Both the position numbers and the translations under genes were made by a program. A model generated the notes under the pieces. The model made no database searches. It was not told where the DNA came from and saw nothing but the letters and a program-made list of their open reading frames with translations. Source: Megasphaera sp. (GTDB taxonomy: Bacteria > Bacillota > Negativicutes > Veillonellales > Megasphaeraceae). From it: DNA of 64,000 bases. Of this stretch, positions 1 to 64,000 are shown one piece after another; the stretch's first letter is position 1, and every line of letters starts with the position of its first letter. The stretch is taken from the NCBI GenBank assembly GCA_022486585.1, contig JAKVKI010000001.1:1-64000 (forward strand). The letters run 5' to 3'.

Positions 1-211
1 CCTCAATAACTCCCAATCACTCCCTAAAAAATGACACTTATGTACTCAACAAATTTACAACAATTTAAAACTTGGGCCATCATTGCATTGTTTTCTGATG
101 ATGATTTAGCTGAACAATTTGCATTAATGGGAATCGCTACGTCCCATCCTATTGATTACGGTCACGTACATTGGCATAAAATCATCATCCATTCATGCGA
201 ATATTGTAGAG

Positions 212-276
212 GCACCGCCAGCGGCTCCCATGGCTCCCCATCTTGGGGAGCTGCCGAGGCAGGAGGCTGAGGGGTT
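212..276. repeat. Palindromic intergenic repeat (REP-like element)
   Basis: Two perfect hairpins lie in tandem. The first is GCTCCCCA at 233-240 paired with TGGGGAGC at 244-251 with a 3-base loop. The second is CTGCC at 251-255 paired with GGCAG at 258-262. They are followed by GCTGAGGGGT. The layout (GGCTCCCC...GGGGAGCTGCC...GGCTGAGGGGT) resembles small dispersed palindromic elements known from anaerobic Firmicutes; that comparison is from memory. Only one copy is in the window, so its repeat status is inferred. Confidence 0.5.
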
Positions 277-328
277 ACAATAGTCGGTCATCTTTATTAT
301 TCGTACTCTCTGGCCATTAAAGGCCTGG

Positions 329-373
329 GGGGCTTTTTTTTTGCAAAAAAAAACTGCCCCACGTTTTTACGTG
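329..373 (-). terminator. Terminator after glcD
   Basis: Read on the minus strand, a short CACGT/ACGTG hairpin (360-373) is followed by GGGGC, nine T, GC, nine A and GCCCC (329-360). The second unit is itself a long hairpin with an A/T stem. It lies just past the glcD stop codon and would end the lactate transcript. The region from 1 to 328 shows no gene I can support. Confidence 0.55.
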
Positions 374-400
374 TGACAGATTTTTTATCGTTCTATTGGA

Positions 401-1801
401 TTAATCAGCACTAATAACTTTTCCCGGGTTGAGAATCCAGTTAGGATCTACTGCTCGTTTAATGGTTTTCATCAATTCTAATTCAACAGGATCGGTATAT
501 TTTTCCATGTAATCTAATCGTTTCAAACCAATGCCGTGTTCGCCAGAAAGACGTCCGCCTAAATCATAGACATATTTATAGGCAATGGCACGGAATGCCT
601 GCAACTGTTCTTCCCAATCTTCATCGTTCATATCACATTTCAGGATCTGGAAATGGAGATTGCCATCGCCGGCATGGGCCAGGCAGAAAACACGAAAATC
701 ATATTTCTGGCTTTCTTTGACCAAGTGCTGAATGCAATCGGCAATTTTTGTAACCGGCACAACCAAGTCTTCTGATGTAGCAACTTTGGAGAATACGCGC
801 GTACTTTCCAAGCAGTTACGGCGTACTTTCCAGACGCGATCATCTGCTTCTACGACATCTGTAGCACCACATTCTTCACAAATGGCCGCGAGTTTTTCCA
901 TTTTATCATCTAATTCATCTTCATTGAAGGTTTCGATAGAAACGATATCGTAGCAGCCATCTTCATAGTGAGGCAGCCGCAATTCGCTATAATCGGAAGC
1001 ACTGCGGACAAAATTATTATCCATGAATTCAACGGATGTAGGATTCAAGCCTGCTTTGACCAATTTAGGCACCAACGCCGTCGCTTTTGACAGGTCCGTG
1101 AACACAGCCAATACATCAAGTTTGTATGGCGGCAAGGGAACAAGCTTCAATGTTGCCTTGGTAATAATGCCCAATGTACCTTCAGAACCGATAATGAGTT
1201 GATCAAGGCAAAAACCGGTAGAACATTTCTTCAGTGTTGCCCCTAAATGAGCTACTTTGCCAGACGGCAGGACAACTTCTACGGAATAGACTTGATGGCG
1301 GGTCGTACCATAACGGACGGCTTTATTGCCGCCGGCATTGGTTGCCAGGTTACCGCCAATGAGGCAACTATCGGAGCTGCAAGGATCACCTGCATAGAGA
1401 AGGCCTTTATCATGAGCAGCATTTTGGATATCGATGGTACGGACACCTGCTTCTACCGTCATGTACATGCCATCTTCATTGAGTTCTAAAATATGATTCA
1501 TCCGTTCCATCAAAAGTACGATGCCATGACATGCCGGCACAGCCCCACAGCTTACGCTCGTACCAGCACTGCGCGGCGTGACCGGGACGTTAAAGGTATT
1601 GGCGATCTGCATGACTTTAGAAACATCTTCTGTACTGCCAGCAGATACGACGACTTCCGGCAATTTCCAAAAAGACGGTGCCAAGCTTTCATCGGATTTG
1701 TAAACATCTAAGACAGCAGGATCCGTCTTTACATATTTTTCTCCTACTGCTTCCTGCAAGGCCTTAATAACTTCTTTTGTAACCGGACTATATTGTTCCA
1801 T
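401..1801 (-). CDS. glcD: FAD-linked D-lactate dehydrogenase (GlcD family)
   Basis: This 466-residue flavoprotein of the GlcD/VAO family probably oxidises D-lactate (or glycolate) to pyruvate. The N-terminal FAD-binding PCMH domain is visible at about 38-220, with PVTPRSAGTSVSCG near 73 and GGNLATNAGGNKAVRYG near 149. The C-terminal oxidase domain carries HAGDGNLH near 376 and GEHGIG near 420, both typical of GlcD-type dehydrogenases. Length is normal for the family. A lactate rather than glycolate substrate is inferred from the LarA-type racemase gene 340 bases upstream on the same strand. Some anaerobes pair such a subunit with EtfAB for electron confurcation, but no etf genes are in the window. 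The leader of roughly 200 bases carries palindromes described separately. Confidence 0.88.
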   Translation of the reverse strand: MEQYSPVTKEVIKALQEAVGEKYVKTDPAVLDVYKSDESLAPSFWKLPEVVVSAGSTEDVSKVMQIANTFNVPVTPRSAGTSVSCGAVPACHGIVLLMERMNHILELNEDGMYMTVEAGVRTIDIQNAAHDKGLLYAGDPCSSDSCLIGGNLATNAGGNKAVRYGTTRHQVYSVEVVLPSGKVAHLGATLKKCSTGFCLDQLIIGSEGTLGIITKATLKLVPLPPYKLDVLAVFTDLSKATALVPKLVKAGLNPTSVEFMDNNFVRSASDYSELRLPHYEDGCYDIVSIETFNEDELDDKMEKLAAICEECGATDVVEADDRVWKVRRNCLESTRVFSKVATSEDLVVPVTKIADCIQHLVKESQKYDFRVFCLAHAGDGNLHFQILKCDMNDEDWEEQLQAFRAIAYKYVYDLGGRLSGEHGIGLKRLDYMEKYTDPVELELMKTIKRAVDPNWILNPGKVISAD

Positions 1802-1870
1802 TCTACAAAATCCCCCTTAACCTATTCATGTTTAAACTTGCTATTACAGGAACCACCAACAAGCATCTCT

Positions 1871-1958
1871 ATAAAAGTCTGGCATTGCACGTTTTTATAG
1901 GGACATCCTGCAAGAAGCCCTGCCTATCCATATGGCAACATTTTTTATAAAGTTGCCA
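1871..1958 (-). promoter_or_regulatory. Two palindromes in the glcD leader
   Basis: TGGCAAC at 1933-1939 and GTTGCCA at 1952-1958 form a perfect inverted repeat with a 12-base A/T-rich centre. A second palindrome pairs CTATAAAA near 1871 with TTTTATAG near 1898. Both lie between the candidate -10 box and the glcD start. They could be repressor operators or RNA hairpins; the sequence does not decide. Nothing else is visible in the 338-base gap 1802-2139 apart from the promoter noted separately. Confidence 0.4.
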
Positions 1959-2004
1959 ATAATGAATATACTTGCATCACATTATTTATTGTGGACCACT
2001 GCCT

Positions 2005-2042
2005 ATTATAGTACAAGAATGGCTATTTGTCTTGTTTTACAG
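2005..2042 (-). promoter_or_regulatory. Candidate glcD promoter with GntR-like site
   Basis: The minus strand carries TATAAT (plus 2005-2010) but no good -35 box. Where the -35 box should be, the plus strand reads TTGTTTTACAG (2032-2042), one mismatch from the TNGTNNNACNA pattern bound by FadR-subfamily GntR regulators. One such regulator is encoded 1.6 kb away. This suggests that it controls glcD, but the match is short and could be chance. Confidence 0.3.
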
Positions 2043-2139
2043 GTTAATTTCAATATATGCTTTTGTCATTTCATCCTATGCACGATAGTTATATATTCAG
2101 TAAAACGTATAACTAATAGGAACCGTGATTGTCTGTACC

Positions 2140-3435
2140 TTATTTTTGTAACACCGGGAACGTCGCAGCAGCGTGCCCCATGATGGTAACCTTATAATCC
2201 GTTTTTCCTTCTTTAACTAGTTCTTGTTGTGCCATATTCCAGGCTTCTTCCAACGTTGCCGCCGGAATTTCTCCACTTTTACGAATAATATCAAAATTTT
2301 CCGGACGGGTAACAACATAGACTTGTTTCATCGAACCAATAATGCACCTGGATTTAAACGCTACAAATGCCGGAATAGTAAAATCTGCCCGCAGATCCCG
2401 TTCAAAGGCTGCCATATCACTGCGGAAGAACCAATCCGTAAAAATAGCAGGTTCTTTAATATCCGGGCAGTCTAAGGTGAAAATCATGATACCGCCAGGT
2501 TTAGTCGCAAAGACAGCATTCATATGGGCTTTCATGCTTTGATACAAATTCATGTCTTTAGGATAGCCGCCAGCCGAACCGATAGTCACATCAGCCTGTT
2601 TGGCAATAGGTACACTGGCTGCCGCAAGCAGATCATGGCAGCCTTTCTTCCAAGCATCATACCAATGACCACCAACGACTTCAAAGAGTTCGCCGTCAGC
2701 AGAAAACACGGTATTGACCAGGAACGCCGGATGCAACATGGCTGTCGCTTCTTTCATATCTTCATGCAAGGGATTGCCGTCGAGGAGACTGGTTTCGCTT
2801 TGCGGATTCAATCCACCGGCATCAGATAACGCCATACAATGATTGTGCATGATTGTTTCATATCCGGCAATGCCTGGTAAAACAGCTTTACGGCCGCCGC
2901 CAAATCCTGCCATCGGATGGAACGATACAGCCCCTGTTAAAATCACTTTATCCGCCTGCACGGCTGCAGCATTGATATAGACGTCATTTCCCAATGAGGT
3001 CCGGCCAATGCACGTAAGACGGCTCTTGTCACGGCAGTCATGATTGACGATGCGCAGACGTTTGGCCATTTCTTCACCACAAACAATGGCATCTTCCTGG
3101 GCTGTATGGGCCCGATGGGTCCCTTGAGCCGTAATGACGGTGATCTGATCGTCTGGGATACCAGCGGCATTCAATTCGTCTACGATGACCGGCAGCATTT
3201 GTGCTGTATGAACTAGTCTCGTAATATCACTAACGACAATGGCAACGGTATCACCGGTCTTAACGACCTCCCGAAGAGGCGCACTGCCTACAGGATGGCG
3301 CAAGGCCTCGCGGACAGCAGCGGCTTCATCGTCTATAGCTGTTACCGGATCGCCGTGCAAATCATATAATACGTGGTTTTCGTCTAATGCAACAGTCTGT
3401 GTCCCTTTACCGTACGGAAGTGAAAAAGTTTTCAT
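2140..3435 (-). CDS. larA: Nickel-pincer lactate racemase family protein (LarA-like)
   Basis: This 431-residue protein of the LarA (DUF2088) family probably interconverts D- and L-lactate. The known catalytic set of Lactobacillus LarA is His108, His174, Lys184 and His200; here the equivalents are His107 (AQGTH), His173 (SFHPMAGFGGGRK), Lys183 and His199 (ETIMHNH), with exactly the same spacing. Lys183 would hold the nickel-pincer cofactor. The cofactor genes larB, larC and larE are not in the window and must be elsewhere if it is active. The start has AGGGG eight bases upstream. It lies between a GntR regulator and glcD, so the set looks like a lactate-use module. Some LarA homologues racemise other 2-hydroxyacids, so the substrate is an inference. 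Confidence 0.85.
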   Translation of the reverse strand: MKTFSLPYGKGTQTVALDENHVLYDLHGDPVTAIDDEAAAVREALRHPVGSAPLREVVKTGDTVAIVVSDITRLVHTAQMLPVIVDELNAAGIPDDQITVITAQGTHRAHTAQEDAIVCGEEMAKRLRIVNHDCRDKSRLTCIGRTSLGNDVYINAAAVQADKVILTGAVSFHPMAGFGGGRKAVLPGIAGYETIMHNHCMALSDAGGLNPQSETSLLDGNPLHEDMKEATAMLHPAFLVNTVFSADGELFEVVGGHWYDAWKKGCHDLLAAASVPIAKQADVTIGSAGGYPKDMNLYQSMKAHMNAVFATKPGGIMIFTLDCPDIKEPAIFTDWFFRSDMAAFERDLRADFTIPAFVAFKSRCIIGSMKQVYVVTRPENFDIIRKSGEIPAATLEEAWNMAQQELVKEGKTDYKVTIMGHAAATFPVLQK

Positions 3436-3465
3436 GATGTAATCCCCTATCCCTGTATGCCAGTA

Positions 3466-3624
3466 TCAAAATAAATTCCAACGACCCATATACAATGCGA
3501 CCAATGACCGCACAAACAAGAGTGCGAAAAGTATACACGTTAAGATAAATAAAAAATTCTCAAAATCATCCATGTGTTCTGTTTTATGATGGAGATGAGT
3601 CCATATATCTATGATCGTATGCAT
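3466..3624 (-). CDS. Small membrane protein of unknown function
   Basis: This is a 52-residue protein starting MHTIIDIW, with a His-rich N-terminus (HLHHKTEH) and one hydrophobic segment at about 25-46 (FLFILTCILFALLFVRSLVALY), ending in GRWNLF. The start is supported by GAGGAG nine bases upstream. It fits exactly in the gap between the gntR stop (26 bases before) and larA (30 bases after) on the same strand, which argues that it is translated. I do not recognise a family. It may be a small partner of a lactate transporter or enzyme, but that is a guess. Confidence 0.5.
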   Translation of the reverse strand: MHTIIDIWTHLHHKTEHMDDFENFLFILTCILFALLFVRSLVALYMGRWNLF

Positions 3625-3649
3625 ATGCTCTTTCTCCTCGGCCTTATTC

Positions 3650-4402
3650 CTATTCTTCGTGATGAGGGAACAGCGCATGGATCTGTCGTGCTGATTCTTC
3701 ATCTTTACGGATGCCTTTTAACAGCGTTTTTTCTGAGTTTTCCATATGCTTCTTAGCAATTTTACGAGCCATCGAGCTATTGTGATCGGCAATATGTTCT
3801 ACAAGCTGACGATGTTCTTCCCATGTCGCCGCCAGGCGGCCCGGATAATGCATAGAAATAGACCGGAACCGCAACATCTGTTCCCGCAGATTATTTAATA
3901 TATCTACTAAGCGCTGATTACGACTGGCATGATAGAGGACATCATGGAAACGTACATCTGCATCTACGATTTTATCGAAATCATCATTTTCGATATATTC
4001 ATTGATTTCCACTAAAATACGTTCTAAGTATTCTAATTCGTCTGGCGTGATCCGTTCAGCTGCCAAGCCGGCAGCTAATTCTTCCAAAGCACCGCGGATT
4101 TCAAAGACCTGCGCAACATCCTTCAATGAAATATCTGCTACATAGGCACCACGGCGCGGGACCATGACGACAAAGCCTTCGAGTTCCAGCTTGCGGATAG
4201 CTTCGCGGATAGGCGTACGGCTGACACCTAGTTCATCGGCCAGCTGGATTTCCATGAGCCGTTCCCCTGGCTTGAGGATACCGTCTTTAATGGCTTGCCG
4301 CAATGCCTCGCTAACGACTTCTCGCAACGGTTTATACGCATCTAATTTGATCGGTTCTAATTTATGTTCTCTTCGTACTGATTTTGCACTAATCGTAATC
4401 AC
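3650..4402 (-). CDS. GntR-family transcriptional regulator (FadR/LldR type)
   Basis: This 250-residue regulator has a winged-helix DNA-binding domain at about 25-95 (LMEIQLADELGVSRTPIREAIRKL) and a C-terminal helical FCD ligand domain at about 100-225, with conserved metal/ligand positions such as DVRFHD. FCD-type GntR proteins sense small carboxylates, and LldR senses lactate. With larA and glcD just downstream, a lactate-responsive role is likely but inferred. The gene overlaps the end of ispE by 14 bases. Its only upstream in-frame start is a GTG that overlaps its own purine-rich site, so translation may be coupled to ispE or begin at the nearby ATT codon. Confidence 0.85.
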   Translation of the reverse strand: MITISAKSVRREHKLEPIKLDAYKPLREVVSEALRQAIKDGILKPGERLMEIQLADELGVSRTPIREAIRKLELEGFVVMVPRRGAYVADISLKDVAQVFEIRGALEELAAGLAAERITPDELEYLERILVEINEYIENDDFDKIVDADVRFHDVLYHASRNQRLVDILNNLREQMLRFRSISMHYPGRLAATWEEHRQLVEHIADHNSSMARKIAKKHMENSEKTLLKGIRKDEESARQIHALFPHHEE

Positions 4403-5249
4403 CTCTTACTAATGAACTCATATAGGTATCCATCCCCGCTGCCTGTGCTTGCAAGGCAGTAAATATGTCAGCTGCAACCTTATCCGGCGGCACTAACGCG
4501 AAGACAGTCGGACCGCTGCCCGCCATGAGCGGGCGCAGCCCGTACTTGCGAAATATAGCAGCGCATTCCTGTACTAATGGAACGTAAGGCATGACCAAGG
4601 ATTCAAATGTATTTCCCATGGCCTGGATCAATTTATAAAAATTACTATTCCGCACAGCTTCTTCTACTGCATCGACATCAATATACCGCAAACTGCGGCC
4701 TTCATCAAACAGGCGGTATGCCTTAGGCGTACGGACAGCTGTCCGGGGATGAATAATAACGACCTGCCACGACGGCAAGTCCGGCAACGCACAGAGGAGG
4801 TCACCAATACCGCTGCCACGCATGGTCCCGCCACAGAGACAAAAAGGAACGTCAGCGCCTAAGGCAGCTCCGATACGGCATAAGGTATCACGATCTAAGC
4901 CCAATTTCCACAATCGATTGAGTCCCCGCAAGACGGCTGCGCAATCGGTACTGCCACCAGCCAGCCCAGCGGCGATAGGAATGTGTTTGTCAATATGGAT
5001 TGCCACGCCTTTGGGACCTTTTCGATACGGTACTAATGCTTCATAGGCTTTATAGGCTAAATTCGTCTTATCACAGGAAAGTCCGGGGTCCGAACAGGTG
5101 ATGGCCAGCTCAGTGGCTTCACGAAGATGGATCGTATCACACAGCCCGATGGATTGAAACACTGTATCAATGTCATGATAGCCATCGTCACGACGCTTGA
5201 CGATCTGCAGTGCCAAATTTATTTTACCATACCCTTTTTCTTCTATCAT
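4389..5249 (-). CDS. ispE: 4-diphosphocytidyl-2-C-methyl-D-erythritol kinase
   Basis: This 286-residue GHMP kinase phosphorylates CDP-methylerythritol in the non-mevalonate isoprenoid pathway. Visible features are the N-terminal GYGKINLALQI (Lys near 9), the GHMP ATP-loop PIAAGLAGGSTDCAAVL near 90-106, and the C-terminal AGSGPTVFAL. Length matches the family. It is first in its transcript, with a good promoter 25-50 bases upstream, and its 3' end overlaps the GntR gene. The pairing of ispE with a GntR regulator is probably organisational rather than functional. Confidence 0.95.
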   Translation of the reverse strand: MIEEKGYGKINLALQIVKRRDDGYHDIDTVFQSIGLCDTIHLREATELAITCSDPGLSCDKTNLAYKAYEALVPYRKGPKGVAIHIDKHIPIAAGLAGGSTDCAAVLRGLNRLWKLGLDRDTLCRIGAALGADVPFCLCGGTMRGSGIGDLLCALPDLPSWQVVIIHPRTAVRTPKAYRLFDEGRSLRYIDVDAVEEAVRNSNFYKLIQAMGNTFESLVMPYVPLVQECAAIFRKYGLRPLMAGSGPTVFALVPPDKVAADIFTALQAQAAGMDTYMSSLVRGDYD

Positions 5250-5272
5250 CCCGATTACGCCCCCTGATTAGT

Positions 5273-5301
5273 AGTATATGCATGGGTTGTCTGCTTGTAA
5301 A
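5273..5301 (-). promoter_or_regulatory. Promoter of ispE
   Basis: On the minus strand TTTACA (plus 5296-5301) and TATACT (plus 5273-5278) are separated by 17 bases, a close match to a housekeeping sigma promoter, placed about 25 bases before the ispE start codon. Confidence 0.65.
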
Positions 5302-5354
5302 AAAACAGTAAAGCAGGTACTGTTACGACATAATTTTTTATTCCATAAAATCAT

Positions 5355-5388
5355 AAAGATTTAACAGCTTTGCTGAATTGGAATCTTT
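5355..5388. other. Hairpin between the divergent ispE and yitT promoters
   Basis: AAAGATT (5355-5361) pairs with AATCTTT (5382-5388) around an inner CAGC/GCTG stem. No T-run follows, so it is not an obvious terminator; it may be a regulator site. The rest of the 397-base gap 5250-5646 holds only the two promoters. Confidence 0.3.
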
Positions 5389-5479
5389 ATCTATGCAAAA
5401 AACGAATAAAACAAAAAATGTTTTTGTCCCGCTATTTTTTACCGAAAAAAGAGCCTCTGTCACTGTCTTTTCACAACTG

Positions 5480-5507
5480 TTGATTAAAATTTTTTCTATG
5501 TTATAAT
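5480..5507 (+). promoter_or_regulatory. Promoter of the first yitT gene
   Basis: TTGATT (5480-5485) and TATAAT (5502-5507) are separated by 16 bases. Transcription would start near 5514, giving a leader of about 130 bases before the start codon at 5647. Confidence 0.6.
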
Positions 5508-5646
5508 GATGGAACAGTACGGGACGACGTGCTGATTTCTACCGTAACAACGCCAAGCAACACATTATCATCTTTATTGATTATACTTGTTTTTTACGCG
5601 ATTGACAACGGTTCTGTTTATTCTGCTCCCAGGAGGGTACGGGATT

Positions 5647-6582
5647 ATGCAAACACCACAAAAAAGTTCATTAAAGAAAAAGGCAATTCCTTATATTGCA
5701 TCATTTGTCGGCAGCCTGATTGGCGCCATCGGCATGAATGCCTTTTTTATTCCTCATCATTTGCTCAGCAGCGGCATCGGCGGTGTCGCCATCATGTTGT
5801 TCTATGCTGTAGGTATCCCTGTCGGCACAGCAATCTTTATCATGAATATTCCAATCATGATTGGCTGCTACAAATTCATGGGACGGGAATATACATTACT
5901 CAGTATCGTCGGTACTGTCATGTTCGCCGTTCTTGTCGATGCCACCGCCTCTATGGCTTCGTGGACGCTCATCGAAGACCCTATGATTTCCTGTATTGCC
6001 GGCGGCATCATGACTGGTGTCGGGTTCGGCGTCATATACAAGTATAACGGCAACAGCGGCGGCCTCGATGTCGTCGGTGCCATCGTTAAAAAGTATTACT
6101 CGCTAGAAATGGGTACAGTCGTCATGGCCTTGAATACGATTATTCTGGCTGCTGCTGCGTACATGTTCACACTGGAACTCGCTATTCTGACGTTCGTCGG
6201 CATTTATATCTGCGCATTCATTACCAACAAGGTAGTTATCGGCCTGAAACAGCGGAAATCGATTATCATCATTTCCAATCATGCTGACCTCATCGCCCAT
6301 GTTCTCATGCGCTACGTCGGTCATGGTGCTACATATCTGCATGGCCAGGGTGCCTATACGATGCAGGATAAACGCATTATCTACGCAGTTATCAAATTAA
6401 CGGAAGTCGCCAAAGTAAAAGAATTAGTCAATAAGCTGGATCCGCAAGCCTTTATGATCATCAGCGATGCCTCTGAAGTCGTAGGACGCGGTTTTACAGC
6501 ACCGTCTGTAAAATATCATCAATATCCTGGCGACTCCTTATCCATGCCGCATACCAAAAAGACCATGCCGCCGGAATACTAA
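5647..6582 (+). CDS. YitT family membrane protein
   Basis: This 311-residue protein has five or so membrane segments in its first 200 residues (YitT/DUF161 repeats, with the typical GSLIGAIGMNAFFIPHHLLS and GVIYKYNGNSGGLDVVG) and a soluble C-terminal DUF2179 domain (about 220-300). The function of the family is not settled. An upstream ATG at 5587 is open, but AGGAGG at 5631-5636 sits ten bases before 5647, so that start is chosen. It is one of only two plus-strand genes here, has its own promoter and terminator, and a paralogue lies at 33.5-34.3 kb. Confidence 0.85.
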   Translation: MQTPQKSSLKKKAIPYIASFVGSLIGAIGMNAFFIPHHLLSSGIGGVAIMLFYAVGIPVGTAIFIMNIPIMIGCYKFMGREYTLLSIVGTVMFAVLVDATASMASWTLIEDPMISCIAGGIMTGVGFGVIYKYNGNSGGLDVVGAIVKKYYSLEMGTVVMALNTIILAAAAYMFTLELAILTFVGIYICAFITNKVVIGLKQRKSIIIISNHADLIAHVLMRYVGHGATYLHGQGAYTMQDKRIIYAVIKLTEVAKVKELVNKLDPQAFMIISDASEVVGRGFTAPSVKYHQYPGDSLSMPHTKKTMPPEY

Positions 6583-6611
6583 GATCCTTTCTATTTGTTT
6601 ATATAAAGGAA

Positions 6612-6656
6612 CCCCTGTTCGCAGTTGTTTCAACACTGCAAACAGGGGCTTTTTTT
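6612..6656 (+). terminator. Terminator after the first yitT gene
   Basis: CCCCTGTTCGCAGT (6612-6625) pairs with ACTGCAAACAGGGG (6635-6648) with one mismatch, followed by CT and a run of T to 6656. It is a strong rho-independent terminator for the plus strand. The minus-strand phoU transcript also runs into it. Confidence 0.85.
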
Positions 6657-6727
6657 GCTCTGTCATTACCGTTTTCAAAACCGCTCCGGTATGGTGAAAA
6701 AATGTATATGGTACTATAGCTTGCCCA

Positions 6728-7375
6728 TTATATATGGATTTCGTTCTTTTCACGATATATGATCCATTCGGCAATATTATTTGCATGATCTGCCATGCGT
6801 TCAATATATTTCACAATAAGTACATAGGCTACATACTGCCGGGAATCGGCTGCATCTTTGGTCATATCTGCCGATATTTCTTCCATGAGCTGATTGAACG
6901 CTTGATCGACAATGTCATCTTTATCTTTCATGAGTTCAGCTTGCGAGCTTTCTTTGCCCTTATAGAAATCAAGGACATCAGCTACCATAGAACTCATGAC
7001 GGCATACATTTCCTTAATACCAGCCGGCATGGGTACAGGATGATCAGCCTTTTTCAAATGAAGCACATAATGACTAATATCGGCGCAATGGTCACCAATG
7101 CGTTCTAAATCAGAGAGGATTTTAAGCGTAGCCATGAGTTCGCGCCAATCAGAAGCGACAGGGCTCTGCATCATGCTGATATTCAGGTCTTTGCGCATAC
7201 AATCGCGAACCAGTTCGTCAATGGCATCATCGCCCCGGTATATTTCATCAGCCAGGACAGGATCCAGTGTTTCCAAGGCTTTCCATGTCTTATTGATAGC
7301 CTGTTCAATAGCTATACCTAAGGTGATTAATTCCTGCTTTAAATCCTGCATGGATTCTTCATACTTTTCTAACAT
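6728..7375 (-). CDS. phoU: Phosphate signalling protein PhoU
   Basis: This 215-residue helical protein is of normal PhoU length, with two copies of the PhoU helical repeat (about 8-100 and 115-205). Recognisable pieces are ELITLGIAIEQAINK, DLERIGDHCADISHY near 90 and YIERMADHANNIAEW near 190, the E/DxxxD metal-binding motifs of the family. PhoU connects the Pst transporter to the PhoR kinase and damps phosphate uptake. It is the last gene of the pst operon, 15 bases after pstB, with AGGAGGG before its start. Confidence 0.93.
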   Translation of the reverse strand: MLEKYEESMQDLKQELITLGIAIEQAINKTWKALETLDPVLADEIYRGDDAIDELVRDCMRKDLNISMMQSPVASDWRELMATLKILSDLERIGDHCADISHYVLHLKKADHPVPMPAGIKEMYAVMSSMVADVLDFYKGKESSQAELMKDKDDIVDQAFNQLMEEISADMTKDAADSRQYVAYVLIVKYIERMADHANNIAEWIIYREKNEIHI

Positions 7376-7390
7376 GCGCTATCCCTCCTG

Positions 7391-8242
7391 TTAGCCAAAC
7401 CGGCCAGTGATGTATTCTTCTGTTTTAGGATTTTTAGGATTGTTGAACATAGTAATAGTCTGATCACATTCAATGAGTTCTCCTAAGAGGAAAAATGCTG
7501 TTTTATCAGAAATACGGCGGGCTTGCTGCATACTGTGCGTAACAATGACAATGGTATATTTTTCTTTTAGTTCCAATGCCAAATCTTCTATTTTTTGTGT
7601 GGAAATAGGATCTAAGGCGGATGTCGGTTCATCCATAAGGATAACCGATGGCTTAGCTGCTAAGGTACGGGCAATACACAGCCGTTGCTGCTGGCCGCCG
7701 GAGAGTCCCAGGGCACTTTGGTTGAGGCGATCTTTCATTTCATCCCAGCAAGCGGCCTGACGCAGGCTCTGTTCAACGATCTCATTTAATTCTTTTTTAT
7801 TTTTGACACCTTGGATTCGGGGACCGTACGCGACATTTTCAAAGACACTCTTAGGAAAGGGCGTCGGCTGCTGAAATACCATGCCTACACGATACCGCAA
7901 TGCCAGCGAATCTACTTCCTTAAATATATCTCGTCCTTCAAAACATATGCTGCCTGTAATACGACAGCCTTCAACAAAATCATTCATACGGTTCAAGCTT
8001 TTAATGAATGTCGATTTACCGCAGCCAGATGGTCCGATCAGTGCTGTAATATGGTTTTTTTGAATATTCAAGTTAATATCTTTCAGCGCCTGTGTTGTAT
8101 CATAGAATAAATCCATATGGGATACTTCAAAGGTATATTCTTGATTCCCTTCAGCAGCAACAGCCTGTGTTTGTACTGCTTTATCTGCATGCGATGCCGT
8201 ATGGGCGTCAAAGCCAGACAGGGTTGTAGTCATTTCTGCCAT
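7391..8242 (-). CDS. pstB: Phosphate ABC transporter ATP-binding protein
   Basis: This 283-residue ABC ATPase powers phosphate import. It shows Walker [10 protein letters not shown] at 70-78, signature LSGGQQQRL near 180 and Walker B VILMDEP near 200. The N-terminus carries about 30 extra residues compared with E. coli PstB, rich in Ala, Thr and Gln, probably disordered. Its start overlaps the pstA stop (TAATG), suggesting translational coupling. It lies in the order pstS-pstC-pstA-pstB-phoU. Confidence 0.96.
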
Positions 8243-9132
8243 TATTTGTTTCCTCCTATTTTCTTATCGATGCGCCAGCTTATATACCGTGCTGCCAAAC
8301 TGAACGATACGACCAGTACCATCAAAATCGCGGAAGAGGCACTGGCAAGCTGAATCGCATCCGGTTGCAAGGCTTCTGTACGCATAGCCCAAATATACAG
8401 TGCCAGTGTTTCACCAGGACGGAACGGATTGAGGGGACACGAAGGTGACGTCAGATTCCAGTTCGTCCAATCAATATCTGTCGACATGCCAGCTGTAAAC
8501 ATCAAGGCAGCCGCTTCACCGAATCCCCGGCCGGCAGCCATGATAAGCCCGGTCATGATACGCGGGAAGCAAGCTGGCAAGAGAACATGCCAAATAGTCT
8601 GCCAATGAGATGCGCCAAGGCCGAGACTGCCCTGACGATAACTGTCTGGCAAATTACGTATAGCATCCTCCGTCACGGAGGTGACAAGGGGCAGCGTCAG
8701 GATAGATACGGCCAGCGAACCTGCAAAGAGATTCCACTGTGATCCTGTCATGACGATGAATGCCAGGTACCCAAATAAACCGACGACAATAGACGGCAGC
8801 GACGCCAGTGTTTCAACAGCCATACGGATCCAGCGGGTGAGTTTTCCTTTTTTAGCGTATTCAGCCAGAAATATACCAGCAGGAATGCCTGTGACCATAC
8901 TGGCTGCCAAGGCTAGAACTACCAGGTACATCGTGTTAAAAAACATATTTCCCAGGCCTTTGCTGGTGAAACTGAGCATATCCAGATTCATATGCCCAAA
9001 CCCTTGGACGATGACAAAGCCCACGAAGCCAATCAATAGTACTACTGAAAAACCGGCTCCAAAGATAAATAATCCTGTCATGACCCTGTCCAGTCTCTTT
9101 TTAGCTAAAACACTTGCATTTCCATTACTCAT
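8242..9132 (-). CDS. pstA: Phosphate ABC transporter permease PstA
   Basis: This 296-residue inner-membrane permease has about six hydrophobic segments and the ABC permease EAA loop region ([35 protein letters not shown]). It forms the phosphate channel with PstC. It is separated from pstC by three bases and overlaps pstB by one base, so the three are clearly one operon. Confidence 0.94.
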
Positions 9133-9135
9133 GTC

Positions 9136-10056
9136 TTATGCCCTTCCTTTCAATGCTGCCGCTTCAGTCAATCGGTGAATACTATAGATAAATAAGAAGG
9201 ACAGAAGGAATAAAACGAGCGCCATCGTCCACAAAGCCGCACTGTATTCGCCGCCTTCCATGGCACCACCCATATCAGAAGCGATAGCCGTCGTCAATGT
9301 GCTGGCTGGCAGGAATAATGAGGTCGGAAAGACTTTCATTTGGCCGATGACCATGGCCACTGCCAGGGCTTCGCCAAGCGCCCGGGCCAATCCCAAAATG
9401 ATGCCTGTAAAGATACCGCCTTTAGCCGCTGGCAGGACGACATGAAAAATAGTTTCCCAACGCGTAGCTCCCAATCCATATGAAGCTTCACGCCATTGTT
9501 TCGGTACAGCTGTCATCGCATCGGCTGTCATCGTCGTAATGGTCGGAAAAATCATGACTGCCAGGACAATGCCGCCTGCCAGGACAGAAAAGCCATAGGG
9601 CATAGGGAAAAAGACACGTAAGAAAGGGATCAATACAGTCATACCGATCCAGCCATAGACAACAGAAGGAATGCCTGTAAAGAGTTCAATAGCCGGCTGA
9701 ATAAGACGCCGTGTCTGTGGTTTTGCTATTTCGGTCATAAAGATAGCCGTTGCCATGCAAACAGGCAGGGATATAAGTAATGACAAGGAACAAGTAACAA
9801 GCGACCCTGCTAAAAACATAGCGGCGCCAACATGGCCGCCGCCTTCGGCAGAATCACCAGGATTCCACTGGCCGGAAAACAAGAATTCGCTAATGCTGTG
9901 CCCAAACAATGTAAATGTATCTATTCCTTTTAAGAACAGAAAGCCCCCAATAAGAAGCGGCACCAGTGCCATACCGATGCCGCAAATCGTAATGATCAAT
10001 CGGGCTGCTTTCTCATTCCGGCGAGCTGTATGTACCGCCGTTTCGATTGCATCCAT
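9136..10056 (-). CDS. pstC: Phosphate ABC transporter permease PstC
   Basis: This 306-residue permease has six or so membrane segments, the first at about 20-40, and an EAA loop (VPKQWREASYGLGATRWETIFHVVLPAAKGG). It partners PstA. The start is preceded by AGGGAGG. It follows pstS by 18 bases, with no terminator between them, so one transcript from the pstS promoter can serve all five genes. Confidence 0.94.
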   Translation of the reverse strand: MDAIETAVHTARRNEKAARLIITICGIGMALVPLLIGGFLFLKGIDTFTLFGHSISEFLFSGQWNPGDSAEGGGHVGAAMFLAGSLVTCSLSLLISLPVCMATAIFMTEIAKPQTRRLIQPAIELFTGIPSVVYGWIGMTVLIPFLRVFFPMPYGFSVLAGGIVLAVMIFPTITTMTADAMTAVPKQWREASYGLGATRWETIFHVVLPAAKGGIFTGIILGLARALGEALAVAMVIGQMKVFPTSLFLPASTLTTAIASDMGGAMEGGEYSAALWTMALVLFLLSFLFIYSIHRLTEAAALKGRA

Positions 10057-10074
10057 TACAGATCCTCCCTAATT

Positions 10075-10965
10075 TTAGTGTACGTCTTTTGTCTGCATCT
10101 TACTGCTGATGCCATAGCCAAGTTCTTCAATACGCTGGCCATAGGTGTCCGAGGTAATGTAGTCGATAAATGCTTTGACAGCTGCTTTCGCTTCTTTGCC
10201 AGTATAAATGTGTTCATAACCCCATACAGAATAACTGCCGCTGTACGTGTTTTCCAATGTCGGTGCTACACCGTCAATCGCCAGCGTACCGACAGTCTTG
10301 TCATTTACGAGATATGGCAGTGCTACATAGCCAATGGCACCGGGGTTCTGTGCAACGCTCTGCACGAGGATACCGGAATTATCTGTTTCAAGGGATTTAT
10401 TGCTCGATTCTTCTACGCCATTAATGGCATATTGTTTAAATAGCGCCCGTGTTCCCGATGTTTTCGGCCGGGTAACAAGAACGATAGCTTCATCAGGACC
10501 GCCTACGTCTTTCCAGTTCGTAATCTTTGCGGTAAAGATATCTTCTAACTGCTGCCGGGTGACACTCTTTACTGTATCGGCAACATCTTTATTGACGATC
10601 GTCGCAACGGTCATAACACAAACTTTGTGATCCTCCAATTTAGCTGCCTGTTCTTTTGATAACTTCGTTTCAGCAGGTACATCGGAATTCCCCATATCGA
10701 CGGATCCGTCAGCTAATTGTTTTAAGCCTGTACCGGAACCACCAGCATTCAAACTGATCGATACGTCTTTATTATTCACTTTGAATTTTTCAGCTGCATC
10801 TTTGACCAGAGGCAGCAAGGCTGATGAACCTGAACCGGTAATACTGCCTGTAATGGCAGCCTGTCCGCCAGCTTTCTTATCACTGCTTTGCTGACCACCG
10901 CACCCTGCCATGGTCACTGCCATCATAACGGCTACTGCTGCCAAAACTACTTTTTTCAATCTCAT
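10075..10965 (-). CDS. pstS: Phosphate-binding lipoprotein PstS
   Basis: This 296-residue substrate-binding protein has a lipoprotein signal peptide: a hydrophobic stretch from 5 to 20 and lipobox TMAGC with Cys22. The phosphate-binding signatures are present: GSGSSALLP near 44, GSGTGLKQLADGSVDMGNSD, and RPKTSGTR. It captures phosphate outside the inner membrane for PstCAB. It is the first gene of the operon, with AAAGGAGA before its start and a candidate Pho box about 70-110 bases upstream. Confidence 0.95.
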   Translation of the reverse strand: MRLKKVVLAAVAVMMAVTMAGCGGQQSSDKKAGGQAAITGSITGSGSSALLPLVKDAAEKFKVNNKDVSISLNAGGSGTGLKQLADGSVDMGNSDVPAETKLSKEQAAKLEDHKVCVMTVATIVNKDVADTVKSVTRQQLEDIFTAKITNWKDVGGPDEAIVLVTRPKTSGTRALFKQYAINGVEESSNKSLETDNSGILVQSVAQNPGAIGYVALPYLVNDKTVGTLAIDGVAPTLENTYSGSYSVWGYEHIYTGKEAKAAVKAFIDYITSDTYGQRIEELGYGISSKMQTKDVH

Positions 10966-11034
10966 GTGAAATCGTCTCCTTTAGTAGATATGTACTGTTT
11001 GCTTTTTAGATACAGCCATATCGTACCAAGAAAA

Positions 11035-11072
11035 TGTAATATGAACATATATGCCATGTAAAGTTTTGTAAA
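11035..11072 (-). promoter_or_regulatory. Candidate Pho box of pstS
   Basis: The plus strand carries TGTAAA at 11057-11062 and 11067-11072, and TGTAAT at 11035-11040. Read toward pstS these are TTTACA, TTTACA and ATTACA, spaced 10 and 22 bases apart, like the tandem PhoB/PhoP repeats of Gram-positive bacteria. A possible -10 (TACGAT, plus 11020-11025) lies ten bases downstream of the last repeat, and no normal -35 is present. Confidence 0.55.
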
Positions 11073-11113
11073 ATCAGCAGGTGTCCGTATCTCGATCTTC
11101 GCCTTAACCATAA

Positions 11114-11150
11114 AACGCCCTGATGCAACGGTGAAGTGCATCAGGGCGTT
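11114..11150. terminator. Terminator between phoR and pstS
   Basis: AACGCCCTGATGCA (11114-11127) and TGCATCAGGGCGTT (11137-11150) form a perfect 14-base stem with a 9-base loop, ending in short T-runs on both strands. It separates the phoBR transcript from the pst operon. Confidence 0.8.
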
Positions 11151-11200
11151 TTCCTTACGCTATTTTCCAGCCAGGCTGCCGAGCTTGGCTGTGTTATTGG

Positions 11201-12925
11201 TTATTTCTGACAAACTAAGGGTATACGGACTGTGATTTCCGTGCCTTCGCCTTCTATACTGTGGAGATGTATCGTACCTTGGTGCTGTTCTACAATATGC
11301 TTGACAATAGACAGTCCCAGACCTGTGCCGTTGATTTTTTGGGAACGGCTCGAATCTGCCCGATAAAATCGTTCAAAAACCCGTTTCTGTTTATCGTCCG
11401 GTATACCAATGCCCGTATCACGAACACTGAATTCCATGTACTCTTTTACAGGCAGTACCTTAATATATACATGCCCGCCAGGACGATTATACTTCACTGC
11501 ATTATCAATCAGATTCATTGCCAACTCGCGAATGAGAACTTTATCCCCTTCAAAACAGGTATCATCCATTTGACAGTGAACAGTGACTTTTTTCTCTATC
11601 CATACTGGTTCCATGAAGCCTACAATATCGTCAACGATCTGTTTGAGACATACTGGCTCAATGACAAATTGGCGCCGCCCTTCTTCAATACGCGTTAAAT
11701 GCATGATTTCTTCAATCATCATGAGCAATCGTTTTGATTCTTTACGGATCAGTGTAGCAAAATGAACGACATCCTCATCATTCTGATATAGTTTCGCCGA
11801 CAGTACTTCAGCAAACCCACTGATGGATGTCAGCGGCGTTTTCAATTCATGGGATACGTTAGACGTAAACTCTCTGCGCAATTGTTCACGCCGTTCTTGT
11901 TCTGTAATATCTTCCATAATAAACAAATATCCATTGAAGCCAGCACTATTTTCTACGCATTGCACATTGATCTGATATTGATTGTCGTGCAGCGTCACTT
12001 TCCACGTATATATCTCATCCTCTTCGCCGCCGCAGTGGATTTTCTGCCAAGGCGCCTTGGGAAACAGATCAGGCAGATGTTTGCCTATTAGAACGTTTTT
12101 ATCTTTCTGACAGAGCATGGTCACACTGCACTGGTTCACCACTAAGACGTCATAGTCTTGGTTCGTCAGAATGACGCCTTCTTGTAAATTTTCCATCATA
12201 AGGCGTACCATATTGCGCTGTTGCGATAATGTATGGATTGTTTTATTCAAGACATTGCTTTGGTCGACGATTTTATCGACTAAGGGACGCAATTCTTTTT
12301 CTACATGATCCAGTTTCTCCATTGCTGGTTCTCCGGGAGCACCAATGCGTTCCATCAGCGTCGCTGTCGTTTGCAATGGCCGCAGCAGACTGTCTGTCAA
12401 GCGTCGGGATGCCCGGATACACCCTAACGACGCTACCAGGACAAACAAGAAAATAATAGGCAATACATATTGTATATGCGCAAAAATAGTATTGCGTTCC
12501 ATCCCCAGGCGCAGCACAGAGCCGTCAGGAAGTCGTTCTGCCGTATAGTAATATTCTTTTGCCAAGGTACGGGAATTGCGGACATCCGTACCATTACCGT
12601 CCTGCAGCGCCTGTTGCACTTCCGGACGTTGTAAATGGTTTTCCATTTCTCCTTTGTTGTAATCTGATTCAAAATGGACCGTACCGTCTGGTTGGATCCA
12701 TGTAACGCGAATCTGTCCCTGCTGCACAGTGGCGATGTGCTGTAAGTAGTTTTCTGGATGCGCTGAGGACATAATAGCTGATGAAATCAGTACCATGGAC
12801 CGATTCATTTCATCAGCTGCCTCTCGTTGCATAGACCGCCAATACAGCCAGCTTGAAAGAATGACTGACACAGCCATACAAACAAATCCCATCGCTAGAA
12901 GGCTTAAATATATTTTTTTCTTCAT
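11201..12925 (-). CDS. phoR: Phosphate-type sensor histidine kinase
   Basis: This 574-residue membrane kinase has two membrane segments (about 7-27 and 153-172) enclosing a sensor domain of about 120 residues. A linker with HAMP-like helix and a PAS domain (about 235-340) follow, then HisKA with His359 in NVSHELKTPLTS, and an HATPase domain with NLIDNAVKYNRPGG and DTGIGIP. The domain order matches PhoR/PnpS of Firmicutes. Its start codon overlaps the stop of the regulator gene by four bases (ATGA), and the pst operon follows, so phosphate limitation is the likely signal, relayed by PstSCAB-PhoU. Confidence 0.9.
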   Translation of the reverse strand: MKKKIYLSLLAMGFVCMAVSVILSSWLYWRSMQREAADEMNRSMVLISSAIMSSAHPENYLQHIATVQQGQIRVTWIQPDGTVHFESDYNKGEMENHLQRPEVQQALQDGNGTDVRNSRTLAKEYYYTAERLPDGSVLRLGMERNTIFAHIQYVLPIIFLFVLVASLGCIRASRRLTDSLLRPLQTTATLMERIGAPGEPAMEKLDHVEKELRPLVDKIVDQSNVLNKTIHTLSQQRNMVRLMMENLQEGVILTNQDYDVLVVNQCSVTMLCQKDKNVLIGKHLPDLFPKAPWQKIHCGGEEDEIYTWKVTLHDNQYQINVQCVENSAGFNGYLFIMEDITEQERREQLRREFTSNVSHELKTPLTSISGFAEVLSAKLYQNDEDVVHFATLIRKESKRLLMMIEEIMHLTRIEEGRRQFVIEPVCLKQIVDDIVGFMEPVWIEKKVTVHCQMDDTCFEGDKVLIRELAMNLIDNAVKYNRPGGHVYIKVLPVKEYMEFSVRDTGIGIPDDKQKRVFERFYRADSSRSQKINGTGLGLSIVKHIVEQHQGTIHLHSIEGEGTEITVRIPLVCQK

Positions 12926-13605
12926 ACGTTGCCACCGATGACGTAGCCAATACCGCGAACGGTCCGTATGATTTGACCACCTTCACCTAATTTTTGGCGC
13001 AGGCTCTTGATATGCATATCAATGGTTCGCGATTCACCTTCATATGTAAATCCCCACACCGCTTCCATGATCTGTTCCCGTTTAAGGACAATATCTATAT
13101 TGACTAACAGATAACGCAGCAATTCAAATTCTTTTACAGTCAGATGGCATCTATCACCATTGACCATTACGGTGTGTTTCTCACTGTTCAGTGTCACCGG
13201 CCCGTAGGACAGGATCGTGTTTTCTTCGTCCCGTGGCTTGCTGCGGCGCAGGACAGCACGAATGCGGGAAATGAGTTCAACAATGCCAAAAGGTTTACAC
13301 ACATAATCATCAGCTCCATTATCGAGTCCCCGGACTATGTCATATTCACTGGTTTTTGCAGTGAGCATGATAACGGGCAGTGCTTCATATTGTCGATTTT
13401 TACGAATTTTTGCCAATATATCTGTACCACTTTCGCCGGGCAGCATAATATCCAATAAAATGAGCGATGGCGGACATTGTTCCAACGCAGACCAAAAGCT
13501 TTTGCCATCAGCAAAGGTTTCAACATCGAACTGCTGGCTGCGCAACGCATAGCCGACAAGTTCACGAATATTTTCATCATCTTCTACACAATAAATCAAG
13601 GGCAT
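12922..13605 (-). CDS. phoB: Phosphate-type response regulator (OmpR family)
   Basis: This 227-residue regulator has a receiver domain with Asp52 (LLDIMLPGESG), acidic residues ED near 8-9 and Lys near 102, and a winged-helix Trans_reg_C domain at about 130-222 (LTVKEFELLRYLL, RTIDMHIKSLRQKLG). It would bind the TTTACA repeats before pstS and before its own gene. It is the first gene of the phoBR pair. Confidence 0.92.
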   Translation of the reverse strand: MPLIYCVEDDENIRELVGYALRSQQFDVETFADGKSFWSALEQCPPSLILLDIMLPGESGTDILAKIRKNRQYEALPVIMLTAKTSEYDIVRGLDNGADDYVCKPFGIVELISRIRAVLRRSKPRDEENTILSYGPVTLNSEKHTVMVNGDRCHLTVKEFELLRYLLVNIDIVLKREQIMEAVWGFTYEGESRTIDMHIKSLRQKLGEGGQIIRTVRGIGYVIGGNV

Positions 13606-13648
13606 GATACCACATCCTGTCTCATCAATAGATTTTTACATTTCTTCT

Positions 13649-13702
13649 ATTATACTCATATTTTCCTGTTTCCGTGTAGGTTCAATGTAAAAAACATGTA
13701 AA
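13649..13702 (-). promoter_or_regulatory. phoB promoter with candidate Pho box
   Basis: TGTAAA occurs at 13686-13691 and 13697-13702, exactly 11 bases apart (TTTACA repeats in the phoB direction). The -10 is TATAAT (plus 13649-13654). No clear -35 box is present, as expected for an activated promoter. The same repeat before pstS supports autoregulation. Confidence 0.55.
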
Positions 13703-13742
13703 TCTTCTGATCGTATTTCCGTTACGCCCTTATAGAAAGAAA

Positions 13743-13773
13743 CAGCCGGGTCAAGAAATTCTTGACCCGGCTG
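13743..13773 (-). terminator. Terminator after pyruvate carboxylase gene
   Basis: CAGCCGGGTCAAG (13743-13755) pairs perfectly with CTTGACCCGGCTG (13761-13773). The minus strand then reads TTTCTTTCT. It ends the pyc transcript before the phoB promoter. Confidence 0.85.
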
Positions 13774-13804
13774 CCATTGTATAGACCAACCGATTGTATC
13801 TGCC

Positions 13805-16800
13805 TTATTCTGTTACTTCTAACAAGCAGTCACCACTGATAATGGCTTGGCCTTTTGTTGCATAAATTTCACCAACAGTGCCATTGATAGGCGACGTAAT
13901 CGTCGTTTCCATCTTCATCGCTTCAGTAACAACGATAGGTTCGCCTTTTTTAACTTTCTGGCCCTTCGTCACCAACACATTGACGACAGTCCCTGACAAG
14001 GTCGCTCCAATGTCACCTAACTTATCCGGATCTGCTTTGCGTCGTGTAACAGTCTGCATATCGACACTCTTATCCTGTACCTGGATTTCACGTTCTGCAC
14101 CATTGAACATGAACGTAATGGTACGGATACCGCTGTCATCAGGATCACTGATGTTGATAAGCGTAATGATGAGGTCTTTCCCTTTTTCGATTTCTACGTG
14201 TACTTCTTCATTTTTCTTCATGCCGAAGAAGAATGTCGGCGTATCAAGAACGCTTACATCACCGTATTTTTTGACATTTTCATTGTAATCCTTGAATACC
14301 TTCGGATACTGGCAATATGCGTTGACATCTTCTGGTTCATGCAGATAACTGGCATCAGCCAATTTTTTACATACGCTGTCCAAATCGACTGGCGCAAGAC
14401 TCTTGCCCGGACGTTCTGTCAACGGCGCATTGCCCTTCAGGATGATCTTCTGCAATTTTTCCGGGAATCCCTGATACGGAATGCCAATACGGCCTTCAAA
14501 GAATTCAACAACGGATTGCGGGAAATCGAGGATATCGCCTTTTTCATAAATAGACTGTTCTGTCAAATCGTTTTGGATCATGAACAATGTCATGTCGCCA
14601 ACGACCTTCGAGGACGGTGTTACTTTGATGATATCGCCAAACATCATGCTGACCTGGTGATACATCTTCTTGATATCATTCCAGCGTTCGCCAAGGCCAA
14701 CGGCTTTTGCCTGCTGACGTAAATTAGAGAACTGGCCGCCTGGCATTTCATGCTGGTACACTTCCGTGTTTGGATATGGTTCTGCTTTATCGACGCCTTT
14801 GTAGTAAGGACGGACAGTTGCCCAATACCGGGACATTTCTTCCATAGCATTAATATCCATGTCAGGCTGACGGTCTTTACCACTTAGCGAGTACCATAAG
14901 GTGCTCATGCTGGGCTGGCTAGTACCACCGGCAAAGGCCGAGTATGCTACATCGACGATATCAGCACCGGCATCAATCGCCCGGTTCAACGAGCAAACAG
15001 CATTTCCTGAACCGTCATGCGTATGGACATGTACTGGCAGGCTGACTGCGTCTTTCAGTGCTGAGACTAAGCGATAGGCCGCTTCCGGTTTAAGAAGACC
15101 AGCCATATCTTTAATGGCGATAATATTCGCACCGGCATTCTTCAATTCCTTAGCCATATCAACATAGTATTTCAAATTATATTTCTGGCGAGAATCATCA
15201 AGGATATCGCCAGTATAGCACAAGGCCACTTCTGCGATCTTGCCGGTATCACGGACAGCCTGAACGGTACCGTACATATTGTCCAAGCTGTTCAGACTAT
15301 CAAAGACACGGAATACATCGATACCATTTTTAGCAGACAGATCGACAAAGTTTTTAACGACATTGTCTGGATAACTCGTATAGCCAACGGCATTTGCCCC
15401 GCGAATGAGCATCTGCAAAAGGATATTCGGAGCTAATTTACGCATCTGCCGCAACCGGATCCAAGGATCTTCATACAGGAAACGATAGGCTACATCAAAC
15501 GTAGCTCCGCCCCAGCATTCATAAGAGAAGAAATTAGGCAGTTTCTTAGAAGCCGTATCCAATACACGTAACATATCGATCGAGCGCACACGAGTCGCCA
15601 TGAGAGACTGATGAGCGTCACGCATAGTCGTATCTGTAAAGAAGACCTTCGGCTGTTCCATGACCCACTGGGAGAATTTATCCGGTCCCATTGCGTCAAA
15701 AATCTGTTTCGTTCCATCAGGATACGGTCCTGCTACGGATTCTGGGATTTCCAAGGGTTCAAAGGCAGGAAGATCCTGATGCCCTAACCCGGCATAGCCA
15801 TTGATCGTCGTGTCACCGATATACTTTAAGAGCTTCGTACCACGGTCCAATACGACAGGCAGATGGAACAATTCTGGATGATCGTCAATGAAATTGACAT
15901 TATACGAACCATCAATAAAGGACGGTGCCTGCAATACATTCGTAAGGAAACCAATATTGGTCTTGACGCCACGAATACGGAATTCTTTTAGGACACGAAT
16001 CATTTTTTGAACTGCTGCTTCATGGGTCAGGCCATAGGTCGTCGCCTTGACTAGCAAGGAGTCATAATACGGTGTAATAATAGCACCTGTATAGGCATTA
16101 CCACTATCGAGACGGACACCAAAACCGCCGCCGCTGCGGTATACATTGATCTTGCCGGAATCTGGCATGAAGTTGTTCATCGGGTCTTCCGTCGTAATAC
16201 GGCATTGGATCGCATTGCCGAGGCAATGTACATCGTCTTGAGACTTGATGCCGATTTCATCGCTATCGAGGGCATAGCCTTCAGCAACTTTTATCTGCGT
16301 CTGCACGATATCGATACCAGTAATCATTTCTGTAACGGTATGTTCTACTTGGACACGAGGATTTACTTCGATGAAATAGAATTTTCCATCCGGTGTGACC
16401 AAAAATTCGACTGTACCGGCATTGACGTATTTTACTTTCTTCATGAGCGTCAGTGCAGCATCGCAAATGTCCTGACGAATCTTTTTCGACAACGCAAAGG
16501 CCGGCGCGATTTCAACAACTTTCTGATGACGACGCTGAACAGAGCAATCCCGTTCAAACAGGTGAATGACATGGCCATGTTCATCGCCCATGATCTGTAC
16601 TTCAACGTGTTTCGGATTGATGATGCATTTTTCCAAATAGATTTCATCACTGCCAAAGGCAAGTTTTGCTTCTGATTTGGCACGATCGTAGGCATCACGC
16701 AAATCAGCCATATGGTCGACCATACGCATGCCTCTGCCACCACCGCCGTTAACGGCTTTCAGCATAATCGGGAATCCGACTTCCTTGGCAAATTTTTCGA

Positions 16801-17239
16801 CTTCGGCATAGTTCATGACCGGGCCGTCACTGCCAGGAATATATTGGATGCCCGCTTTATCCGCTTGGATACGGGCATTGATTTTATCACCGAACATAAT
16901 CAAATGTTCTACTTTAGGGCCGATGAAGATAATACCTTCTTCCTGGCAGCGTTTGGCCAAGTCAGCATTTTCTGACAAGAACCCATAGCCAGGATGGATA
17001 GCATCTACATCATGTTCATGGGCGATGCGGATAATATCTTCAATATCTAAATATGCATCGACCGGTTTCTTCCCTTTGCCTACCAAATAAGATTCGTCAG
17101 CACGGAAACGGTGCAATGACAATGCATCTTCTTTGGAGTAAATAGCCACTGTGCGGATTCCTAATTCATTACATGCACGGAAAACGCGAATAGCAATTTC
17201 ACCACGGTTTGCAACTAAAACCGAACGGATTTTTTTCAT
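13805..17239 (-). CDS. pyc: Pyruvate carboxylase
   Basis: This 1144-residue biotin enzyme converts pyruvate, bicarbonate and ATP to oxaloacetate. The order is complete: biotin carboxylase/ATP-grasp (about 4-455, with GGGGRGMRMV and EVNPRVQVEHTVTE), carboxyltransferase (about 530-800, DTTMRDAHQSLMATRVR, HVHTHDGSGN), the PC tetramerisation region, and a C-terminal biotinyl domain with AMKMET (Lys about 1109). Length is normal. It has its own promoter and terminator, and AGGAGGG before the start. Directly upstream on the same strand lies a second, biotin-less carboxyltransferase, so oxaloacetate made here may be that protein's substrate. Confidence 0.97.
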   Translation of the reverse strand: MKKIRSVLVANRGEIAIRVFRACNELGIRTVAIYSKEDALSLHRFRADESYLVGKGKKPVDAYLDIEDIIRIAHEHDVDAIHPGYGFLSENADLAKRCQEEGIIFIGPKVEHLIMFGDKINARIQADKAGIQYIPGSDGPVMNYAEVEKFAKEVGFPIMLKAVNGGGGRGMRMVDHMADLRDAYDRAKSEAKLAFGSDEIYLEKCIINPKHVEVQIMGDEHGHVIHLFERDCSVQRRHQKVVEIAPAFALSKKIRQDICDAALTLMKKVKYVNAGTVEFLVTPDGKFYFIEVNPRVQVEHTVTEMITGIDIVQTQIKVAEGYALDSDEIGIKSQDDVHCLGNAIQCRITTEDPMNNFMPDSGKINVYRSGGGFGVRLDSGNAYTGAIITPYYDSLLVKATTYGLTHEAAVQKMIRVLKEFRIRGVKTNIGFLTNVLQAPSFIDGSYNVNFIDDHPELFHLPVVLDRGTKLLKYIGDTTINGYAGLGHQDLPAFEPLEIPESVAGPYPDGTKQIFDAMGPDKFSQWVMEQPKVFFTDTTMRDAHQSLMATRVRSIDMLRVLDTASKKLPNFFSYECWGGATFDVAYRFLYEDPWIRLRQMRKLAPNILLQMLIRGANAVGYTSYPDNVVKNFVDLSAKNGIDVFRVFDSLNSLDNMYGTVQAVRDTGKIAEVALCYTGDILDDSRQKYNLKYYVDMAKELKNAGANIIAIKDMAGLLKPEAAYRLVSALKDAVSLPVHVHTHDGSGNAVCSLNRAIDAGADIVDVAYSAFAGGTSQPSMSTLWYSLSGKDRQPDMDINAMEEMSRYWATVRPYYKGVDKAEPYPNTEVYQHEMPGGQFSNLRQQAKAVGLGERWNDIKKMYHQVSMMFGDIIKVTPSSKVVGDMTLFMIQNDLTEQSIYEKGDILDFPQSVVEFFEGRIGIPYQGFPEKLQKIILKGNAPLTERPGKSLAPVDLDSVCKKLADASYLHEPEDVNAYCQYPKVFKDYNENVKKYGDVSVLDTPTFFFGMKKNEEVHVEIEKGKDLIITLINISDPDDSGIRTITFMFNGAEREIQVQDKSVDMQTVTRRKADPDKLGDIGATLSGTVVNVLVTKGQKVKKGEPIVVTEAMKMETTITSPINGTVGEIYATKGQAIISGDCLLEVTE

Positions 17240-17320
17240 GGAAATACCCTCCTGCTTGTAAAATGATAGGTAGAGAGCAGTGTCAGGACGTTATTTCTTT
17301 CTCATATCACTGCATTTCTA

Positions 17321-17348
17321 ATTATACCAAAATAGCGAAACATTACAA
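17321..17348 (-). promoter_or_regulatory. Promoter of pyc
   Basis: On the minus strand TTGTAA (plus 17343-17348) and TATAAT (plus 17321-17326) are separated by 16 bases, about 80 bases before the pyc start. It lies in the 153-base gap after the carboxyltransferase gene. Confidence 0.55.
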
Positions 17349-17392
17349 GAGAACGGGCCGCAAACAGGCAATAAATACTGTATACAATATGG

Positions 17393-18763
17393 TTACTGAT
17401 TGCTTGCCACCGTTTCTTTGCCTCTTCTTTTTTTGAAGAACGGCAGTGCCACTTCTGGGAATAAGGTATAACTCAATACATCTTCACGACTCGCATTGGG
17501 GAATCCTTCTTCGGCTAAGGCCTGGCGGGCTTTCTCTAATTCCGGTTTCAGGTCATCAGCCGGACGGTAATCGATGACTTTTTCATCACCAATACACATT
17601 TTACGGAAATCAGCACTGATCGTTCCGGGAACACGGCCATATTTACCTTGGACAATATCACGAACTTCATTTGTAATGATCTTATAGCGGCCATAAAGAA
17701 CATTAAGGGCCGCTTCAGACCCTGTAATCTGGCTGGTCGGTGTCACCAAAGGCGGATAGCCTAGATCACGGCGCACATTCGGCATTTCGGCTAATACATC
17801 ATCGAAGCGGTCTTCTGCGCCCTGTCCTTTGAGCTGATTGTACAAGTTGGTCAGCATGCCCCCTGGTATTTGATATTTCCGCACAGCCGGATTGATTTGA
17901 TCCGGCATCGTAAGCTGAAATTCATCAGATAATTCTTTACGGACTTTTTTAAAATGCTCCGTCAGCGGCCACAGCCGGTTCACGTCAATCCCTGTATCAT
18001 AAATACTGTTTTCCAGAGCCATGACCATGGTTTCTGTCGCCGGCTGGCTGGTTACTTCACCAAAAGGAGACAAGGCCGTATCAATGATATCGACGCCGGC
18101 TTCAATTGCCTTCATATAGGTCATTTCCCCAAACCCGCACGTACAATGCGTGTGCAATTCAATAGGGATGTGGAGATGCTTTTTCAGCATCCGTATCAAA
18201 TTATACGCATCATATGGCGATAAGAGGCCTGACATATCTTTGATACATAAGGAATCGACGCCCATGTCCTGTAATTCCAGGGCTCCTTTAGTAAAAGATT
18301 CCATCGTGTGAATCGGGCTGATCGTATAGACAATGGCCCCTTGGACTTTGACGCTCTTCGTATCTTTGGCGGCCCGGATTGCTGATTCCAAATTGCGCGA
18401 ATCATTAAGCGCATCAAATACCCGAATAATATCAATGCCGTTATCCACGGCACGATTGACGAATTCATATACTACATCGTCAGCATAATGACGATATCCT
18501 AAGATATTTTGGCCGCGAAACAACATTTGCAGCGGCGTCTTTTGGACATGCTTTTTTATGGTACGGAGCCGTTCCCACGGGTCTTCGTCAAGAAAACGCA
18601 TACACGTATCAAAGGTAGCGCCACCCCAGCATTCTAACGCATTGTATCCCACTTCATCCATAGCTTCCAAAACAGGAAGCATTTCGTTGAGACGCATGCG
18701 CGTAGCCGCAATGGACTGGTGGCCGTCGCGCAATACGGTTTCCGTTATTTTTACTCTTGCCAT
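17393..18763 (-). CDS. Carboxyltransferase of OadA / transcarboxylase 5S type, without biotin domain
   Basis: This 456-residue protein is a TIM-barrel carboxyltransferase: ETVLRDGHQSIAATRMR at 8-24, CIKDMSGLL with the carbamylated-type Lys175, and metal-binding HTH at 204-206 (ELHTHCTCG), followed by a PYC_OADA domain (about 290-440). There is no biotinyl domain: the protein ends in FFKKRRGKETVASNQ. It must therefore act on a separate biotin carrier, as oxaloacetate decarboxylase alpha or transcarboxylase 5S subunits without fused biotin do. No oadB, oadG or carrier gene is nearby. The promoter region carries a near-copy of the element found at fapR (18892-18913), which hints at a role in malonyl-CoA supply. 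Family assignment is firm; the partner and acceptor are not known. Confidence 0.8.
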   Translation of the reverse strand: MARVKITETVLRDGHQSIAATRMRLNEMLPVLEAMDEVGYNALECWGGATFDTCMRFLDEDPWERLRTIKKHVQKTPLQMLFRGQNILGYRHYADDVVYEFVNRAVDNGIDIIRVFDALNDSRNLESAIRAAKDTKSVKVQGAIVYTISPIHTMESFTKGALELQDMGVDSLCIKDMSGLLSPYDAYNLIRMLKKHLHIPIELHTHCTCGFGEMTYMKAIEAGVDIIDTALSPFGEVTSQPATETMVMALENSIYDTGIDVNRLWPLTEHFKKVRKELSDEFQLTMPDQINPAVRKYQIPGGMLTNLYNQLKGQGAEDRFDDVLAEMPNVRRDLGYPPLVTPTSQITGSEAALNVLYGRYKIITNEVRDIVQGKYGRVPGTISADFRKMCIGDEKVIDYRPADDLKPELEKARQALAEEGFPNASREDVLSYTLFPEVALPFFKKRRGKETVASNQ

Positions 18764-18799
18764 TTAATATCCTCCATCTGTATGTTCTTCTCCGTAAAC

Positions 18800-18843
18800 G
18801 CGTTTCTCTCTGGTCCTGTCTTCTTAAAACAAGGGCGAAACGC
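18800..18843 (-). other. Hairpin in the carboxyltransferase leader
   Basis: GCGTTTC (18800-18806) pairs with GAAACGC (18837-18843), enclosing weaker complementarity (CCTGT with ACAAGG). It lies in the roughly 160-base untranslated leader. No T-run follows. Nothing else is visible in the gap 18764-19011 beyond this, the operator-like element and the promoter. Confidence 0.3.
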
Positions 18844-18891
18844 TCATGTTATCTACGGGATCGTGTATTCATACGCAGTAATTACAATGTG

Positions 18892-18913
18892 CTATTAGTA
18901 ATAGGTCATAATT
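18892..18913. promoter_or_regulatory. FapR-type operator candidate upstream of the carboxyltransferase gene
   Basis: The minus strand reads AATTATGACC, TAT, TACTAATAG. The element at fapR (33008-33029, plus strand) reads AATTATGACC, AAG, TACTAATAG: 20 of 22 positions agree. Here it starts 17 bases past the -10 TATAAT, at fapR 16 bases. Orientation relative to transcription is opposite, as allowed for an imperfect palindrome (ATTAGTA / ATTATGACC half sites). Confidence 0.6.
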
Positions 18914-18929
18914 TTATATACTATTTTAT

Positions 18930-18958
18930 ATTATATCATATTCGGGCAATATTAACAG
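18930..18958 (-). promoter_or_regulatory. Promoter of the carboxyltransferase gene
   Basis: TATAAT on the minus strand (plus 18930-18935) has a weak -35 CTGTTA (plus 18953-18958) 17 bases upstream. It is placed relative to the operator-like element just as the fapR promoter is. Confidence 0.45.
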
Positions 18959-19011
18959 ACCCGTAACAAGACCATGCCATATTGATATGAATCATAAAAG
19001 GAAGTCCCTGT

Positions 19012-19047
19012 AAAAAAATCAGCCGCCAAGTGTATTACCTGGCGGCT
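19012..19047 (-). terminator. Terminator after 4-hydroxybutyrate dehydrogenase
   Basis: AGCCGCCA (19021-19028) pairs with TGGCGGCT (19040-19047). On the minus strand the stem is followed by GA and seven T. Confidence 0.85.
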
Positions 19048-19070
19048 GACAGCTTACAGTTCTGCAACGC

Positions 19071-20183
19071 TTAATAGAGTTCTTTGTAAATTTTATAATA
19101 TCTAGCCGCATCTAACGGTACAAAGTTATTATCGGTCAGTCGTTTTTGGTTCGCTACGACAGAATCGGTAAATTCCTTCAAGTCCTTTTCGGTGACACCG
19201 TATTCATGAAGTGGTTTTTTCGGCAAAATGACATTGAGGAGATTTTCCAGACTGTCGTATACCGTTTCTACAGCACAGCCAATAATATTGGCAATACATG
19301 CATTGAGAACGGCTATTTCACCATCAGATTTGATTTCCATATAGTTCTTCATGACACCTGTGAACATCGCATAATTCGATTCACCGTGAGCTACGTGATA
19401 CTTCGCGCCCAAGGGATAACTCATGGCATGTACAGCAGCACATCCGGCATTGCCAAAAGCGATACCGGCATAATTGCTGGCCATGAGAAAGTCTGATAAC
19501 AGGGGAATGCGCGCTTCTGGACCATGATCACGAATCTGCATGTATCCCTGCAGGATCTTTTCAATGGCTTTATAACTGAATAGTTTCGTCGTTTCACTGG
19601 CTTTAGGTGATAATGCCGATTCAACAGCATGGACCAAGGCATCGATCGAGCTCGTAGCAAAAACACGATATGGCAAGGTCTTTAAAAGTTCTGGTACGAG
19701 GACTGCTTTATGCGCATAAAATTCATCAATAGCCAGCCCTTTTTTCGTATGGCGACTTACAAGTGCCAAGACGGCTACATTGGTGACTTCACTGCCTGTA
19801 CCGCACGTCGTCGGTACAATGACCAGTTCACGGCCCCGTTGCGGTTCTATGTTGCCATCATACAGATCCAAAATCGGTGTCGTAACTTTGAGCGAGAAAA
19901 ATTTAGACAGATCGATAATAGTACCGCCGCCTACAGCAATGATGCGTTTCGGATTTCCCTTGAAATCCTTGTACATAGCTTCGGCCATTTCATCAGATGG
20001 TTCACCTGTACCATATTTTTCTTGGAACAGGACATCACATTGCAATTGAAGCGGTGCAAAATAGGGGTCATAGATATACTTGTTCGTTATCATTAAATCC
20101 CCTTTGCCAATTTGCAATGCCTGTGCAAATTCCTTACAGGTATCATAGTGATAAATAGTCGGACGAATCATTAATTCCTGCAT
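19071..20183 (-). CDS. 4hbD: 4-hydroxybutyrate dehydrogenase (iron-containing alcohol dehydrogenase family)
   Basis: This 370-residue group III alcohol dehydrogenase has the NAD-binding AVGGGTIIDLSK near 88-99, PTTCGTGSEVTNVAVL near 133, and the metal site around NAGCAAVHAMSYPLG and HVAHGE. It follows the Clostridium kluyveri 4-hydroxybutyrate dehydrogenase closely as I remember it, including FQEKYGTGEPSDEM, RRHTKKG-like SRHTKKG, SNYAGIAFGNAG and KPLHEYGV. Length is also the same (370 versus 371). It would interconvert succinate semialdehyde and 4-hydroxybutyrate. No succinyl-CoA or 4-hydroxybutyryl-CoA enzymes are adjacent, so its pathway here is not shown. It has a candidate -10 TATAAT (plus 20217-20222) and its own terminator. 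Confidence 0.85.
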   Translation of the reverse strand: MQELMIRPTIYHYDTCKEFAQALQIGKGDLMITNKYIYDPYFAPLQLQCDVLFQEKYGTGEPSDEMAEAMYKDFKGNPKRIIAVGGGTIIDLSKFFSLKVTTPILDLYDGNIEPQRGRELVIVPTTCGTGSEVTNVAVLALVSRHTKKGLAIDEFYAHKAVLVPELLKTLPYRVFATSSIDALVHAVESALSPKASETTKLFSYKAIEKILQGYMQIRDHGPEARIPLLSDFLMASNYAGIAFGNAGCAAVHAMSYPLGAKYHVAHGESNYAMFTGVMKNYMEIKSDGEIAVLNACIANIIGCAVETVYDSLENLLNVILPKKPLHEYGVTEKDLKEFTDSVVANQKRLTDNNFVPLDAARYYKIYKELY

Positions 20184-20270
20184 GCGTATCCTTCCTTTCG
20201 TTTCTGATATGACTACATTATATCACAGCTACAGAAATATGGTATACAGTAAGAATCCTCTCTGTCCCTA

Positions 20271-21437
20271 TTAGTACCACCGGGTCATAGGCAATTCATT
20301 ATTCACGCCTTTGGTCATAAGGAGTTCGTGCACATCGATCATGCCAATGTTAAAGGCAACGGCGCAGCCAACGAGGTATAGTTCCCACATCCGTACAAAT
20401 TCTTCCCCTTTTTCAGCCAATACGTTGTCGCGTACTGTTTCAAAATTATGGTACCAGCACATAAGTGTCTTGTAATAATGGCGCCGCAGGCTTTCAATAT
20501 CGATGATCCGGAAATCATAATCGTATGCCAAGGAAACGATTTCCCGTAAAGACGGCAACGTGCCGCCAGGAAAGATGTATTTACGCATCCAAGGGCTGCT
20601 GACGACTTCATCTAAACCGCTGATATAGTGCAACATGAACAATCCGCCTGGTTTAAGAATATGGCTCGCTGTTTCCATATATAAAGCATAGTTAGAACGA
20701 CCTACGTGTTCCAGCATACCTACACTGACGATCCGGTCAAAAACCATGCCCGTACCTTCAATATCGCGGTAATCCATAAGCTTGATTTCTACTTGTCCTT
20801 CCAAGCCCAAGGCCTGGATCCGTTCCTGTCCTTTTTTCCACTGTTCTTTACTAAGGGTGCATCCATAACCTTTGACACCATAGGTCTTGGCCGCTTCAAT
20901 GAGGAGATATCCCCAGCCGCAACCGATATCTAAAAGGGTCATGCCCTTTTCCAAATGAAGTTTTTCTAAAATATAATGGACTTTATTGTGCTGTGCCTGT
21001 TCCAGTGTATCTGTCTCATGTTTAAAATACGCACAGGAATAACTCATAGATGGATCCAGCCAAAGCTGATAAAAATCATTGCCAATATCATAATGGGAGG
21101 ATACTTGTTTTTTCTGTGCTTTTTTAGATTCTGAAGAAAAAAGAATACTGCCTAAGGCTGACTTATCCAATGAAAAGCGATCCTGTTGAGATAAGAAACA
21201 ACGCAGCGCTGTATATAAATTTCCTTCAATAGTAATATCTTTGCGCATATACGCTTCACCGAGAGCCAGCGATGTACTAGTCAACAGCTGTTTCTTGGAA
21301 ATGTTTTTATGGAGGGTCACATTGAACAATGGTGTCCCTTCTCCGATTGTATACATCTTGTCATGCATTTTCACAGTAAAACAGTATCGGTCAAAGCGTC
21401 CTAAGTAATGGATAATAAAATGATCTTCAAAAATCAT
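20271..21437 (-). CDS. cfa: Cyclopropane-fatty-acyl-phospholipid synthase
   Basis: This 388-residue SAM-dependent methyltransferase adds a methylene bridge to unsaturated acyl chains of membrane phospholipids. It shows an N-terminal CFA domain (about 10-90), YDIGNDFYQLWLDPSMSYSCAYF near 120-145, SAM motif LLDIGCGWGYLL near 170 and the conserved GMLEHVG. The in-frame TTG at 21446 touches the GGAG site, so the ATG nine bases downstream of GGAG (21437) is chosen. It follows the lytS gene by about 110 bases and may be co-transcribed. Confidence 0.93.
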   Translation of the reverse strand: MIFEDHFIIHYLGRFDRYCFTVKMHDKMYTIGEGTPLFNVTLHKNISKKQLLTSTSLALGEAYMRKDITIEGNLYTALRCFLSQQDRFSLDKSALGSILFSSESKKAQKKQVSSHYDIGNDFYQLWLDPSMSYSCAYFKHETDTLEQAQHNKVHYILEKLHLEKGMTLLDIGCGWGYLLIEAAKTYGVKGYGCTLSKEQWKKGQERIQALGLEGQVEIKLMDYRDIEGTGMVFDRIVSVGMLEHVGRSNYALYMETASHILKPGGLFMLHYISGLDEVVSSPWMRKYIFPGGTLPSLREIVSLAYDYDFRIIDIESLRRHYYKTLMCWYHNFETVRDNVLAEKGEEFVRMWELYLVGCAVAFNIGMIDVHELLMTKGVNNELPMTRWY

Positions 21438-21546
21438 GGTCAGCAACTCCTTTTGTATCTTACTGCCATTCTAGTCCCTGACCAGGCAAAAAACAAGAAC
21501 GGCCGTGTGAAATGGTCATATTCCCTCGTAAGCTACGACATTCCCG

Positions 21547-23172
21547 TCATGAACAGAGGTCATTGGTCCAGGGAATATCGAATTCCACTGTCGTTCCTGC
21601 CCCCATGTGGCTATGCACGGCAAAATGGCAGTCAGCACCATGGATTCGGCGCAGACGGTCATAAATATTTTTCAGCCCAATGCCCGTCCCGGCCAATTCA
21701 AACGGACCGCCGTCGAGATGGCGCTGCAATGCCTGCAAAGCGTGACTGTCCATACCGATACCGTTGTCGCTCACTGCTATATGGAGGCGGGAGTCATCAT
21801 GCGTAGCGGTAATTTGGATGATACCGCCGTTCTTCTTCTTGACTAAGCCATGTTTGATCGCATTTTCCACCAGTATTTGGATAGAAAAGAAGGGAATCTT
21901 CTGCAATACGGTTTCTTTGGAAATATGCTGCTGTATTGTGAGCCGTTTGCCGTAACGGGCTTTTTCCAGTCGTAAGTACGAATCAACTGAATCCATTTCT
22001 TCTTCTAACGTCACTTCTTCTTCGTTCGACTGCAGACGGCCTCTCAAAAAAGATGATAAGTCACAAATAAGCTCTTTAGCTTGTTCCGGATTTTCTCCAA
22101 TAATGGCTTTAATGTTACTAAGCATATTGAATAGGAAGTGCGGTCGTATTTGTGATTTTAAGACATTCAATTCGGCCTGTGACAAAAGTACGGTCTTTTG
22201 ATCCAGTTCGACTTGATACAACTCTAAACTGAAAAAATCGGCAATCCCCTGCATCCATTGTTGTTCATATGGTAAAAAACGGCGTTTGCCCGGACGGCAC
22301 AATAAGATCTGTGCTACGGTTTTATGATTGATATCAATAGATAAATGCAGGCAATATTTACTTGCTAGTGCCGGTATATGACCATTGCGATTCATTTCCG
22401 CCAAGATTCCTGCGTCTGTTCTAACGGCTACATACGTAACATCGAGGATATCAAACATCGTCGCAACGATTTTCTGCGCTGATTCTTTATTTAGTCCATC
22501 ACTGCGAAAAACGTCCCTTGTCGCCAAAATGATCTGTATTACTTTACGAGCAGCTTGTGCTTTTGTTCTATCTTCTTCGGTAAAGACATCACGAATGATA
22601 TACACGGATACGAGTACGCCAAGACAGGTCGACAGGACTACAGGTACGGCTATTGCCTTTTCCAATTCAAAAACATACGTCGGTATGGTCAATACCAATA
22701 TGACCATTTTCAACAGGACTTCAGAAATAAAAGCTACGACGAAAGCAATCTTCATAGAAATCTGACGGGCACCGAAATGGAGACATACAAGGCCGCTGAA
22801 CAATCCAATGATAATATTAGCTGCCATCGCTGCCAAGACAACATTCTTACCACCTATCGAAATAAAATATCGTGGTATCATACCAATAATGCCAGCACCA
22901 ATACCAACAACAGGACCTCCGAAAAGGCCGCCGACAATAACGCCGACCAAGCGGGTATGCGCCATGACCTCTTGTCCGAACGGTACATTCAGAAAATTAC
23001 CGACTGCTGACAGCAAGCCGAAAACAGCGATGAGAATACATCGGTCACCGCGAGAATACCCGGCCTGATTGATAGCCCGGCGAAAGGATGTACATTGCGT
23101 CACTAAATACATCAAAATGGCAATAACAGATATATTTTTAATGATTTCCAAAAATAAAGTTCCATCATTCAT
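21547..23172 (-). CDS. lytS: LytS-type sensor histidine kinase
   Basis: This 541-residue kinase has a 5TM-LYT membrane region (about 1-170), a GAF-like middle (about 200-330), a His_kinase domain with QIRPHFLFNMLSNI (phospho-acceptor His), and an HATPase domain (VENAIKHGLVKK, SDNGIGM). Such LytS/YpdA kinases respond to cell-wall state or extracellular pyruvate. ATG codons at 23208 and 23196 are also in frame, but AGAAGGG lies nine bases before 23172, and a promoter just upstream would make the first ATG nearly leaderless. Its regulator gene lies upstream, separated by a structured 300-base gap. Confidence 0.85.
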   Translation of the reverse strand: MNDGTLFLEIIKNISVIAILMYLVTQCTSFRRAINQAGYSRGDRCILIAVFGLLSAVGNFLNVPFGQEVMAHTRLVGVIVGGLFGGPVVGIGAGIIGMIPRYFISIGGKNVVLAAMAANIIIGLFSGLVCLHFGARQISMKIAFVVAFISEVLLKMVILVLTIPTYVFELEKAIAVPVVLSTCLGVLVSVYIIRDVFTEEDRTKAQAARKVIQIILATRDVFRSDGLNKESAQKIVATMFDILDVTYVAVRTDAGILAEMNRNGHIPALASKYCLHLSIDINHKTVAQILLCRPGKRRFLPYEQQWMQGIADFFSLELYQVELDQKTVLLSQAELNVLKSQIRPHFLFNMLSNIKAIIGENPEQAKELICDLSSFLRGRLQSNEEEVTLEEEMDSVDSYLRLEKARYGKRLTIQQHISKETVLQKIPFFSIQILVENAIKHGLVKKKNGGIIQITATHDDSRLHIAVSDNGIGMDSHALQALQRHLDGGPFELAGTGIGLKNIYDRLRRIHGADCHFAVHSHMGAGTTVEFDIPWTNDLCS

Positions 23173-23216
23173 AAGAAGCATCCCTTCTATTGGCATATAA
23201 TATGACATCTCCTCTC

Positions 23217-23246
23217 AGTATAGCCCATCTTTTTCAGCCATGCCAA
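23217..23246 (-). promoter_or_regulatory. Candidate lytS promoter
   Basis: On the minus strand TTGGCA (plus 23241-23246) and TATACT (plus 23217-23222) are 18 bases apart. The -35 overlaps the outer end of the terminator stem. Confidence 0.4.
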
Positions 23247-23296
23247 CAAAAAAGCAAACCCTATAGGCAAGAGCCTACGGGTTTGCTTTTTGTTGG
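23243..23296. terminator. Bidirectional terminator between lytT and lytS
   Basis: AAACCC, TAGGC, a four-base loop, GCCTA and GGGTTT form the core, followed by GCTTTTT on both strands. The T/A arms also pair, making a stem that reaches CCAACA/TGTTGG. On the minus strand it follows the structured region 23304-23516. Confidence 0.75.
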
Positions 23297-23303
23297 CTGG
23301 TAC

Positions 23304-23516
23304 TGCGAAGCATTATAAGAAAGCATAAACATTGTTGGGATCGAAGTTAAATGTACCGTTGCATAATGTCTATCGCATACCCACGGGCAACGACCAGTCA
23401 GAATAGTTCGTGAAGAGCACCATTCCTCTTGAACATATCCATCTTACCTATAAGCGGGCAAGACTGCAAGGTTTCGGCAGTGAACAGCAGAAATCGTGTC
23501 ATGAACTACGTCGCAG
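23304..23516 (-). ncRNA. Candidate structured RNA between lytT and lytS
   Basis: No reading frame of the minus strand fits this gap, but complementary segments are dense. CTGCGA (23304-23309) pairs with TCGCAG (23511-23516) at the two ends. CGTTGC pairs with GCAACG (about 23357-23392). AAGAG pairs with CTCTT inside GTTC/GAAC (about 23406-23434). ACTGC pairs with GCAGT (about 23463-23481). TAGTTCGTGA (23404-23413) pairs with TCATGAACTA (23499-23508) as an alternative. A terminator follows on the minus strand. I do not recognise SRP, RNase P, tmRNA or a known riboswitch core. The strand is uncertain: the long helix has a G-U pair only on the plus strand. Confidence 0.35.
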
Positions 23517-23521
23517 GACGG

Positions 23522-24265
23522 TTAAAATTCCACATATGATTTCAATGTATCGACATAGACCCGTCCTACTGGTATTTCTAATTCTTTGTCACCTTTAAGG
23601 ACTAATATATAACCCCGCTTGAACCACGTCTTAATCTGTTTGATTTCATTTACATTGACAATATAACTGCGATGACAACGGAAAAATAAATCTTTAGGCA
23701 GCCGGGCTTCCATATCCCGCAAGGTCATACGTGCTTCATGGACATCACCATTAATCATGACGATATGAATATACCGTTTTTCACCATAAATGACCCTGAT
23801 TTTCCGACAATCGATTACTTCCATCGTATCCCCTTTATCAACGGCCATACGACGTATGGTGTCACTAGGTTGCAACATCTCCGTCTTGGGCATAAAGGAA
23901 AGGACACGGCGGCTCCGATCTAAAATGCGACGAAGTTTCCGCTTATCAATAGGTTTGAGTATATAATCAACAGCATTGACATCAAAGGCTTTAAGAGCAA
24001 ATTCATCATATGCCGTCAAAAAGACGATTGCCGGGCCGTCTTCCATCTTAGTTACAGTATTGGCAACTTCCAGTCCATTAATGCCTGGCAGCTCTATATC
24101 CAGAAAGAGGAGATCCGGTTTATCCGTCATAATACGCGCCAATGCGGATTCACCGTCGCCACATATACCCAATACAGTCAGTTCCGGCTCCAGTTCGCTT
24201 ATCATAGACTGGAGTTCCCGAGCAACTGCTTCTTCGTCTTCTACAATCAGTAACGTCGCTTTCAT
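23522..24265 (-). CDS. lytT: LytTR-family response regulator
   Basis: This 247-residue regulator has a receiver domain (about 4-120) with acidic ED at 9-10 and phospho-acceptor Asp56 (LLFLDIELPG), and a LytTR DNA-binding domain (about 140-245) with CRKIRVIYGEKRYI and FFRCHRSYIVNVNEI. It pairs with the LytS-type kinase downstream. The start has AAGGAGG. It follows the radical SAM gene by 15 bases, so those two genes are probably co-transcribed. Confidence 0.9.
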   Translation of the reverse strand: MKATLLIVEDEEAVARELQSMISELEPELTVLGICGDGESALARIMTDKPDLLFLDIELPGINGLEVANTVTKMEDGPAIVFLTAYDEFALKAFDVNAVDYILKPIDKRKLRRILDRSRRVLSFMPKTEMLQPSDTIRRMAVDKGDTMEVIDCRKIRVIYGEKRYIHIVMINGDVHEARMTLRDMEARLPKDLFFRCHRSYIVNVNEIKQIKTWFKRGYILVLKGDKELEIPVGRVYVDTLKSYVEF

Positions 24266-24280
24266 CGGTCAGCCTCCTTA

Positions 24281-25324
24281 TCATTCATCTGGCATAAAAT
24301 GATATTCCATAGTCAGTTCAGAAGTCCCTACACGGATAGTGCCTGCAGGTAAGGAATTATCTTCGCGCCAGCAAATGGGAAAGGAATATTTCTTCTGTGC
24401 TTCATGCATGGTTTGTTTCCTGTACCCACGGACACGCGATGTATCTTTACGGTTATAGGAAATCGTAATATATCCCGGTCGTACTGCATCGAGAACAGCG
24501 AATATTTTTTTACGATAGCGCAATGCATCTGTCATTTCTCCCATAGCCGGCGTATACGCTCCGCCTAAGACCTGCGTATCATCATCAAGATCAGCTGTCG
24601 CCTGCAGGCCTGTACGGATGACCTGGATATGTGCTTCTATAAAAGCCTGCTTCATATACGCAGCTCTGCGGACACCTTCTTGCACCGTAAGCGGCGTATA
24701 TTTTCCCTCACGATACAACTGTGCCAATTCCGTATGTTCCAAAACCGCGACTGGATAAATACGCGCTATATCCGGATGAAGGCGGCATATAGCCGCCGTC
24801 GTCTTTTCCAAGCTAGGCCAGTCTTCGTCTGGCAGTCCCGGCATAAGCTGGTGTCCTACAATAAAGCCGCGGCTCCGCAACAGCGCCGTTGCAGCTTCTA
24901 CTTGAGATGCTGTATGTCCCCGTTTGGCCTTCGCCAAAACGGCGTCATCCATGGACTGGACACCGAGCTCAACAATAGTCACACCGTAATGGTCCAGTCG
25001 GTCCATTACGGTTCTATCGATGCAATCCGGGCGGGTCGAACAGCGGATACGCTGAATCAGTCCCGCTTCCAATGCTTTTTGCGCCGGCTCTAACAGTTTT
25101 TCCTGTAAAGCGGCTGGCACCGCTGTAAAGCTGCCACCGTAAAAGGCTATTTCCCAGTGCCGTTTTTCTTGAACGCCTCTGGTATAAGAAATGACCGCTT
25201 TTTGGATATCATCTGCTGAAGGAATACCGTGATGCCCTGTAATCTGCCATTGATTACAGAATACACAGCGATGGGGACAGCCAATATGGGGAATAAAAAT
25301 GGGGATAATCGATGTTTTTATCAT
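24281..25324 (-). CDS. Radical SAM protein, Elp3-like
   Basis: This 347-residue radical SAM enzyme carries the cluster motif CPHRCVFC near 16-23, FYGGSFTAVP and ELGVQSMDDAVLAKAKRGHT, in the arrangement of the Elp3/oxygen-independent coproporphyrinogen oxidase-like group. There is no acetyltransferase domain. The C-terminal part (GGAYTPAMGEMTDALRYR) matches a conserved bacterial family of unknown exact substrate. An ATG at 25396 is in frame but would start inside the rnc terminator, so 25324 is preferred. It sits between rnc and the lytTS genes. Confidence 0.75.
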   Translation of the reverse strand: MIKTSIIPIFIPHIGCPHRCVFCNQWQITGHHGIPSADDIQKAVISYTRGVQEKRHWEIAFYGGSFTAVPAALQEKLLEPAQKALEAGLIQRIRCSTRPDCIDRTVMDRLDHYGVTIVELGVQSMDDAVLAKAKRGHTASQVEAATALLRSRGFIVGHQLMPGLPDEDWPSLEKTTAAICRLHPDIARIYPVAVLEHTELAQLYREGKYTPLTVQEGVRRAAYMKQAFIEAHIQVIRTGLQATADLDDDTQVLGGAYTPAMGEMTDALRYRKKIFAVLDAVRPGYITISYNRKDTSRVRGYRKQTMHEAQKKYSFPICWREDNSLPAGTIRVGTSELTMEYHFMPDE

Positions 25325-25354
25325 AGTTACGACCGTTCTTTTATTAATAGCTGC

Positions 25355-25387
25355 TAAAAAAGGATGCGGCAAAGCCGCATCCTTTTT
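25355..25387 (-). terminator. Terminator overlapping the rnc stop codon
   Basis: AAAAGGATGCGGC, TTT, GCCGCATCCTTTTTT on the minus strand. The 5' arm of the stem includes part of the rnc stop codon. It ends the fatty-acid operon. Confidence 0.8.
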
Positions 25388-26096
25388 ATATAGCATGTAA
25401 ATGCATCAATGCTTCATGAGCAGCATGCTGCTCTGCATCTTTTTTTGTTTTGCCAGCACCTTCACCTAAGACGCTGCCATTGACAATGACTTCCATATAA
25501 AAAGTCTTATCATGGTCTGGCCCTTCTTGCCGGCATAATTGATATGCAATAATATGCTCGCCATCGCGTTGAATAAATTCCTGAAACAGTGTTTTATAGT
25601 CTTTGCCGTAGTCGCCTTTAGCAACTAGTTCTAAATATCCTTTGAGCTGATGCAAAATAAACTTGCGGGCTTCTTCATACGTTGAATCAATATAAATAGC
25701 TCCAACAACTGCTTCAAAAGCATCTGCCATGATACTGGCTCTGGTTCTTCCTCCAGAAGCCAGTTCACCTTTCCCTAATAAAATATATTCACCCATGTGG
25801 AAAGACGCACATACAGCTGCTAGCGGCGTTTCACTGACTACACTGGCTCTTGCTTTGGATAATTCACCTTCAGGCATATGCGGATATTGGAGAAATAAAT
25901 ATTCACCAACAACTAAATCTAAAATAGCATCGCCTAAAAATTCTAATCGTTCATTATAAAAACCATGTTTGCCTTTATTTTCATTAGCGTAGGACGAATG
26001 GGTCAATGCCTTATCTAAGATAGACAATTGATGGAATTGTTCTAAGCCGAGTATACTGATAAATTTTTCTAATTGTTCTTTTCTTAGCCTATCCAT
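25386..26096 (-). CDS. rnc: Ribonuclease III
   Basis: This 236-residue enzyme cleaves double-stranded RNA such as rRNA precursors. It has the RNase III signature NERLEFLGDAILDL near 45-58, the second acidic site DAFEAVVGAIYID near 120, and a C-terminal dsRNA-binding domain (about 160-232, with GKTKKDAEQHAAHEALMHL). It is the last gene of the fab operon, 16 bases after fabF, an arrangement common in Firmicutes. Confidence 0.96.
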   Translation of the reverse strand: MDRLRKEQLEKFISILGLEQFHQLSILDKALTHSSYANENKGKHGFYNERLEFLGDAILDLVVGEYLFLQYPHMPEGELSKARASVVSETPLAAVCASFHMGEYILLGKGELASGGRTRASIMADAFEAVVGAIYIDSTYEEARKFILHQLKGYLELVAKGDYGKDYKTLFQEFIQRDGEHIIAYQLCRQEGPDHDKTFYMEVIVNGSVLGEGAGKTKKDAEQHAAHEALMHLHAI

Positions 26097-26112
26097 TCAA
26101 ATGATCTCTTTA

Positions 26113-27366
26113 TTATCCTTTGTACTTCTTAAACAACAAGGTAGCATTATGTCCACCAAAACCGAAGGAGTTTGAAATAGCTACGTTGATATCTGCTTCG
26201 ACGGCTTTATTAGGTACATAGTTAAGGCCTAATTCCTTCAATTCATCATCTGGTTGGACAAAATTGATTGTCGGATGAACTTTCCCTGTTTCGATTGTCA
26301 ACGCACAGGCAATCGCTTCAACAGCACCAGCAGCACCCAGAAGGTGACCTGTCATGGATTTAGTCGAACTGATGAGCAAGTCTTTAGCATGATCACCAAA
26401 AATACGAGCGATTGCTTTCGATTCATTTAAATCATTCAAATGAGTCGATGTACCGTGCGCATTGATATAATCAACGTCTTCGGTCTTCATGCCGGCATCA
26501 TCGATAGCCAGTTTCATGCATTTTGACTGCTGGATTCCTTCCGGTGCCGGAGCTGTAATATGATAGGCATCGGCATTACTGCCATAGCCGCCAACTTCAC
26601 AGTAAATATGAGCACCGCGTTTTTTTGCATGTTCTAATTCTTCAAGAAGGACAATGCCAGCACCTTCACCCATAACAAAGCCATCACGGTCTTTATCAAA
26701 GGGACGGGATGCATGTTCCGGATCATCATTCCGCGTACTGAGAGCCTTCATAGCAGCAAATCCGGCAACGGCTCCCGGTGAAACGGCGGCTTCTGTGCCA
26801 CCGGCAACAGCAGCGTCTAATTCTCCACGCTGGATCATGCGATAGGCATCACCAATCGAATTCGTACCAGTAGCGCAAGCTGTAACAACGCTGGCGCAAT
26901 GGCCTTGCAGGCCAAAGACGATAGAAACCTGGCCAGAAGCCATGTTAGCAATCATTTTCGGTACGACGAAGGGATTAACACGGGACGGTCCTTTAGAAAA
27001 CAATCCTTTATACAAATTATGGAGTGTTTCCATGCCGCCGATACCTGTGCCAATAATAGTACCAATACGGTCGCGATCTTCTTCGTCCAAATTGATTTTG
27101 GAATCATCTAATGCCAGTTTTGCTGCAGCAACAGAATATTGCGTAGATGGATCCATATGACGCGCTTCTTTTCTATCAATGCCATAGTCACTGGGATCAA
27201 AATCTTTTACTTCACCAGCAATGCGTGCTGAATATTCTGTCGCATCAAAATGGGTGATCGGGCCGATACCGTTCGTTCCGCTGAGTAATGCGTTCCAATA
27301 GGCTTCCTTACCAGTTCCTACTGGCGATATAACGCCTAACCCTGTAATTACTACACGTTTTTCCAA
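26113..27366 (-). CDS. fabF: Beta-ketoacyl-ACP synthase II
   Basis: This 417-residue condensing enzyme elongates acyl-ACP with malonyl-ACP. The catalytic Cys-His-His set is visible: VTACATG, NAHGTSTHLND and TGHLLGAAGA. The most upstream in-frame codon is GTG at 27375, but that GTG is itself part of the GAGGTGA ribosome-binding site. TTG at 27366, six bases after it, gives the usual N-terminus LEKRVVITGLG, so it is chosen. It follows fabK in the operon. Confidence 0.95.
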   Translation of the reverse strand: MEKRVVITGLGVISPVGTGKEAYWNALLSGTNGIGPITHFDATEYSARIAGEVKDFDPSDYGIDRKEARHMDPSTQYSVAAAKLALDDSKINLDEEDRDRIGTIIGTGIGGMETLHNLYKGLFSKGPSRVNPFVVPKMIANMASGQVSIVFGLQGHCASVVTACATGTNSIGDAYRMIQRGELDAAVAGGTEAAVSPGAVAGFAAMKALSTRNDDPEHASRPFDKDRDGFVMGEGAGIVLLEELEHAKKRGAHIYCEVGGYGSNADAYHITAPAPEGIQQSKCMKLAIDDAGMKTEDVDYINAHGTSTHLNDLNESKAIARIFGDHAKDLLISSTKSMTGHLLGAAGAVEAIACALTIETGKVHPTINFVQPDDELKELGLNYVPNKAVEADINVAISNSFGFGGHNATLLFKKYKG

Positions 27367-27395
27367 AGTTTTCACCTCATCTAAAAATCAAACCG

Positions 27396-28352
27396 TTAGT
27401 CGGGAATTGCGTCCATTTCCCGTTTCAGATATGCAAATATGTCTTTTACCGACAAAATATCATGGATTTCCTGCATACGTCTGCCAGCAAATACAAGTCC
27501 TGTTTCGACATCGCCTTGCTGTGCCCGCGTAAGGGCCCGGATGATGCAGTATTTATGGCTGCATTTCTTCAGACAGTGGTCACACGTGACCGGTTTCGGG
27601 GCTGTCCCCAACAGGATGCGTTCCGAAAACGGTGTACGAATAGCCTGGCCTGGCAGCCCTACAGGACTGTGAACCAAAATATAATCTTCTGGAGCGTTAG
27701 CCCGCAGATATACTTTTTTTAATTCTTCAGAGCCGTTCGATTCTACACTGGCAGCAAAACGGCTGCCCATTTGGACACCATTAGCACCCAGGCGGAGCAT
27801 TTCAGCAATATCTTCGCCATGAAGTATACCACCAGCACCGATTACGGGAATATCAACAGCCGCCCGCACTTCCGGCACAATAATCCGGCTGGAGCGATTT
27901 GTTCCCAGATGCCCGCCTGCTTCCGCGCCTTCAACGACGACAGCAGAAGCACCCAGGGTTTGGGATATTTTAGCTAGTTTAGCAGAAGAGACTATGGGCA
28001 CAATAGGCGTGCCGCTTTCTTTCCCCCAGGCGAACATATCCCGGGAGAAGCCTGCTCCTGCTACAACCAGATCGATTCCTTCTTCAATAGCAGTAGTTAC
28101 AATCCCCTTAAATTCACGGGCTGCAACCATTATATTTATACCTATGACACCATTAGGAGCTAATTTCTTAGCCAAACGGATTTCATCTCGTAATTCATCG
28201 AAGGCCATGCCCGATGCCGCAATAAGACCAATACCACCTTCATTGGCCACGGCTGCTGCCAACCGGGCTGTGGACAAACGTATTGCCATGCCGCCCTGAA
28301 TAATTGGCACTTTTACAACAAGCTTACCTATCTTTAATTCTGGCAGCTTCAC
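27396..28352 (-). CDS. fabK: Enoyl-ACP reductase II (FMN type)
   Basis: This 318-residue flavoprotein of the nitronate monooxygenase/FabK family carries out the last reduction of fatty-acid elongation. It has IIQGGMAIRLS near 17, VVEGAEAGGHLG, GAGGI and the FabK-like GVQMGSRF. The C-terminal region has a Cys-rich segment (CDHCLKKCSHKYC). An ATG at 28367 is in frame, but GGAGG lies eight bases before the GTG at 28352, which is chosen. No fabI or fabL is in the operon, so FabK is probably the main enoyl reductase. Confidence 0.88.
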   Translation of the reverse strand: MKLPELKIGKLVVKVPIIQGGMAIRLSTARLAAAVANEGGIGLIAASGMAFDELRDEIRLAKKLAPNGVIGINIMVAAREFKGIVTTAIEEGIDLVVAGAGFSRDMFAWGKESGTPIVPIVSSAKLAKISQTLGASAVVVEGAEAGGHLGTNRSSRIIVPEVRAAVDIPVIGAGGILHGEDIAEMLRLGANGVQMGSRFAASVESNGSEELKKVYLRANAPEDYILVHSPVGLPGQAIRTPFSERILLGTAPKPVTCDHCLKKCSHKYCIIRALTRAQQGDVETGLVFAGRRMQEIHDILSVKDIFAYLKREMDAIPD

Positions 28353-28434
28353 TGTGTTTTCCTCCATTCAAGATACCATTGAGGGAAGACGATGCACCTT
28401 GCACAGCCTTCCCTGTCTGGTTCTTATTGCGTAC

Positions 28435-28680
28435 TTACGCCTTTTTTTCCTTTTCAATGTAATCAACTGTATCTTTAACAGTTTTAATTTTTTCTGCAAC
28501 ATCATCAGGGATTTCAATATTGAATTCTTCTTCGAAAGCCATGATCAGTTCAACAATATCCAAGGAATCAGCGCCTAAATCATCAATGTAAGCAGCGTCC
28601 ATTTTGACTTCTTTTTCGTCAACACCTAACTGTTCTACGACAATGCTCTTAACTTTTTCAAAAGTAGCGTCTTCGCTCAT
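28435..28680 (-). CDS. acpP: Acyl carrier protein
   Basis: This 81-residue acidic protein carries growing acyl chains on a phosphopantetheine arm attached to Ser39 in [11 protein letters not shown]. Length and charge are typical. The start has GGGGGTGA upstream. It lies between fabG and fabK. It also supplies acyl-ACP donors to LpxA and to the lipid A acyltransferases encoded in the same window. Confidence 0.97.
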
Positions 28681-28716
28681 TTCCGTTCACCCCCTTTCAG
28701 TATAGTATACCTTTAT

Positions 28717-29460
28717 TTACATTACCATGCCACCGTCAACGTTGAGAACTTGGCCGGTAATATAGCTTGCATGATCCGACACGAGGAAAAGTACCGCTTG
28801 GGCAACTTCTTCCGGCCGGGCTACGCGCCCCATAGGAATGGTTTGTTTCATTGCGTCAATGGCATCTTGTCCAAGGACAGATGTCATTTCTGTATCGATA
28901 CATCCCGGTGCTACTGCATTGGCACGAATGTTACGAGACGATAATTCCTTTGCTACGGATTTTGTCAGTCCAATAAGACCTGCTTTAGCCGCTGCATAAT
29001 TCGCCTGACCTGCATTTCCTGTCAATCCGACAACCGAAGAAATATTGACGATAGCACCACACCGCTGTTTCATCATGAATTTTGATACGGCCTTGATGCA
29101 GTGAAAAGCCCCTGTCAGATTGGTATTCATAACAGCCTGCCAGTCTTCTTCTTTCATACGCATAATAATGTTATCACGCGTAATACCAGCATTATTAACT
29201 AGTATATCGACAGATCCAAATTGTTCCTTAACCGCTTTGACCATCGCTGTAACTGCAGCATCATCAGCAACATCACACTGAATTGCTGTACAAGTACCGC
29301 CGTTATCAGTGATACACTGTACGGTCTCTTCAGCTGCCTGTGTATTACCAGCATAGATGATTGCCACGCTGGCGCCTTCATTGGCAAGCGTAATAGCTGT
29401 CGCCCGTCCGATACCACGGGAACCACCCGTAACGATCGCCGTTTTACCTGTTAAAAGCAT
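28717..29460 (-). CDS. fabG: 3-oxoacyl-ACP reductase
   Basis: This 247-residue short-chain dehydrogenase reduces 3-oxoacyl-ACP with NADPH. It shows the Rossmann motif TGGSRGIGRATAI, NNAG (about 88-91), the catalytic Ser of NISSVVG and YAAAKAG. An upstream in-frame ATG at 29487 overlaps fabD; the ATG at 29460 has AGGGGG nine bases before it and lies one base after the fabD stop, so it is chosen. Confidence 0.96.
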   Translation of the reverse strand: MLLTGKTAIVTGGSRGIGRATAITLANEGASVAIIYAGNTQAAEETVQCITDNGGTCTAIQCDVADDAAVTAMVKAVKEQFGSVDILVNNAGITRDNIIMRMKEEDWQAVMNTNLTGAFHCIKAVSKFMMKQRCGAIVNISSVVGLTGNAGQANYAAAKAGLIGLTKSVAKELSSRNIRANAVAPGCIDTEMTSVLGQDAIDAMKQTIPMGRVARPEEVAQAVLFLVSDHASYITGQVLNVDGGMVM

Positions 29461-29461
29461 T

Positions 29462-30403
29462 TTATCGAACCCCCTGGAAAAATTCAAGTGTTTTCTTCAA
29501 CGAAGATATATCTTCTACGTTTTCACTATGTATTTTTCTATCTATTTTACGGTTAAATCCACAAAGGGTTTTACCCGGACCGACTTCTACAAATGCTTCA
29601 GCCCCGAACGCCTGCATCGTCTTCGTGCATGCCACCCAAAGAACCGGGCTAGCTGCTTGTTTGACCAGGGATGCTTTGATATCATTTGCTGACCGTTCAA
29701 TTTCACCGTTCACATTAGCTACGACAGGAATAGCCGCATCAGCAATAGGTATGCTGTCAAGGACTTCTGCTAATCGCTTCGCTGCCGGTTCCATTAACGT
29801 ACTGTGGAATGGTGCACTAACATGGAGCATGATCGCTCGTTTTGCACCAGCAGCTTTCATTGCATCGGCTGCTGTTTCGACGGCTTTCGTACTGCCGGCA
29901 ATGACGATTTGGCCAGGGCAATTGAAATTAACTGCCTGGACTACACCACCTTGAGCCGTTACTTCAGCACAAATGGCTTTGATCTTATCTTCGTCGAGAC
30001 CAAGAATAGCTGCCATAGCGCCTTCGCCGATAGGAACAGCTTCTTGCATGAACTGGCCACGGAGACGTACTGTTCGAACGGCATCAGCAAAGGTAAGCGA
30101 ACCTGCTGCTACTAACGCCGAATATTCACCAAGGCTGTGCCCGCCAGCAATATCTGGTGTCAGTCCTTCCTGTGCAAGGACACGGCAGCACGCCGTACTG
30201 GCTGTAAGAATAGCCGGCTGTGTGTTTGCCGTCTTCATCAATTCTTCATCCGGCCCTTCAAAGATCAGCTTTGTCAGGGAAAAACCAAGGGAATCATCCG
30301 CTTCTTCAAACAATTCCCGAACAACAGCATAGGCGTCATATAAATCTTTGACCATGCCTACTTTCTGTGCGCCTTGTCCAGGAAAAACAAATGCTGTTTT
30401 CAT
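29462..30403 (-). CDS. fabD: Malonyl-CoA:ACP transacylase
   Basis: This 313-residue enzyme moves malonyl from CoA to ACP. It has FVFPGQGAQKVGMV at the N-terminus, the nucleophile Ser in GHSLGEYSALV near 90, and the active-site His region HVSAPFHSTLM near 200. Upstream ATG codons at 30409 and 30487 are in frame, but GAGG lies ten bases before 30403, which also gives the usual family N-terminus. It consumes malonyl-CoA, the FapR ligand. Confidence 0.95.
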   Translation of the reverse strand: MKTAFVFPGQGAQKVGMVKDLYDAYAVVRELFEEADDSLGFSLTKLIFEGPDEELMKTANTQPAILTASTACCRVLAQEGLTPDIAGGHSLGEYSALVAAGSLTFADAVRTVRLRGQFMQEAVPIGEGAMAAILGLDEDKIKAICAEVTAQGGVVQAVNFNCPGQIVIAGSTKAVETAADAMKAAGAKRAIMLHVSAPFHSTLMEPAAKRLAEVLDSIPIADAAIPVVANVNGEIERSANDIKASLVKQAASPVLWVACTKTMQAFGAEAFVEVGPGKTLCGFNRKIDRKIHSENVEDISSLKKTLEFFQGVR

Positions 30404-30426
30404 ATCCATATCACCTCGTCGGATTC

Positions 30427-31422
30427 CTAATACCATTTCATGACCAGGCTGGACCATGTGAGTCCTGCACCAAAGCCATCTAAACATACGATATCATCAC
30501 GGTGTATCATGCCGTTGCGATTCGCTTCATCCAAGGCGATAGGAATCGATGCCCCTGATGTATTGGCATACCGTTCAATATTGACATAAACTTTATCCAT
30601 CGGAATATGAAGCCGTTTAGCTGCTGACTGGATAATGCGGATATTGGCTTGATGAGGTACTAACACATCGATATCTGCCGTCGTCAAATCAGAGCGTTTA
30701 AGTGCTAATTTAGCCGCCTTCGGCATAGCATTGACAGCAAATTTATATACTTCTTTGCCATCCATTTTGGCATAGGCCATACCATTTTCACGAAGAGCAT
30801 CTGTCGGTGGCATTTCTACGCCGCTAGCCGGGATCGTTAAATAATCACCGCCAGTACCATCAGCACCCATAGCGCCACCAAGAATACCATATCCTTCCGG
30901 TACGCGGCCAATAACGGCTGCACCAGCACCGTCTCCGAAAAGGATGCAGGAACTACGGTCTTTCCAATTAATAACACGCGTAAGGACTTCGGCACCAATG
31001 ACCAATATTTTATCATAAAATCCATTTTCAATATACTGCGCAGCTGTGATTGCTCCATAGACAAAGCCGGAACAAGCAGCCGCTAAGTCAAAGGCTGCTG
31101 CATTAACAGCACCCAAGTTAGCCTGGACTTTACATGATGAAGCTGGTAATGCACGGTCTGGTGTCAGTGTCGCCAAAATGATCAAATCTAATTCTTCCGG
31201 CTTGACATGCGCCATTTCCATCGCTTGTTTGGCCGCCTCTGTAGCCATTTCCGTCGTGTTGATTCCTTTAGGAGCTACATGACGGGCACCGATTCCTGTA
31301 CGGCTGCGGATCCATTCATCAGATGTATCCATCATTTTTTCTAAATCTTTATTTGTCCACACTTGTTCCGGTGCATAATGGCCGGTTCCCAATATTCCTG
31401 CCGGATTAGCTTTCACTATCAT
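30427..31422 (-). CDS. fabH: Beta-ketoacyl-ACP synthase III
   Basis: This 331-residue enzyme starts fatty-acid synthesis by condensing acyl-CoA with malonyl-ACP. The Cys-His-Asn triad is visible in AAACSGFVYGA near 112, VPHQANIRI near 248 and NTSGASIP near 278. Its start overlaps the plsX stop by 17 bases, consistent with coupled translation. Confidence 0.96.
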   Translation of the reverse strand: MIVKANPAGILGTGHYAPEQVWTNKDLEKMMDTSDEWIRSRTGIGARHVAPKGINTTEMATEAAKQAMEMAHVKPEELDLIILATLTPDRALPASSCKVQANLGAVNAAAFDLAAACSGFVYGAITAAQYIENGFYDKILVIGAEVLTRVINWKDRSSCILFGDGAGAAVIGRVPEGYGILGGAMGADGTGGDYLTIPASGVEMPPTDALRENGMAYAKMDGKEVYKFAVNAMPKAAKLALKRSDLTTADIDVLVPHQANIRIIQSAAKRLHIPMDKVYVNIERYANTSGASIPIALDEANRNGMIHRDDIVCLDGFGAGLTWSSLVMKWY

Positions 31423-32434
31423 ATTGTTCTACCTCTTCTTCTTCAATACTAGCACGGATATGACCAACCACATCTTGCTGAACTAATTCTCCGGCAACAC
31501 GGATAGCATTCTTTATAGCCTTGGCTTTAGAACTGCCATGACAAATAATGAAACTGCCGTTTACGCCTAATAATGGCGCACCACCGTATTCCGTAAAGTC
31601 CAATCGTTTTTTTAATATTTTTAAAGCAGGATATACGGCAATAGCCCCTAATTTAGCGATAAATCCGCTCTGATGGATGGTATCTTTGACCAGCCGAATG
31701 ATAAACAGGGCCATGCCTTCTCCAAACTTCAAAATGACATTGCCAACAAATCCATCACAGACAACGACATCTACGGTACCTTTAGGAATATCCCGGCCTT
31801 CAACATTACCATAAAAGGAAATAGTCTTCAGCTTTTGAAGCAACGGATACGTCGCTTGGGACAATTCATTGCCCTTGGACGCTTCTTCACCTATATTAAG
31901 CAAACCAACCTTCGGTTTGTCGATTCCCAAGATATATTTTGCATAGTGGGAACCCATGATGGCTCCTTCTACTAAGTGCTTAGGTTTACTATTGGAATTG
32001 GCACCGGAATCTAAAAGTACGGTAATTCCCTTTTTTGAAGGGATTGGCGTTGCAATACAAGGTCTGTCAATTCCTTTGATACGGCCTAATCCAAACAAGG
32101 CTGCTGTCACTGCTGCTCCAGTACTGCCAGCCGCTACGACGGCATCACACTTGCCTTCTTTTGCCAGGCGCGTCGCCACTACGATAGATGCGTCTTTTTT
32201 CTTACGGATCGCCTGAGCCGGATGTTCGCTCATATCAATAACTTCACTGGCATGAACAACGGACAACCGCGGAGTTTTTTCACCACCGTACTGTCTCAGA
32301 ACTTCCCGTATTTGTTTTTCGTCACCTACTAAGGCGACTTCCAGATCATCGTATGCCTTTACAGCTTCGATGGCACCGAGAACGATTTCCTCCGGCGCAT
32401 AATCGCCGCCCATAGCATCTACAGCTATTTTCAT
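31406..32434 (-). CDS. plsX: Phosphate acyltransferase PlsX
   Basis: This 342-residue enzyme turns acyl-ACP into acyl-phosphate for glycerolipid synthesis. It has KIAVDAMGGDYAPEE at the N-terminus, AAGSTGA near 95 and LLDSGANSNSKPKHLV near 145. An ATG at 32449 overlaps the fapR stop (TAATG), but GGAG nine bases before 32434 supports the shorter form. FapR-PlsX-Fab gene order is the classical Firmicute arrangement. Confidence 0.95.
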   Translation of the reverse strand: MKIAVDAMGGDYAPEEIVLGAIEAVKAYDDLEVALVGDEKQIREVLRQYGGEKTPRLSVVHASEVIDMSEHPAQAIRKKKDASIVVATRLAKEGKCDAVVAAGSTGAAVTAALFGLGRIKGIDRPCIATPIPSKKGITVLLDSGANSNSKPKHLVEGAIMGSHYAKYILGIDKPKVGLLNIGEEASKGNELSQATYPLLQKLKTISFYGNVEGRDIPKGTVDVVVCDGFVGNVILKFGEGMALFIIRLVKDTIHQSGFIAKLGAIAVYPALKILKKRLDFTEYGGAPLLGVNGSFIICHGSSKAKAIKNAIRVAGELVQQDVVGHIRASIEEEEVEQYDSES

Positions 32435-32448
32435 ACAATACCGCTCCA

Positions 32449-32991
32449 TTATTCCAAAGATTCTATAATAAATTTAGCGCGAAATACTTCTTTCGCGTTT
32501 TTCCGTATTTTCACCCATACATAATACTTTTGGTCACGCTGGCGGACGACCTCCGCTTTTGCAACGAGCTTATCACCAACGGTGACAGGCTGTTTATATT
32601 TAATATTGGCCACAGCCGTAATGGCGACCGGCAGATTGAGTACAGCCCGGGTCAGTGAATCTGCCTGCGCGTATAAACAACGGGATCGGACAATATGGGC
32701 TGTATCGACCATTTCTTCTGTTGCCGTTAATATAGATATAGCACTTTTACCGACTGTACAATCCACGAGTTCTCCGAAAACATCTGCCCGGCTTGGCTTT
32801 GGCTGTGCTGCCTCGGCCTTCTGTTTTATGCGGATGCGCATTTCCGGTATCCCTAACGCAAGGCGATCCAACCGAATAGTCGCTACACTGACAGAAAATT
32901 CTTCAGCAAGCTCTTCATCGTTGATAAAAGGATTTTCTCCTATACGTTTACGTAACATCGTATGCCGTTTTTCTCTCGCTATACGAACCAT
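32449..32991 (-). CDS. fapR: Fatty-acid and phospholipid biosynthesis regulator FapR
   Basis: This 180-residue repressor is released from DNA by malonyl-CoA or malonyl-ACP. It has an N-terminal DeoR-like helix-turn-helix (about 8-50, NDEELAEEFSVSVATIRLDRLALGI) and a C-terminal hot-dog thioesterase-fold domain (about 70-175, DTAHIVRSRCLYAQADSL). The start has AAGGTGAT. It is the first gene of the fab operon, and the operator-like element 17-38 bases upstream of its start suggests autoregulation. A near-copy of that element stands before the carboxyltransferase gene at 18 kb. Confidence 0.93.
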   Translation of the reverse strand: MVRIAREKRHTMLRKRIGENPFINDEELAEEFSVSVATIRLDRLALGIPEMRIRIKQKAEAAQPKPSRADVFGELVDCTVGKSAISILTATEEMVDTAHIVRSRCLYAQADSLTRAVLNLPVAITAVANIKYKQPVTVGDKLVAKAEVVRQRDQKYYVWVKIRKNAKEVFRAKFIIESLE

Positions 32992-33007
32992 GTCATCACC
33001 TTAACCG

Positions 33008-33029
33008 AATTATGACCAAGTACTAATAG
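33008..33029. promoter_or_regulatory. FapR-type operator at fapR
   Basis: The plus strand reads AATTATGACC, AAG, TACTAATAG. TTAGTAC-type half sites are those known for FapR in Bacillus (from memory); the second half (ATTATGACC) is degenerate. The element starts 16 bases past the -10 box, so a bound repressor would block early transcription. Confidence 0.6.
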
Positions 33030-33044
33030 TACATACAACTAGAG

Positions 33045-33073
33045 ATTATATAATGTTTCCCAAAGTTTTGCAA
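33045..33073 (-). promoter_or_regulatory. Promoter of the fapR-fab operon
   Basis: On the minus strand TTGCAA (plus 33068-33073) and TATAAT (plus 33045-33050) are 17 bases apart. Confidence 0.75.
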
Positions 33074-33080
33074 GTCAAAT

Positions 33081-33133
33081 AAAAAAAGTATGCTTTCTTT
33101 CCATTCATGTCATAGAATTGCTGAAAGCATACT
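33081..33133 (-). terminator. Terminator after the PC4-like gene
   Basis: AGTATGCTTTC (33087-33097) pairs with GAAAGCATACT (33123-33133). The minus strand then has seven T. It insulates the fapR promoter from upstream transcription. Confidence 0.85.
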
Positions 33134-33142
33134 CCCTTCTTT

Positions 33143-33373
33143 TTAATACTTATCAAAATCGATTTCATTCAAAATATCACGCAATTTTTCTAATTCTTCC
33201 TTGGTCATGGTAATTCCCTTTGTCATCGCCTGATAATCAGGATCCCATGAGCGAAGATCAAATTTCGGTGCCCGGTTGTTCCAACTGATAAATGTCAGTT
33301 CTTTACGCCAGCCATCTTTATTTTCTGATAAGGTGCCACATACATCTTGAATGTTAAAATTTAATTGTGCCAT
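33143..33373 (-). CDS. YdbC/PC4-like single-strand DNA-binding protein
   Basis: This 76-residue protein resembles the YdbC family, a bacterial relative of eukaryotic coactivator PC4. It shows SENKDGWRKELTFISWNNR and KFDLRSWDPDYQAMTKGITMTKEEL. YdbC-type proteins bind single-stranded nucleic acid; the biological role is unclear. Earlier in-frame ATG codons exist, but AGGAGGG six to seven bases before 33373 fixes the start. It stands alone between the fapR promoter and a YitT gene, and has its own terminator. Confidence 0.75.
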   Translation of the reverse strand: MAQLNFNIQDVCGTLSENKDGWRKELTFISWNNRAPKFDLRSWDPDYQAMTKGITMTKEELEKLRDILNEIDFDKY

Positions 33374-33475
33374 TATATCCCTCCTGTAGAACATGTATCT
33401 TTTAATCAAATAGTAACAATACGATTATTTTATATAATAAGCAAATATACAAATTATGTCAATGCATTAATTTTG

Positions 33476-34312
33476 TCAATGATGATCCCTGCCCTTAAAT
33501 AATCCGCCATGAGCTTCACGAATATCGAAAATGGAAATGAATGCGTGAGGATCTACGCGGCATACGGCTTCTTTAAGCTTAGTGATTTCTAGTCGCGATA
33601 CAACACAATACAATATCTTTGTTTTTTCTCTTTTATAAGCGCCTTCACCGTTGAGGAGCGTCACTGCACGTCCCATTTCCCGAGTAAGCAAGCGGGATAC
33701 ATCATCGTGTTTAGCGGTTACGATGAGAAATCCTTTCATTTCATCGAGACCATTCGTAACGACATCGATCATCTTATAGGCAATAAAATAGGCAACCAGC
33801 GAATACATTGCGCTGTCATAGCTAAAGACAAATGCCGAACTGCCTAAGATGAACAGGTTGAAAAACATAATGATTTCGCCGACAGAAAACGGTGTCTTTT
33901 TATCAGCAATGATGGCCATGATTTCTGTGCCATCGAGGGAACCTCCCCAGCGAATAATGAGACCTACGCCGAGGCCGATGATAATGCCGCCATAAATAGT
34001 CGATAAAAACGGATCCGATGTGATTGGCGGATAGTAAATAAATTTACTCCACAGAGACAAACATAACACAGAGAACAACGACGACGCCGTAAAGAACATA
34101 CCGATTTTCTTATAGCCAATAATGAAGAAAGGAATATTCAAGGCTACGATGAAAATACTGAAGCTAATACCGGTCACTTGCGCTGCCATCAGCGCAATAC
34201 CGACAACGCCGCCATCAATGACATGATTTGGTACGAGGAATACATCCAGGCCTATCGTATAGATCAAAGCGCCGAAGGCAAGCCCAAAAGCCCGAACCAC
34301 ATATTTAATCAT
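33476..34312 (-). CDS. YitT family membrane protein (second copy)
   Basis: This 278-residue protein has five or so membrane segments (FGLAFGALIYTIGLDVFLVPNHVI onwards), the GGSLDGTEI signature near 150 and a C-terminal DUF2179 domain (about 200-275). An upstream ATG at 34357 is in frame, but AAGGAGG six bases before 34312 and the ATGA overlap with the preceding gene fix the start. It is clearly diverged from the copy at 5.6 kb (GGSLDG versus GNSGGLD). Function is not established. Confidence 0.85.
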   Translation of the reverse strand: MIKYVVRAFGLAFGALIYTIGLDVFLVPNHVIDGGVVGIALMAAQVTGISFSIFIVALNIPFFIIGYKKIGMFFTASSLFSVLCLSLWSKFIYYPPITSDPFLSTIYGGIIIGLGVGLIIRWGGSLDGTEIMAIIADKKTPFSVGEIIMFFNLFILGSSAFVFSYDSAMYSLVAYFIAYKMIDVVTNGLDEMKGFLIVTAKHDDVSRLLTREMGRAVTLLNGEGAYKREKTKILYCVVSRLEITKLKEAVCRVDPHAFISIFDIREAHGGLFKGRDHH

Positions 34313-34725
34313 GGATGCCCTCCTTGCTGCTGCACATAGCGCTGCCCAATGATCCATGCTACAAAGTCATCCACCGGTTCTGGCGGATATTGCAGGGAAA
34401 GGGGAACAAAACGGCGCCAACCACGACGCGGTGTATATTGAAAATACAATTTTCGTCCTTCAACCGTCGTATATTTTTCATCAATAAGGGAAAATTTTAC
34501 CTTACTATGACCAGCAGCGATCCATTTATCAATCACAGGTTGCAAATGCTTATGATTGGTTCCATCTCCCATGACAACATGGCTGAAGCCATACTGCTGA
34601 TACAGCCGCTCTACATGCGCTGCCAGTGCCGGTGTGGGTACGATGGCTTTCATGACTAGACTGCCGTCGTAATGCACAACGGCAATACCAGTTTTTTCTG
34701 ATCCGGGATCAATAGATAATATCAT
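34309..34725 (-). CDS. YqgF/RuvX-family RNase H-fold nuclease
   Basis: This 138-residue protein has the RuvC-like fold signature SIDPGSEKTGIAVV at the N-terminus with Asp6, a central VVMGDGTNHKHLQ and acidic residues VDDFVAW near 118, matching the YqgF family. Members process the 5' end of 16S rRNA precursor or resolve DNA junctions. Sequence alone does not say which. It overlaps the YitT gene by four bases and follows the DUF3084 gene by 12 bases. Confidence 0.72.
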   Translation of the reverse strand: MILSIDPGSEKTGIAVVHYDGSLVMKAIVPTPALAAHVERLYQQYGFSHVVMGDGTNHKHLQPVIDKWIAAGHSKVKFSLIDEKYTTVEGRKLYFQYTPRRGWRRFVPLSLQYPPEPVDDFVAWIIGQRYVQQQGGHP

Positions 34726-34737
34726 AACATGCCTCTC

Positions 34738-35985
34738 CTAATTCCCTGCCGGGCCTACGCGGATATCGATACGTAGTGGTCCTGACGTATAGATATTGCT
34801 ATCAGCAATGGCCTTAACGATGATATCTGAACCATTATATGCTCTGATCTTGGAAATAGTATCAAACATTTCCATAGCCGTCAAAGCACCTACATTCCCT
34901 GTCAGGGGATCTGGCAATAACCCTTGCGTACGAGCTGTCTGATTCACGCCATGAAGAAATTGCATAAGCCGCAATTCTGCATTTCCAGCTGTATTGTTCA
35001 AGCGTTCTTCATATACAATATCGCCTTTATGATAGACTAATTTATTATTGTATGTTTCCAAATGGACCAGTGCCGGTTCTCCAAGCATGATATTCCCGGC
35101 TGCAATGACACGGACGAGCTTTGGCATATCTCCTGCCTGTTGCAGTAACTGAACCGTATTATTGAATTCATCTGGCGAAATATATACTAAAATGACCTTA
35201 TCGTCAGTAATGCCTAAATTACGGCAAATGGCTGTGTTGGTCTGCTTCATCATGAAGCTTAATTGTTCTTTTGTCTGTTCCGCACTCATGCCGCCATGAA
35301 TAACGGAGCTGGACAATACTTCACCTACACGGAACAAGACGGTTCCTTCACGAATATTCGTCATAGTTGTATTTAACATATGTATCCGATCGACAAGCTG
35401 ATTTTGTGTCGTTTCCAATTCGTTGATGGTCTGACGCATTTGCTTTTCTGTCGCTTCTAATTTATCAACCTGTTCTTGCTTGCCATTCAGTTCGCTTTGC
35501 TTGCTGTCCAATTGATTTTGTTTTTCACTAATAGCCTGATCATAGGCTACTTGTGCAATAGAAAGCTGGCGGCTCACATCATCATGAGCTGCCTTGGCTT
35601 GCTGCAAGTCATTTTGTGTGGATACGAGTTCCCCATTTGTAGAAACGATGAGTGCATTCTTTTCGTCAAGTTCACTTCCCAAATCACGCGCTTGCTGTAA
35701 TAATTTATCTCGCTGTGCTTCCAGTTCGGCCTTTTGCATTTGTAATTGATGCATGCCAAACAAGGCTATGCGGACATTTTGAGATAATACCGACATGACC
35801 CCTAACGTAACGGCAGCAATGCTTATACCTGTAAGGATAGTAATCAGTATGGACGAATATTTCGGTCGTAAGCCGAATAATTTTATTTTACGTTTACCTA
35901 CACGGGAACCTATTTTATCGCCTAAATAAGCGATAAAACCACCCATGACAGCTAACACGATTAACATGACCCAGCCGAATTCCAT
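34738..35985 (-). CDS. DUF3084 domain membrane protein with coiled coil
   Basis: This 415-residue protein has two N-terminal membrane segments (about 5-22 and 45-68), then a long Gln/Glu/Lys-rich coiled coil (about 78-205) and a C-terminal DUF3084 region (about 210-412). The family is known mostly from Negativicutes and Cyanobacteria, and its function is unknown. The start has GAGGAGG. It lies directly downstream of the LPS transport genes but has its own promoter. A role in the cell envelope is plausible but inferred from position and topology only. Confidence 0.8.
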   Translation of the reverse strand: MEFGWVMLIVLAVMGGFIAYLGDKIGSRVGKRKIKLFGLRPKYSSILITILTGISIAAVTLGVMSVLSQNVRIALFGMHQLQMQKAELEAQRDKLLQQARDLGSELDEKNALIVSTNGELVSTQNDLQQAKAAHDDVSRQLSIAQVAYDQAISEKQNQLDSKQSELNGKQEQVDKLEATEKQMRQTINELETTQNQLVDRIHMLNTTMTNIREGTVLFRVGEVLSSSVIHGGMSAEQTKEQLSFMMKQTNTAICRNLGITDDKVILVYISPDEFNNTVQLLQQAGDMPKLVRVIAAGNIMLGEPALVHLETYNNKLVYHKGDIVYEERLNNTAGNAELRLMQFLHGVNQTARTQGLLPDPLTGNVGALTAMEMFDTISKIRAYNGSDIIVKAIADSNIYTSGPLRIDIRVGPAGN

Positions 35986-36031
35986 ACAGCACCTCCTCTC
36001 ATGTATTCATACTAACAGTAACTATACGATA

Positions 36032-36061
36032 ATTATACGCTATATAGCAAGGCAAATTCAA
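36032..36061 (-). promoter_or_regulatory. Promoter of the DUF3084 gene
   Basis: On the minus strand TTGAAT (plus 36056-36061) and TATAAT (plus 36032-36037) are 18 bases apart, about 45 bases before the start. Confidence 0.55.
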
Positions 36062-36122
36062 TACTTTGACGTACTCCCTGCCAATGATTCCATTCCTTAT
36101 CCTGTCATTTTAAGATACTAAT

Positions 36123-36158
36123 AGAAATAAAAGCTGCCGGCCTGTATGGCAGACAGCT
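36123..36158 (-). terminator. Terminator at the end of the LPS operon
   Basis: AGCTGTCTGCC, ACATA-type loop, GGCCGGCAGCT with two mismatches, then TTTTATTT on the minus strand, five bases past the lptF stop. Confidence 0.65.
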
Positions 36159-36162
36159 ATAT

Positions 36163-37251
36163 TCACTTTGATTTACGATACACTAGAATGATACCGGCAA
36201 TACCGCATATAATATCAGGTAAAAATGCTGCTAAATATGGCGGCACTCTGCCCCCATTCCCTAGTGCATTCCCTAATGTCATAATAGAGTAGTAAATAAA
36301 AATAACAATGACACTGATGCCAAACCCAATAGATGAACTTCCTCGTTGTTTCTGCATACCTAAAGGAGCCCCTACGATAGCACAAACCAAACTAGCCAGC
36401 GGCAGTGCAAACCGATTATACATCTCAACTTTCATCTTATCTGTATTGACGCCATTCTCTTGCAACAATTCTATTTGTTCACGCAATTCACGAATGGTCA
36501 ACTCATCAGGTTTCTTCTGAGAGGCGTTTATTTTATTCGGATTTTGCATAATTGGCAAATATTGTTCAGTAAATTTCATGGATCGAGTCGAATTATCTTG
36601 CACAGATACGTCATAAATAACACCTTCATGCATGACCCACTTCGAACCATTCCAGTCAGCCCGATCTGCTTTTTCAACGCGCATGAGCACATCATTTTCG
36701 AATTCCTGGACAGTAATATCCTTTAATTCTTTGGCATTGGCATCATATTGCCGGGCATACATCAAGCTGGAAATATCGGACCCTTTAATATTTTTAATGA
36801 TAATATGGTCTTGTGTCGTCGGCGCAGCATTATGCTTGATTTCCTCATTGATGATTGTATTGTAGGCATTATTAGCTTTTGGTACAACATATTCGTTAAA
36901 CGCTGTCGCTGCAATAGAAATAAAAAATGCCGCAATAAAAATTGGCATAGCCAGCCGAATAAAATTCTGACCACCAGAACGCATGACAATCATTTCACTA
37001 GAACTAGACAACCTGCCAAACGCCATAAGAGACCCTAACAGGACAGACATAGGGAACGTCACAACGATAATGGACGGCAAGGCCAATATTAAAACGCGAA
37101 ATATTGCCCAAGCGTTCGCTCCGTATTGATTGATCAAGTTAGCTATACGGTATAAGGTCCCAGTGCCAACAAATACAGCGGTAAACGCACAGACACCAAA
37201 TAGAAAGGGACTGATAAATTCTTTAAGTATATACTTATCTAATATTCGCAT
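36163..37251 (-). CDS. lptF: LPS export permease LptF/LptG family
   Basis: This 362-residue YjgP/YjgQ permease has three membrane segments at the N-terminus (about 12-115), a periplasmic domain, and three at the C-terminus (about 275-358). It forms the inner-membrane channel that extracts LPS, driven by LptB. Proteobacteria use a heterodimer of LptF and LptG. Only one such gene is in this cluster, so either it forms a homodimer or a partner is elsewhere. It is the last gene of the LPS run and follows lptB by 15 bases. Confidence 0.88.
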   Translation of the reverse strand: MRILDKYILKEFISPFLFGVCAFTAVFVGTGTLYRIANLINQYGANAWAIFRVLILALPSIIVVTFPMSVLLGSLMAFGRLSSSSEMIVMRSGGQNFIRLAMPIFIAAFFISIAATAFNEYVVPKANNAYNTIINEEIKHNAAPTTQDHIIIKNIKGSDISSLMYARQYDANAKELKDITVQEFENDVLMRVEKADRADWNGSKWVMHEGVIYDVSVQDNSTRSMKFTEQYLPIMQNPNKINASQKKPDELTIRELREQIELLQENGVNTDKMKVEMYNRFALPLASLVCAIVGAPLGMQKQRGSSSIGFGISVIVIFIYYSIMTLGNALGNGGRVPPYLAAFLPDIICGIAGIILVYRKSK

Positions 37252-37266
37252 TCATTTCTCCCTATC

Positions 37267-37986
37267 TTACATTGTGAATTCTTCGCCTAAATAGAACTTA
37301 CGGGCAATGGGATTATTGGCAATCATTTCCGGATTACCTTCTAACAGGATTTTCCCTTCACTCAAAATATACGCCTTATCAACAATACGCAAGGTTTCAC
37401 GTACATTATGGTCCGTAATGAGTACACCCATGCCGCGATTCTTCAAATGGCTGATGATCCCTTGTATGTCATTGACTGCTAATGGATCAATGCCGGCAAA
37501 AGGTTCATCCAACAGTATGAACGCCGGATCCATAACCAAACAGCGGGCAATTTCTACACGGCGGCGTTCACCGCCTGAAAGCTGGATACCCAAACGATGG
37601 CGAAGTTTATCAATAGAAAATTCTTCCATAAGGGCTTCTGCTTTTTCATGACGTTCTTTTTTAGACATTTTTGTCGTTTCCAGCATAGCCAGCAAATTAT
37701 CTTCTACTGTAAGTTTACGAAAAATAGACGCTTCCTGCGGCAAATAACCAATGCCATAGGCAGCCCGTTTATGAATAGGCAGCCCTGTAATATTTCTATT
37801 ATCAATCATGATCGTCCCGCCGTCAGGATGTTCAATACCAACGATCATGTAGAACGTCGTCGTCTTCCCGGCACCGTTAGGTCCTAACAAGCCGACGATC
37901 TGCCCTTGGTCGACATGGATACTGACACCGTCGACGGCATTTTTCTCTTTATAGGTCTTTACCAAGTTATTTGTTTGAATAAACAT
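37267..37986 (-). CDS. lptB: LPS transport ATPase LptB
   Basis: This 239-residue ABC ATPase has Walker A GPNGAGKTTTFYM near 34-46, LSGGERRRVEIARCL near 136 and Walker B FILLDEPFAGIDP. These match the LptB subfamily (LPQEASIFRKLTVEDN). It powers LptFG extraction of LPS from the inner membrane. AAGGAG precedes the start. Confidence 0.95.
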   Translation of the reverse strand: MFIQTNNLVKTYKEKNAVDGVSIHVDQGQIVGLLGPNGAGKTTTFYMIVGIEHPDGGTIMIDNRNITGLPIHKRAAYGIGYLPQEASIFRKLTVEDNLLAMLETTKMSKKERHEKAEALMEEFSIDKLRHRLGIQLSGGERRRVEIARCLVMDPAFILLDEPFAGIDPLAVNDIQGIISHLKNRGMGVLITDHNVRETLRIVDKAYILSEGKILLEGNPEMIANNPIARKFYLGEEFTM

Positions 37987-38010
37987 AAATCTCCTTCAAT
38001 AGTTCCCGCT

Positions 38011-38766
38011 TTATTCGCTGCCCGGTACAATGACGACAGTAGAACGATTCATCGACTGAACAGAATTATCTGCCAATCGGATTTGTACATCATTACCAGT
38101 CAGGGAGTTCCCATTCTGTGTAGCATAGACATCACCAGTCAAATGGATAACACCATCACTGACATTAGGCGTCTGCGTATATACGGCTTTACCAGCATAG
38201 GCTGTCAAGTGATCTGCTGGTGATTCAATATGTACATTACCTGTGCCAACAGCTTTGATCTGTTTGAACCAGGCATCGATATGATCCGCCCATAACTGGG
38301 AGCCTTGGGCTTCTAAATAGCCGTTCCCCGTTACGATACTATAATCTTGATCAAGATAGTACTCCACTTGATCGCCATTCACCTTTTTATCGCCATTAAT
38401 GCCATGGACGCTGCCTGTAGCTATAATGTAATTGCGATTGGTTGAATGAACTTTATTCGCATCTAAATGCATATCCGGCTGTTCAACAACAACATTACCT
38501 TCCATATCGGCTTCAGCACTCTTTAAATTGTATACTGCCTTATTACCGGTCATGGTCGCTTTATCACGTACAATGACAACATTCCCTGTCGCCGTCGCCA
38601 CTTGTGTTTTGCCGTTATATTCCAATTTATCAGCTGTTACGGAAACAGCTGGCTGTGCCGACTGGCTATTCGTTCCTCCATCAGCGGCCATGAGACCGAC
38701 TGCCGGGAAAATGAGGAAACCTAACAATGCGGCCCCTATCCATTTATTTCGCAATTGTCCTGTCAT
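38011..38766 (-). CDS. lptA: LptA/OstA-like periplasmic LPS transport protein
   Basis: This 251-residue protein has an N-terminal signal segment (about 10-28, ending before AADGGTNSQ) and a repetitive beta-strand OstA domain (SVTADKLEYNGKTQVATATGNVVIVRDKATMTG and several similar units). LptA-type proteins form the periplasmic bridge that carries LPS to the outer membrane. It is somewhat longer than E. coli LptA. It lies two bases after lptC. Confidence 0.85.
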   Translation of the reverse strand: MTGQLRNKWIGAALLGFLIFPAVGLMAADGGTNSQSAQPAVSVTADKLEYNGKTQVATATGNVVIVRDKATMTGNKAVYNLKSAEADMEGNVVVEQPDMHLDANKVHSTNRNYIIATGSVHGINGDKKVNGDQVEYYLDQDYSIVTGNGYLEAQGSQLWADHIDAWFKQIKAVGTGNVHIESPADHLTAYAGKAVYTQTPNVSDGVIHLTGDVYATQNGNSLTGNDVQIRLADNSVQSMNRSTVVIVPGSE

Positions 38767-38767
38767 A

Positions 38768-39325
38768 TTATTCTTCTCCCTTTGTTACCTTCGCATGCCC
38801 TGTCAGCACGACCTTATCCAAACTGGAGTTGGTCTCAAATGAATCTGCTTCAAGGCCGGTATTGTCATGACGCTGCATGATGACTTTCCCACCTTTGATC
38901 ATACGCGTATCCATATTATAATACACAGTACCGTCTGTCTGCAACGTGTCACCCTTATCGGTGACCGCATGGACCTGCGGCTGTATCTGAATCAGCTTCT
39001 TCGTTCTATCCAGCGTACCTTTTGGTGACGTAATCGTTGTCTCTGTACCATCGTCATCATAAACAAGTGCTTTTGGATTGTCGAAATAAATAATCTGTGT
39101 ATCTGGATCCAACATGATTTTATCGGCTGTTAATTTCCAAACAAGTTTACCATCTTTCTTTTCTTCCAATTCGGATCCATCAAATTGAACCAGTTTATCC
39201 GGACTTACAGGCATATCATCCGTCTTTTCCGGATTCATAGCGATATACAGCAAGACTGCAAAAGCGATGACGGCAGCACTGATGATTAATGTTTTTTTAT
39301 TGTTCTTCAGGTGTTCCAGTATCAC
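38768..39325 (-). CDS. lptC: LPS export protein LptC
   Basis: This 185-residue protein has one membrane anchor (about 12-30, TLIISAAVIAFAVLLYIAM) and a periplasmic LptC/OstA-like beta domain (LVWKLTADKIMLDPDTQIIYFDNPKALVYDDDG). It receives LPS from LptBFG and passes it to LptA. A longer in-frame ATG exists at 39424, but AGGAGG nine bases before the GTG at 39325 fixes the start, giving a 29-base overlap with the acyltransferase gene. Confidence 0.85.
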   Translation of the reverse strand: MILEHLKNNKKTLIISAAVIAFAVLLYIAMNPEKTDDMPVSPDKLVQFDGSELEEKKDGKLVWKLTADKIMLDPDTQIIYFDNPKALVYDDDGTETTITSPKGTLDRTKKLIQIQPQVHAVTDKGDTLQTDGTVYYNMDTRMIKGGKVIMQRHDNTGLEADSFETNSSLDKVVLTGHAKVTKGEE

Positions 39326-40241
39326 TGCTTTGTGCCTCCTGTTTTTCTTGCTGCAATGCAATAATCTCTTCTGGCGGTGTGCTCCAGCGATGTTGGAACC
39401 AAAGCCATTCTGTCGGATGTTCACGAATAAATTTTTCTGTCAGTGTTGCCATTTTCTGCGTCATCCTGATCACATCGCCGTCTTTATCCCCTGTATCTTC
39501 ATAATACAAGGATTCGCCAATATACACATGATTATGATGCTGTTCATCATGAATGGCAAACATTGGCAAAATAGGCGAACGGAACTTCCGTGCAAAGAGC
39601 GCCGGTCCTTTGGGCGTCGATGCCATCTTGCCTAGAAACATTTGCGGTGCCCCGTGAAAACCGCCATCTTGGTCGGCTAAAAAGCCTAACATTTTTTTTC
39701 GTTTTAACGCCCGGGCTGCTATGACCATTTCATTACCACCACGTGCGAAAATTTCCATACCCATCATCTTGCGATTTTCATTGAGAAAACGTGTTACTGA
39801 CGAATTGGGCTGATTTTTAGCAATAGCTGTCACGGGATATCCAGATAAGGCCATCGCTGCCCCCATCCATTCCCAATTGCCAAAATGGCCGGTTAGTATA
39901 ATAACACCTTTATTTTCCGCTAATGCCGCTTCTAGTCGTTCTGGATTATCCACTGTCACAAATGTAGAAATATTGTCCTTATTCAATTTCGGAGTATAGA
40001 GAATTTCCATCAAAGACTGGCCCAGATTTGCATAAAGGCCGTCCATGATACGCAATGCTTCATTTTTATCGCAGTTCATACCGCGCATAATATGCCATAC
40101 ACCGCGTACATATTGTTTTTTCAGCATTCTCCCTACCAGGGGTCCTAGTTTGCGTCCCAATGAAATGATAGTGGGATAAGAAAGATGGCCGAGCATATTT
40201 CCTATCCCCCGCACAGCATAGTACTGCCACTCATTAAACAC
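39297..40241 (-). CDS. lpxL: Lipid A biosynthesis acyltransferase (LpxL/HtrB family)
   Basis: This 314-residue membrane-bound acyltransferase adds a secondary acyl chain to Kdo2-lipid A. The catalytic HX4E motif is visible as GHFGNWEWMG near 118, with FLADQDGGFHGAPQMFLG near 190 and the terminal EWLWFQHRW. The likely start is GTG with AAAGGAG ten bases upstream. Which acyl position it modifies (LpxL or LpxM type) cannot be told from sequence alone. It is the only late acyltransferase in the cluster. Confidence 0.87.
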   Translation of the reverse strand: MFNEWQYYAVRGIGNMLGHLSYPTIISLGRKLGPLVGRMLKKQYVRGVWHIMRGMNCDKNEALRIMDGLYANLGQSLMEILYTPKLNKDNISTFVTVDNPERLEAALAENKGVIILTGHFGNWEWMGAAMALSGYPVTAIAKNQPNSSVTRFLNENRKMMGMEIFARGGNEMVIAARALKRKKMLGFLADQDGGFHGAPQMFLGKMASTPKGPALFARKFRSPILPMFAIHDEQHHNHVYIGESLYYEDTGDKDGDVIRMTQKMATLTEKFIREHPTEWLWFQHRWSTPPEEIIALQQEKQEAQSSDTGTPEEQ

Positions 40242-40261
40242 AATACAGACGCTCCTTTCTA

Positions 40262-40795
40262 TTATTGAGGTAATACGGATGTTCCCTTCAAATATTGATC
40301 AAGGACAACATTCCATAAATCTTGATTCTTTAAAATATATTCAACGAATTCCCGTAATGCGCCGTGACCGCCATTATATGCTGAAACAAACGCTGCTGCA
40401 CGCCGTGCTTCTTCGCAGGCGTCCAGCGGTGCCGCGCCAAAGCCACAATGTGAAATGAGCTCGACATCATTGAGATCATCACCCATATATGCCACTTCAG
40501 CCATCGTAAGACCAATCGTATTACAAAGTTCTTCCATTGCCGGTAATTTGCGTTCTGCATCTTGGATGACATAATCAATATGAAGATCTTTCGCACGCTG
40601 CTCTACCATCGGAGAGCGCCGTCCGGTTATGAGGGCCGTCTTCAAGCCAGCCGCCCGTACCAGGGATATTCCCATGCCGTCACGGGCAGAGAAGCCTTTC
40701 ATGGCATCACCGGCTGGACTATAGTAAATAATACCGTCTGTAAGAACGCCATCTACATCAAGGGCCAACAGCTTAATATCCGTCAAAAACTTCAT
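40262..40795 (-). CDS. kdsC: 3-deoxy-D-manno-octulosonate 8-phosphate phosphatase
   Basis: This 177-residue HAD phosphatase releases phosphate from Kdo-8-phosphate. The HAD nucleophile motif is LALDVDGVLTDG near 10-21, followed by the loop-2 TGRRS and MGDDLNDVE. It is compact and lacks a cap domain, as KdsC enzymes do. It follows kdsD directly, with no gap. Confidence 0.93.
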   Translation of the reverse strand: MKFLTDIKLLALDVDGVLTDGIIYYSPAGDAMKGFSARDGMGISLVRAAGLKTALITGRRSPMVEQRAKDLHIDYVIQDAERKLPAMEELCNTIGLTMAEVAYMGDDLNDVELISHCGFGAAPLDACEEARRAAAFVSAYNGGHGALREFVEYILKNQDLWNVVLDQYLKGTSVLPQ

Positions 40796-41779
40796 TTATA
40801 CCACTCCCTGCCGCAGTAAATCTGTCAAATGGATCATGCCGACAGCCTTCTGGTCTTTATCGACAACAGGCAGGACAGTAATAGGACGGGGCTGGTTTTT
40901 CTCCATAATATGCAATGCTTCTGCAGCCAGCTTATCACTATCAATGACCCGGGGGCTCTTCGTCATCATCGCATCTACAGGCCATTGCAGGAAATTAGAT
41001 CCTGTTTCCAAACCACGGCGAACATCACCATCCGTGACCAAACCGATGAGTCTGCCTTCTTCATCAACAACAGATACAGCACCTAAGCCTTTTTCTGTCA
41101 TCATAAACAAGGCATCCTGAACAGTGCTGTCTTCTGAAACGACGGGATTTTCTTTGCCTTTATGCATGACATTTTCAACCGTAAGGAGTAATCTGCGTCC
41201 CAAAGCACCACCGGGGTGGAAAATAGCAAACTGTTTCTTAGTAAAATGATGCCCTGACAAAAGTACGACTGCCAAGGCATCGCCTAATGCTAAGGCGACA
41301 GTCGTACTAGTCGTTGGAGCCAGCCCTAACGGGCAGGCTTCTTTTTCTACAGATGCATCGAGTATGATATCAGAATTTTTAGCCAGCGTAGAATTATGAT
41401 TTCCTACCACAGAAATGATCCGGGCGCCGATTCGTTTGATCGATGGCAGGATATTGAGGATTTCCATGGTTTCACCGCTATTGGAAAAAGCCAAAATAAT
41501 ATCATCAGCCGTTACCATGCCTAAATCTCCGTGGATTGCTTCTGCCGGATGAAGGAAAACGGAAGGGGTTCCTGTACTAGACAACGTTGCCGATACTTTG
41601 CGGGCAATATGTCCCGACTTCCCCATACCAGTTACAATGACACGACCTGTAGAATCCATGATCATACGAACTGCATTGACAAAATTTTGATCTAACGTAG
41701 GAATCAGCTTTTCAATACCTTTGGCTTCTTGCTGGAGAACATCCTTTGCTTCTTCTAATATATCCATTTGTATTGTCAC
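40796..41779 (-). CDS. kdsD: Arabinose-5-phosphate isomerase
   Basis: This 327-residue enzyme (KdsD/KpsF) makes D-arabinose 5-phosphate from ribulose 5-phosphate for Kdo synthesis. It has an N-terminal SIS sugar-isomerase domain (about 38-180, VTGMGKSGHIARKVSATLSSTG, FSNSGETME) and two C-terminal CBS domains (about 205-325). Length and layout are typical. It is co-directional with kdsA and kdsC. Confidence 0.93.
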   Translation of the reverse strand: MTIQMDILEEAKDVLQQEAKGIEKLIPTLDQNFVNAVRMIMDSTGRVIVTGMGKSGHIARKVSATLSSTGTPSVFLHPAEAIHGDLGMVTADDIILAFSNSGETMEILNILPSIKRIGARIISVVGNHNSTLAKNSDIILDASVEKEACPLGLAPTTSTTVALALGDALAVVLLSGHHFTKKQFAIFHPGGALGRRLLLTVENVMHKGKENPVVSEDSTVQDALFMMTEKGLGAVSVVDEEGRLIGLVTDGDVRRGLETGSNFLQWPVDAMMTKSPRVIDSDKLAAEALHIMEKNQPRPITVLPVVDKDQKAVGMIHLTDLLRQGVV

Positions 41780-41839
41780 CTTCTATAAGTAGTTATTGAT
41801 CTGGGTTAATAAAAACTCATCACATGTAAAGTAGTGTAA

Positions 41840-42688
41840 TTATGGATTATCTGTAGAAACGCTTTGCTGTGTAATATCGTTAATGGCAATCATATCACGC
41901 AATACTTTTTCTACTTGAGACAAGTATAACATATTTGGGCCATCACAAAGCGCTTCTGCCGGATTATCATGTACTTCCATAAAAACGCCGTCAATACCGG
42001 CACCGGCTGCTGCCCGGGCCAAATTGCCAATAAACTGGCGCTGGCCCGACGATTTGGTTCCAGCACCACCAGGAAGCTGGACACTATGTGTCGCATCAAA
42101 AACAACGGGATACCCAAAACTGCGCATAATAGGAAAACTGCGCATGTCTACAACGAGATTGTGATAGCCCAGGCTGAACCCACGTTCAGTCAACATCAGA
42201 TTTTCATTGCCTGTATGGGACATCTTCTCTAATACATTTTTCATATCTGACGGCGCCATGAACTGCCCCTTTTTGACGCTAACACATTTGCCAGTCTGCG
42301 CAGCTGCTTCCAGCAAATCCGTTTGCCGGCATAAAAATGCTGGTATTTGCAGCACATCCAATACTTCTGCTGCCGGTTCGATCTGTTCAATGGAATGAAC
42401 ATCACTAATGATCGGTACACCTAATTCTTCTTTAATTGATTTCAAGATACGCAAGCCTTCAACAAGGCCTGGGCCACGGAAGGATTGATAGGAAGAACGG
42501 TTTGCTTTATCGTAGGATGCTTTAAAAATATAGGTGACCCCTAGTTTTTCACAAATGCGTTTCATTTCCTGACCAATCTTCAAAATACGGTCATAATCCT
42601 CAATAACGCAGGGACCAGCCATGACAAAAAGCCGTCCATCACCACCGATAGTAGTATTTCCGACTCGCACGGATTTTACTTTATCCAT
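41840..42688 (-). CDS. kdsA: Kdo-8-phosphate synthase
   Basis: This 282-residue enzyme condenses phosphoenolpyruvate with arabinose 5-phosphate. It shows AGPCVIEDYDR near 25, FKASYDKANRSS near 55, PAFLCRQTDLL near 115 and the conserved VFDATHSVQLPG near 195. GGAG lies eight bases before the start. kdsB is three bases upstream. Confidence 0.96.
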   Translation of the reverse strand: MDKVKSVRVGNTTIGGDGRLFVMAGPCVIEDYDRILKIGQEMKRICEKLGVTYIFKASYDKANRSSYQSFRGPGLVEGLRILKSIKEELGVPIISDVHSIEQIEPAAEVLDVLQIPAFLCRQTDLLEAAAQTGKCVSVKKGQFMAPSDMKNVLEKMSHTGNENLMLTERGFSLGYHNLVVDMRSFPIMRSFGYPVVFDATHSVQLPGGAGTKSSGQRQFIGNLARAAAGAGIDGVFMEVHDNPAEALCDGPNMLYLSQVEKVLRDMIAINDITQQSVSTDNP

Positions 42689-42691
42689 TCC

Positions 42692-43429
42692 TTATTCTCC
42701 TTTTTTAGCGAAATATTCCCGAATATGCTTCAAATCATCAGGCGTATCAATGCCGATGAATTCATGCTGGGTCTTAATTACTTTTATCTTATAACCATTT
42801 TCCAAAACTCGCAACTGTTCCAGTGATTCTACTTGTTCTGCCGGCGTCTGTTCCATAGCTGCATAGCGAAGCAGAAAATCACGACGATAGGCATAAATGC
42901 CGATATGCTTATAGGGCTGAATCGTATTATCGAAAGGATGCCGCGGATAAGGAATCAACGAGCGGGAGAAATACATAGCTTCGTCATTTCTATTCATGAC
43001 GACTTTGACAGCTGCCGGATCATTGTATTCTTCTTCTTTTAAAGGTGCTGCTACTGTTGCCATCTGCAACGACGGTTCTGCTTCAAAGGCACGGCACAAA
43101 TCGTCAATGATATCAGGAGCGATCAACGGTTCATCACCTTGAACATTCACAATGACATCAGCATGAGGGAAATGTTCCACTGCTTCGGCCAAGCGGTCTG
43201 TACCATTGGCATGATTTTCTCTGGTCATAACAGCATGTCCGCCAAAAGTAACGACGGCATCGTATACTTTAGGATTATCAACGGCAACGACGACTGCTGC
43301 CAATTTTTTCGCCTGGATTGCTTGTTCATAAACCCGTTGGATCATCGGTTTTCCAGCAATATCAGCTAGTGGCTTGCCTGGAAGACGCGTAGAAGCATAG
43401 CGGGATGGAATAATACAAATAAAATTCAT
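42692..43429 (-). CDS. kdsB: CMP-Kdo synthetase
   Basis: This 245-residue nucleotidyltransferase activates Kdo with CTP. It has IIPSRYASTRLPGKPLADI at the N-terminus, NVQGDEPLI near 95 and the ending IGIDTPDDLKHI. It follows lpxK by three bases and precedes kdsA. Confidence 0.96.
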   Translation of the reverse strand: MNFICIIPSRYASTRLPGKPLADIAGKPMIQRVYEQAIQAKKLAAVVVAVDNPKVYDAVVTFGGHAVMTRENHANGTDRLAEAVEHFPHADVIVNVQGDEPLIAPDIIDDLCRAFEAEPSLQMATVAAPLKEEEYNDPAAVKVVMNRNDEAMYFSRSLIPYPRHPFDNTIQPYKHIGIYAYRRDFLLRYAAMEQTPAEQVESLEQLRVLENGYKIKVIKTQHEFIGIDTPDDLKHIREYFAKKGE

Positions 43430-43432
43430 AAC

Positions 43433-44572
43433 CTATCCTCCTAATACATGACGTAATGTTGCATTGACTACTTCATTTCCCTTAATGATCTCAATCTCTA
43501 TCCCTAAAACATAAAAGGGAATATCTTTTTCTTCTATATATGCTGCCGGTAATTTCACGGCGTCTTTTTCTGTTGTAATGAGGACAGCACCTGCTTGTAC
43601 CGCCTGTGCTGCCAGCTTGTCCATATCTTTATCTGTATACTGATAATGGTCGTCGTAGCGAATGGAATCGACCAGGTGATATCCCATAGCTGTAACGGTA
43701 TGTTCAAAAGAGGCAGGATTGCCAAGCGCTGAAACGGCAATGACAGCCTTTCCTTTAGGCAGGCATTTATCACTTCTGTCAGTACCTGTCATCATATTCC
43801 AATAGTGAAAAGGTATGCACCATTTAGCCTGATGAACTGCTTCAGCAATAGGAGCCTGCTGATTATAACGACGTATCGTATCATATAGCGCCGCCATATC
43901 GCGCCGGCAGCATTGATCTGCTTTAGTTATGATGCATAATCCAGCACGTCTGAGCTGTACCATCGGTTCCCGCAAGATACCTCCTGGTAACACTCTGCCA
44001 TTGCCAAACGGATTTGCTGCATCAATAAGGACTATATCCAAATCACGAGCCAGCTGCCAATGCTGGAATCCATCATCCAGCAAAATAACCTGTGTATGAA
44101 AATCAAACACAGCTCGCCGGGCACTGCGAACACGCTGGCGGCCGACAAGGACCGGTACACCTGGCAGGCTGCGAGCCATGAGATAGGCTTCATCGCCACC
44201 GTCAGCAGCTGTCAAAAATATTTGGCTGCCATCAGACATAAGAGCTGTGTCATTTTCTACGTTAGAACGATACCCCCTGTTAAGCAGGGCTGTACGATAG
44301 CCGCATTGCTGCAATCGCCGGGCCATAAAACACGCCATTGGCGTCTTACCGGTACCGCCTACAGTAATATTTCCTAAACTGATGACTACAGCATCAACAT
44401 GAATCTGTTTTTCTGGATGAGTTTGAAAGGAACGATATTTTTGCGTTACACCCCATCCATATAAAACGGACAGACAATCGAGGAATTGGAGAACCATCCT
44501 GTCCATTAAGGATTTACTATGGCTCTCCATCAAATAGTTGAAATATGCAGCTGCTTTGGTACGAAATGACAT
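43433..44572 (-). CDS. lpxK: Tetraacyldisaccharide 4'-kinase
   Basis: This 379-residue kinase phosphorylates the lipid A precursor. The P-loop is VISLGNITVGGTGKTP near 61-76, with RGYR, LDDGFQHW near 168 and the C-terminal TTEKDAVKLP. An earlier in-frame ATG at 44593 overlaps waaA; GGGGAG eight bases before 44572 supports the shorter form. Confidence 0.94.
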   Translation of the reverse strand: MSFRTKAAAYFNYLMESHSKSLMDRMVLQFLDCLSVLYGWGVTQKYRSFQTHPEKQIHVDAVVISLGNITVGGTGKTPMACFMARRLQQCGYRTALLNRGYRSNVENDTALMSDGSQIFLTAADGGDEAYLMARSLPGVPVLVGRQRVRSARRAVFDFHTQVILLDDGFQHWQLARDLDIVLIDAANPFGNGRVLPGGILREPMVQLRRAGLCIITKADQCCRRDMAALYDTIRRYNQQAPIAEAVHQAKWCIPFHYWNMMTGTDRSDKCLPKGKAVIAVSALGNPASFEHTVTAMGYHLVDSIRYDDHYQYTDKDMDKLAAQAVQAGAVLITTEKDAVKLPAAYIEEKDIPFYVLGIEIEIIKGNEVVNATLRHVLGG

Positions 44573-44576
44573 GATA

Positions 44577-45911
44577 TCATCTCCCCAGTTCATTCAACAG
44601 ACGCTGCAATTCTGCCAGATTCTTTTTCGTAGCGCCCTGGTTTTCCCGGACAACTTCTACACAAGCCTGTTTCATCTTCTGTGCCCGTTCTTTATGAACC
44701 AAAATATCCAAACAGGTATCGATGAATTCGCCTTCGTTTTTAACCATGACACAGGCGCCCCGGCTGCTGAGCAAATCAAATATTTCCACAAAGTTGAACA
44801 TATTGGGACCGACGACGATGGGTTTACCATGTGCTGCTGGTTCCAATATATTGTGGCCGCCTACATGAGCTAAACTGCCACCTACAAAAATCAAATCACC
44901 AAGGCTGTACACCCGGCCCAGTTCACCAATCGTATCGAGGATGACACCGTCATAAACATTATCGACGTGTTTACCAGCCTTCATATCACTGCGCTTGACC
45001 ATGACTACCTTGTTATTTATCCCTTCATCGCGAATGAGATCCGCTTGGTAAATATAGCGTGGTGCAATGATCAATTTCGCTTCAGGAAACTGACTGCGAA
45101 TCGTATTGAACGCACGATACACAGCACTATTTTCCCCTTTATGGGTACTTCCAGCGATGAAAATAGGATAGACGCCTTCCTTAAAACCTAGTTCATGAAG
45201 AAACCGCTTTTTCTCTTCTTCTGTTACAATGCCGTAAGTCTGGTCATACTTCGTATTTCCTGTAACGATGACCTTCTCAGGATCCGCACCGATATCAATG
45301 ATGTACTGCGCATCGATACGGCTCTGCATACTGAATATGCGAATACTTGACAAAACACGGCGCGTAAAAAAGGTAATCATATGATACCGCATGGCACTGC
45401 GCTGGCTAATGCGGCCATTCATCATCATGACCGGTATATGTTTGCGATCAGCAATACGCAGGAAATTCGGCCATATTTCGGTTTCTACGAGAACGATGAT
45501 CTTAGGATTCACAATGCTCAGTATGCGATTCGTCAAATACGGCAAATCCAACGGGAAATACAAGATACCATCTGCACCTTTGATAATCTGATGGGCCATG
45601 CGGAATCCTGTCGCTGTAACGACGGATACAATAATGACCTCATTAGGATGGGTCTTGCGCATTTCCCGGACAATGGGACTAGCCGCTACGATTTCGCCGA
45701 CTGATGCTGCATGGATCCAAATAGCATGGCGGTCTGAGATCTTTTCTTTTAAATCTGGCGGTAAATAACCGATACTCTGTTTTATACGCTGGTAAAACCC
45801 TTCTTCCCGAATCAGCCTGTAAATAAGCACGGGAACAAGTGAAGCCCAGTAGCATAATAGCAGTATATTATACAGCCAGTACATGGATTTGACATGCAAA
45901 TTAAATTTCAT
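44577..45911 (-). CDS. waaA: Kdo transferase
   Basis: This 444-residue glycosyltransferase attaches Kdo to lipid A at the inner membrane. It has an N-terminal membrane anchor (about 10-30), IWIHAASVGEIVAASPIVREM near 65, VETEIWPNFLR and the C-terminal glycosyltransferase part with GGSLAHVGGHNILEPAAHGKPIVVGP-type motif near 325. The number of Kdo residues it adds cannot be predicted. It overlaps the msbA stop by 11 bases, with GGAAGGG before the start. Confidence 0.94.
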   Translation of the reverse strand: MKFNLHVKSMYWLYNILLLCYWASLVPVLIYRLIREEGFYQRIKQSIGYLPPDLKEKISDRHAIWIHAASVGEIVAASPIVREMRKTHPNEVIIVSVVTATGFRMAHQIIKGADGILYFPLDLPYLTNRILSIVNPKIIVLVETEIWPNFLRIADRKHIPVMMMNGRISQRSAMRYHMITFFTRRVLSSIRIFSMQSRIDAQYIIDIGADPEKVIVTGNTKYDQTYGIVTEEEKKRFLHELGFKEGVYPIFIAGSTHKGENSAVYRAFNTIRSQFPEAKLIIAPRYIYQADLIRDEGINNKVVMVKRSDMKAGKHVDNVYDGVILDTIGELGRVYSLGDLIFVGGSLAHVGGHNILEPAAHGKPIVVGPNMFNFVEIFDLLSSRGACVMVKNEGEFIDTCLDILVHKERAQKMKQACVEVVRENQGATKKNLAELQRLLNELGR

Positions 45912-47667
45912 TATCTAACCCTTCCGAATGGTCTTTAAATTGTACAGCATATAGATTTGCATACAAGCCCTTTTTATTCAAGAGCTCTTCATGTGTTCCT
46001 TCTTCAACGATCCGTCCATGATCGATGACAACAATGTTATCAGCATCGCGAACTGTACTCAAGCGATGTGCAATGACAACAGCTGTACGACCTTCCATCA
46101 GACGATCCAATGCGGCTTGAACGATTTTTTCGCTTTCTGTATCAAGCGCCGATGTTGCTTCATCGAGAATCAGGATACGGGGATTCTTCAAAATAGCCCG
46201 GGCGATAGCAATACGCTGCCGCTGCCCGCCAGATAAGGAACAGCCTCTGTCGCCGACAGTTTCATCGTAACCTCGCGGCATATCCATGATAAAATCATGG
46301 GCATTAGCCGCTTTAGCAGCTGCAATAATTTCTTCATCTGTCGCATCCAAACGGCCATACAGGATATTGTCTTTAATGGTCGTATTGAACAGCATCGTTT
46401 CCTGCGGTACTAAACCAATTTGCTGACGCAACGATGAAAATGTCACATCACGGACATCAACACCATCAATAGTCAGGCTGCCGCCAGTTACATCATAGAA
46501 ACGCGGCAATAAATTAGCGACTGTCGATTTTCCGGCGCCACTAGGTCCTACAAGAGCTACTACTTCACCAGGTTTAACTGACAGATTAAAATCAGTCAGT
46601 GCCGGATGTTCCTTATCATAAGCAAAGGATACATCATGGAATTGGATGAATCCCTTAACAGGAGGCAATTCAACAGCATTTTCTTTTTCTTTGACATCTG
46701 GTTCTGTATCCAGTGTTTCAAAAACACGATCTGCTGCAGCCAGAGACTTTTGGATGTCGGCATAAATTTCACTAATACGACGAACCGGGTTAGCCAGATT
46801 GATCGCATAAATAAGGAATGCTATGAGCGCACCAGCCGTCATGTCCCCGTTAATAACACTCATGCCGCCATACCAGATGATTCCTGTAACGGCAATCGCT
46901 GCAAAAAATTGAATAAACGGAGTCAGCAATGCCGTCAGTTTAGTCGTCGTCATGAGAGCCCAAAAGTTATTATCATTTTGGACCAAAAATCGTTTGATTT
47001 CAAAGTCTTCCCGGTTAAATGACCGAATAATGCGGATACCGGAAATAGCTTCTTCCAGTAGTGCTGTAATATCAGCCATTTTCCCTTGTACTTCATGACC
47101 AGCCAGACGCAACCGTCCGCCAAAGAAATTGATCGTAAAAACGACGAGGGGAACAATGACTAGCGTGAGCAACGTCAACTTCCAATATAAGACGAGCATA
47201 GATGCCAGGGACCCGACAAGGATAACCGCTTCCTGAACAAAAGAAATCAAATTACCAGCTATAGCCGTTTGTAGCGCCATGACATCATTTGTCAAGTTAC
47301 TCATAATGTTGCCGGTCTTACGTTTATCGAAATAAGATAACGACAAGGTCTGCAAATGACGGTACAAGGATTCCCGAATATCATTGACTATTTTTTGCCC
47401 AACGTAACTCATAAGATAGCGCTGGCCAAAATAGAAAAATCCCCGAGCCAGGAATAATGCTAAAATAGCAATGACAATAAGATTCAGTGTAAAAACATCC
47501 TTATTGGCCAAAACCTTATCGATGACATCTTTAATGAGCCATGGTACGACAACGTTACTGGCACCAGAAAAAGCCATACAGATAATGGCTATGACCAGCC
47601 GTTTTTTATATGGCAGGATAAATCGTAGTAGTCGCTTATACCCTTGCCAGCTATCATATTTTTTCAT
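45901..47667 (-). CDS. msbA: Lipid A export ABC transporter MsbA
   Basis: This 588-residue half-transporter has six membrane helices in its first 320 residues (ABC exporter fold) and an ATPase domain with Walker A LVGPSGAGKST near 378, signature LSGGQRQRIAIARA and Walker B ILILDEATSALD. It flips Kdo2-lipid A across the inner membrane. MsbA and generic multidrug exporters are alike in sequence; the position between lpxB and waaA makes MsbA the right call. Start overlaps the lpxB stop (TAATG). Confidence 0.93.
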   Translation of the reverse strand: MKKYDSWQGYKRLLRFILPYKKRLVIAIICMAFSGASNVVVPWLIKDVIDKVLANKDVFTLNLIVIAILALFLARGFFYFGQRYLMSYVGQKIVNDIRESLYRHLQTLSLSYFDKRKTGNIMSNLTNDVMALQTAIAGNLISFVQEAVILVGSLASMLVLYWKLTLLTLVIVPLVVFTINFFGGRLRLAGHEVQGKMADITALLEEAISGIRIIRSFNREDFEIKRFLVQNDNNFWALMTTTKLTALLTPFIQFFAAIAVTGIIWYGGMSVINGDMTAGALIAFLIYAINLANPVRRISEIYADIQKSLAAADRVFETLDTEPDVKEKENAVELPPVKGFIQFHDVSFAYDKEHPALTDFNLSVKPGEVVALVGPSGAGKSTVANLLPRFYDVTGGSLTIDGVDVRDVTFSSLRQQIGLVPQETMLFNTTIKDNILYGRLDATDEEIIAAAKAANAHDFIMDMPRGYDETVGDRGCSLSGGQRQRIAIARAILKNPRILILDEATSALDTESEKIVQAALDRLMEGRTAVVIAHRLSTVRDADNIVVIDHGRIVEEGTHEELLNKKGLYANLYAVQFKDHSEGLDNEI

Positions 47668-48809
47668 TAGGCGTAGTTCTCCTTAGTAATAAATTGTAAT
47701 ATAGTTGTTGCAATGCGATCTATGACACCTGTTTCACCCATAGTCGCCCGAACTTGGGCCATGTCATGACTCATTTTTTGCCGTTGTTCGCTGTCCGTTA
47801 AAATAGGGATGATCGTATTAGCAATATTGTCACCTGTTACATCATCTTCCCATAATTCCGGCATAATACGATGTCCCATAATGATATTTGGCAAGCCGAT
47901 ATTTTCCACATGTACTAACAGCTTGGCCAATACGTAGGTCAGCTTGCTGACACGATAAATCAAAACAGTCGGCAATGCCATCAGTGCCGTTTCCAACGTG
48001 GCTGTCCCTGATGAAGCAATCGCAACGGTGCTGATATTCATCATATCATATACGTGGTCTTCACCAATCGTAACAGAAATGCCGGCGCACTGTATCATCT
48101 GTTCCAAAAGAGCACGATCGATTGTCGATGCCTTGGGCAAAATAAATTGTACCTCTGGCACGACCTGTTGAATTTTTTTTGCTGCTGCCAGCATATCCGG
48201 CAACAACCCCTTCACTTCTTGCAAGCGGCTTCCTGGCATCAAAAGAACGGTTGGCTTTTCCTTTGCCAGGCCAAAATAACAGCTAGCTTCCGATTTGCTC
48301 ATAGATGGATGTACTTCATCCAATAAGGGATGACCTGCATACACAACGTTAGTCCCCAAATGACGATATAGGTCTGCCTCAAAGGGAAACAGGGAGACTG
48401 CTAAATCTGTATATTTAGCAATAACAGCTCCCCGGCTCTTGTTCCAAGCCCAAATAGTAGGCAAAATATAGTAAACGACAGGAATCCCTGCAGCTTTTGC
48501 TTTTTTGATCAGGCGCATATTAAACCCGGGGTAGTCAACACAAATGAGTACATCTGGTTTTTCTCGTTCCATCGTCTGCATGAGAAAAGACCGCAGGCGA
48601 AAGAAAAAAGGGATTTTTCGTAGTATTTCACCAACACCGATGAATCCCAAATTCTTGATATCGTAAATAATACGAACGCCGGCTTTGGCCATGCAATTTC
48701 CGCCCATACCAATGAGCTCTATCGAAGGATCTAATGTACGGAACGCTTGAGCCAAATGCGCGCCATGCAGATCACCTGACGCTTCGCCAGCAGAAAACAT
48801 GATTTTCAT
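47667..48809 (-). CDS. lpxB: Lipid A disaccharide synthase
   Basis: This 380-residue glycosyltransferase joins UDP-2,3-diacylglucosamine with lipid X. It has KIMFSAGEASGDLHGAHLA at the N-terminus, VDYPGFNMRLIKKAK near 88, LLMPGSRLQEVK near 190 and ASSGTATLE near 270. The ATG at 48809, preceded by AGGAG, is preferred over one 18 bases upstream. It follows lpxI, its substrate supplier. Confidence 0.96.
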   Translation of the reverse strand: MKIMFSAGEASGDLHGAHLAQAFRTLDPSIELIGMGGNCMAKAGVRIIYDIKNLGFIGVGEILRKIPFFFRLRSFLMQTMEREKPDVLICVDYPGFNMRLIKKAKAAGIPVVYYILPTIWAWNKSRGAVIAKYTDLAVSLFPFEADLYRHLGTNVVYAGHPLLDEVHPSMSKSEASCYFGLAKEKPTVLLMPGSRLQEVKGLLPDMLAAAKKIQQVVPEVQFILPKASTIDRALLEQMIQCAGISVTIGEDHVYDMMNISTVAIASSGTATLETALMALPTVLIYRVSKLTYVLAKLLVHVENIGLPNIIMGHRIMPELWEDDVTGDNIANTIIPILTDSEQRQKMSHDMAQVRATMGETGVIDRIATTILQFITKENYA

Positions 48810-48871
48810 AAAAGCTCCTATACCCATAGTAGTCCGTCATTAGCTTAGGGCTAACAACTAAAGACTATACC

Positions 48872-49687
48872 CTAGAAATTTTTATCTACTGCGCAAATAC
48901 AAATACCATGCGCATTGGCCAAATCTAACACGAGTTGCTGCTCTACAAATAACGTCCTGCCAGCTTCTATAGCTAAGACATTGCAACCACTGTCAAGCAT
49001 CGCTTGCAATGTTGCCAGGCCTACAGCCGGGACATCGAAGCGAACATCCTGATTGGGTTTGGCAACTTTGACAACTACAGATTCACCGCGCCCTAAAGCA
49101 CCACCGCGACGGATACAGGCATCCGTTCCTTCTATCGCTTCGACAGCCATGACGGCCTGCCGTTTTACGACTACGGTCTGTCCAATATCCATGCCACCCA
49201 TCGCTTTGGCTGTAGCAAAACCAAACCGAATGTCATTTTCTTCCTTCTCTGTCGGCTGACGTCTTGTAAATACACCGCACGAAGGCATCAACGGCTTTAA
49301 ATACAAGGTCTGATCAACGACTTCTATGCCATCTGCAGCCAATTCATTGACAAGGGTGACCATGATTGTATCATCCTTGCGATTCCTCAACTTGGCAATA
49401 ACCTTCAACATCCTGAGATCAGGAAATTTCAATCCTTTAAAAAGTAATTCCTTTGTTACCTTTCCAATTAGCGTTACCTTAGAAACACCTTCACGCTTCA
49501 TGGTCTTAATGATTTTATTTAACTTTGCCACATTAATTTCGTAATATACATCTGCTTCATCCGCCAACTCCGGTGTCACATCCGGCACGACGGCAATCAC
49601 TACGACGCTGTGCCCTAATTGATGGGCAGCACGCACAAATTCAACAGGCAAATTACCAACTCCGGCAATCAATCCAACTTTTTCCAT
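48872..49687 (-). CDS. lpxI: UDP-2,3-diacylglucosamine diphosphatase LpxI
   Basis: This 271-residue protein hydrolyses UDP-2,3-diacylglucosamine to lipid X and UMP. It shows GLIAGVGNLPVEFVRAAHQLGH at the N-terminus and KALGRGESVVVKVAKPNQDVRFDVPAVG-like C-terminal motifs of the LpxI (DUF1009) family. LpxI is the alternative to LpxH, used by Alphaproteobacteria and several diderm lineages. It has its own promoter and begins the second LPS transcript. Confidence 0.93.
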   Translation of the reverse strand: MEKVGLIAGVGNLPVEFVRAAHQLGHSVVVIAVVPDVTPELADEADVYYEINVAKLNKIIKTMKREGVSKVTLIGKVTKELLFKGLKFPDLRMLKVIAKLRNRKDDTIMVTLVNELAADGIEVVDQTLYLKPLMPSCGVFTRRQPTEKEENDIRFGFATAKAMGGMDIGQTVVVKRQAVMAVEAIEGTDACIRRGGALGRGESVVVKVAKPNQDVRFDVPAVGLATLQAMLDSGCNVLAIEAGRTLFVEQQLVLDLANAHGICICAVDKNF

Positions 49688-49731
49688 GTAGTATCACCCT
49701 TGTAAAAATGAATTGAAACATTCACCTTTAT

Positions 49732-49760
49732 ATTATACAAAAAAAAACGGCCCGTGTCAG
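49732..49760 (-). promoter_or_regulatory. Promoter of the lpxI-lptF operon
   Basis: On the minus strand CTGACA (plus 49755-49760) and TATAAT (plus 49732-49737) are 17 bases apart. The spacer includes nine consecutive T. Confidence 0.65.
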
Positions 49761-49785
49761 TAAAACAAGGCCTATATACATAAAA

Positions 49786-49820
49786 AAAGGGAGGCGAGAA
49801 CGTCCCACCTTCCCCTTTTA
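49786..49820 (-). terminator. Probable terminator after lpxA
   Basis: On the minus strand AAAAGGGGAAGG and CCTCCCTTTTTTT enclose a loop with inner complementarity. It lies 10 to 45 bases past the lpxA stop and separates lpxC-fabZ-lpxA from lpxI. Confidence 0.5.
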
Positions 49821-49828
49821 TGCGTTAA

Positions 49829-50650
49829 TCACTCTTTTGTTCCTCTGCAAATGCCCCGATCTGCATCGCGAAGAAAGCGCAGAAAATGCTCTACTTCTTC
49901 AGAACTGTCCAATTCTTCTTCCATTCTGAAAATAGCTTGTTTCAAATTCAAACCTGAACGATACAACAAGCGAAAGGCCTTTTTCAGTTCGCGGCGTACA
50001 TCTTCTGAAACGCCGGCCCGGGATAATCCTACACTATTAAGTCCAATACTGCGTGCAGGCTGACCGTCGGCAATAACGAACGGTGGAATATCCTGAACTA
50101 CTTTCGCCAAACCGCCAATCATAGAACCACGGCCAATTTTAACAAATTGGTGTACCCCGGCAATACCGCCAATGACAACTTTGTCTTCTACAGTAACATG
50201 ACCAGCAAGGCCGGCACAGTTGCTCATAATAACATGGTTGCCTACATTACAATTATGTGCTACATGGGTACATGCTTGAAATAAGCAGTCACTACCAATG
50301 CGTGTTTCTTCTCCTTCACCAGTAGCGCGACTGACCGTAACAAATTCACGAAATACTGAGCGATTGCCAATAATGACATAGCTCTTTTCTCCATTGAATT
50401 TCAAATCCTGTGGTTCTGACCCAATAGAGGCACTCGGGAAAAACCGGCAGTTCTTGCCAATGGTCGTCCATCCGTCAATGACAACATGGGCCATGATTTC
50501 CGTACCTTCTCCAATCGTAACATGGGGGCCAATAACAGCATAGGGTCCGATTTTTACATTAGGACCGATTTTTGCTTCAGGATCTATAATAGCCGTTGGA
50601 TGTATCACACTTTGCAGTATGTTTTCTTTTTCCTCGGTCATTAAAGTCAC
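49829..50650 (-). CDS. lpxA: UDP-N-acetylglucosamine O-acyltransferase
   Basis: This 273-residue left-handed beta-helix enzyme transfers a hydroxyacyl chain from ACP to UDP-GlcNAc, the first step of lipid A. Hexapeptide repeats fill residues about 15-190 (HPTAIIDPEAKIGPNVKIGP and so on), with the catalytic His in ACTHVAHNCNVG. The C-terminal helical domain follows. It lies 170 bases downstream of fabZ; that gap holds an AAAATCA/TGATTTT hairpin and a TATAAT but no clear promoter. Confidence 0.95.
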   Translation of the reverse strand: MTLMTEEKENILQSVIHPTAIIDPEAKIGPNVKIGPYAVIGPHVTIGEGTEIMAHVVIDGWTTIGKNCRFFPSASIGSEPQDLKFNGEKSYVIIGNRSVFREFVTVSRATGEGEETRIGSDCLFQACTHVAHNCNVGNHVIMSNCAGLAGHVTVEDKVVIGGIAGVHQFVKIGRGSMIGGLAKVVQDIPPFVIADGQPARSIGLNSVGLSRAGVSEDVRRELKKAFRLLYRSGLNLKQAIFRMEEELDSSEEVEHFLRFLRDADRGICRGTKE

Positions 50651-50823
50651 TCCTCGCTTTCCTGCCCATATGGGTCAGGAACTCAATTCATAAATTTAGC
50701 ATTACCAATATAATCTGTCCCTCTCTCCATGATTATAACCGTTAAAATCACTTGATTTTACCAAACTATATTAGCTATACTCTGTTTTTCTCTGTTTTTC
50801 ATGCAATTTATGCTAAATTAATC

Positions 50824-51267
50824 TTACTTTTTCTTTTGACTGGGCATCAGGGCAAAAAGATATTCCCCTTCGGCACACAGTACATCACCAACATGGCTCT
50901 GCGCTTTTACTTTGCCCATACGGCCTTTAATCTTTTCAATATCAGCACGCATGACAACCTGATCTCCCGGATGAACGGGATGGCGGAAACGGAGTTTGTC
51001 AATACCCGTAAAATATGGTATGAGACCACGATTTTCTTCTGGATACAACAAAGCTACACCGCCGACCTGAGCCATTGCTTCTGCTAACAATACACCGGGC
51101 ATAACAGGCATGCCTGGGAAATGACCTTGGAAAAATTGTTCATCAAAAGTAGCATTTTTGATGCCAATAGCATATTTCATAGGTTCTAATTCAATGATAC
51201 GGTCAACTAAGAGCATCGGATAACGATGTGGTAAAATTTCCATAATATCTGTTACTTCCAAAATCAT
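50824..51267 (-). CDS. fabZ: 3-hydroxyacyl-ACP dehydratase FabZ
   Basis: This 147-residue hot-dog fold enzyme dehydrates 3-hydroxyacyl-ACP during fatty-acid elongation. The active-site pair is His49 and Glu63 (FFQGHFPGMPVMPGVLLAEAMAQ region), with LPHRYPMLLVDR before it. It is absent from the fab operon at 26-33 kb, so this copy probably serves that pathway while competing with LpxA for the same substrate. lpxC is 12 bases upstream. Confidence 0.96.
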   Translation of the reverse strand: MILEVTDIMEILPHRYPMLLVDRIIELEPMKYAIGIKNATFDEQFFQGHFPGMPVMPGVLLAEAMAQVGGVALLYPEENRGLIPYFTGIDKLRFRHPVHPGDQVVMRADIEKIKGRMGKVKAQSHVGDVLCAEGEYLFALMPSQKKK

Positions 51268-51279
51268 TGTTGTTTCCTC

Positions 51280-52113
51280 CTAACTTAATTCTTCACTAAT
51301 TTTCTGTGCTAATTGATTGTTAAGGGTGTGACTTGATTTGACGGCAATGATATGTCCCTGCAGGGGATGGCCGATAAGCGCCATGTCTCCCACAATATCA
51401 AGTACTTTATGACGTACTAATTCATCTTGTATACGCAGTTTAGATAAACAAGTCGTTTTATCATAGACTACTGCATTTTCTAAAGTACCACCCTTACCGA
51501 GTCCCATCTTCCGCATCATTTCCAATTCTTCTGTAAAAGCGATCGTCCGTGCAAAAGCAATTTCGTTTACATAATTTTCTTTTGTGATTTCTGTATCCAA
51601 AAATTGTACGCCCAGCATGGGATGCGGGTTAATTGATGTAAAGGTAATGCGAAGCCCGTCATAGGGTACGATGGCAATAAATTTGTCATTGTCTTGCACC
51701 AGATGCTGTTTACTGACGACTAAGGTGCGACGCGGCGTATGTAATGACTGAATGCCCGCTTTTTCAATAAGCCTGACAAACGTCAGGCTGCTGCCATCTG
51801 CAACCGGCGGTTCTACTGAATCCATTTCAACAATACAATTATCAACGTCAAGACCTCGCAGCGCTGATAACAGATGTTCTACTGTGAAAACTTTAGCTTC
51901 CCCGTGTTCCAGCGTCGTCGCTCTCATTGTATTGGTCACGTAGGATAACTGTGCCGGTACCGACGGGTGTTCTGGCAAATCCGTCCGAATAAAAATAATA
52001 CCCGTATCGGCTGGAGCCGGGCGCAATACCATATGAACTTCGTGTGCAGCATGGAGACCGATACCACTGTACGAAACAGGTTCGGCCAGTGTGGTTTGTG
52101 CTACCTCTGACAT
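51280..52113 (-). CDS. lpxC: UDP-3-O-acyl-N-acetylglucosamine deacetylase
   Basis: This 277-residue zinc enzyme commits the cell to lipid A synthesis. The zinc ligands are visible as His80 (FTVEHLLSAL), His235 and Asp239 (RHKVLDIVGDMAL), and the general-acid His261 (SSHTLN), matching the E. coli layout of 79, 238, 242 and 265. The start has AGGAGGGG. It is separate from fabZ, not fused as in some diderms. lpxD is not in the window. Confidence 0.96.
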   Translation of the reverse strand: MSEVAQTTLAEPVSYSGIGLHAAHEVHMVLRPAPADTGIIFIRTDLPEHPSVPAQLSYVTNTMRATTLEHGEAKVFTVEHLLSALRGLDVDNCIVEMDSVEPPVADGSSLTFVRLIEKAGIQSLHTPRRTLVVSKQHLVQDNDKFIAIVPYDGLRITFTSINPHPMLGVQFLDTEITKENYVNEIAFARTIAFTEELEMMRKMGLGKGGTLENAVVYDKTTCLSKLRIQDELVRHKVLDIVGDMALIGHPLQGHIIAVKSSHTLNNQLAQKISEELS

Positions 52114-52213
52114 AGGTATGCCCCTCCTTTCCTATTTTCTTTGTTGTAAAAATACTTTTCCATACATAATTATTATACCGTGTACGACAAAACTTGACAA
52201 TACAGAATACATT

Positions 52214-52245
52214 TAAAAAAAAGCTGTCCATCAGGACAGCTTTTT
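52214..52245 (-). terminator. Terminator of the tRNA operon
   Basis: AAAAAGCTGTCC, four-base loop, GGACAGCTTTTT, with eight T on the minus strand, three bases past tRNA-Lys. Confidence 0.9.
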
Positions 52246-52248
52246 ATT

Positions 52249-52324
52249 TGGTGATCCACCCGAGATTCGAACTCGGGACACCCTGATTAAAAGTCAGGTG
52301 CTCTGCCAGCTGAGCTAGTGGATC
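52249..52324 (-). tRNA. tRNA-Lys (anticodon TTT)
   Basis: On the minus strand a 7-base acceptor GATCCAC/GTGGATC, D-loop TAGCTCAGCTGGCAGAGC, anticodon loop CTTTTAA and T-arm CCGAGTTCGAATCTCGG are complete. The discriminator is A, and CCA is encoded. It is last in the three-tRNA operon. Confidence 0.97.
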
Positions 52325-52329
52325 AAGGC

Positions 52330-52404
52330 TGGCAGGGGTAGCTGGATTCGAACCAGCGCATAGCGGAGTCAAAGTCCGGTGCCTTACCACTTGGCTATAC
52401 CCCT
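52330..52404 (-). tRNA. tRNA-Gln (anticodon TTG)
   Basis: Acceptor AGGGGTA/TACCCCT, anticodon loop CTTTGAC, T-arm GCTGGTTCGAATCCAGC, discriminator G, CCA encoded. It lies two bases after tRNA-His and five before tRNA-Lys. Confidence 0.96.
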
Positions 52405-52406
52405 AT

Positions 52407-52483
52407 TGGGGCGAGTATAGGGACTCGAACCCTAGCGTAACGGAGCCACAATCCGCCGTGTTAACCACTTCACCATACCCGCC
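52407..52483 (-). tRNA. tRNA-His (anticodon GTG)
   Basis: Acceptor GCGGGTA/TACTCGC with the extra G at -1 opposite C73, anticodon loop TTGTGGC, T-arm TAGGGTTCGAGTCCCTA, CCA encoded. It is first in the operon. Confidence 0.97.
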
Positions 52484-52495
52484 ATATATTATCTG

Positions 52496-52533
52496 CGTTA
52501 CAGCTCTTCACAGGTGTGTGATGCGCTGTAACG
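52496..52533 (-). other. Hairpin in the tRNA operon leader
   Basis: CGTTACAGC (52496-52504) pairs with GCTGTAACG (52525-52533) around an inner TCACA/TGTGA stem. It sits between promoter and tRNA-His, 13 bases before the tRNA, and may be a processing signal. Confidence 0.4.
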
Positions 52534-52539
52534 TAGATT

Positions 52540-52568
52540 ATTCTATCATTATTCAGAGACCCTGTCAA
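52540..52568 (-). promoter_or_regulatory. Promoter of the tRNA operon
   Basis: On the minus strand TTGACA (plus 52563-52568) and TAGAAT (plus 52540-52545) are 17 bases apart. The -35 is a perfect consensus. Confidence 0.75.
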
Positions 52569-52649
52569 TAGGATTTTTAAACTTTTTTCTTTTCCTGTCA
52601 ACGCAGGTATTCTTGCGGAAATATCTTTGCTTTTATGTATGATATTCTT

Positions 52650-53498
52650 TTAACGATCTTGTTTGCCGTATAATACATCTTTTACAAAATTTGGCAATAC
52701 AAAGGCACTGCGCTGGATACCTTCATTATAGTATCGTGTCGGGAATGTGCGCTTACGATTCGGTGTCCACTGCAACGGATCATACTCTTTAGAACCCATC
52801 GTAAAGCAGTGCATCCCTGATGGATACAGCGGAATAAAAGCGGTATACAGACGTGTAACAGGAAATATATCTGATACGCAATCCCAAATTTCCTTGACAA
52901 GCGGCTGGTGCATAAACGGCGATTCCGTCTGTTGTACAAAGAGACCATCTTTTTTCAATGCCTTATAGGTATCCTTGTAAAACTCATAGGTAAACAACCC
53001 TTTTCCCGGACCGACAGGATCGGAACAATCGACAATGATGACATCATAAAAATTCTGGGCTTCTCTCATGAAAGCAATGCCATCTCCTACTTTCACTGTC
53101 AGCTTCGGATTATTTTCCCGCATAGCCTGAGAGATTTCCGGGAAGAACTGTTTGGATAATTCGATGACTTTACCATCTATATCGACCATCGTAACTGTTT
53201 CTACTTCGGGATGCCGCACAGCTTCTCTGGCTGCGCCGCCATCGCCACCGCCGATAATGAGGACATTCTTCGGATTGGGGTGGAGAAACAAGGGGATATG
53301 AGCAATGCTTTCATGATACATAAATTCATCTTTTATAGATGTCTGAAATACTCCATCCAATACGAGCATACGACCGAAAGCCGGCGTATCGGCTACAATA
53401 ATGTCCTGGAAATCAGATTTTCCTTTGTATAAAATTTTCGTCGCTTCTGCTGTCAGATCCAAATACGGCGACTGATGTTCTGTTACATATTCTTTCAT
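52650..53498 (-). CDS. speE: Spermidine synthase
   Basis: This 282-residue aminopropyltransferase makes spermidine from putrescine and decarboxylated SAM. It has the N-terminal beta domain (SPYLDLTAEATKILYKGKSDFQ), LDGVFQTS, the SAM-binding IIGGGDGGAAREAVRH near 80, VDIDGKVIELSKQF, and VDCSDPVGPG with the catalytic Asp. AAGGAGG before 53498 fixes the start over a longer form. No speD or speA is adjacent. Confidence 0.94.
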   Translation of the reverse strand: MKEYVTEHQSPYLDLTAEATKILYKGKSDFQDIIVADTPAFGRMLVLDGVFQTSIKDEFMYHESIAHIPLFLHPNPKNVLIIGGGDGGAAREAVRHPEVETVTMVDIDGKVIELSKQFFPEISQAMRENNPKLTVKVGDGIAFMREAQNFYDVIIVDCSDPVGPGKGLFTYEFYKDTYKALKKDGLFVQQTESPFMHQPLVKEIWDCVSDIFPVTRLYTAFIPLYPSGMHCFTMGSKEYDPLQWTPNRKRTFPTRYYNEGIQRSAFVLPNFVKDVLYGKQDR

Positions 53499-53559
53499 GT
53501 GCTTCCTCCTTATATACTGGTACATCTACTATATTTTTGACCATACCTTCAATATGGAC

Positions 53560-53588
53560 ATTGTACCATAGCAATTCGAACAGTACAA
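53560..53588 (-). promoter_or_regulatory. Promoter of speE
   Basis: On the minus strand TTGTAC (plus 53583-53588) and TACAAT (plus 53560-53565) are 17 bases apart. Confidence 0.6.
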
Positions 53589-53679
53589 TCCAAAGCAGTT
53601 ATTCTGCTTCTCCTTTCCACCATATGACTATAAGTCACATATCATATCGATAAATTATAGATTTTTTCGTTGGAGATAC

Positions 53680-53708
53680 CTTACAGTTTTGCAATGTTAT
53701 GGTAAAAT
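53680..53708 (+). promoter_or_regulatory. Candidate promoter of the giant activase gene
   Basis: CTTACA (53680-53685) and TAAAAT (53703-53708) are 17 bases apart. A second option is TTATGG with TATTAT slightly downstream. Confidence 0.4.
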
Positions 53709-53773
53709 GTAATGTAGACTATTATAGACTGTTTCCCAAAACAGTTGTCTTTATTATACATGTTTATAGAAAG

Positions 53774-53793
53774 ATCGGTTATATCCAACCGAT
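53774..53793 (+). promoter_or_regulatory. Perfect hairpin before the activase ribosome-binding site
   Basis: ATCGGTT (53774-53780) pairs with AACCGAT (53787-53793), directly followed by AAGGTG. It may be an operator or an RNA element that influences translation. A second small palindrome, CTGTTT/AAACAG, lies about 40 bases upstream. Little else is visible in the 307-base divergent gap. Confidence 0.4.
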
Positions 53794-53805
53794 AAGGTGA
53801 CACAT

Positions 53806-56800
53806 ATGAAAAATGTATTACATATAGGCATTGATATTGGATCAACGACAGTAAAAATCGCTGTCCTCAATGAAGCAAAACAGTGCCTGCACGCATGTTA
53901 TGTCCGTCACTATACGGATATCCGCCAAAAAGTATGGGATTTACTCCAGAACGCATATGAAGTCTTTGGTGACCAACAAATCACCATTGCTATTACCGGC
54001 TCCGGCGGTATCGCCCTGGCTGATTACCTGGGCATTCCTTTTGTACAAGAAGTCATTGCCGGTACAAAAGCAGTCCGGACGTATTATCCCCAATCAGACG
54101 TTATCATCGAATTAGGCGGTGAAGATGCCAAGATTACCTATCTGACCGGCGGTAATGAACATCGCATGAATGGCAGCTGTGCCGGCGGTACTGGTGCCTT
54201 TATCGATCAGATGGCTACACTCTTGCATACAAATGCCGGCGGCCTCAATGAACTGGCTGAACAATCTGATACCTTATACCCCATTGCTGCCCGTTGCGGC
54301 GTATTTGCCAAAACAGATATCCAAGCATTGCTGAATGAAGGTGCCAGCAAAGAAAACGTAGCCGCCTCGGTATTCCAATCTATTGTCTTTCAAACGATCA
54401 CCGGGTTGGCCTGCGGCCGTCCTATCAAAGGTACGGTCTGCTTCTTAGGCGGACCATTGACCTATTTGCCGCAACTGCGCAAACAATTTGCTAAGACCCT
54501 TCACTTGACACCGGAACAGGTCATCGCCCCGGAAAACGCTCAAGTCTACGTAGCCATCGGTGCTGCTTTAGGCAGTTTTGATGAAAAACCATTATCCTTC
54601 ATGACCCTTATGGGACAAATGAAAAATGTCGACGAATCGTCTTTAGCAAAATCAGACCGCGTTGCCCCCCTGTTCAAAGATGCTGGCGAATTGGAAGAAT
54701 TCCGCAACCGCCATGCCAAACATACTGTACCAGGCGGCGATCTGTCAACCTATAGTGGTCCGTGCTATCTCGGTATAGATGCCGGCTCCACGACCATCAA
54801 AGCCGTCTTATTGAGCGAAGATAATAAAATACTCTACTCACACTATCAAAATAATGAAGGCAGTCCGTTACTGGCTGCTAAAAATATCATTTCCGAAGTG
54901 TACAGCCAAATGCCTGAAAAGGCGTTCATTGCTAAGGCAGGTATTACGGGATATGGTGAAGCCTTATTAAAAGAAGCACTGCACATTGATTTAGGCGAAG
55001 TTGAAACAATTGCTCATTATCAGGCAGCAGCCCATTTCTGCCCTGATGTCGACTTTATTCTCGATATTGGCGGACAGGATATGAAATGCAGCAGCTTGAA
55101 AGACGGACACATTGAAAATATCCTTCTTAATGAAGCTTGCTCATCTGGTTGCGGTTCCTTTTTGGATACCTTCGCTAAATCGCTGAATTTGACGATCGAA
55201 GAATTTTCACAAGCAGCTTTATTGGCCAAAAGTCCTATCGATTTGGGATCACGGTGTACTGTCTTCATGAATTCTAAAGTCAAACAGGCGCAAAAAGAAG
55301 GCGCTACGATGGCGGATATTTCTGCCGGCCTGTCCTATTCTGTCATAAAAAATGCTTTATATAAAGTTATTAAAGTAAAGGACCCGGCCAAACTCGGTAA
55401 ACATATCGTCGTCCAAGGTGGCACGTTCTATAATGATGCGGTTTTACGGGCTTTTGAAAAGTTATTGGGACGTCACGTCATCAGACCGGCCATTGCCGGC
55501 CTCATGGGCGCATATGGCATGGGCCTCATTTGTCGCCGCGCTTATCATGAAGACCATGTTACTTCGGTCATCCTCAGCCCTGCAGATCTACGAAATCTGC
55601 AAGTCAAAACCTCTATCCGTCATTGCGGCAAATGCACGAATAACTGCTTGCTTACAGTAAATACCTTCAACGATGGTCGTTCCTTTATTACAGGAAACCG
55701 TTGCGAACGAGGAGCTGAAGGTTCATCGTCTAAACAGACTAAGGTATTGCCGAACCTGTATAAAGTAAAATACAACCTGCTTTTCAACCGCAAGCCCCTT
55801 ACTAACGGGCCTCGCGGCACCATCGGTATTCCCCGGGTCCTCAACATGTACGAAGACTATCCATTCTGGTTCACTTTTTTCACGGCGCTTGGGTATACCG
55901 TCGTCCTTTCGGATCCATCATCTAAAAAAATATTTGAAAAAGCGATGGATACAGTACCTTCAGATACAGCTTGCTATCCAGCAAAACTGGTCCATGGCCA
56001 TATAGAAAATCTATTGGAAAAAGGCGTCGACCGTATTTTCTATCCTTGTATCCAAAACGGGCCCAAAGAAGGAAGCAAAGACAATACATTTAACTGCCCT
56101 ATGGTCATGAGCTATCCTGAAGTCATCCGCAACAATATGGCTGAACGCCTTTCCGATACGAACACCTTATACTTGTGCCCCTTCCTGCCCTTACATGATG
56201 CGGATCGCATCGTCAAACGGCTCCAGGAAGAACTTCAAATCTGGGGCATTGGTAAAAAAGAGATCAAAAAAGCCGCTACTGCCGCTTGGAAAGAAGAAGA
56301 AGCATATAAGCAGAAATATCATGACATTACTAAGGCTACGCTGGCTATGCTCGAAAAGAAAGGCGAACGGGGCATCGTCCTCTGCGGCCGTCCCTATCAT
56401 ATTGATCCAGAAATCAATCATGGTATTCCCGAACTTATCAACAGTTTAGGTCTTGCTGTCCTTTCTGAAGACGGCGTCGCTCCCTTGGGACAGTTTGACG
56501 GACAGTTACGTGTCGTCGACCAATGGTCTTATCATTCACGACTTTATCGTGCCGCGCAATATATCATCCATCATTCTAATTTAGAACTGGTCGAATTGAA
56601 TTCTTTTGGTTGCGGCCTCGATGCTATCGTCGCTGATCAGGTTCAGGAAATCTTATCACAAGGTCATAAGATCCATACGTTGCTAAAAATCGACGAAGGC
56701 TCCAATTTAGGTGCTATTCGAATCCGTCTCCGTTCCCTTCTGTTCGTCATGAATCATCGCCTGCAAAAAGATCAGGTAATCGAACCATATTCTTATCACA

Positions 56801-58107
56801 AGGCCTTGTTTACAAAGGAAGATAAGAAGACAAACGTTATTTTAGCGCCTTCTATGACGCCCATTCATTTCCCATTATTCCAGGCAGCGTTTGCCCATGA
56901 AGGCTACCATATGGAGGTCCTGCCGCATCAGGGTCAAGAAGCTATCGACACCGGATTAGCTTACATCCACAACGATGCCTGCTATCCAGCCATCATGTCT
57001 TTGGGGCAAATTATTACAGCACTGAAATCCGGGAAATATGATTTAAAACACACGTCAGTTATCGTTTCTCAAACTGGCGGTTGCTGCCGGGCAACAAATT
57101 ACATTGGCATGATCCGCAAAGCCTTGGCTGATGCTAACTTGAGCGATGTTGCCATTTTATCACTAAACAACAAAGGGTTGAATAAGCAGCCTGGTTTCCA
57201 GCCACATCTTGGATTCTGGCACCGTCTGATCATGGGAATGATTTACGGAGATGCCTTACAGCAAGTTTTATACCGTACACGGCCTTATGAGAAAGTAAAA
57301 GGTACAGCTGAAGCATTATTCCATAAATGGCAAAAGAAATGCGCTACCGATTTAGTCAAAGCAGATTTCAAAACTTTCAAAAAGAATATCCATACGATGA
57401 TCGAGGAATTCGACCATATTGATATGGACGAAAAAATGAAACCTCGTATCGGTCTTGTCGGTGAAATTTACGTTAAATTCCATCCCATTGCCAATAATCA
57501 TATTGTTCGCATGATTGAAGAAGAAGGCGGTGAAATCATCGTTTCCGGCTTGGCAGACTTCTTTTTCTACGGCCTGCTCGATGACCAATTCCGCCATAAA
57601 TACTTATCTGGAAGCTGGCTTAAATCATTTGCCAGCAAATCCAGCGTGAAGATTCTTGATTGGTATCGCAAACCGTACTGTGAAGCTGTCGCCAAGAGTC
57701 GTCATTTCGATCCGATCACATCGATCTACGACATTGCTGAAGAAGCCAAACAATTCTTGTCCCTGGGCCATGAAGCCGGCGAAGGCTGGTTCCTGACCGG
57801 AGATATGATCGATCTCATCAAACGAGGCGCTAAAAACATCGTCTGCCTCCAGCCTTGGGCCTGCCTGCCGAATCATGTTACTGGCAAGGGTATGATCAAA
57901 ACACTAAAAGCTGCTTTCCCGGAAACAAACATCGTAGCCATTGACTACGATCCCAGCGCCAGTTCTGTCAATCAGACAAATCGTCTAAAATTGATGCTGA
58001 CAACGACATTTGAAGGAATTCGCAAACCTGTAAAAGCCGATGCGAAACCAATTATGCCGTTTATCAAAGGCGTTCGTATCAATAGTACCTTGCAAGCAGA
58101 TAAATAA
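53806..58107 (+). CDS. Giant acyl-CoA dehydratase activase-related protein (BadF/BadG/HgdC family plus DUF2229)
   Basis: This 1433-residue cytoplasmic protein holds two HgdC-like ATPase domains in tandem. The first (about 5-260) has GIDIGSTTVK, GGEDAKITYL and cluster cysteines Cys125 (NGSCAGGTG) and Cys164 (AARCGVF). The second (about 320-575) has GIDAGSTTIK, GGQDMKC, Cys445 (NEACSSGCG) and Cys484 (GSRCTVF). A Cys cluster follows near 600 (HCGKCTNNC). The remainder has DUF2229 (IGIPRVLNMYEDYPF, near 680) and a HgdB-like C-terminal half with NDACYPA and QTGGCCRATNY. HgdC proteins inject electrons into 2-hydroxyacyl-CoA dehydratases by ATP hydrolysis. This fused family is common in anaerobes, and its substrate is unknown. 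AAGGTGA before 53806 fixes the start. Confidence 0.85.
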   Translation: MKNVLHIGIDIGSTTVKIAVLNEAKQCLHACYVRHYTDIRQKVWDLLQNAYEVFGDQQITIAITGSGGIALADYLGIPFVQEVIAGTKAVRTYYPQSDVIIELGGEDAKITYLTGGNEHRMNGSCAGGTGAFIDQMATLLHTNAGGLNELAEQSDTLYPIAARCGVFAKTDIQALLNEGASKENVAASVFQSIVFQTITGLACGRPIKGTVCFLGGPLTYLPQLRKQFAKTLHLTPEQVIAPENAQVYVAIGAALGSFDEKPLSFMTLMGQMKNVDESSLAKSDRVAPLFKDAGELEEFRNRHAKHTVPGGDLSTYSGPCYLGIDAGSTTIKAVLLSEDNKILYSHYQNNEGSPLLAAKNIISEVYSQMPEKAFIAKAGITGYGEALLKEALHIDLGEVETIAHYQAAAHFCPDVDFILDIGGQDMKCSSLKDGHIENILLNEACSSGCGSFLDTFAKSLNLTIEEFSQAALLAKSPIDLGSRCTVFMNSKVKQAQKEGATMADISAGLSYSVIKNALYKVIKVKDPAKLGKHIVVQGGTFYNDAVLRAFEKLLGRHVIRPAIAGLMGAYGMGLICRRAYHEDHVTSVILSPADLRNLQVKTSIRHCGKCTNNCLLTVNTFNDGRSFITGNRCERGAEGSSSKQTKVLPNLYKVKYNLLFNRKPLTNGPRGTIGIPRVLNMYEDYPFWFTFFTALGYTVVLSDPSSKKIFEKAMDTVPSDTACYPAKLVHGHIENLLEKGVDRIFYPCIQNGPKEGSKDNTFNCPMVMSYPEVIRNNMAERLSDTNTLYLCPFLPLHDADRIVKRLQEELQIWGIGKKEIKKAATAAWKEEEAYKQKYHDITKATLAMLEKKGERGIVLCGRPYHIDPEINHGIPELINSLGLAVLSEDGVAPLGQFDGQLRVVDQWSYHSRLYRAAQYIIHHSNLELVELNSFGCGLDAIVADQVQEILSQGHKIHTLLKIDEGSNLGAIRIRLRSLLFVMNHRLQKDQVIEPYSYHKALFTKEDKKTNVILAPSMTPIHFPLFQAAFAHEGYHMEVLPHQGQEAIDTGLAYIHNDACYPAIMSLGQIITALKSGKYDLKHTSVIVSQTGGCCRATNYIGMIRKALADANLSDVAILSLNNKGLNKQPGFQPHLGFWHRLIMGMIYGDALQQVLYRTRPYEKVKGTAEALFHKWQKKCATDLVKADFKTFKKNIHTMIEEFDHIDMDEKMKPRIGLVGEIYVKFHPIANNHIVRMIEEEGGEIIVSGLADFFFYGLLDDQFRHKYLSGSWLKSFASKSSVKILDWYRKPYCEAVAKSRHFDPITSIYDIAEEAKQFLSLGHEAGEGWFLTGDMIDLIKRGAKNIVCLQPWACLPNHVTGKGMIKTLKAAFPETNIVAIDYDPSASSVNQTNRLKLMLTTTFEGIRKPVKADAKPIMPFIKGVRINSTLQADK

Positions 58108-58118
58108 CGGTATACTAA

Positions 58119-58166
58119 ACGAGCTAGGAACAACGTGAAAAACACGTCGCACCTAGCTCGTTTTTT
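58119..58166 (+). terminator. Terminator after the activase gene
   Basis: ACGAGCTAGG (58119-58128) pairs with CCTAGCTCGT (58152-58161), enclosing ACGTG/CACGT, followed by six T. Confidence 0.9.
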
Positions 58167-58178
58167 AGATTCCAACTG

Positions 58179-58808
58179 TTATTGACCTGTCACCTTTTCA
58201 TACGTTTCTGCTAATGAAGGAAAGTTATGGATTGAAACGATTTTCCATGTCCCATCTTCTTTTTGGACCATATCCAACTTGACGATAAAGTCTTTTTGCC
58301 ATTTCTGTTCTACCAGTTTTATCGTTACTACTGCTGTTTTATCCTTTTTTTCAGTCTTGCTGACACCATAATAATTCACTTCATTCGTATGGATTTCAGG
58401 AATAGTAATGCCGGCCTTTTTCCATGCTTTATTCTGTTTAAACAGTCCATCTTTATCTTCATCGCGACCGTTTTCTACATAATCCTTCGTTTGTTCCGTC
58501 AAAGCACTGACAACAACCGTTTTTAAGGGATCACGTATTGCCTGGACAGCATCACGGCTATCTTCTCCCATTTCCTCAATATCATACTTCGTTAAATCGT
58601 CGAACGCTTTAGTATATACACCTTCTACATCGATATAGTCTTCTGTCTTTTGCCAATCATGGCTTTTTATCGCTTCGCGAGCCAGGTTTATGGAATATCC
58701 CGGCGTTCTTACCCAATACAGAAAATACCAGCCAATAAAAGCGATAACTACCAGCACAATAACGATAGCAGCAAACTTTATTCCTCGTTTTTTACGCAAT
58801 TGTACCAT
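58179..58808 (-). CDS. DUF2939 family membrane-anchored protein
   Basis: This 209-residue protein has a basic N-terminus (MVQLRKKRG), one membrane segment (about 11-32) and an exported or periplasmic domain. The domain starts TPGYSINLAREAIKSHDWQ, resembling DUF2939, and ends with a beta-rich NTF2-like portion (KLDMVQKEDGTWKIVSIHNF). Function is unknown. The start has AAGGAG. It stands alone, with 87 bases to the next gene upstream. Confidence 0.65.
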   Translation of the reverse strand: MVQLRKKRGIKFAAIVIVLVVIAFIGWYFLYWVRTPGYSINLAREAIKSHDWQKTEDYIDVEGVYTKAFDDLTKYDIEEMGEDSRDAVQAIRDPLKTVVVSALTEQTKDYVENGRDEDKDGLFKQNKAWKKAGITIPEIHTNEVNYYGVSKTEKKDKTAVVTIKLVEQKWQKDFIVKLDMVQKEDGTWKIVSIHNFPSLAETYEKVTGQ

Positions 58809-58895
58809 CTATAGGACTCCTTCCTCATGCTAATCTGCTTTATGATACAGTATATACTCTTTACAGGCAGCACGCAATAAAGGTAACGGCATGGA

Positions 58896-59714
58896 TCACT
58901 TTTCTAATCCTATGGTTTTTATGCGTGCCTTATGTTTCCATATAGCTGCCTTTTCTGGATCCTGTGGCACACCTTGACCCGTCTCATAGGCCCTTGCCAA
59001 ATTTTCCATAGCCGGCACATAGCCGGTTTGGGCCGCCTGGCTAAATAATGCTGCCGCTCGTTCGGCATCTGTTGTTACACCCTTGCCATCACGATACAAT
59101 TGTCCTAAATTATTCTGCGCCGGACCATCCCCGCCAGCTGCAGCTTGTTCATACCAATACGCCGCAGCTGCATAGCTCTGATTGACACCTCTGCCGGTTT
59201 CATAAAGATAGCCAAGATTATTCTGTGCAATGATATTATCCTTTTTTGCAGCTAATTCATACCAATACGCCGCCTTCGTATCATCCTGCACGCCTCCATA
59301 TCCAAATTGATACATAATACCTGTATTGCACTGGCCATCACAGTTGCCATGACGAGCTGCCCGTTCATACCAATATACAGCTTGCTCATAATCTTGCTCA
59401 ACGCCCTGACCCGTCTCATATAAATGTCCGAGATTATTTTCTGCAGGACCATGCAATTGGTGTGCTGCTTGACCATACCAGTAGGCGGCCTTCGTTGTAT
59501 CTTCATCTACGCCCAGTCCATATTCATACTGATAGGCTAAATTATATTGGCCTTCGGCATATCCCTTCCAGGCAGCCCGGCTGTACCAATAGGCGGCCTG
59601 ACACCACGCCTCTGGTCCCGTACATTCAAAAAAATAGTAGTCTCCTACTTGGCATTGCAGGTTCTCGTCTCCGGCAAAAGCAGCTCGTACCATATCTTCC
59701 AATTCTTCCGCCAT
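58896..59714 (-). CDS. Sel1-repeat (TPR-like) protein
   Basis: This 272-residue protein consists of about six 36-residue Sel1-like repeats, each with the pattern AxYWYxxAAxxGxxxAQxNLGxLYExGxGV. No signal peptide or membrane segment is seen, so it is probably cytoplasmic. Sel1 repeats act as protein-binding scaffolds. Its partner is unknown. The tandem repeats make the DNA internally repetitive, so copy number may vary between strains. GGGAG precedes the start. Confidence 0.85.
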   Translation of the reverse strand: MAEELEDMVRAAFAGDENLQCQVGDYYFFECTGPEAWCQAAYWYSRAAWKGYAEGQYNLAYQYEYGLGVDEDTTKAAYWYGQAAHQLHGPAENNLGHLYETGQGVEQDYEQAVYWYERAARHGNCDGQCNTGIMYQFGYGGVQDDTKAAYWYELAAKKDNIIAQNNLGYLYETGRGVNQSYAAAAYWYEQAAAGGDGPAQNNLGQLYRDGKGVTTDAERAAALFSQAAQTGYVPAMENLARAYETGQGVPQDPEKAAIWKHKARIKTIGLEK

Positions 59715-59770
59715 ATTATTCTCCCACTATCTGCTATATAACTATGCGTACACCCTAATGGGGCCCATGC

Positions 59771-59798
59771 AAAAACGCCCCCTGAAAAAGCGGGACGT
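59771..59798 (-). terminator. Terminator after nudC
   Basis: On the minus strand ACGTCCCGC, TTTTTCA, GGGGGCGT, TTTTTGC, with one wobble pair. It ends the hom-thrB-nudC run. Confidence 0.7.
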
Positions 59799-59813
59799 CC
59801 TATACAGATTTGA

Positions 59814-60641
59814 TTATTTTTTACCTTGCTTGAATAGTGTCATCATTTCCATCGTAAGACTGGCATGTTCCGTATCTTCCGGAATATCTTCACGGGAAAT
59901 CCATGCTGCCGTTGCCAGTTCATCATGATCCACTTTCAGCACATCACTGCCATCAAGATCACAGAAAAATCCAAAAAGCAAGGTGTCCGTAAAGCACCAA
60001 GGCTGACTTTTATAAAACTGGAGATTTTTGACTTTGACGCCTACTTCTTCCATGACTTCCCGATGAACGGTTTCTTCAATGGTTTCACCTATTTCAGCAA
60101 ATCCTGCAAGAAGAGCTGCTTTTTTATATTCCCGTCCGGCATATTTAGAAACCAAAAGACTATTACCATTACGAACAGCAACGATGACAGCTGGACAAAT
60201 CCGAGGATAAATCATCGTATGGCAGTGTTCGCAATGGACCATGCGTTCTTTTTCACTATGTTCCATTGGCTGTCCGCACTGTCCGCAATACTGATGGTTT
60301 GCATACCAATTTCGAAGTGATAGTCCTGCAATACCTGCAAACGCTTGAAAACGAGGCTGTGAAGCTCTCATGAAATTGATAGATACATAGAAAAACCCTT
60401 TTTCTTCCGGCAATGGTACTAAGGCCAGGAAATAATCCTGATTATCCTCCCGAAAGAGCCAGCGAAATGAAGTATCCGGCTCATCCAAAAAATCACTGCG
60501 CACAGGATAGGAAAATTCGTTTCCTTTACCAGTACGAACTAAAATGTTCCTGCCATTGTAAGACAACAAAACAGATGTTGCTGCCAGCGGTGCCGGTACA
60601 TATTCATTATGAAAAACATGAGGTGAAATATCCTGGATCAT
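59814..60641 (-). CDS. nudC: NADH pyrophosphatase NudC
   Basis: This 275-residue Nudix enzyme cleaves NADH and may remove NAD caps from RNA. It shows a zinc ribbon with two CxxC pairs (YCGQCGQ near 117, HCEHCHT near 134), the Nudix box GFAEIGETIEETVHREVMEEVGV near 180-202 and the NudC-type SQPWCF motif (SQPWPF in most homologues). Its start overlaps the thrB stop by four bases (ATGA), so it is translated with the threonine genes although no metabolic link is obvious. Confidence 0.92.
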   Translation of the reverse strand: MIQDISPHVFHNEYVPAPLAATSVLLSYNGRNILVRTGKGNEFSYPVRSDFLDEPDTSFRWLFREDNQDYFLALVPLPEEKGFFYVSINFMRASQPRFQAFAGIAGLSLRNWYANHQYCGQCGQPMEHSEKERMVHCEHCHTMIYPRICPAVIVAVRNGNSLLVSKYAGREYKKAALLAGFAEIGETIEETVHREVMEEVGVKVKNLQFYKSQPWCFTDTLLFGFFCDLDGSDVLKVDHDELATAAWISREDIPEDTEHASLTMEMMTLFKQGKK

Positions 60642-61555
60642 GGAATAATTTTTGCTCCTTCATTAGTACATTTAAGGACATGCCCTACTGACTCTAAGCC
60701 GTGATCTTTAAAACAATGGATCATTGCATTCATAATCTTTTCTTCATCCGTTGTTGCAAAAGCCAATAAGGTCGAACCAGAGCCACTGATTGTCGAGCCC
60801 AGAGCTCCTGCACGGACTGCCGCCTTCAATACTTCTTCTCCGCCCGGAATAAGGCGGATCCGATAGGGAACGTGTAATTTATCCTGCAAACCATAGAATA
60901 TGCGGTCATATTGTTTCGTAAACAACGCTGATACAAGGAAACTGACACGACTGACATTAAACACTGCGCTTTGGTAATCGATAGTCTTGGGCAACGCCCT
61001 GCGGGCTTCTTCTGTTGCCACTTCTATTTGCGGACTAACGACAATAAAGGAAATATCCTGACCCATGAGAATGGAATTGGTCATGGTCTTACCATCAACC
61101 ATAATAGATACTGACAGGCCTCCGCAAATAGCTGGTGCTACATTATCCGGATGACCTTCTAAAGAGGTGGCCAATGACAACATATCCTGTTGCGACATTT
61201 TATTGCCAGTCAGCGCATTGCCAATCATTAATCCTCCTACAAGGGCCGCTGAACTACTTCCCAGGCCACGTGCCGGTGGAATCCGGTTGATCAGTTTTAA
61301 ATGGCCGCCTGTCGGAAGGGGTTGGCGATTCTTTACAGCTGCCGCTTTCATGGCCTGTCCTACCATATTATTTTCAAATATTGTCGGGATCTCATCTTTT
61401 CCTAACCCTTCAATTTCAATTGTAATATGGTCTTTATTCGCTTCTTCCGTAAAATAGATTTCATTATACAACGTAAGCGCAATACCGACAGCATCGAACC
61501 CAGAGCCGACATTTGCTGACGTAGCAGGGATTTGCACATGAATAGATTGCGTCAT
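60638..61555 (-). CDS. thrB: Homoserine kinase
   Basis: This 305-residue GHMP kinase phosphorylates homoserine in threonine synthesis. It has VQIPATSANVGSGFDAVGIAL at the N-terminus, the ATP loop PPARGLGSSSAALVGGL near 90-106 and STISGSGSTLLAF near 255. It follows hom by two bases. thrC is not in the window. Confidence 0.95.
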   Translation of the reverse strand: MTQSIHVQIPATSANVGSGFDAVGIALTLYNEIYFTEEANKDHITIEIEGLGKDEIPTIFENNMVGQAMKAAAVKNRQPLPTGGHLKLINRIPPARGLGSSSAALVGGLMIGNALTGNKMSQQDMLSLATSLEGHPDNVAPAICGGLSVSIMVDGKTMTNSILMGQDISFIVVSPQIEVATEEARRALPKTIDYQSAVFNVSRVSFLVSALFTKQYDRIFYGLQDKLHVPYRIRLIPGGEEVLKAAVRAGALGSTISGSGSTLLAFATTDEEKIMNAMIHCFKDHGLESVGHVLKCTNEGAKIIP

Positions 61556-61557
61556 GG

Positions 61558-62844
61558 TTACACCTCAATTACACGGATAGCATTGGCTACTTTATGGACA
61601 CAGGGCAGTGCTTCGATTTTTTTAAGAGATTCTCGTACCAATCCATCAGGCGAACGATCGATGAGAAGAACGATTTCTGCTATTTCTGTCGTTTCATCCT
61701 TTTGAATAAGAGACCGGATACTAATGTGGTCTTCACCAAAAACATTAGAAATAGCCGCCAATACGCCTGGCGCATTAGCTACGACCATGCGTAAATAATA
61801 CGATGCACTAATACTGCCTTGATCTTTTAATTTGGCATCATGCCAAACATAATCGCGCATACCGGTCATCCGCAAATTACGATGAAGGATAACATTCATG
61901 ACATCACTAACAACGGCACTGGCCGTCGGCAATGAGCCTGCGCCTTGACCATACAACATAATATCGCCAACGCAGTTACCACGGACACAGACAGCATTAT
62001 ACGCGCCGCCTACATTAGCCAGCGGGTGTCCTTTACGAATGAAGCTGGGATGGACATTAAGGGCAATGCCGTCCTTGTCCTGCCGGGCAATAGCCAGCAG
62101 TTTAATGACATAGCCCATTTCACCAGCATGCTTAATATCTTCTTGTGTAATAGATTCGATTCCTTCTACAGAAACATCATTGAACGTCACTGCTGAATGG
62201 AAGCCCAAGGTTGCTAATATAGCGATTTTACGAGCTGCATCATATCCACTGACATCATTGGTCGGATTTGCTTCAGCATACCCTTTTTCCTGAGCTTCTT
62301 TTAAAGCAGCTTCATAAGACATGCCCAAGTCTGTCATGCTCGATAAGATATAGTTTGTCGTACCATTCATAATACCGATAATTTCTTCAATCCGATTGGC
62401 ATTCAATGATGAATACATGGGACGTACAATAGGAATACCGCCGGCAACACTCGCTTCAAACTGCAGATCAACATGATGTTCCTGCGACATTTTCAGCAAC
62501 GGAATGCCATAGTCAGCCATGAGATCCTTATTTGCACTAACAACGCTCTTCCCCCGTTTAAAGCATTGTTCAATGCAATCTTTGGAGAAGCTGGGGCTGC
62601 CCATAACTTCAACGACGACATCAATATCATCATCATCAATAATATCTGCAAACTCTGTTGTCAACGCAATATTCGATGGTAAATCCATATGTTCATACTT
62701 AGGAAGATCCCGAATAAGGATCTTTTTAATCGTGATCTTAGTATCCAGTTGTTCCTCAATAAGTGAACCATTCATCGCCAATAAATCAATGACCCCTTTG
62801 CCAACGGTGCCACAGCCTAACAATGCAATCGAAACATTTTTCAT
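61558..62844 (-). CDS. hom: Homoserine dehydrogenase
   Basis: This 428-residue enzyme reduces aspartate semialdehyde to homoserine. It has the Rossmann motif LLGCGTVGKGV near 8-18, SANKDLMADYG near 105, the catalytic region GIMNGTTNYILSSM near 170 and a C-terminal ACT domain (about 350-428) for threonine feedback. AGGGGGCAGG precedes the start. It follows the ACT-domain gene by 19 bases. Confidence 0.96.
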   Translation of the reverse strand: MKNVSIALLGCGTVGKGVIDLLAMNGSLIEEQLDTKITIKKILIRDLPKYEHMDLPSNIALTTEFADIIDDDDIDVVVEVMGSPSFSKDCIEQCFKRGKSVVSANKDLMADYGIPLLKMSQEHHVDLQFEASVAGGIPIVRPMYSSLNANRIEEIIGIMNGTTNYILSSMTDLGMSYEAALKEAQEKGYAEANPTNDVSGYDAARKIAILATLGFHSAVTFNDVSVEGIESITQEDIKHAGEMGYVIKLLAIARQDKDGIALNVHPSFIRKGHPLANVGGAYNAVCVRGNCVGDIMLYGQGAGSLPTASAVVSDVMNVILHRNLRMTGMRDYVWHDAKLKDQGSISASYYLRMVVANAPGVLAAISNVFGEDHISIRSLIQKDETTEIAEIVLLIDRSPDGLVRESLKKIEALPCVHKVANAIRVIEV

Positions 62845-62863
62845 GCCCCTGCCCCCTTCTTAT

Positions 62864-63313
62864 TTACGCCTGGCCAATGATTTCTACTTTATTAACGCCA
62901 GACAATTTTTCCAATTTTTTAATCAAATCATCTACAGGAATCGTGATTTCCTTGGTTTCTATAGATATACTGACATCAGCCATTCCTTGAAGAGGAATAC
63001 CTTGGTTGATCGTCAGGATACTACCGTTATTAGCGGCAATCGTGTTCAATACTTGCGATAATTCACCAGGTTTATCGAAAATCATAATGGATAACGTAAC
63101 AATTTTCCCCTGGGTCACATCATAAAAGGGAAATACGTAATCTTTATATTTATAATAGGCACTGCGACTTAAGTCCATCAACTGCACGGCTTCATTGATG
63201 GTTTTCGTTTGATGATGCTTGAGGATTTCTTTGACTTTAATTGTTTTTTTGATAGCTTCCGGCAAGATATCTTCCCGAACTAAATAGAACTTATAGGTGC
63301 TGTCATTTTTCAA
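62864..63313 (-). CDS. ACT domain protein (UPF0735/PheB-like)
   Basis: This 149-residue protein has an N-terminal helical part (KVKEILKHHQTKTINEAVQLMDLSRSAYYKYKDYVFPF), with a helix-turn-helix look, and a C-terminal ACT domain (about 70-146, TLSIMIFDKPGELSQVLNTIAANNG). Length and layout match the UPF0735 family often found beside hom/thrB in Firmicutes. A longer ATG form exists inside the epimerase gene, but GAGGAGG seven bases before the TTG at 63313 fixes a TTG start overlapping the epimerase stop (TTGA). It may sense an amino acid and regulate this pathway; that is inferred. Confidence 0.82.
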   Translation of the reverse strand: MKNDSTYKFYLVREDILPEAIKKTIKVKEILKHHQTKTINEAVQLMDLSRSAYYKYKDYVFPFYDVTQGKIVTLSIMIFDKPGELSQVLNTIAANNGSILTINQGIPLQGMADVSISIETKEITIPVDDLIKKLEKLSGVNKVEIIGQA

Positions 63314-64000
63314 TGCAATTCCTCCTCTGCAAAATAATTGTATGTCGATAACAATCCTGGCATCAGTTTTGTTACCGGCCGCCATTTCAATTTTTCTACT
63401 GCTTTTCTATTATCTAATGCTGAACGATAAATATCACCGGATCTGGCCGCTTCATACCGAACAGCAACAGCTGCATTTGAAAAATAAAAAAGGATTTCCT
63501 TCAAGGCATTTACTGTCGTTTCGATTTTCGTACTGATATTGTAAATACCTGGTTCTACAGTTTGGGCCATTGCTGCAATATTTGCCCGCACGACATCTTT
63601 TACATAAACGAAATCCCGCGATTGATCTCCATCTCCATAAATCGTCAGCCCCTTGCCTTTAGCCAGCGCTTTTGAAAAGATATAGACAACACCGCCTTCG
63701 CCATGACTGCCCTGACGTTCACCATATACATTGGAATAACGCAAAATCGCATAGGATAATCCAAAGATATCATGGTATAGCTGTATGTAGCGTTCTGCTG
63801 TTACTTTTGTCAGGCCATAAAAAGATGCCGGTTTCAACGGTTCTTCTTCTTTAATAGGCACGTTAAGATTATCTCCATAAACTGCTGCCGATGATGAAAA
63901 GAGGATCTTTTCAACGCCATAGCGTCGACACCGTTCCAATATATTGAGCAATCCTATAATATTGAGATCCGCATCTTCCAGCGGATGTTCTATGGAATAG
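63310..64000 (-). CDS. NAD-dependent sugar epimerase/dehydratase, 5' end beyond window
   Basis: The reading frame is open to the window edge, so the N-terminal NAD-binding glycine motif is missing. Visible parts are FSSSAAVYGD, the catalytic YGLTKVTAERY (Tyr-X3-Lys), YSNVYGERQ and DFVYVKDVVRAN, as in UDP-glucose 4-epimerases and related extended SDR enzymes. It probably makes a nucleotide sugar for LPS or capsule. The exact substrate cannot be told. An internal TTG at 63951 is not the likely start, since conserved sequence (SIEHPLEDADLNIIGLLN) continues upstream of it. Confidence 0.85.
   Translation of the reverse strand, partial: YSIEHPLEDADLNIIGLLNILERCRRYGVEKILFSSSAAVYGDNLNVPIKEEEPLKPASFYGLTKVTAERYIQLYHDIFGLSYAILRYSNVYGERQGSHGEGGVVYIFSKALAKGKGLTIYGDGDQSRDFVYVKDVVRANIAAMAQTVEPGIYNISTKIETTVNALKEILFYFSNAAVAVRYEAARSGDIYRSALDNRKAVEKLKWRPVTKLMPGLLSTYNYFAEEELH

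Follow-up and report, generated by a model that had tools for sequence, protein, structure and literature searches.

The stretch of DNA analysed here, the first 64,000 nucleotides of a Megasphaera sp. contig and referred to throughout as the window, carries on its minus strand a gene for a carboxyltransferase (CT), a pyruvate carboxylase gene downstream of it and the fapR gene, which is the first gene of a plsX-fabH-fabD-fabG-acpP-fabK-fabF-rnc cluster (Table 1). The repressor gene was assigned as fapR by the curated model NF003359, and the names of the genes in the fab cluster were taken from established families. A FapR-type operator is present both at CT and in front of fapR. Since a strong intrinsic terminator of the upstream gene precedes the CT promoter, the operator at CT stands at the start of the transcription unit. 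For the pyruvate carboxylase gene, a separate promoter-like sequence lies at 17321-17348.

Table 1. Features of the CT and fapR-fab regions, with positions given in window coordinates.
Feature	Position	Strand	Remarks
Full-length pyruvate carboxylase (BC-CT-BCCP)	13805..17239	-	PRK12999, 1745 bits
CT, 456-aa 5S/OadA/PycB-type carboxyltransferase without biotin domain	17393..18763	-	PF00682 and PF02436
FapR-type operator of CT	18892..18913	-	20/22 identical to the fapR operator; 17-base core 18895-18911
Extended -10 box TGATATAAT of the CT promoter	18930..18938	-	Sequence reading; TGnTATAAT kept before CT in aligned relatives
Intrinsic terminator between the upstream dehydrogenase gene and the CT promoter	19018..19050	-	14-pair stem followed by a T run
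rnc and Elp3-like radical SAM gene, end of the fab cluster	24281..26096	-	In the M. elsdenii clade CT comes directly after
plsX-fabH-fabD-fabG-acpP-fabK-fabF, malonyl-CoA-consuming FASII genes	26113..32449	-	Reading frames; served as queries for orthologous operons
fapR, repressor of fatty acid synthesis genes	32449..32991	-	NF003359, 194.1 bits (cut-off 183)
FapR operator of the fapR-fab operon	33008..33029	-	Core 33010-33026; kept in 15/17 family genomes

The first-pass annotation of this DNA had claimed that a 22-base element is common to the fapR and CT promoters and starts 16-17 bases past a TATAAT box. Both parts of this claim hold: the plus-strand sequence of the CT operator (ctattagtaataggtcataatt) agrees at 20 of 22 positions with the reverse complement of the fapR operator (ctattagtacttggtcataatt), and the spacing of 16-17 bases downstream of TATAAT is seen at CT and at fapR. 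Relative to transcription, the CT operator is inverted with respect to that of fapR, which is without consequence because the operator is near-palindromic. Within the window, a 21-base pattern searched with up to three mismatches matches these two sites only, and 100 dinucleotide shuffles of the window gave an expectation of 0 matches. Across the 1.9 Mb genome, the 17-base core with zero or one mismatch is likewise restricted to the CT and fapR sites. When as many as three mismatches are allowed, the number of genomic matches rises to 11, as compared to 17 for the reversed control, which is the level of background. The additional hits with two or three mismatches (e.g. C32:20261 and C35:5914) do not show clear conservation and were dismissed as chance. 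In another genome (G015), a chance match to the motif (L118) falls within a probable CRISPR array with the repeat CTGCCGAATAGGCAGTTTAGAAA. In addition, FapR-like sites occur in two Megasphaera species between genes for a chloride channel and a peptidoglycan-binding protein, beside glmU (position 1501 of L119 and L120).

The annotation had staked its proposal on the recurrence of the operator upstream of orthologous genes in relatives. A site precedes fapR nearly throughout the Megasphaeraceae (Table 1). Before CT, a class-wide matrix finds the site significant in seven of 15 genomes (p <= 0.01). A genus matrix backs one more (G028) and possibly another (G020), so that the operator recurs clearly at CT in 8-9 of 15 relatives overall. 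The shared FapR-type operator is real and conserved. Five CT promoters lack a clear FapR site. CT directly follows fabF-rnc in four of the genomes without a clear site, and it is placed directly after fabF-rnc-elp3 in the M. elsdenii clade, where the clear site is missing; M. hutchinsoni combines the site with this placement, and G025 has neither a CT site nor a CT placed after the fab cluster. FapR sites were sought and not found before the CT gene of Veillonella, nor before 12S-type (mmdA) or biotin-carrier genes of Megasphaeraceae. Outside the Negativicutes, a FapR-like site (TTAATACTTGGTCTTAT, 13.2 bits) was observed 75 bases upstream of a CT homolog in Thermoanaerobacterium butyriciformans (L043).

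The nearest solved relatives of CT are 5ks8 (pyruvate carboxylase beta subunit), 2nx9 (OadA) and 1rqb (transcarboxylase 5S). Its motifs VLRDGHQS, IKDM and LHTHC, which we take to be the metal and lysine site of 5S-type carboxyltransferases, align with both 5S and OadA. The protein falls short of the curated thresholds that define the oadA, 5S and stand-alone pycB equivalogs, with 663 bits against TIGR01108 (oadA, cut-off 756.5) and 535 bits against NF008984 (5S, cut-off 827). The similarity to OadA would fit an alpha subunit of a sodium-pumping oxaloacetate decarboxylase, a role that is extremely improbable given that the score stays under the oadA cut-off and that a gene for OadB/MmdB (PF03977, OAD_beta) is missing from all 17 Megasphaeraceae genomes, several of which consist of one or two contigs. 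PF03977 is present in most genomes of other Veillonellales families. Exclusive function of CT with a sodium-pumping OadB had been named as an outcome that would speak against the annotation; for Megasphaeraceae such a partner is already refuted, unless the beta subunit has another fold.

Acetyl-CoA carboxylase, a target for antibacterials, is regarded as nearly universal among bacteria with fatty acid synthesis. With E. coli AccA as control (493 bits), no true AccA was detected in 250 Negativicutes genomes, the best score seen being 62 bits. One PF01039 gene, which is MmdA-like, is present in 60 of 61 Veillonellales genomes, the exception being one fragmented assembly, and a PF03255 search in this order returned no gene beyond it. 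Neither AccA nor AccD, the subunits by which an acetyl-CoA carboxylase would be recognized, was found in Veillonellales. A stand-alone AccC is limited to 4 of 17 Megasphaeraceae genomes, and pyruvate carboxylase is the sole biotin carboxylase found in the other 13, including the genome of the window, which accordingly does not contain the AccC partner of a PccB-type acyl-CoA carboxylase. In the four genomes, accB-accC adjoin pxpB-pxpC-like genes (L210-L213), an arrangement that suggests a biotin-dependent 5-oxoproline cluster, and AccC was rejected as a general partner on account of this company. Among the 250 Negativicutes genomes, 55 contain no biotin carboxylase domain.

Megasphaeraceae retain mmdA-mmdD-mmdC without mmdB and apart from propionate genes. 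The window genome holds a 12S-type acyl-CoA carboxyltransferase and a stand-alone biotin carrier with an EAMKM motif, and this MmdC, located next to MmdA, is the only carrier of its kind seen there. As AccA, AccD and OadB are missing and AccC is scarce, what remains for making malonyl-CoA is CT, MmdC, MmdA and pyruvate carboxylase. At the D422 position, which tunes PCC/ACC specificity, MmdA of the window genome carries Ile, the residue present in an acetyl-CoA-accepting enzyme of S. coelicolor (PMC7835884). This residue would be compatible with acetyl-CoA, yet it is not diagnostic, since true methylmalonyl-CoA decarboxylases have Leu or Ile instead of Asp at this position.

The most likely interpretation, with a probability of roughly 0.65, is that CT belongs to the FapR regulon and serves as the donor half of a malonyl-CoA-forming transcarboxylase. 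In this scheme, CT would transfer the carboxyl group of oxaloacetate to the MmdC-like carrier, releasing pyruvate, and the MmdA-like subunit would pass it from the carboxybiotin-carrier to acetyl-CoA, yielding malonyl-CoA for FASII. Oxaloacetate could be provided by pyruvate carboxylase or other anaplerotic enzymes. A transcarboxylase-like route had been proposed in the first-pass annotation "instead of, or beside" acetyl-CoA carboxylase. The two operators, their conservation and the gene content, with AccA/AccD and OadB absent and AccC scarce, argue for it, and the lack of AccA/AccD in Veillonellales favors "instead of", which is stronger than what was claimed. We infer that CT, MmdC and MmdA act together, which acyl-CoA they use and that FapR binds the operators; judged from the genes present, the pathway appears well supported, yet it is unproven. 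Against it speak the mmdA genes of Megasphaeraceae and the CT of Veillonella, which lack a FapR site, the five CT promoters without a clear one, the apparent lack of CT in Dialister-type genomes, the altered ligand pocket of FapR and the positive feedback that relief by malonyl-CoA would create. The neighboring pyruvate carboxylase gene, formerly taken as a functional link, adjoins CT only in the window genome and its closest relative, and this adjacency was discarded as evidence because it is not conserved.

CT might instead act in pyruvate/oxaloacetate balance, through soluble oxaloacetate decarboxylation or pyruvate carboxylation, with FapR co-regulation merely matching acetyl-CoA supply. 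Elsewhere in bacteria, members of the CT family are indeed subunits of oxaloacetate decarboxylase or pyruvate carboxylase. However, CT has no biotin domain, the one stand-alone carrier seen in the window genome sits beside MmdA, and the cell would be left without a source of malonyl-CoA, making this role improbable.

Further genomes of the class bear on the proposed transcarboxylase; here, the designations Dialister-type and Selenomonas-type follow kinship and named relatives. Three Dialister-type genomes (G001, G002 and G004) possess FASII and are devoid of OadB, AccC and CT. A FapR operator precedes mmdA in all three, scoring 15.6-17.8 bits in comparison to 13.4-21.9 for the sites of fapR itself, and 0 of 200 shuffles scored as well. 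The suggestion that 12S-type or biotin-carrier genes might also carry the motif is thereby upheld for mmdA in these genomes, but not in Megasphaeraceae. No FapR site was found before mmdA of OadB-bearing relatives in two families (f2 and f3), where the gene sits in a propionate operon. As Dialister-type genomes apparently do without CT, pyruvate carboxylase by itself may suffice to charge the carrier. This leads to another reading: full-length pyruvate carboxylase would load the MmdC-like carrier in trans through its biotin carboxylase (or CT) domain, acetyl-CoA would then be carboxylated by MmdA, and the separate CT would be auxiliary or anaplerotic. The three genomes, in which mmdA is under FapR control and pyruvate carboxylase is the only donor seen, favor this arrangement, as does the position of pyruvate carboxylase beside CT in the window genome. 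It is nevertheless unlikely: it leaves both the FapR control of CT and the joining of CT to the fab cluster unexplained, the adjacency is not conserved, and a Selenomonas-type genome contains no pyruvate carboxylase at all. This genome (G104) encodes the full fapR-plsX-fab operon, CT, MmdA, MmdC and OadB, and no AccA and no pyruvate carboxylase, AccC or other biotin carboxylase was found in it (about 2.0 of the 2.07 Mb contig were read and the rest was covered by domain search). Since no biotin carboxylase is present, malonyl-CoA could be formed in a G104-like genome only by transcarboxylation or by a sodium pump run backwards. Malonyl-CoA from a different source, be it malonate import and ligation or an unrecognized carboxylase with the CT/Mmd parts unrelated, is very unlikely for Megasphaera: its genome has a single carboxyl-transferase-domain gene, hence no recognizable malonate decarboxylase of that family, and the FapR sites point to CT and, in Dialister-type genomes, to mmdA.

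Extended to the class, the proposed transcarboxylase gives a broader picture whose chances we consider evenly balanced: all Negativicutes would lack acetyl-CoA carboxylase and make malonyl-CoA by oxaloacetate:acetyl-CoA transcarboxylation, some species without any biotin carboxylase, and FapR, its ligand changed in Veillonellales, would govern the CT half in Megasphaera and the MmdA half in Dialister relatives. Searches of an open-access library yielded no report of a missing acetyl-CoA carboxylase or of transcarboxylation to malonyl-CoA in Negativicutes. If true, a class of bacteria common in the gut and mouth would obtain malonyl-CoA from oxaloacetate without acetyl-CoA carboxylase, lipid synthesis would be tied to the supply of oxaloacetate and biotin carrier, insensitivity to acetyl-CoA carboxylase inhibitors is predicted, and metabolic engineers would gain an ATP-free malonyl-CoA enzyme. 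The shift in the FapR-controlled subunit, CT versus MmdA, makes the idea directly testable.

In S. aureus FapR, malonate is held by Arg110, Gly111 and Asn119, and bases are read by Gln41 and Arg56 (PMC3536700). Judged from the window protein and the FapR orthologs L187-L209, the malonate-binding residues are altered throughout Veillonellales: the pocket reads R-S-D in the window genome and Arg/Lys/Gln-Ser-variable in Megasphaeraceae, and the Arg110 position is occupied by Glu or Asp (f4) or by Pro (f2 and f3) in three other families. FapR proteins of other Negativicutes retain Arg or Lys, Gly and Asn. The Gln41 position is Ala, Pro or Gly in Veillonellales, with Ala in the Megasphaera protein. 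Because of this divergence, malonyl-CoA sensing by Megasphaera FapR is uncertain, and the ligand may have changed in Veillonellales. A FapR that is relieved by malonyl-CoA and represses malonyl-CoA supply would create positive feedback; as a conjecture, a changed ligand would remove this paradox. In the Bacillus/Staphylococcus regulon, operators also lie just downstream of promoters and fapR-plsX-fab genes are controlled, yet the acc genes of B. subtilis are outside the FapR regulon (PMC5052256), whereas in Megasphaera the presumed malonyl-CoA supply is inside and FapR has the altered base-reading and malonate-binding residues.

The proposed system resembles the methylmalonyl-CoA:pyruvate transcarboxylase of Propionibacterium (12S, 1.3S and 5S) in combining an acyl-CoA carboxyltransferase, a small biotin carrier and a 5S-type keto-acid carboxyltransferase, and in not requiring a biotin carboxylase. 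The Propionibacterium 5S subunit (1rqb) aligns with Megasphaera CT over 449 residues, and the 12S subunit (1on3) aligns with MmdA. In contrast to that enzyme, the Megasphaera system is proposed to move the carboxyl group of oxaloacetate to acetyl-CoA, to serve fatty acid synthesis and to be controlled by FapR; it also retains a membrane-anchored MmdD-like protein, and its CT does not reach the 5S equivalog cut-off. Homologous MmdA, MmdD/E-like and MmdC proteins, with conserved gene order, are shared with the methylmalonyl-CoA decarboxylase of Veillonella (MmdADECB), but Megasphaera lacks the MmdB sodium pump and the propionate-pathway neighbors. Its scores are also lower, with MmdA at 883 of the cut-off of 999 (an MmdA of the Veillonella family reaches 998), MmdC at 137 of 200 and MmdD at 29 of 150. 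With canonical AccABCD, the proposed system would have in common the product, malonyl-CoA for FASII, the difference being that no true AccA is found in the 250 class genomes, no AccA/AccD in Veillonellales and no AccC in most Megasphaeraceae. In further support of the proposed system, MmdA-like, carrier and CT genes stand side by side at 17 loci of Oscillospiraceae, the carrier being unrecognized at some, and the CT proteins of these loci group in one part of the tree. One of them (L070:2993-6395) brings together an MmdA-like protein (about 440-570 aa in such loci), a biotin carrier and a 5S-like CT, and similar loci are L051, L064, L069, L071-L074, L077, L080, L081, L083-L085, L089, L091 and L095. 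Judged by gene arrangement, these loci look like a self-contained transcarboxylase operon.

Follow-up and report, generated by a model that had tools for sequence, protein, structure and literature searches.

A probable LytTR-type promoter and a predicted untranslated RNA between lytT and lytS in a Megasphaera-type genome

Introduction

The response regulator gene lytT and the sensor kinase gene lytS of a Megasphaera-type genome are separated by a gap, and the question that this locus raises is what the gap holds. It lies in a stretch of 64,000 nucleotides, referred to here as a whole as the window, that belongs to the draft MAG G000 (1.9 Mb, 47 contigs, 83% complete). The initial annotation had described the gap as a structured region, with a riboswitch or attenuator controlling lytS as one reading and a free-standing RNA as the other. 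In place of this loosely defined “structured RNA”, our analysis offers a regulatory site that can be tested, of an ordinary kind and newly recognised. We hold it quite probable that the gap consists of a LytT-activated promoter and a terminated untranslated RNA of ~190 nt, that lytS is read from a promoter of its own, and that the locus is a broken-up version of an operon carried by a relative, G008.

Results

Gene order around the gap

On the minus strand of the window, a radical-SAM gene (24281-25396) is followed by lytT, the gap, lytS and cfa.

23522..24265, minus strand: lytT, response regulator with LytTR DNA-binding domain (Pfam Response_reg and LytTR)
21547..23208, minus strand: lytS, 5TM-5TMR_LYT sensor histidine kinase (Pfam 5TM-5TMR_LYT, His_kinase and HATPase_c)
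20271..21446, minus strand: cfa-like cyclopropane fatty acid synthase (Pfam CMAS, NCBIfam)

The top NCBIfam match of LytT was BtsR, at a score under the BtsR cut-off, and the LytR cut-off was likewise not reached. As judged by eye against the start of lytS in G008, the true start of the window lytS is likely at 23172 (AGAAGG, then ATGAATGATGG) and not at the first ATG at 23208. The gap occupies exactly 23209-23521 and, as initially annotated, is devoid of any substantial open reading frame, the longest frames on the minus strand being 34, 27 and 23 aa.

A probable LytTR-type promoter directly downstream of lytT

The first ~80 bases of the gap, read on the minus strand, are filled by a promoter which, judged by its sequence, is of the LytTR type, with the arrangement GTAGTTCAT-N12-GCTGTTCAC-N10-TTGCAG-N17-TAAGAT and a geometry exactly as published.

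23501..23509, minus strand: LytTR box 1, GTAGTTCAT, direct repeat 12 bp before box 2
23480..23488, minus strand: LytTR box 2, GCTGTTCAC, second direct repeat
23464..23469, minus strand: -35 element TTGCAG, 10 bp past box 2, at the same position in three promoters
23441..23446, minus strand: -10 element TAAGAT, 17 bp past the -35

In a survey of LytTR promoters, most pairs of 9-bp repeats had 12 bp between them and strongly favoured a position 10 bp before the -35 (PMC6193735). Promoters of this class have two 9-bp direct repeats separated by 11-13 bp; here the separation is 12 bp (23509-23480), and the repeats stand about 10 bp before the -35, which is followed by a sigma-70-like -10. The core promoter TTGCAG-17-TAAGAT is weak, and box 2 agrees by our scoring at 6 of 9 positions, a modest match, with the LytTR 9-mer consensus. 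We infer from the sequence that LytT binds these repeats, as well as the direction of regulation; alternatively, the protein that binds them could be C24, a LytT paralogue with 38% identity.

Recurrence of the promoter within the genus

The only relative with a close LytT is G008 (74% identical to LytT of the window). When the stretches behind the lytT genes of the two genomes were compared, a single short collinear match emerged, and it consists of a direct repeat. It reads GTAGTTCAT-N12-GCTGTTCAC in the window and GCAGTTCAT-N12-CCTGTTTAC in G008, where the pair lies likewise just downstream of lytT with the same 12-bp spacing. In both genomes, the -35 is found 10 bp past the second repeat and the -10 a further 17 bp on (TTGCAG/TAAGAT in the window, TTGTTT/TACGAT in G008).

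The LytTR promoter of G008 precedes a radical-SAM/SPASM gene, which is followed by lytS and then cfa. G000 carries an orthologue of this radical-SAM/SPASM gene (82% identical to G008) on contig C14 (L095, 3088-4497, minus strand), and shortly before its start stands ACTGTTCAT-N12-CCCGTTCAT-N10-TTGACC-N17-TATGAT, with identical spacing. The best NCBIfam matches of the C14 protein were NirJ2, AhbD and mycofactocin, all far under cut-off.

Scanning 15 genus genomes with the full 66-base pattern at 0 mismatches returned three sites only, namely the gap, the C14 radical-SAM gene and the radical-SAM-lytS-cfa operon of G008; the pattern was absent at this setting from the other 13 genomes. Both genomes with a site, G000 and G008, are those of the genus that have the close LytT, a recurrence limited to one relative. 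For comparison, the reversed pattern gave ~12 matches at <=2 mismatches in all genomes together, and a Markov model of the window gave none with 0 or 1 mismatch over 20 Mb, the rate with <=2 being 0.05 per Mb per strand. Because the sites later found had also supplied the pattern, their 0-mismatch status is partly built in. Since the pattern is partly fitted, the strongest independent points are the core promoter of the third site, the place before orthologous genes and the published geometry.

The sole other match within the window at <=3 mismatches lies in the lytS-cfa gap.

21468..21536, minus strand: probable degenerate LytTR promoter of cfa, GTAGCTTAC-12-CCATTTCAC-10-TTGTTT-17-TAGAAT, 2 mismatches to the 66-base pattern

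This LytTR-like copy suggests that membrane cyclopropane fatty acids may be under LytT control. A further lytS-lytT pair was observed in G010 on C5 (LytS 53% and LytT 49% identical), in the order ADH-lytS-lytT. No 0-mismatch match to the LytTR promoter pattern accompanies this pair, and thus the locus is not uniform across the species of the genus.

Terminator and predicted transcript

The strong terminator reported ahead of lytS is real, and with T-runs at both sides it is possibly bidirectional. No terminator-like site was found in the corresponding stretch of G008.

23238..23300, minus strand: strong intrinsic terminator (in narrower bounds 23242-23297), -41.3 kcal/mol, z -10
23243..23434, minus strand: predicted LytT-dependent untranslated RNA of ~190 nt, deduced from promoter and terminator
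23217..23246, minus strand: promoter-like site for lytS, TTGGCA-18-TATACT, 10/12 consensus, beginning inside the terminator tail

The start of the predicted RNA, at ~23434, is placed 6-8 nt past the -10. The lytS promoter-like site is the only such site in 23100-23700; shuffles average 2.3, so taken alone it is weak evidence. Among 60-61 genomes of the order searched at the DNA level, no relatives of the RNA body were found, and the three short matches obtained (E 0.03-0.04) correspond to chance. Possible targets were sought at the starts of 50-odd window genes and of radical-SAM, lytS, lytT and cfa, and in this search of low power no pairing exceeded that of shuffled RNA.

Folding of the gap

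The initial annotation had drawn its structure from end-to-end complementarity, internal hairpins and a competing helix. The two end motifs, CTGCGA (23516-23511) and TCGCAG (23308-23303), are both present on the minus strand; a 6-bp match of this kind occurred in 0.5% of shuffles with fixed ends, the ends having been picked post hoc, and the 5′ arm of the resulting stem lies upstream of the predicted RNA. The claim of unusual structure did not hold: 23302-23516 folds on the minus strand at -51.5 kcal/mol, against a mean of -52.4 for dinucleotide shuffles (z +0.24), and the same control on the plus strand gave z +0.17. For the predicted transcript body, z was +0.9. Significant folding was confined to stretches containing the terminator (whole gap z -4.0, terminator alone z -10), and it is because of the terminator alone that the whole gap scores low.

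The 10-base helix (23404-23413 with 23499-23508) is indeed unbroken on the plus strand, with one G-U, but carries an A.C mismatch on the lytT-lytS strand, where the longest perfect helix reaches 9 pairs with G-U and 6 Watson-Crick pairs. Shuffles contained a helix of >=10 (G-U allowed) in 61% of cases and matched the Watson-Crick value in 97%. The helices of the supposed RNA switch do not exceed chance expectation. In fact, LytTR box 1 itself supplies the 5′ arm of the 10-base helix.

Searches against Rfam 15 (gathering threshold and E<=10) assigned no family to the gap and returned chance matches only, mostly microRNA models on the terminator hairpin. The covariance-model check that had been proposed, with 6S among the candidates, thus yielded no family, and 6S RNA was rejected as the identity of the gap, the covariance match lying elsewhere in the genome. 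The 6S RNA of G000 is found at C1:92491-92669 (minus strand, 84 bits), on the window's own contig but outside the window. Other candidates were also rejected. An RNA read from the plus strand was dismissed on its z of +0.17 and the lack of any plus-strand promoter-like site. A radical-SAM coding remnant was dismissed after low-word-size nucleotide comparison with the G008 locus gave no match, the gene being intact on another contig, and a mobile element with CTGCGA ends on its single copy and on the conserved promoter just inside the supposed end.

Discussion

The riboswitch or attenuator proposed for lytS, acting through mutually exclusive helices, would draw on the terminator just upstream of lytS and on some alternative helices that can be drawn. 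Yet no anti-terminator was found by alternative folding. Loss of the terminator costs 25-27 kcal/mol, and in the best fold without it the 5′ arm of the terminator pairs with nothing upstream, which argues that there is no switch of the proposed kind. Moreover, the body folds as shuffled sequences do (z +0.24 to +0.9), the claimed helix is mismatched on the lytT-lytS strand and has its 5′ arm in promoter DNA, and Rfam offers no match; the riboswitch reading is thus unsupported and extremely unlikely. The free-standing RNA is retained in modified form, as promoter and terminator predict a discrete transcript of ~190 nt, but on a basis other than the claimed structure. A coding role seems very improbable as well. 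A short peptide, for instance of 16 aa from a GTG after AAGAGGAATG, could be read where, by eye, a purine-rich stretch precedes the GTG by 3-4 nt and frame 2 is open for 16 codons; however, it would be very short, poorly spaced and without relatives, and its ribosome site would fall in the first hairpin.

The locus is carried by one relative only. The gap RNA may be an insulating leader, a relic or a small RNA. It is a rather doubtful proposal, though one with points in its favour, that the RNA induced by LytT works in trans as a small RNA; this would refine the promoter reading and give the Negativicutes an RNA similar to RNAIII or VR-RNA as effector of a BtsSR/LytSR-type system. The untranslated RNA is bounded by a LytTR promoter of its own and by a strong terminator, regulatory RNAs driven by LytTR regulators are known, and the promoter geometry is fully kept though no protein gene precedes the terminator. 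On the other hand, 61 genomes of the order yielded nothing related to the body, whose fold does not surpass that of shuffles and which shows no pairing with the tested gene starts beyond that of shuffled RNA. Perhaps the promoter is instead a relic of a G008-like radical-SAM-lytS operon, its RNA being idle; this too is compatible with the promoter reading, and we see it as conceivable while falling short of likely. It would fit a body without relatives, ORF or fold, and the fact that the equivalent G008 promoter serves radical-SAM, which in G000 lies on another contig behind a LytTR promoter of its own. Nonetheless, the geometry of the promoter is undamaged, lytS is directly preceded by a strong terminator, and a radical-SAM coding trace was not seen in the gap.

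In the reading that we prefer, of a LytT-activated promoter with a terminated RNA, LytT would bind the two direct repeats and activate RNA polymerase at the weak TTGCAG-17-TAAGAT core. The untranslated RNA would start near 23434 and stop at the intrinsic terminator near 23243, and lytS would be read from its own promoter-like site just past the terminator, as the consensus match suggests. The terminated RNA may in this way insulate lytS from the LytT feedback loop, and the kinase would thereby be uncoupled from the loop implied by the G008 arrangement, in which the equivalent promoter would drive radical-SAM, lytS and cfa as one row. If evolutionary change ran in this direction, the row was broken up in G000, with radical-SAM elsewhere under its own LytTR promoter and cfa probably under its own, while the gap promoter, once serving the row, would now feed the terminated RNA. 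The predicted RNA would lie where the nearest relative has its radical-SAM gene. The G008 gene order radical-SAM-lytS-cfa agrees with the placement of promoters in G000. Of the genes that make up the single G008 row, radical-SAM and probably cfa have LytTR promoters to themselves in G000, and that of lytS is cut off by a terminator.

A LytT regulon can thus be predicted for a BtsSR/LytSR-like system in Megasphaera, comprising a radical-SAM/SPASM enzyme, a cyclopropane fatty acid synthase and an untranslated RNA. Genes that form a single operon in one species are scattered in another, where LytTR promoters still accompany the individual pieces. An acting RNA would be a further case of a LytTR regulator with a small RNA beside agr and virSR.

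Comparison with known systems

The HdrR/BrsR and other LRS operons (PMC6193735) resemble this locus in having two 9-bp direct repeats, 12 bp apart and 10 bp before a weak -35, and in placing the site in the regulator's own locus. They differ in the repeats, which are ACCNCTTAN in LRS operons and NNNGTTYAY in the gap, and in encoding an LRS membrane-protein pair, whereas a response regulator and a kinase are found here and the gap promoter leads to an untranslated RNA and a terminator. BtsSR, YpdAB and LytSR are alike in combining a 5TM-5TMR_LYT kinase with a LytTR response regulator, and it is BtsR that LytT matches best in NCBIfam; unlike them, LytT falls under the BtsR and LytR cut-offs, and its apparent targets are radical-SAM/SPASM and cfa. 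RNAIII of S. aureus is driven by AgrA (PMC4227749), and VR-RNA of C. perfringens, whose ends are predicted to pair, is under VirR (PMC4963840). Although VR-RNA is longer (386 nt) and demonstrated to act, whereas the gap RNA is predicted from sequence and the 5′ arm of the gap's end-to-end stem is upstream of it, the locus shares with AgrA-RNAIII and VirR-VR-RNA a LytTR regulator and a promoter for an untranslated RNA.
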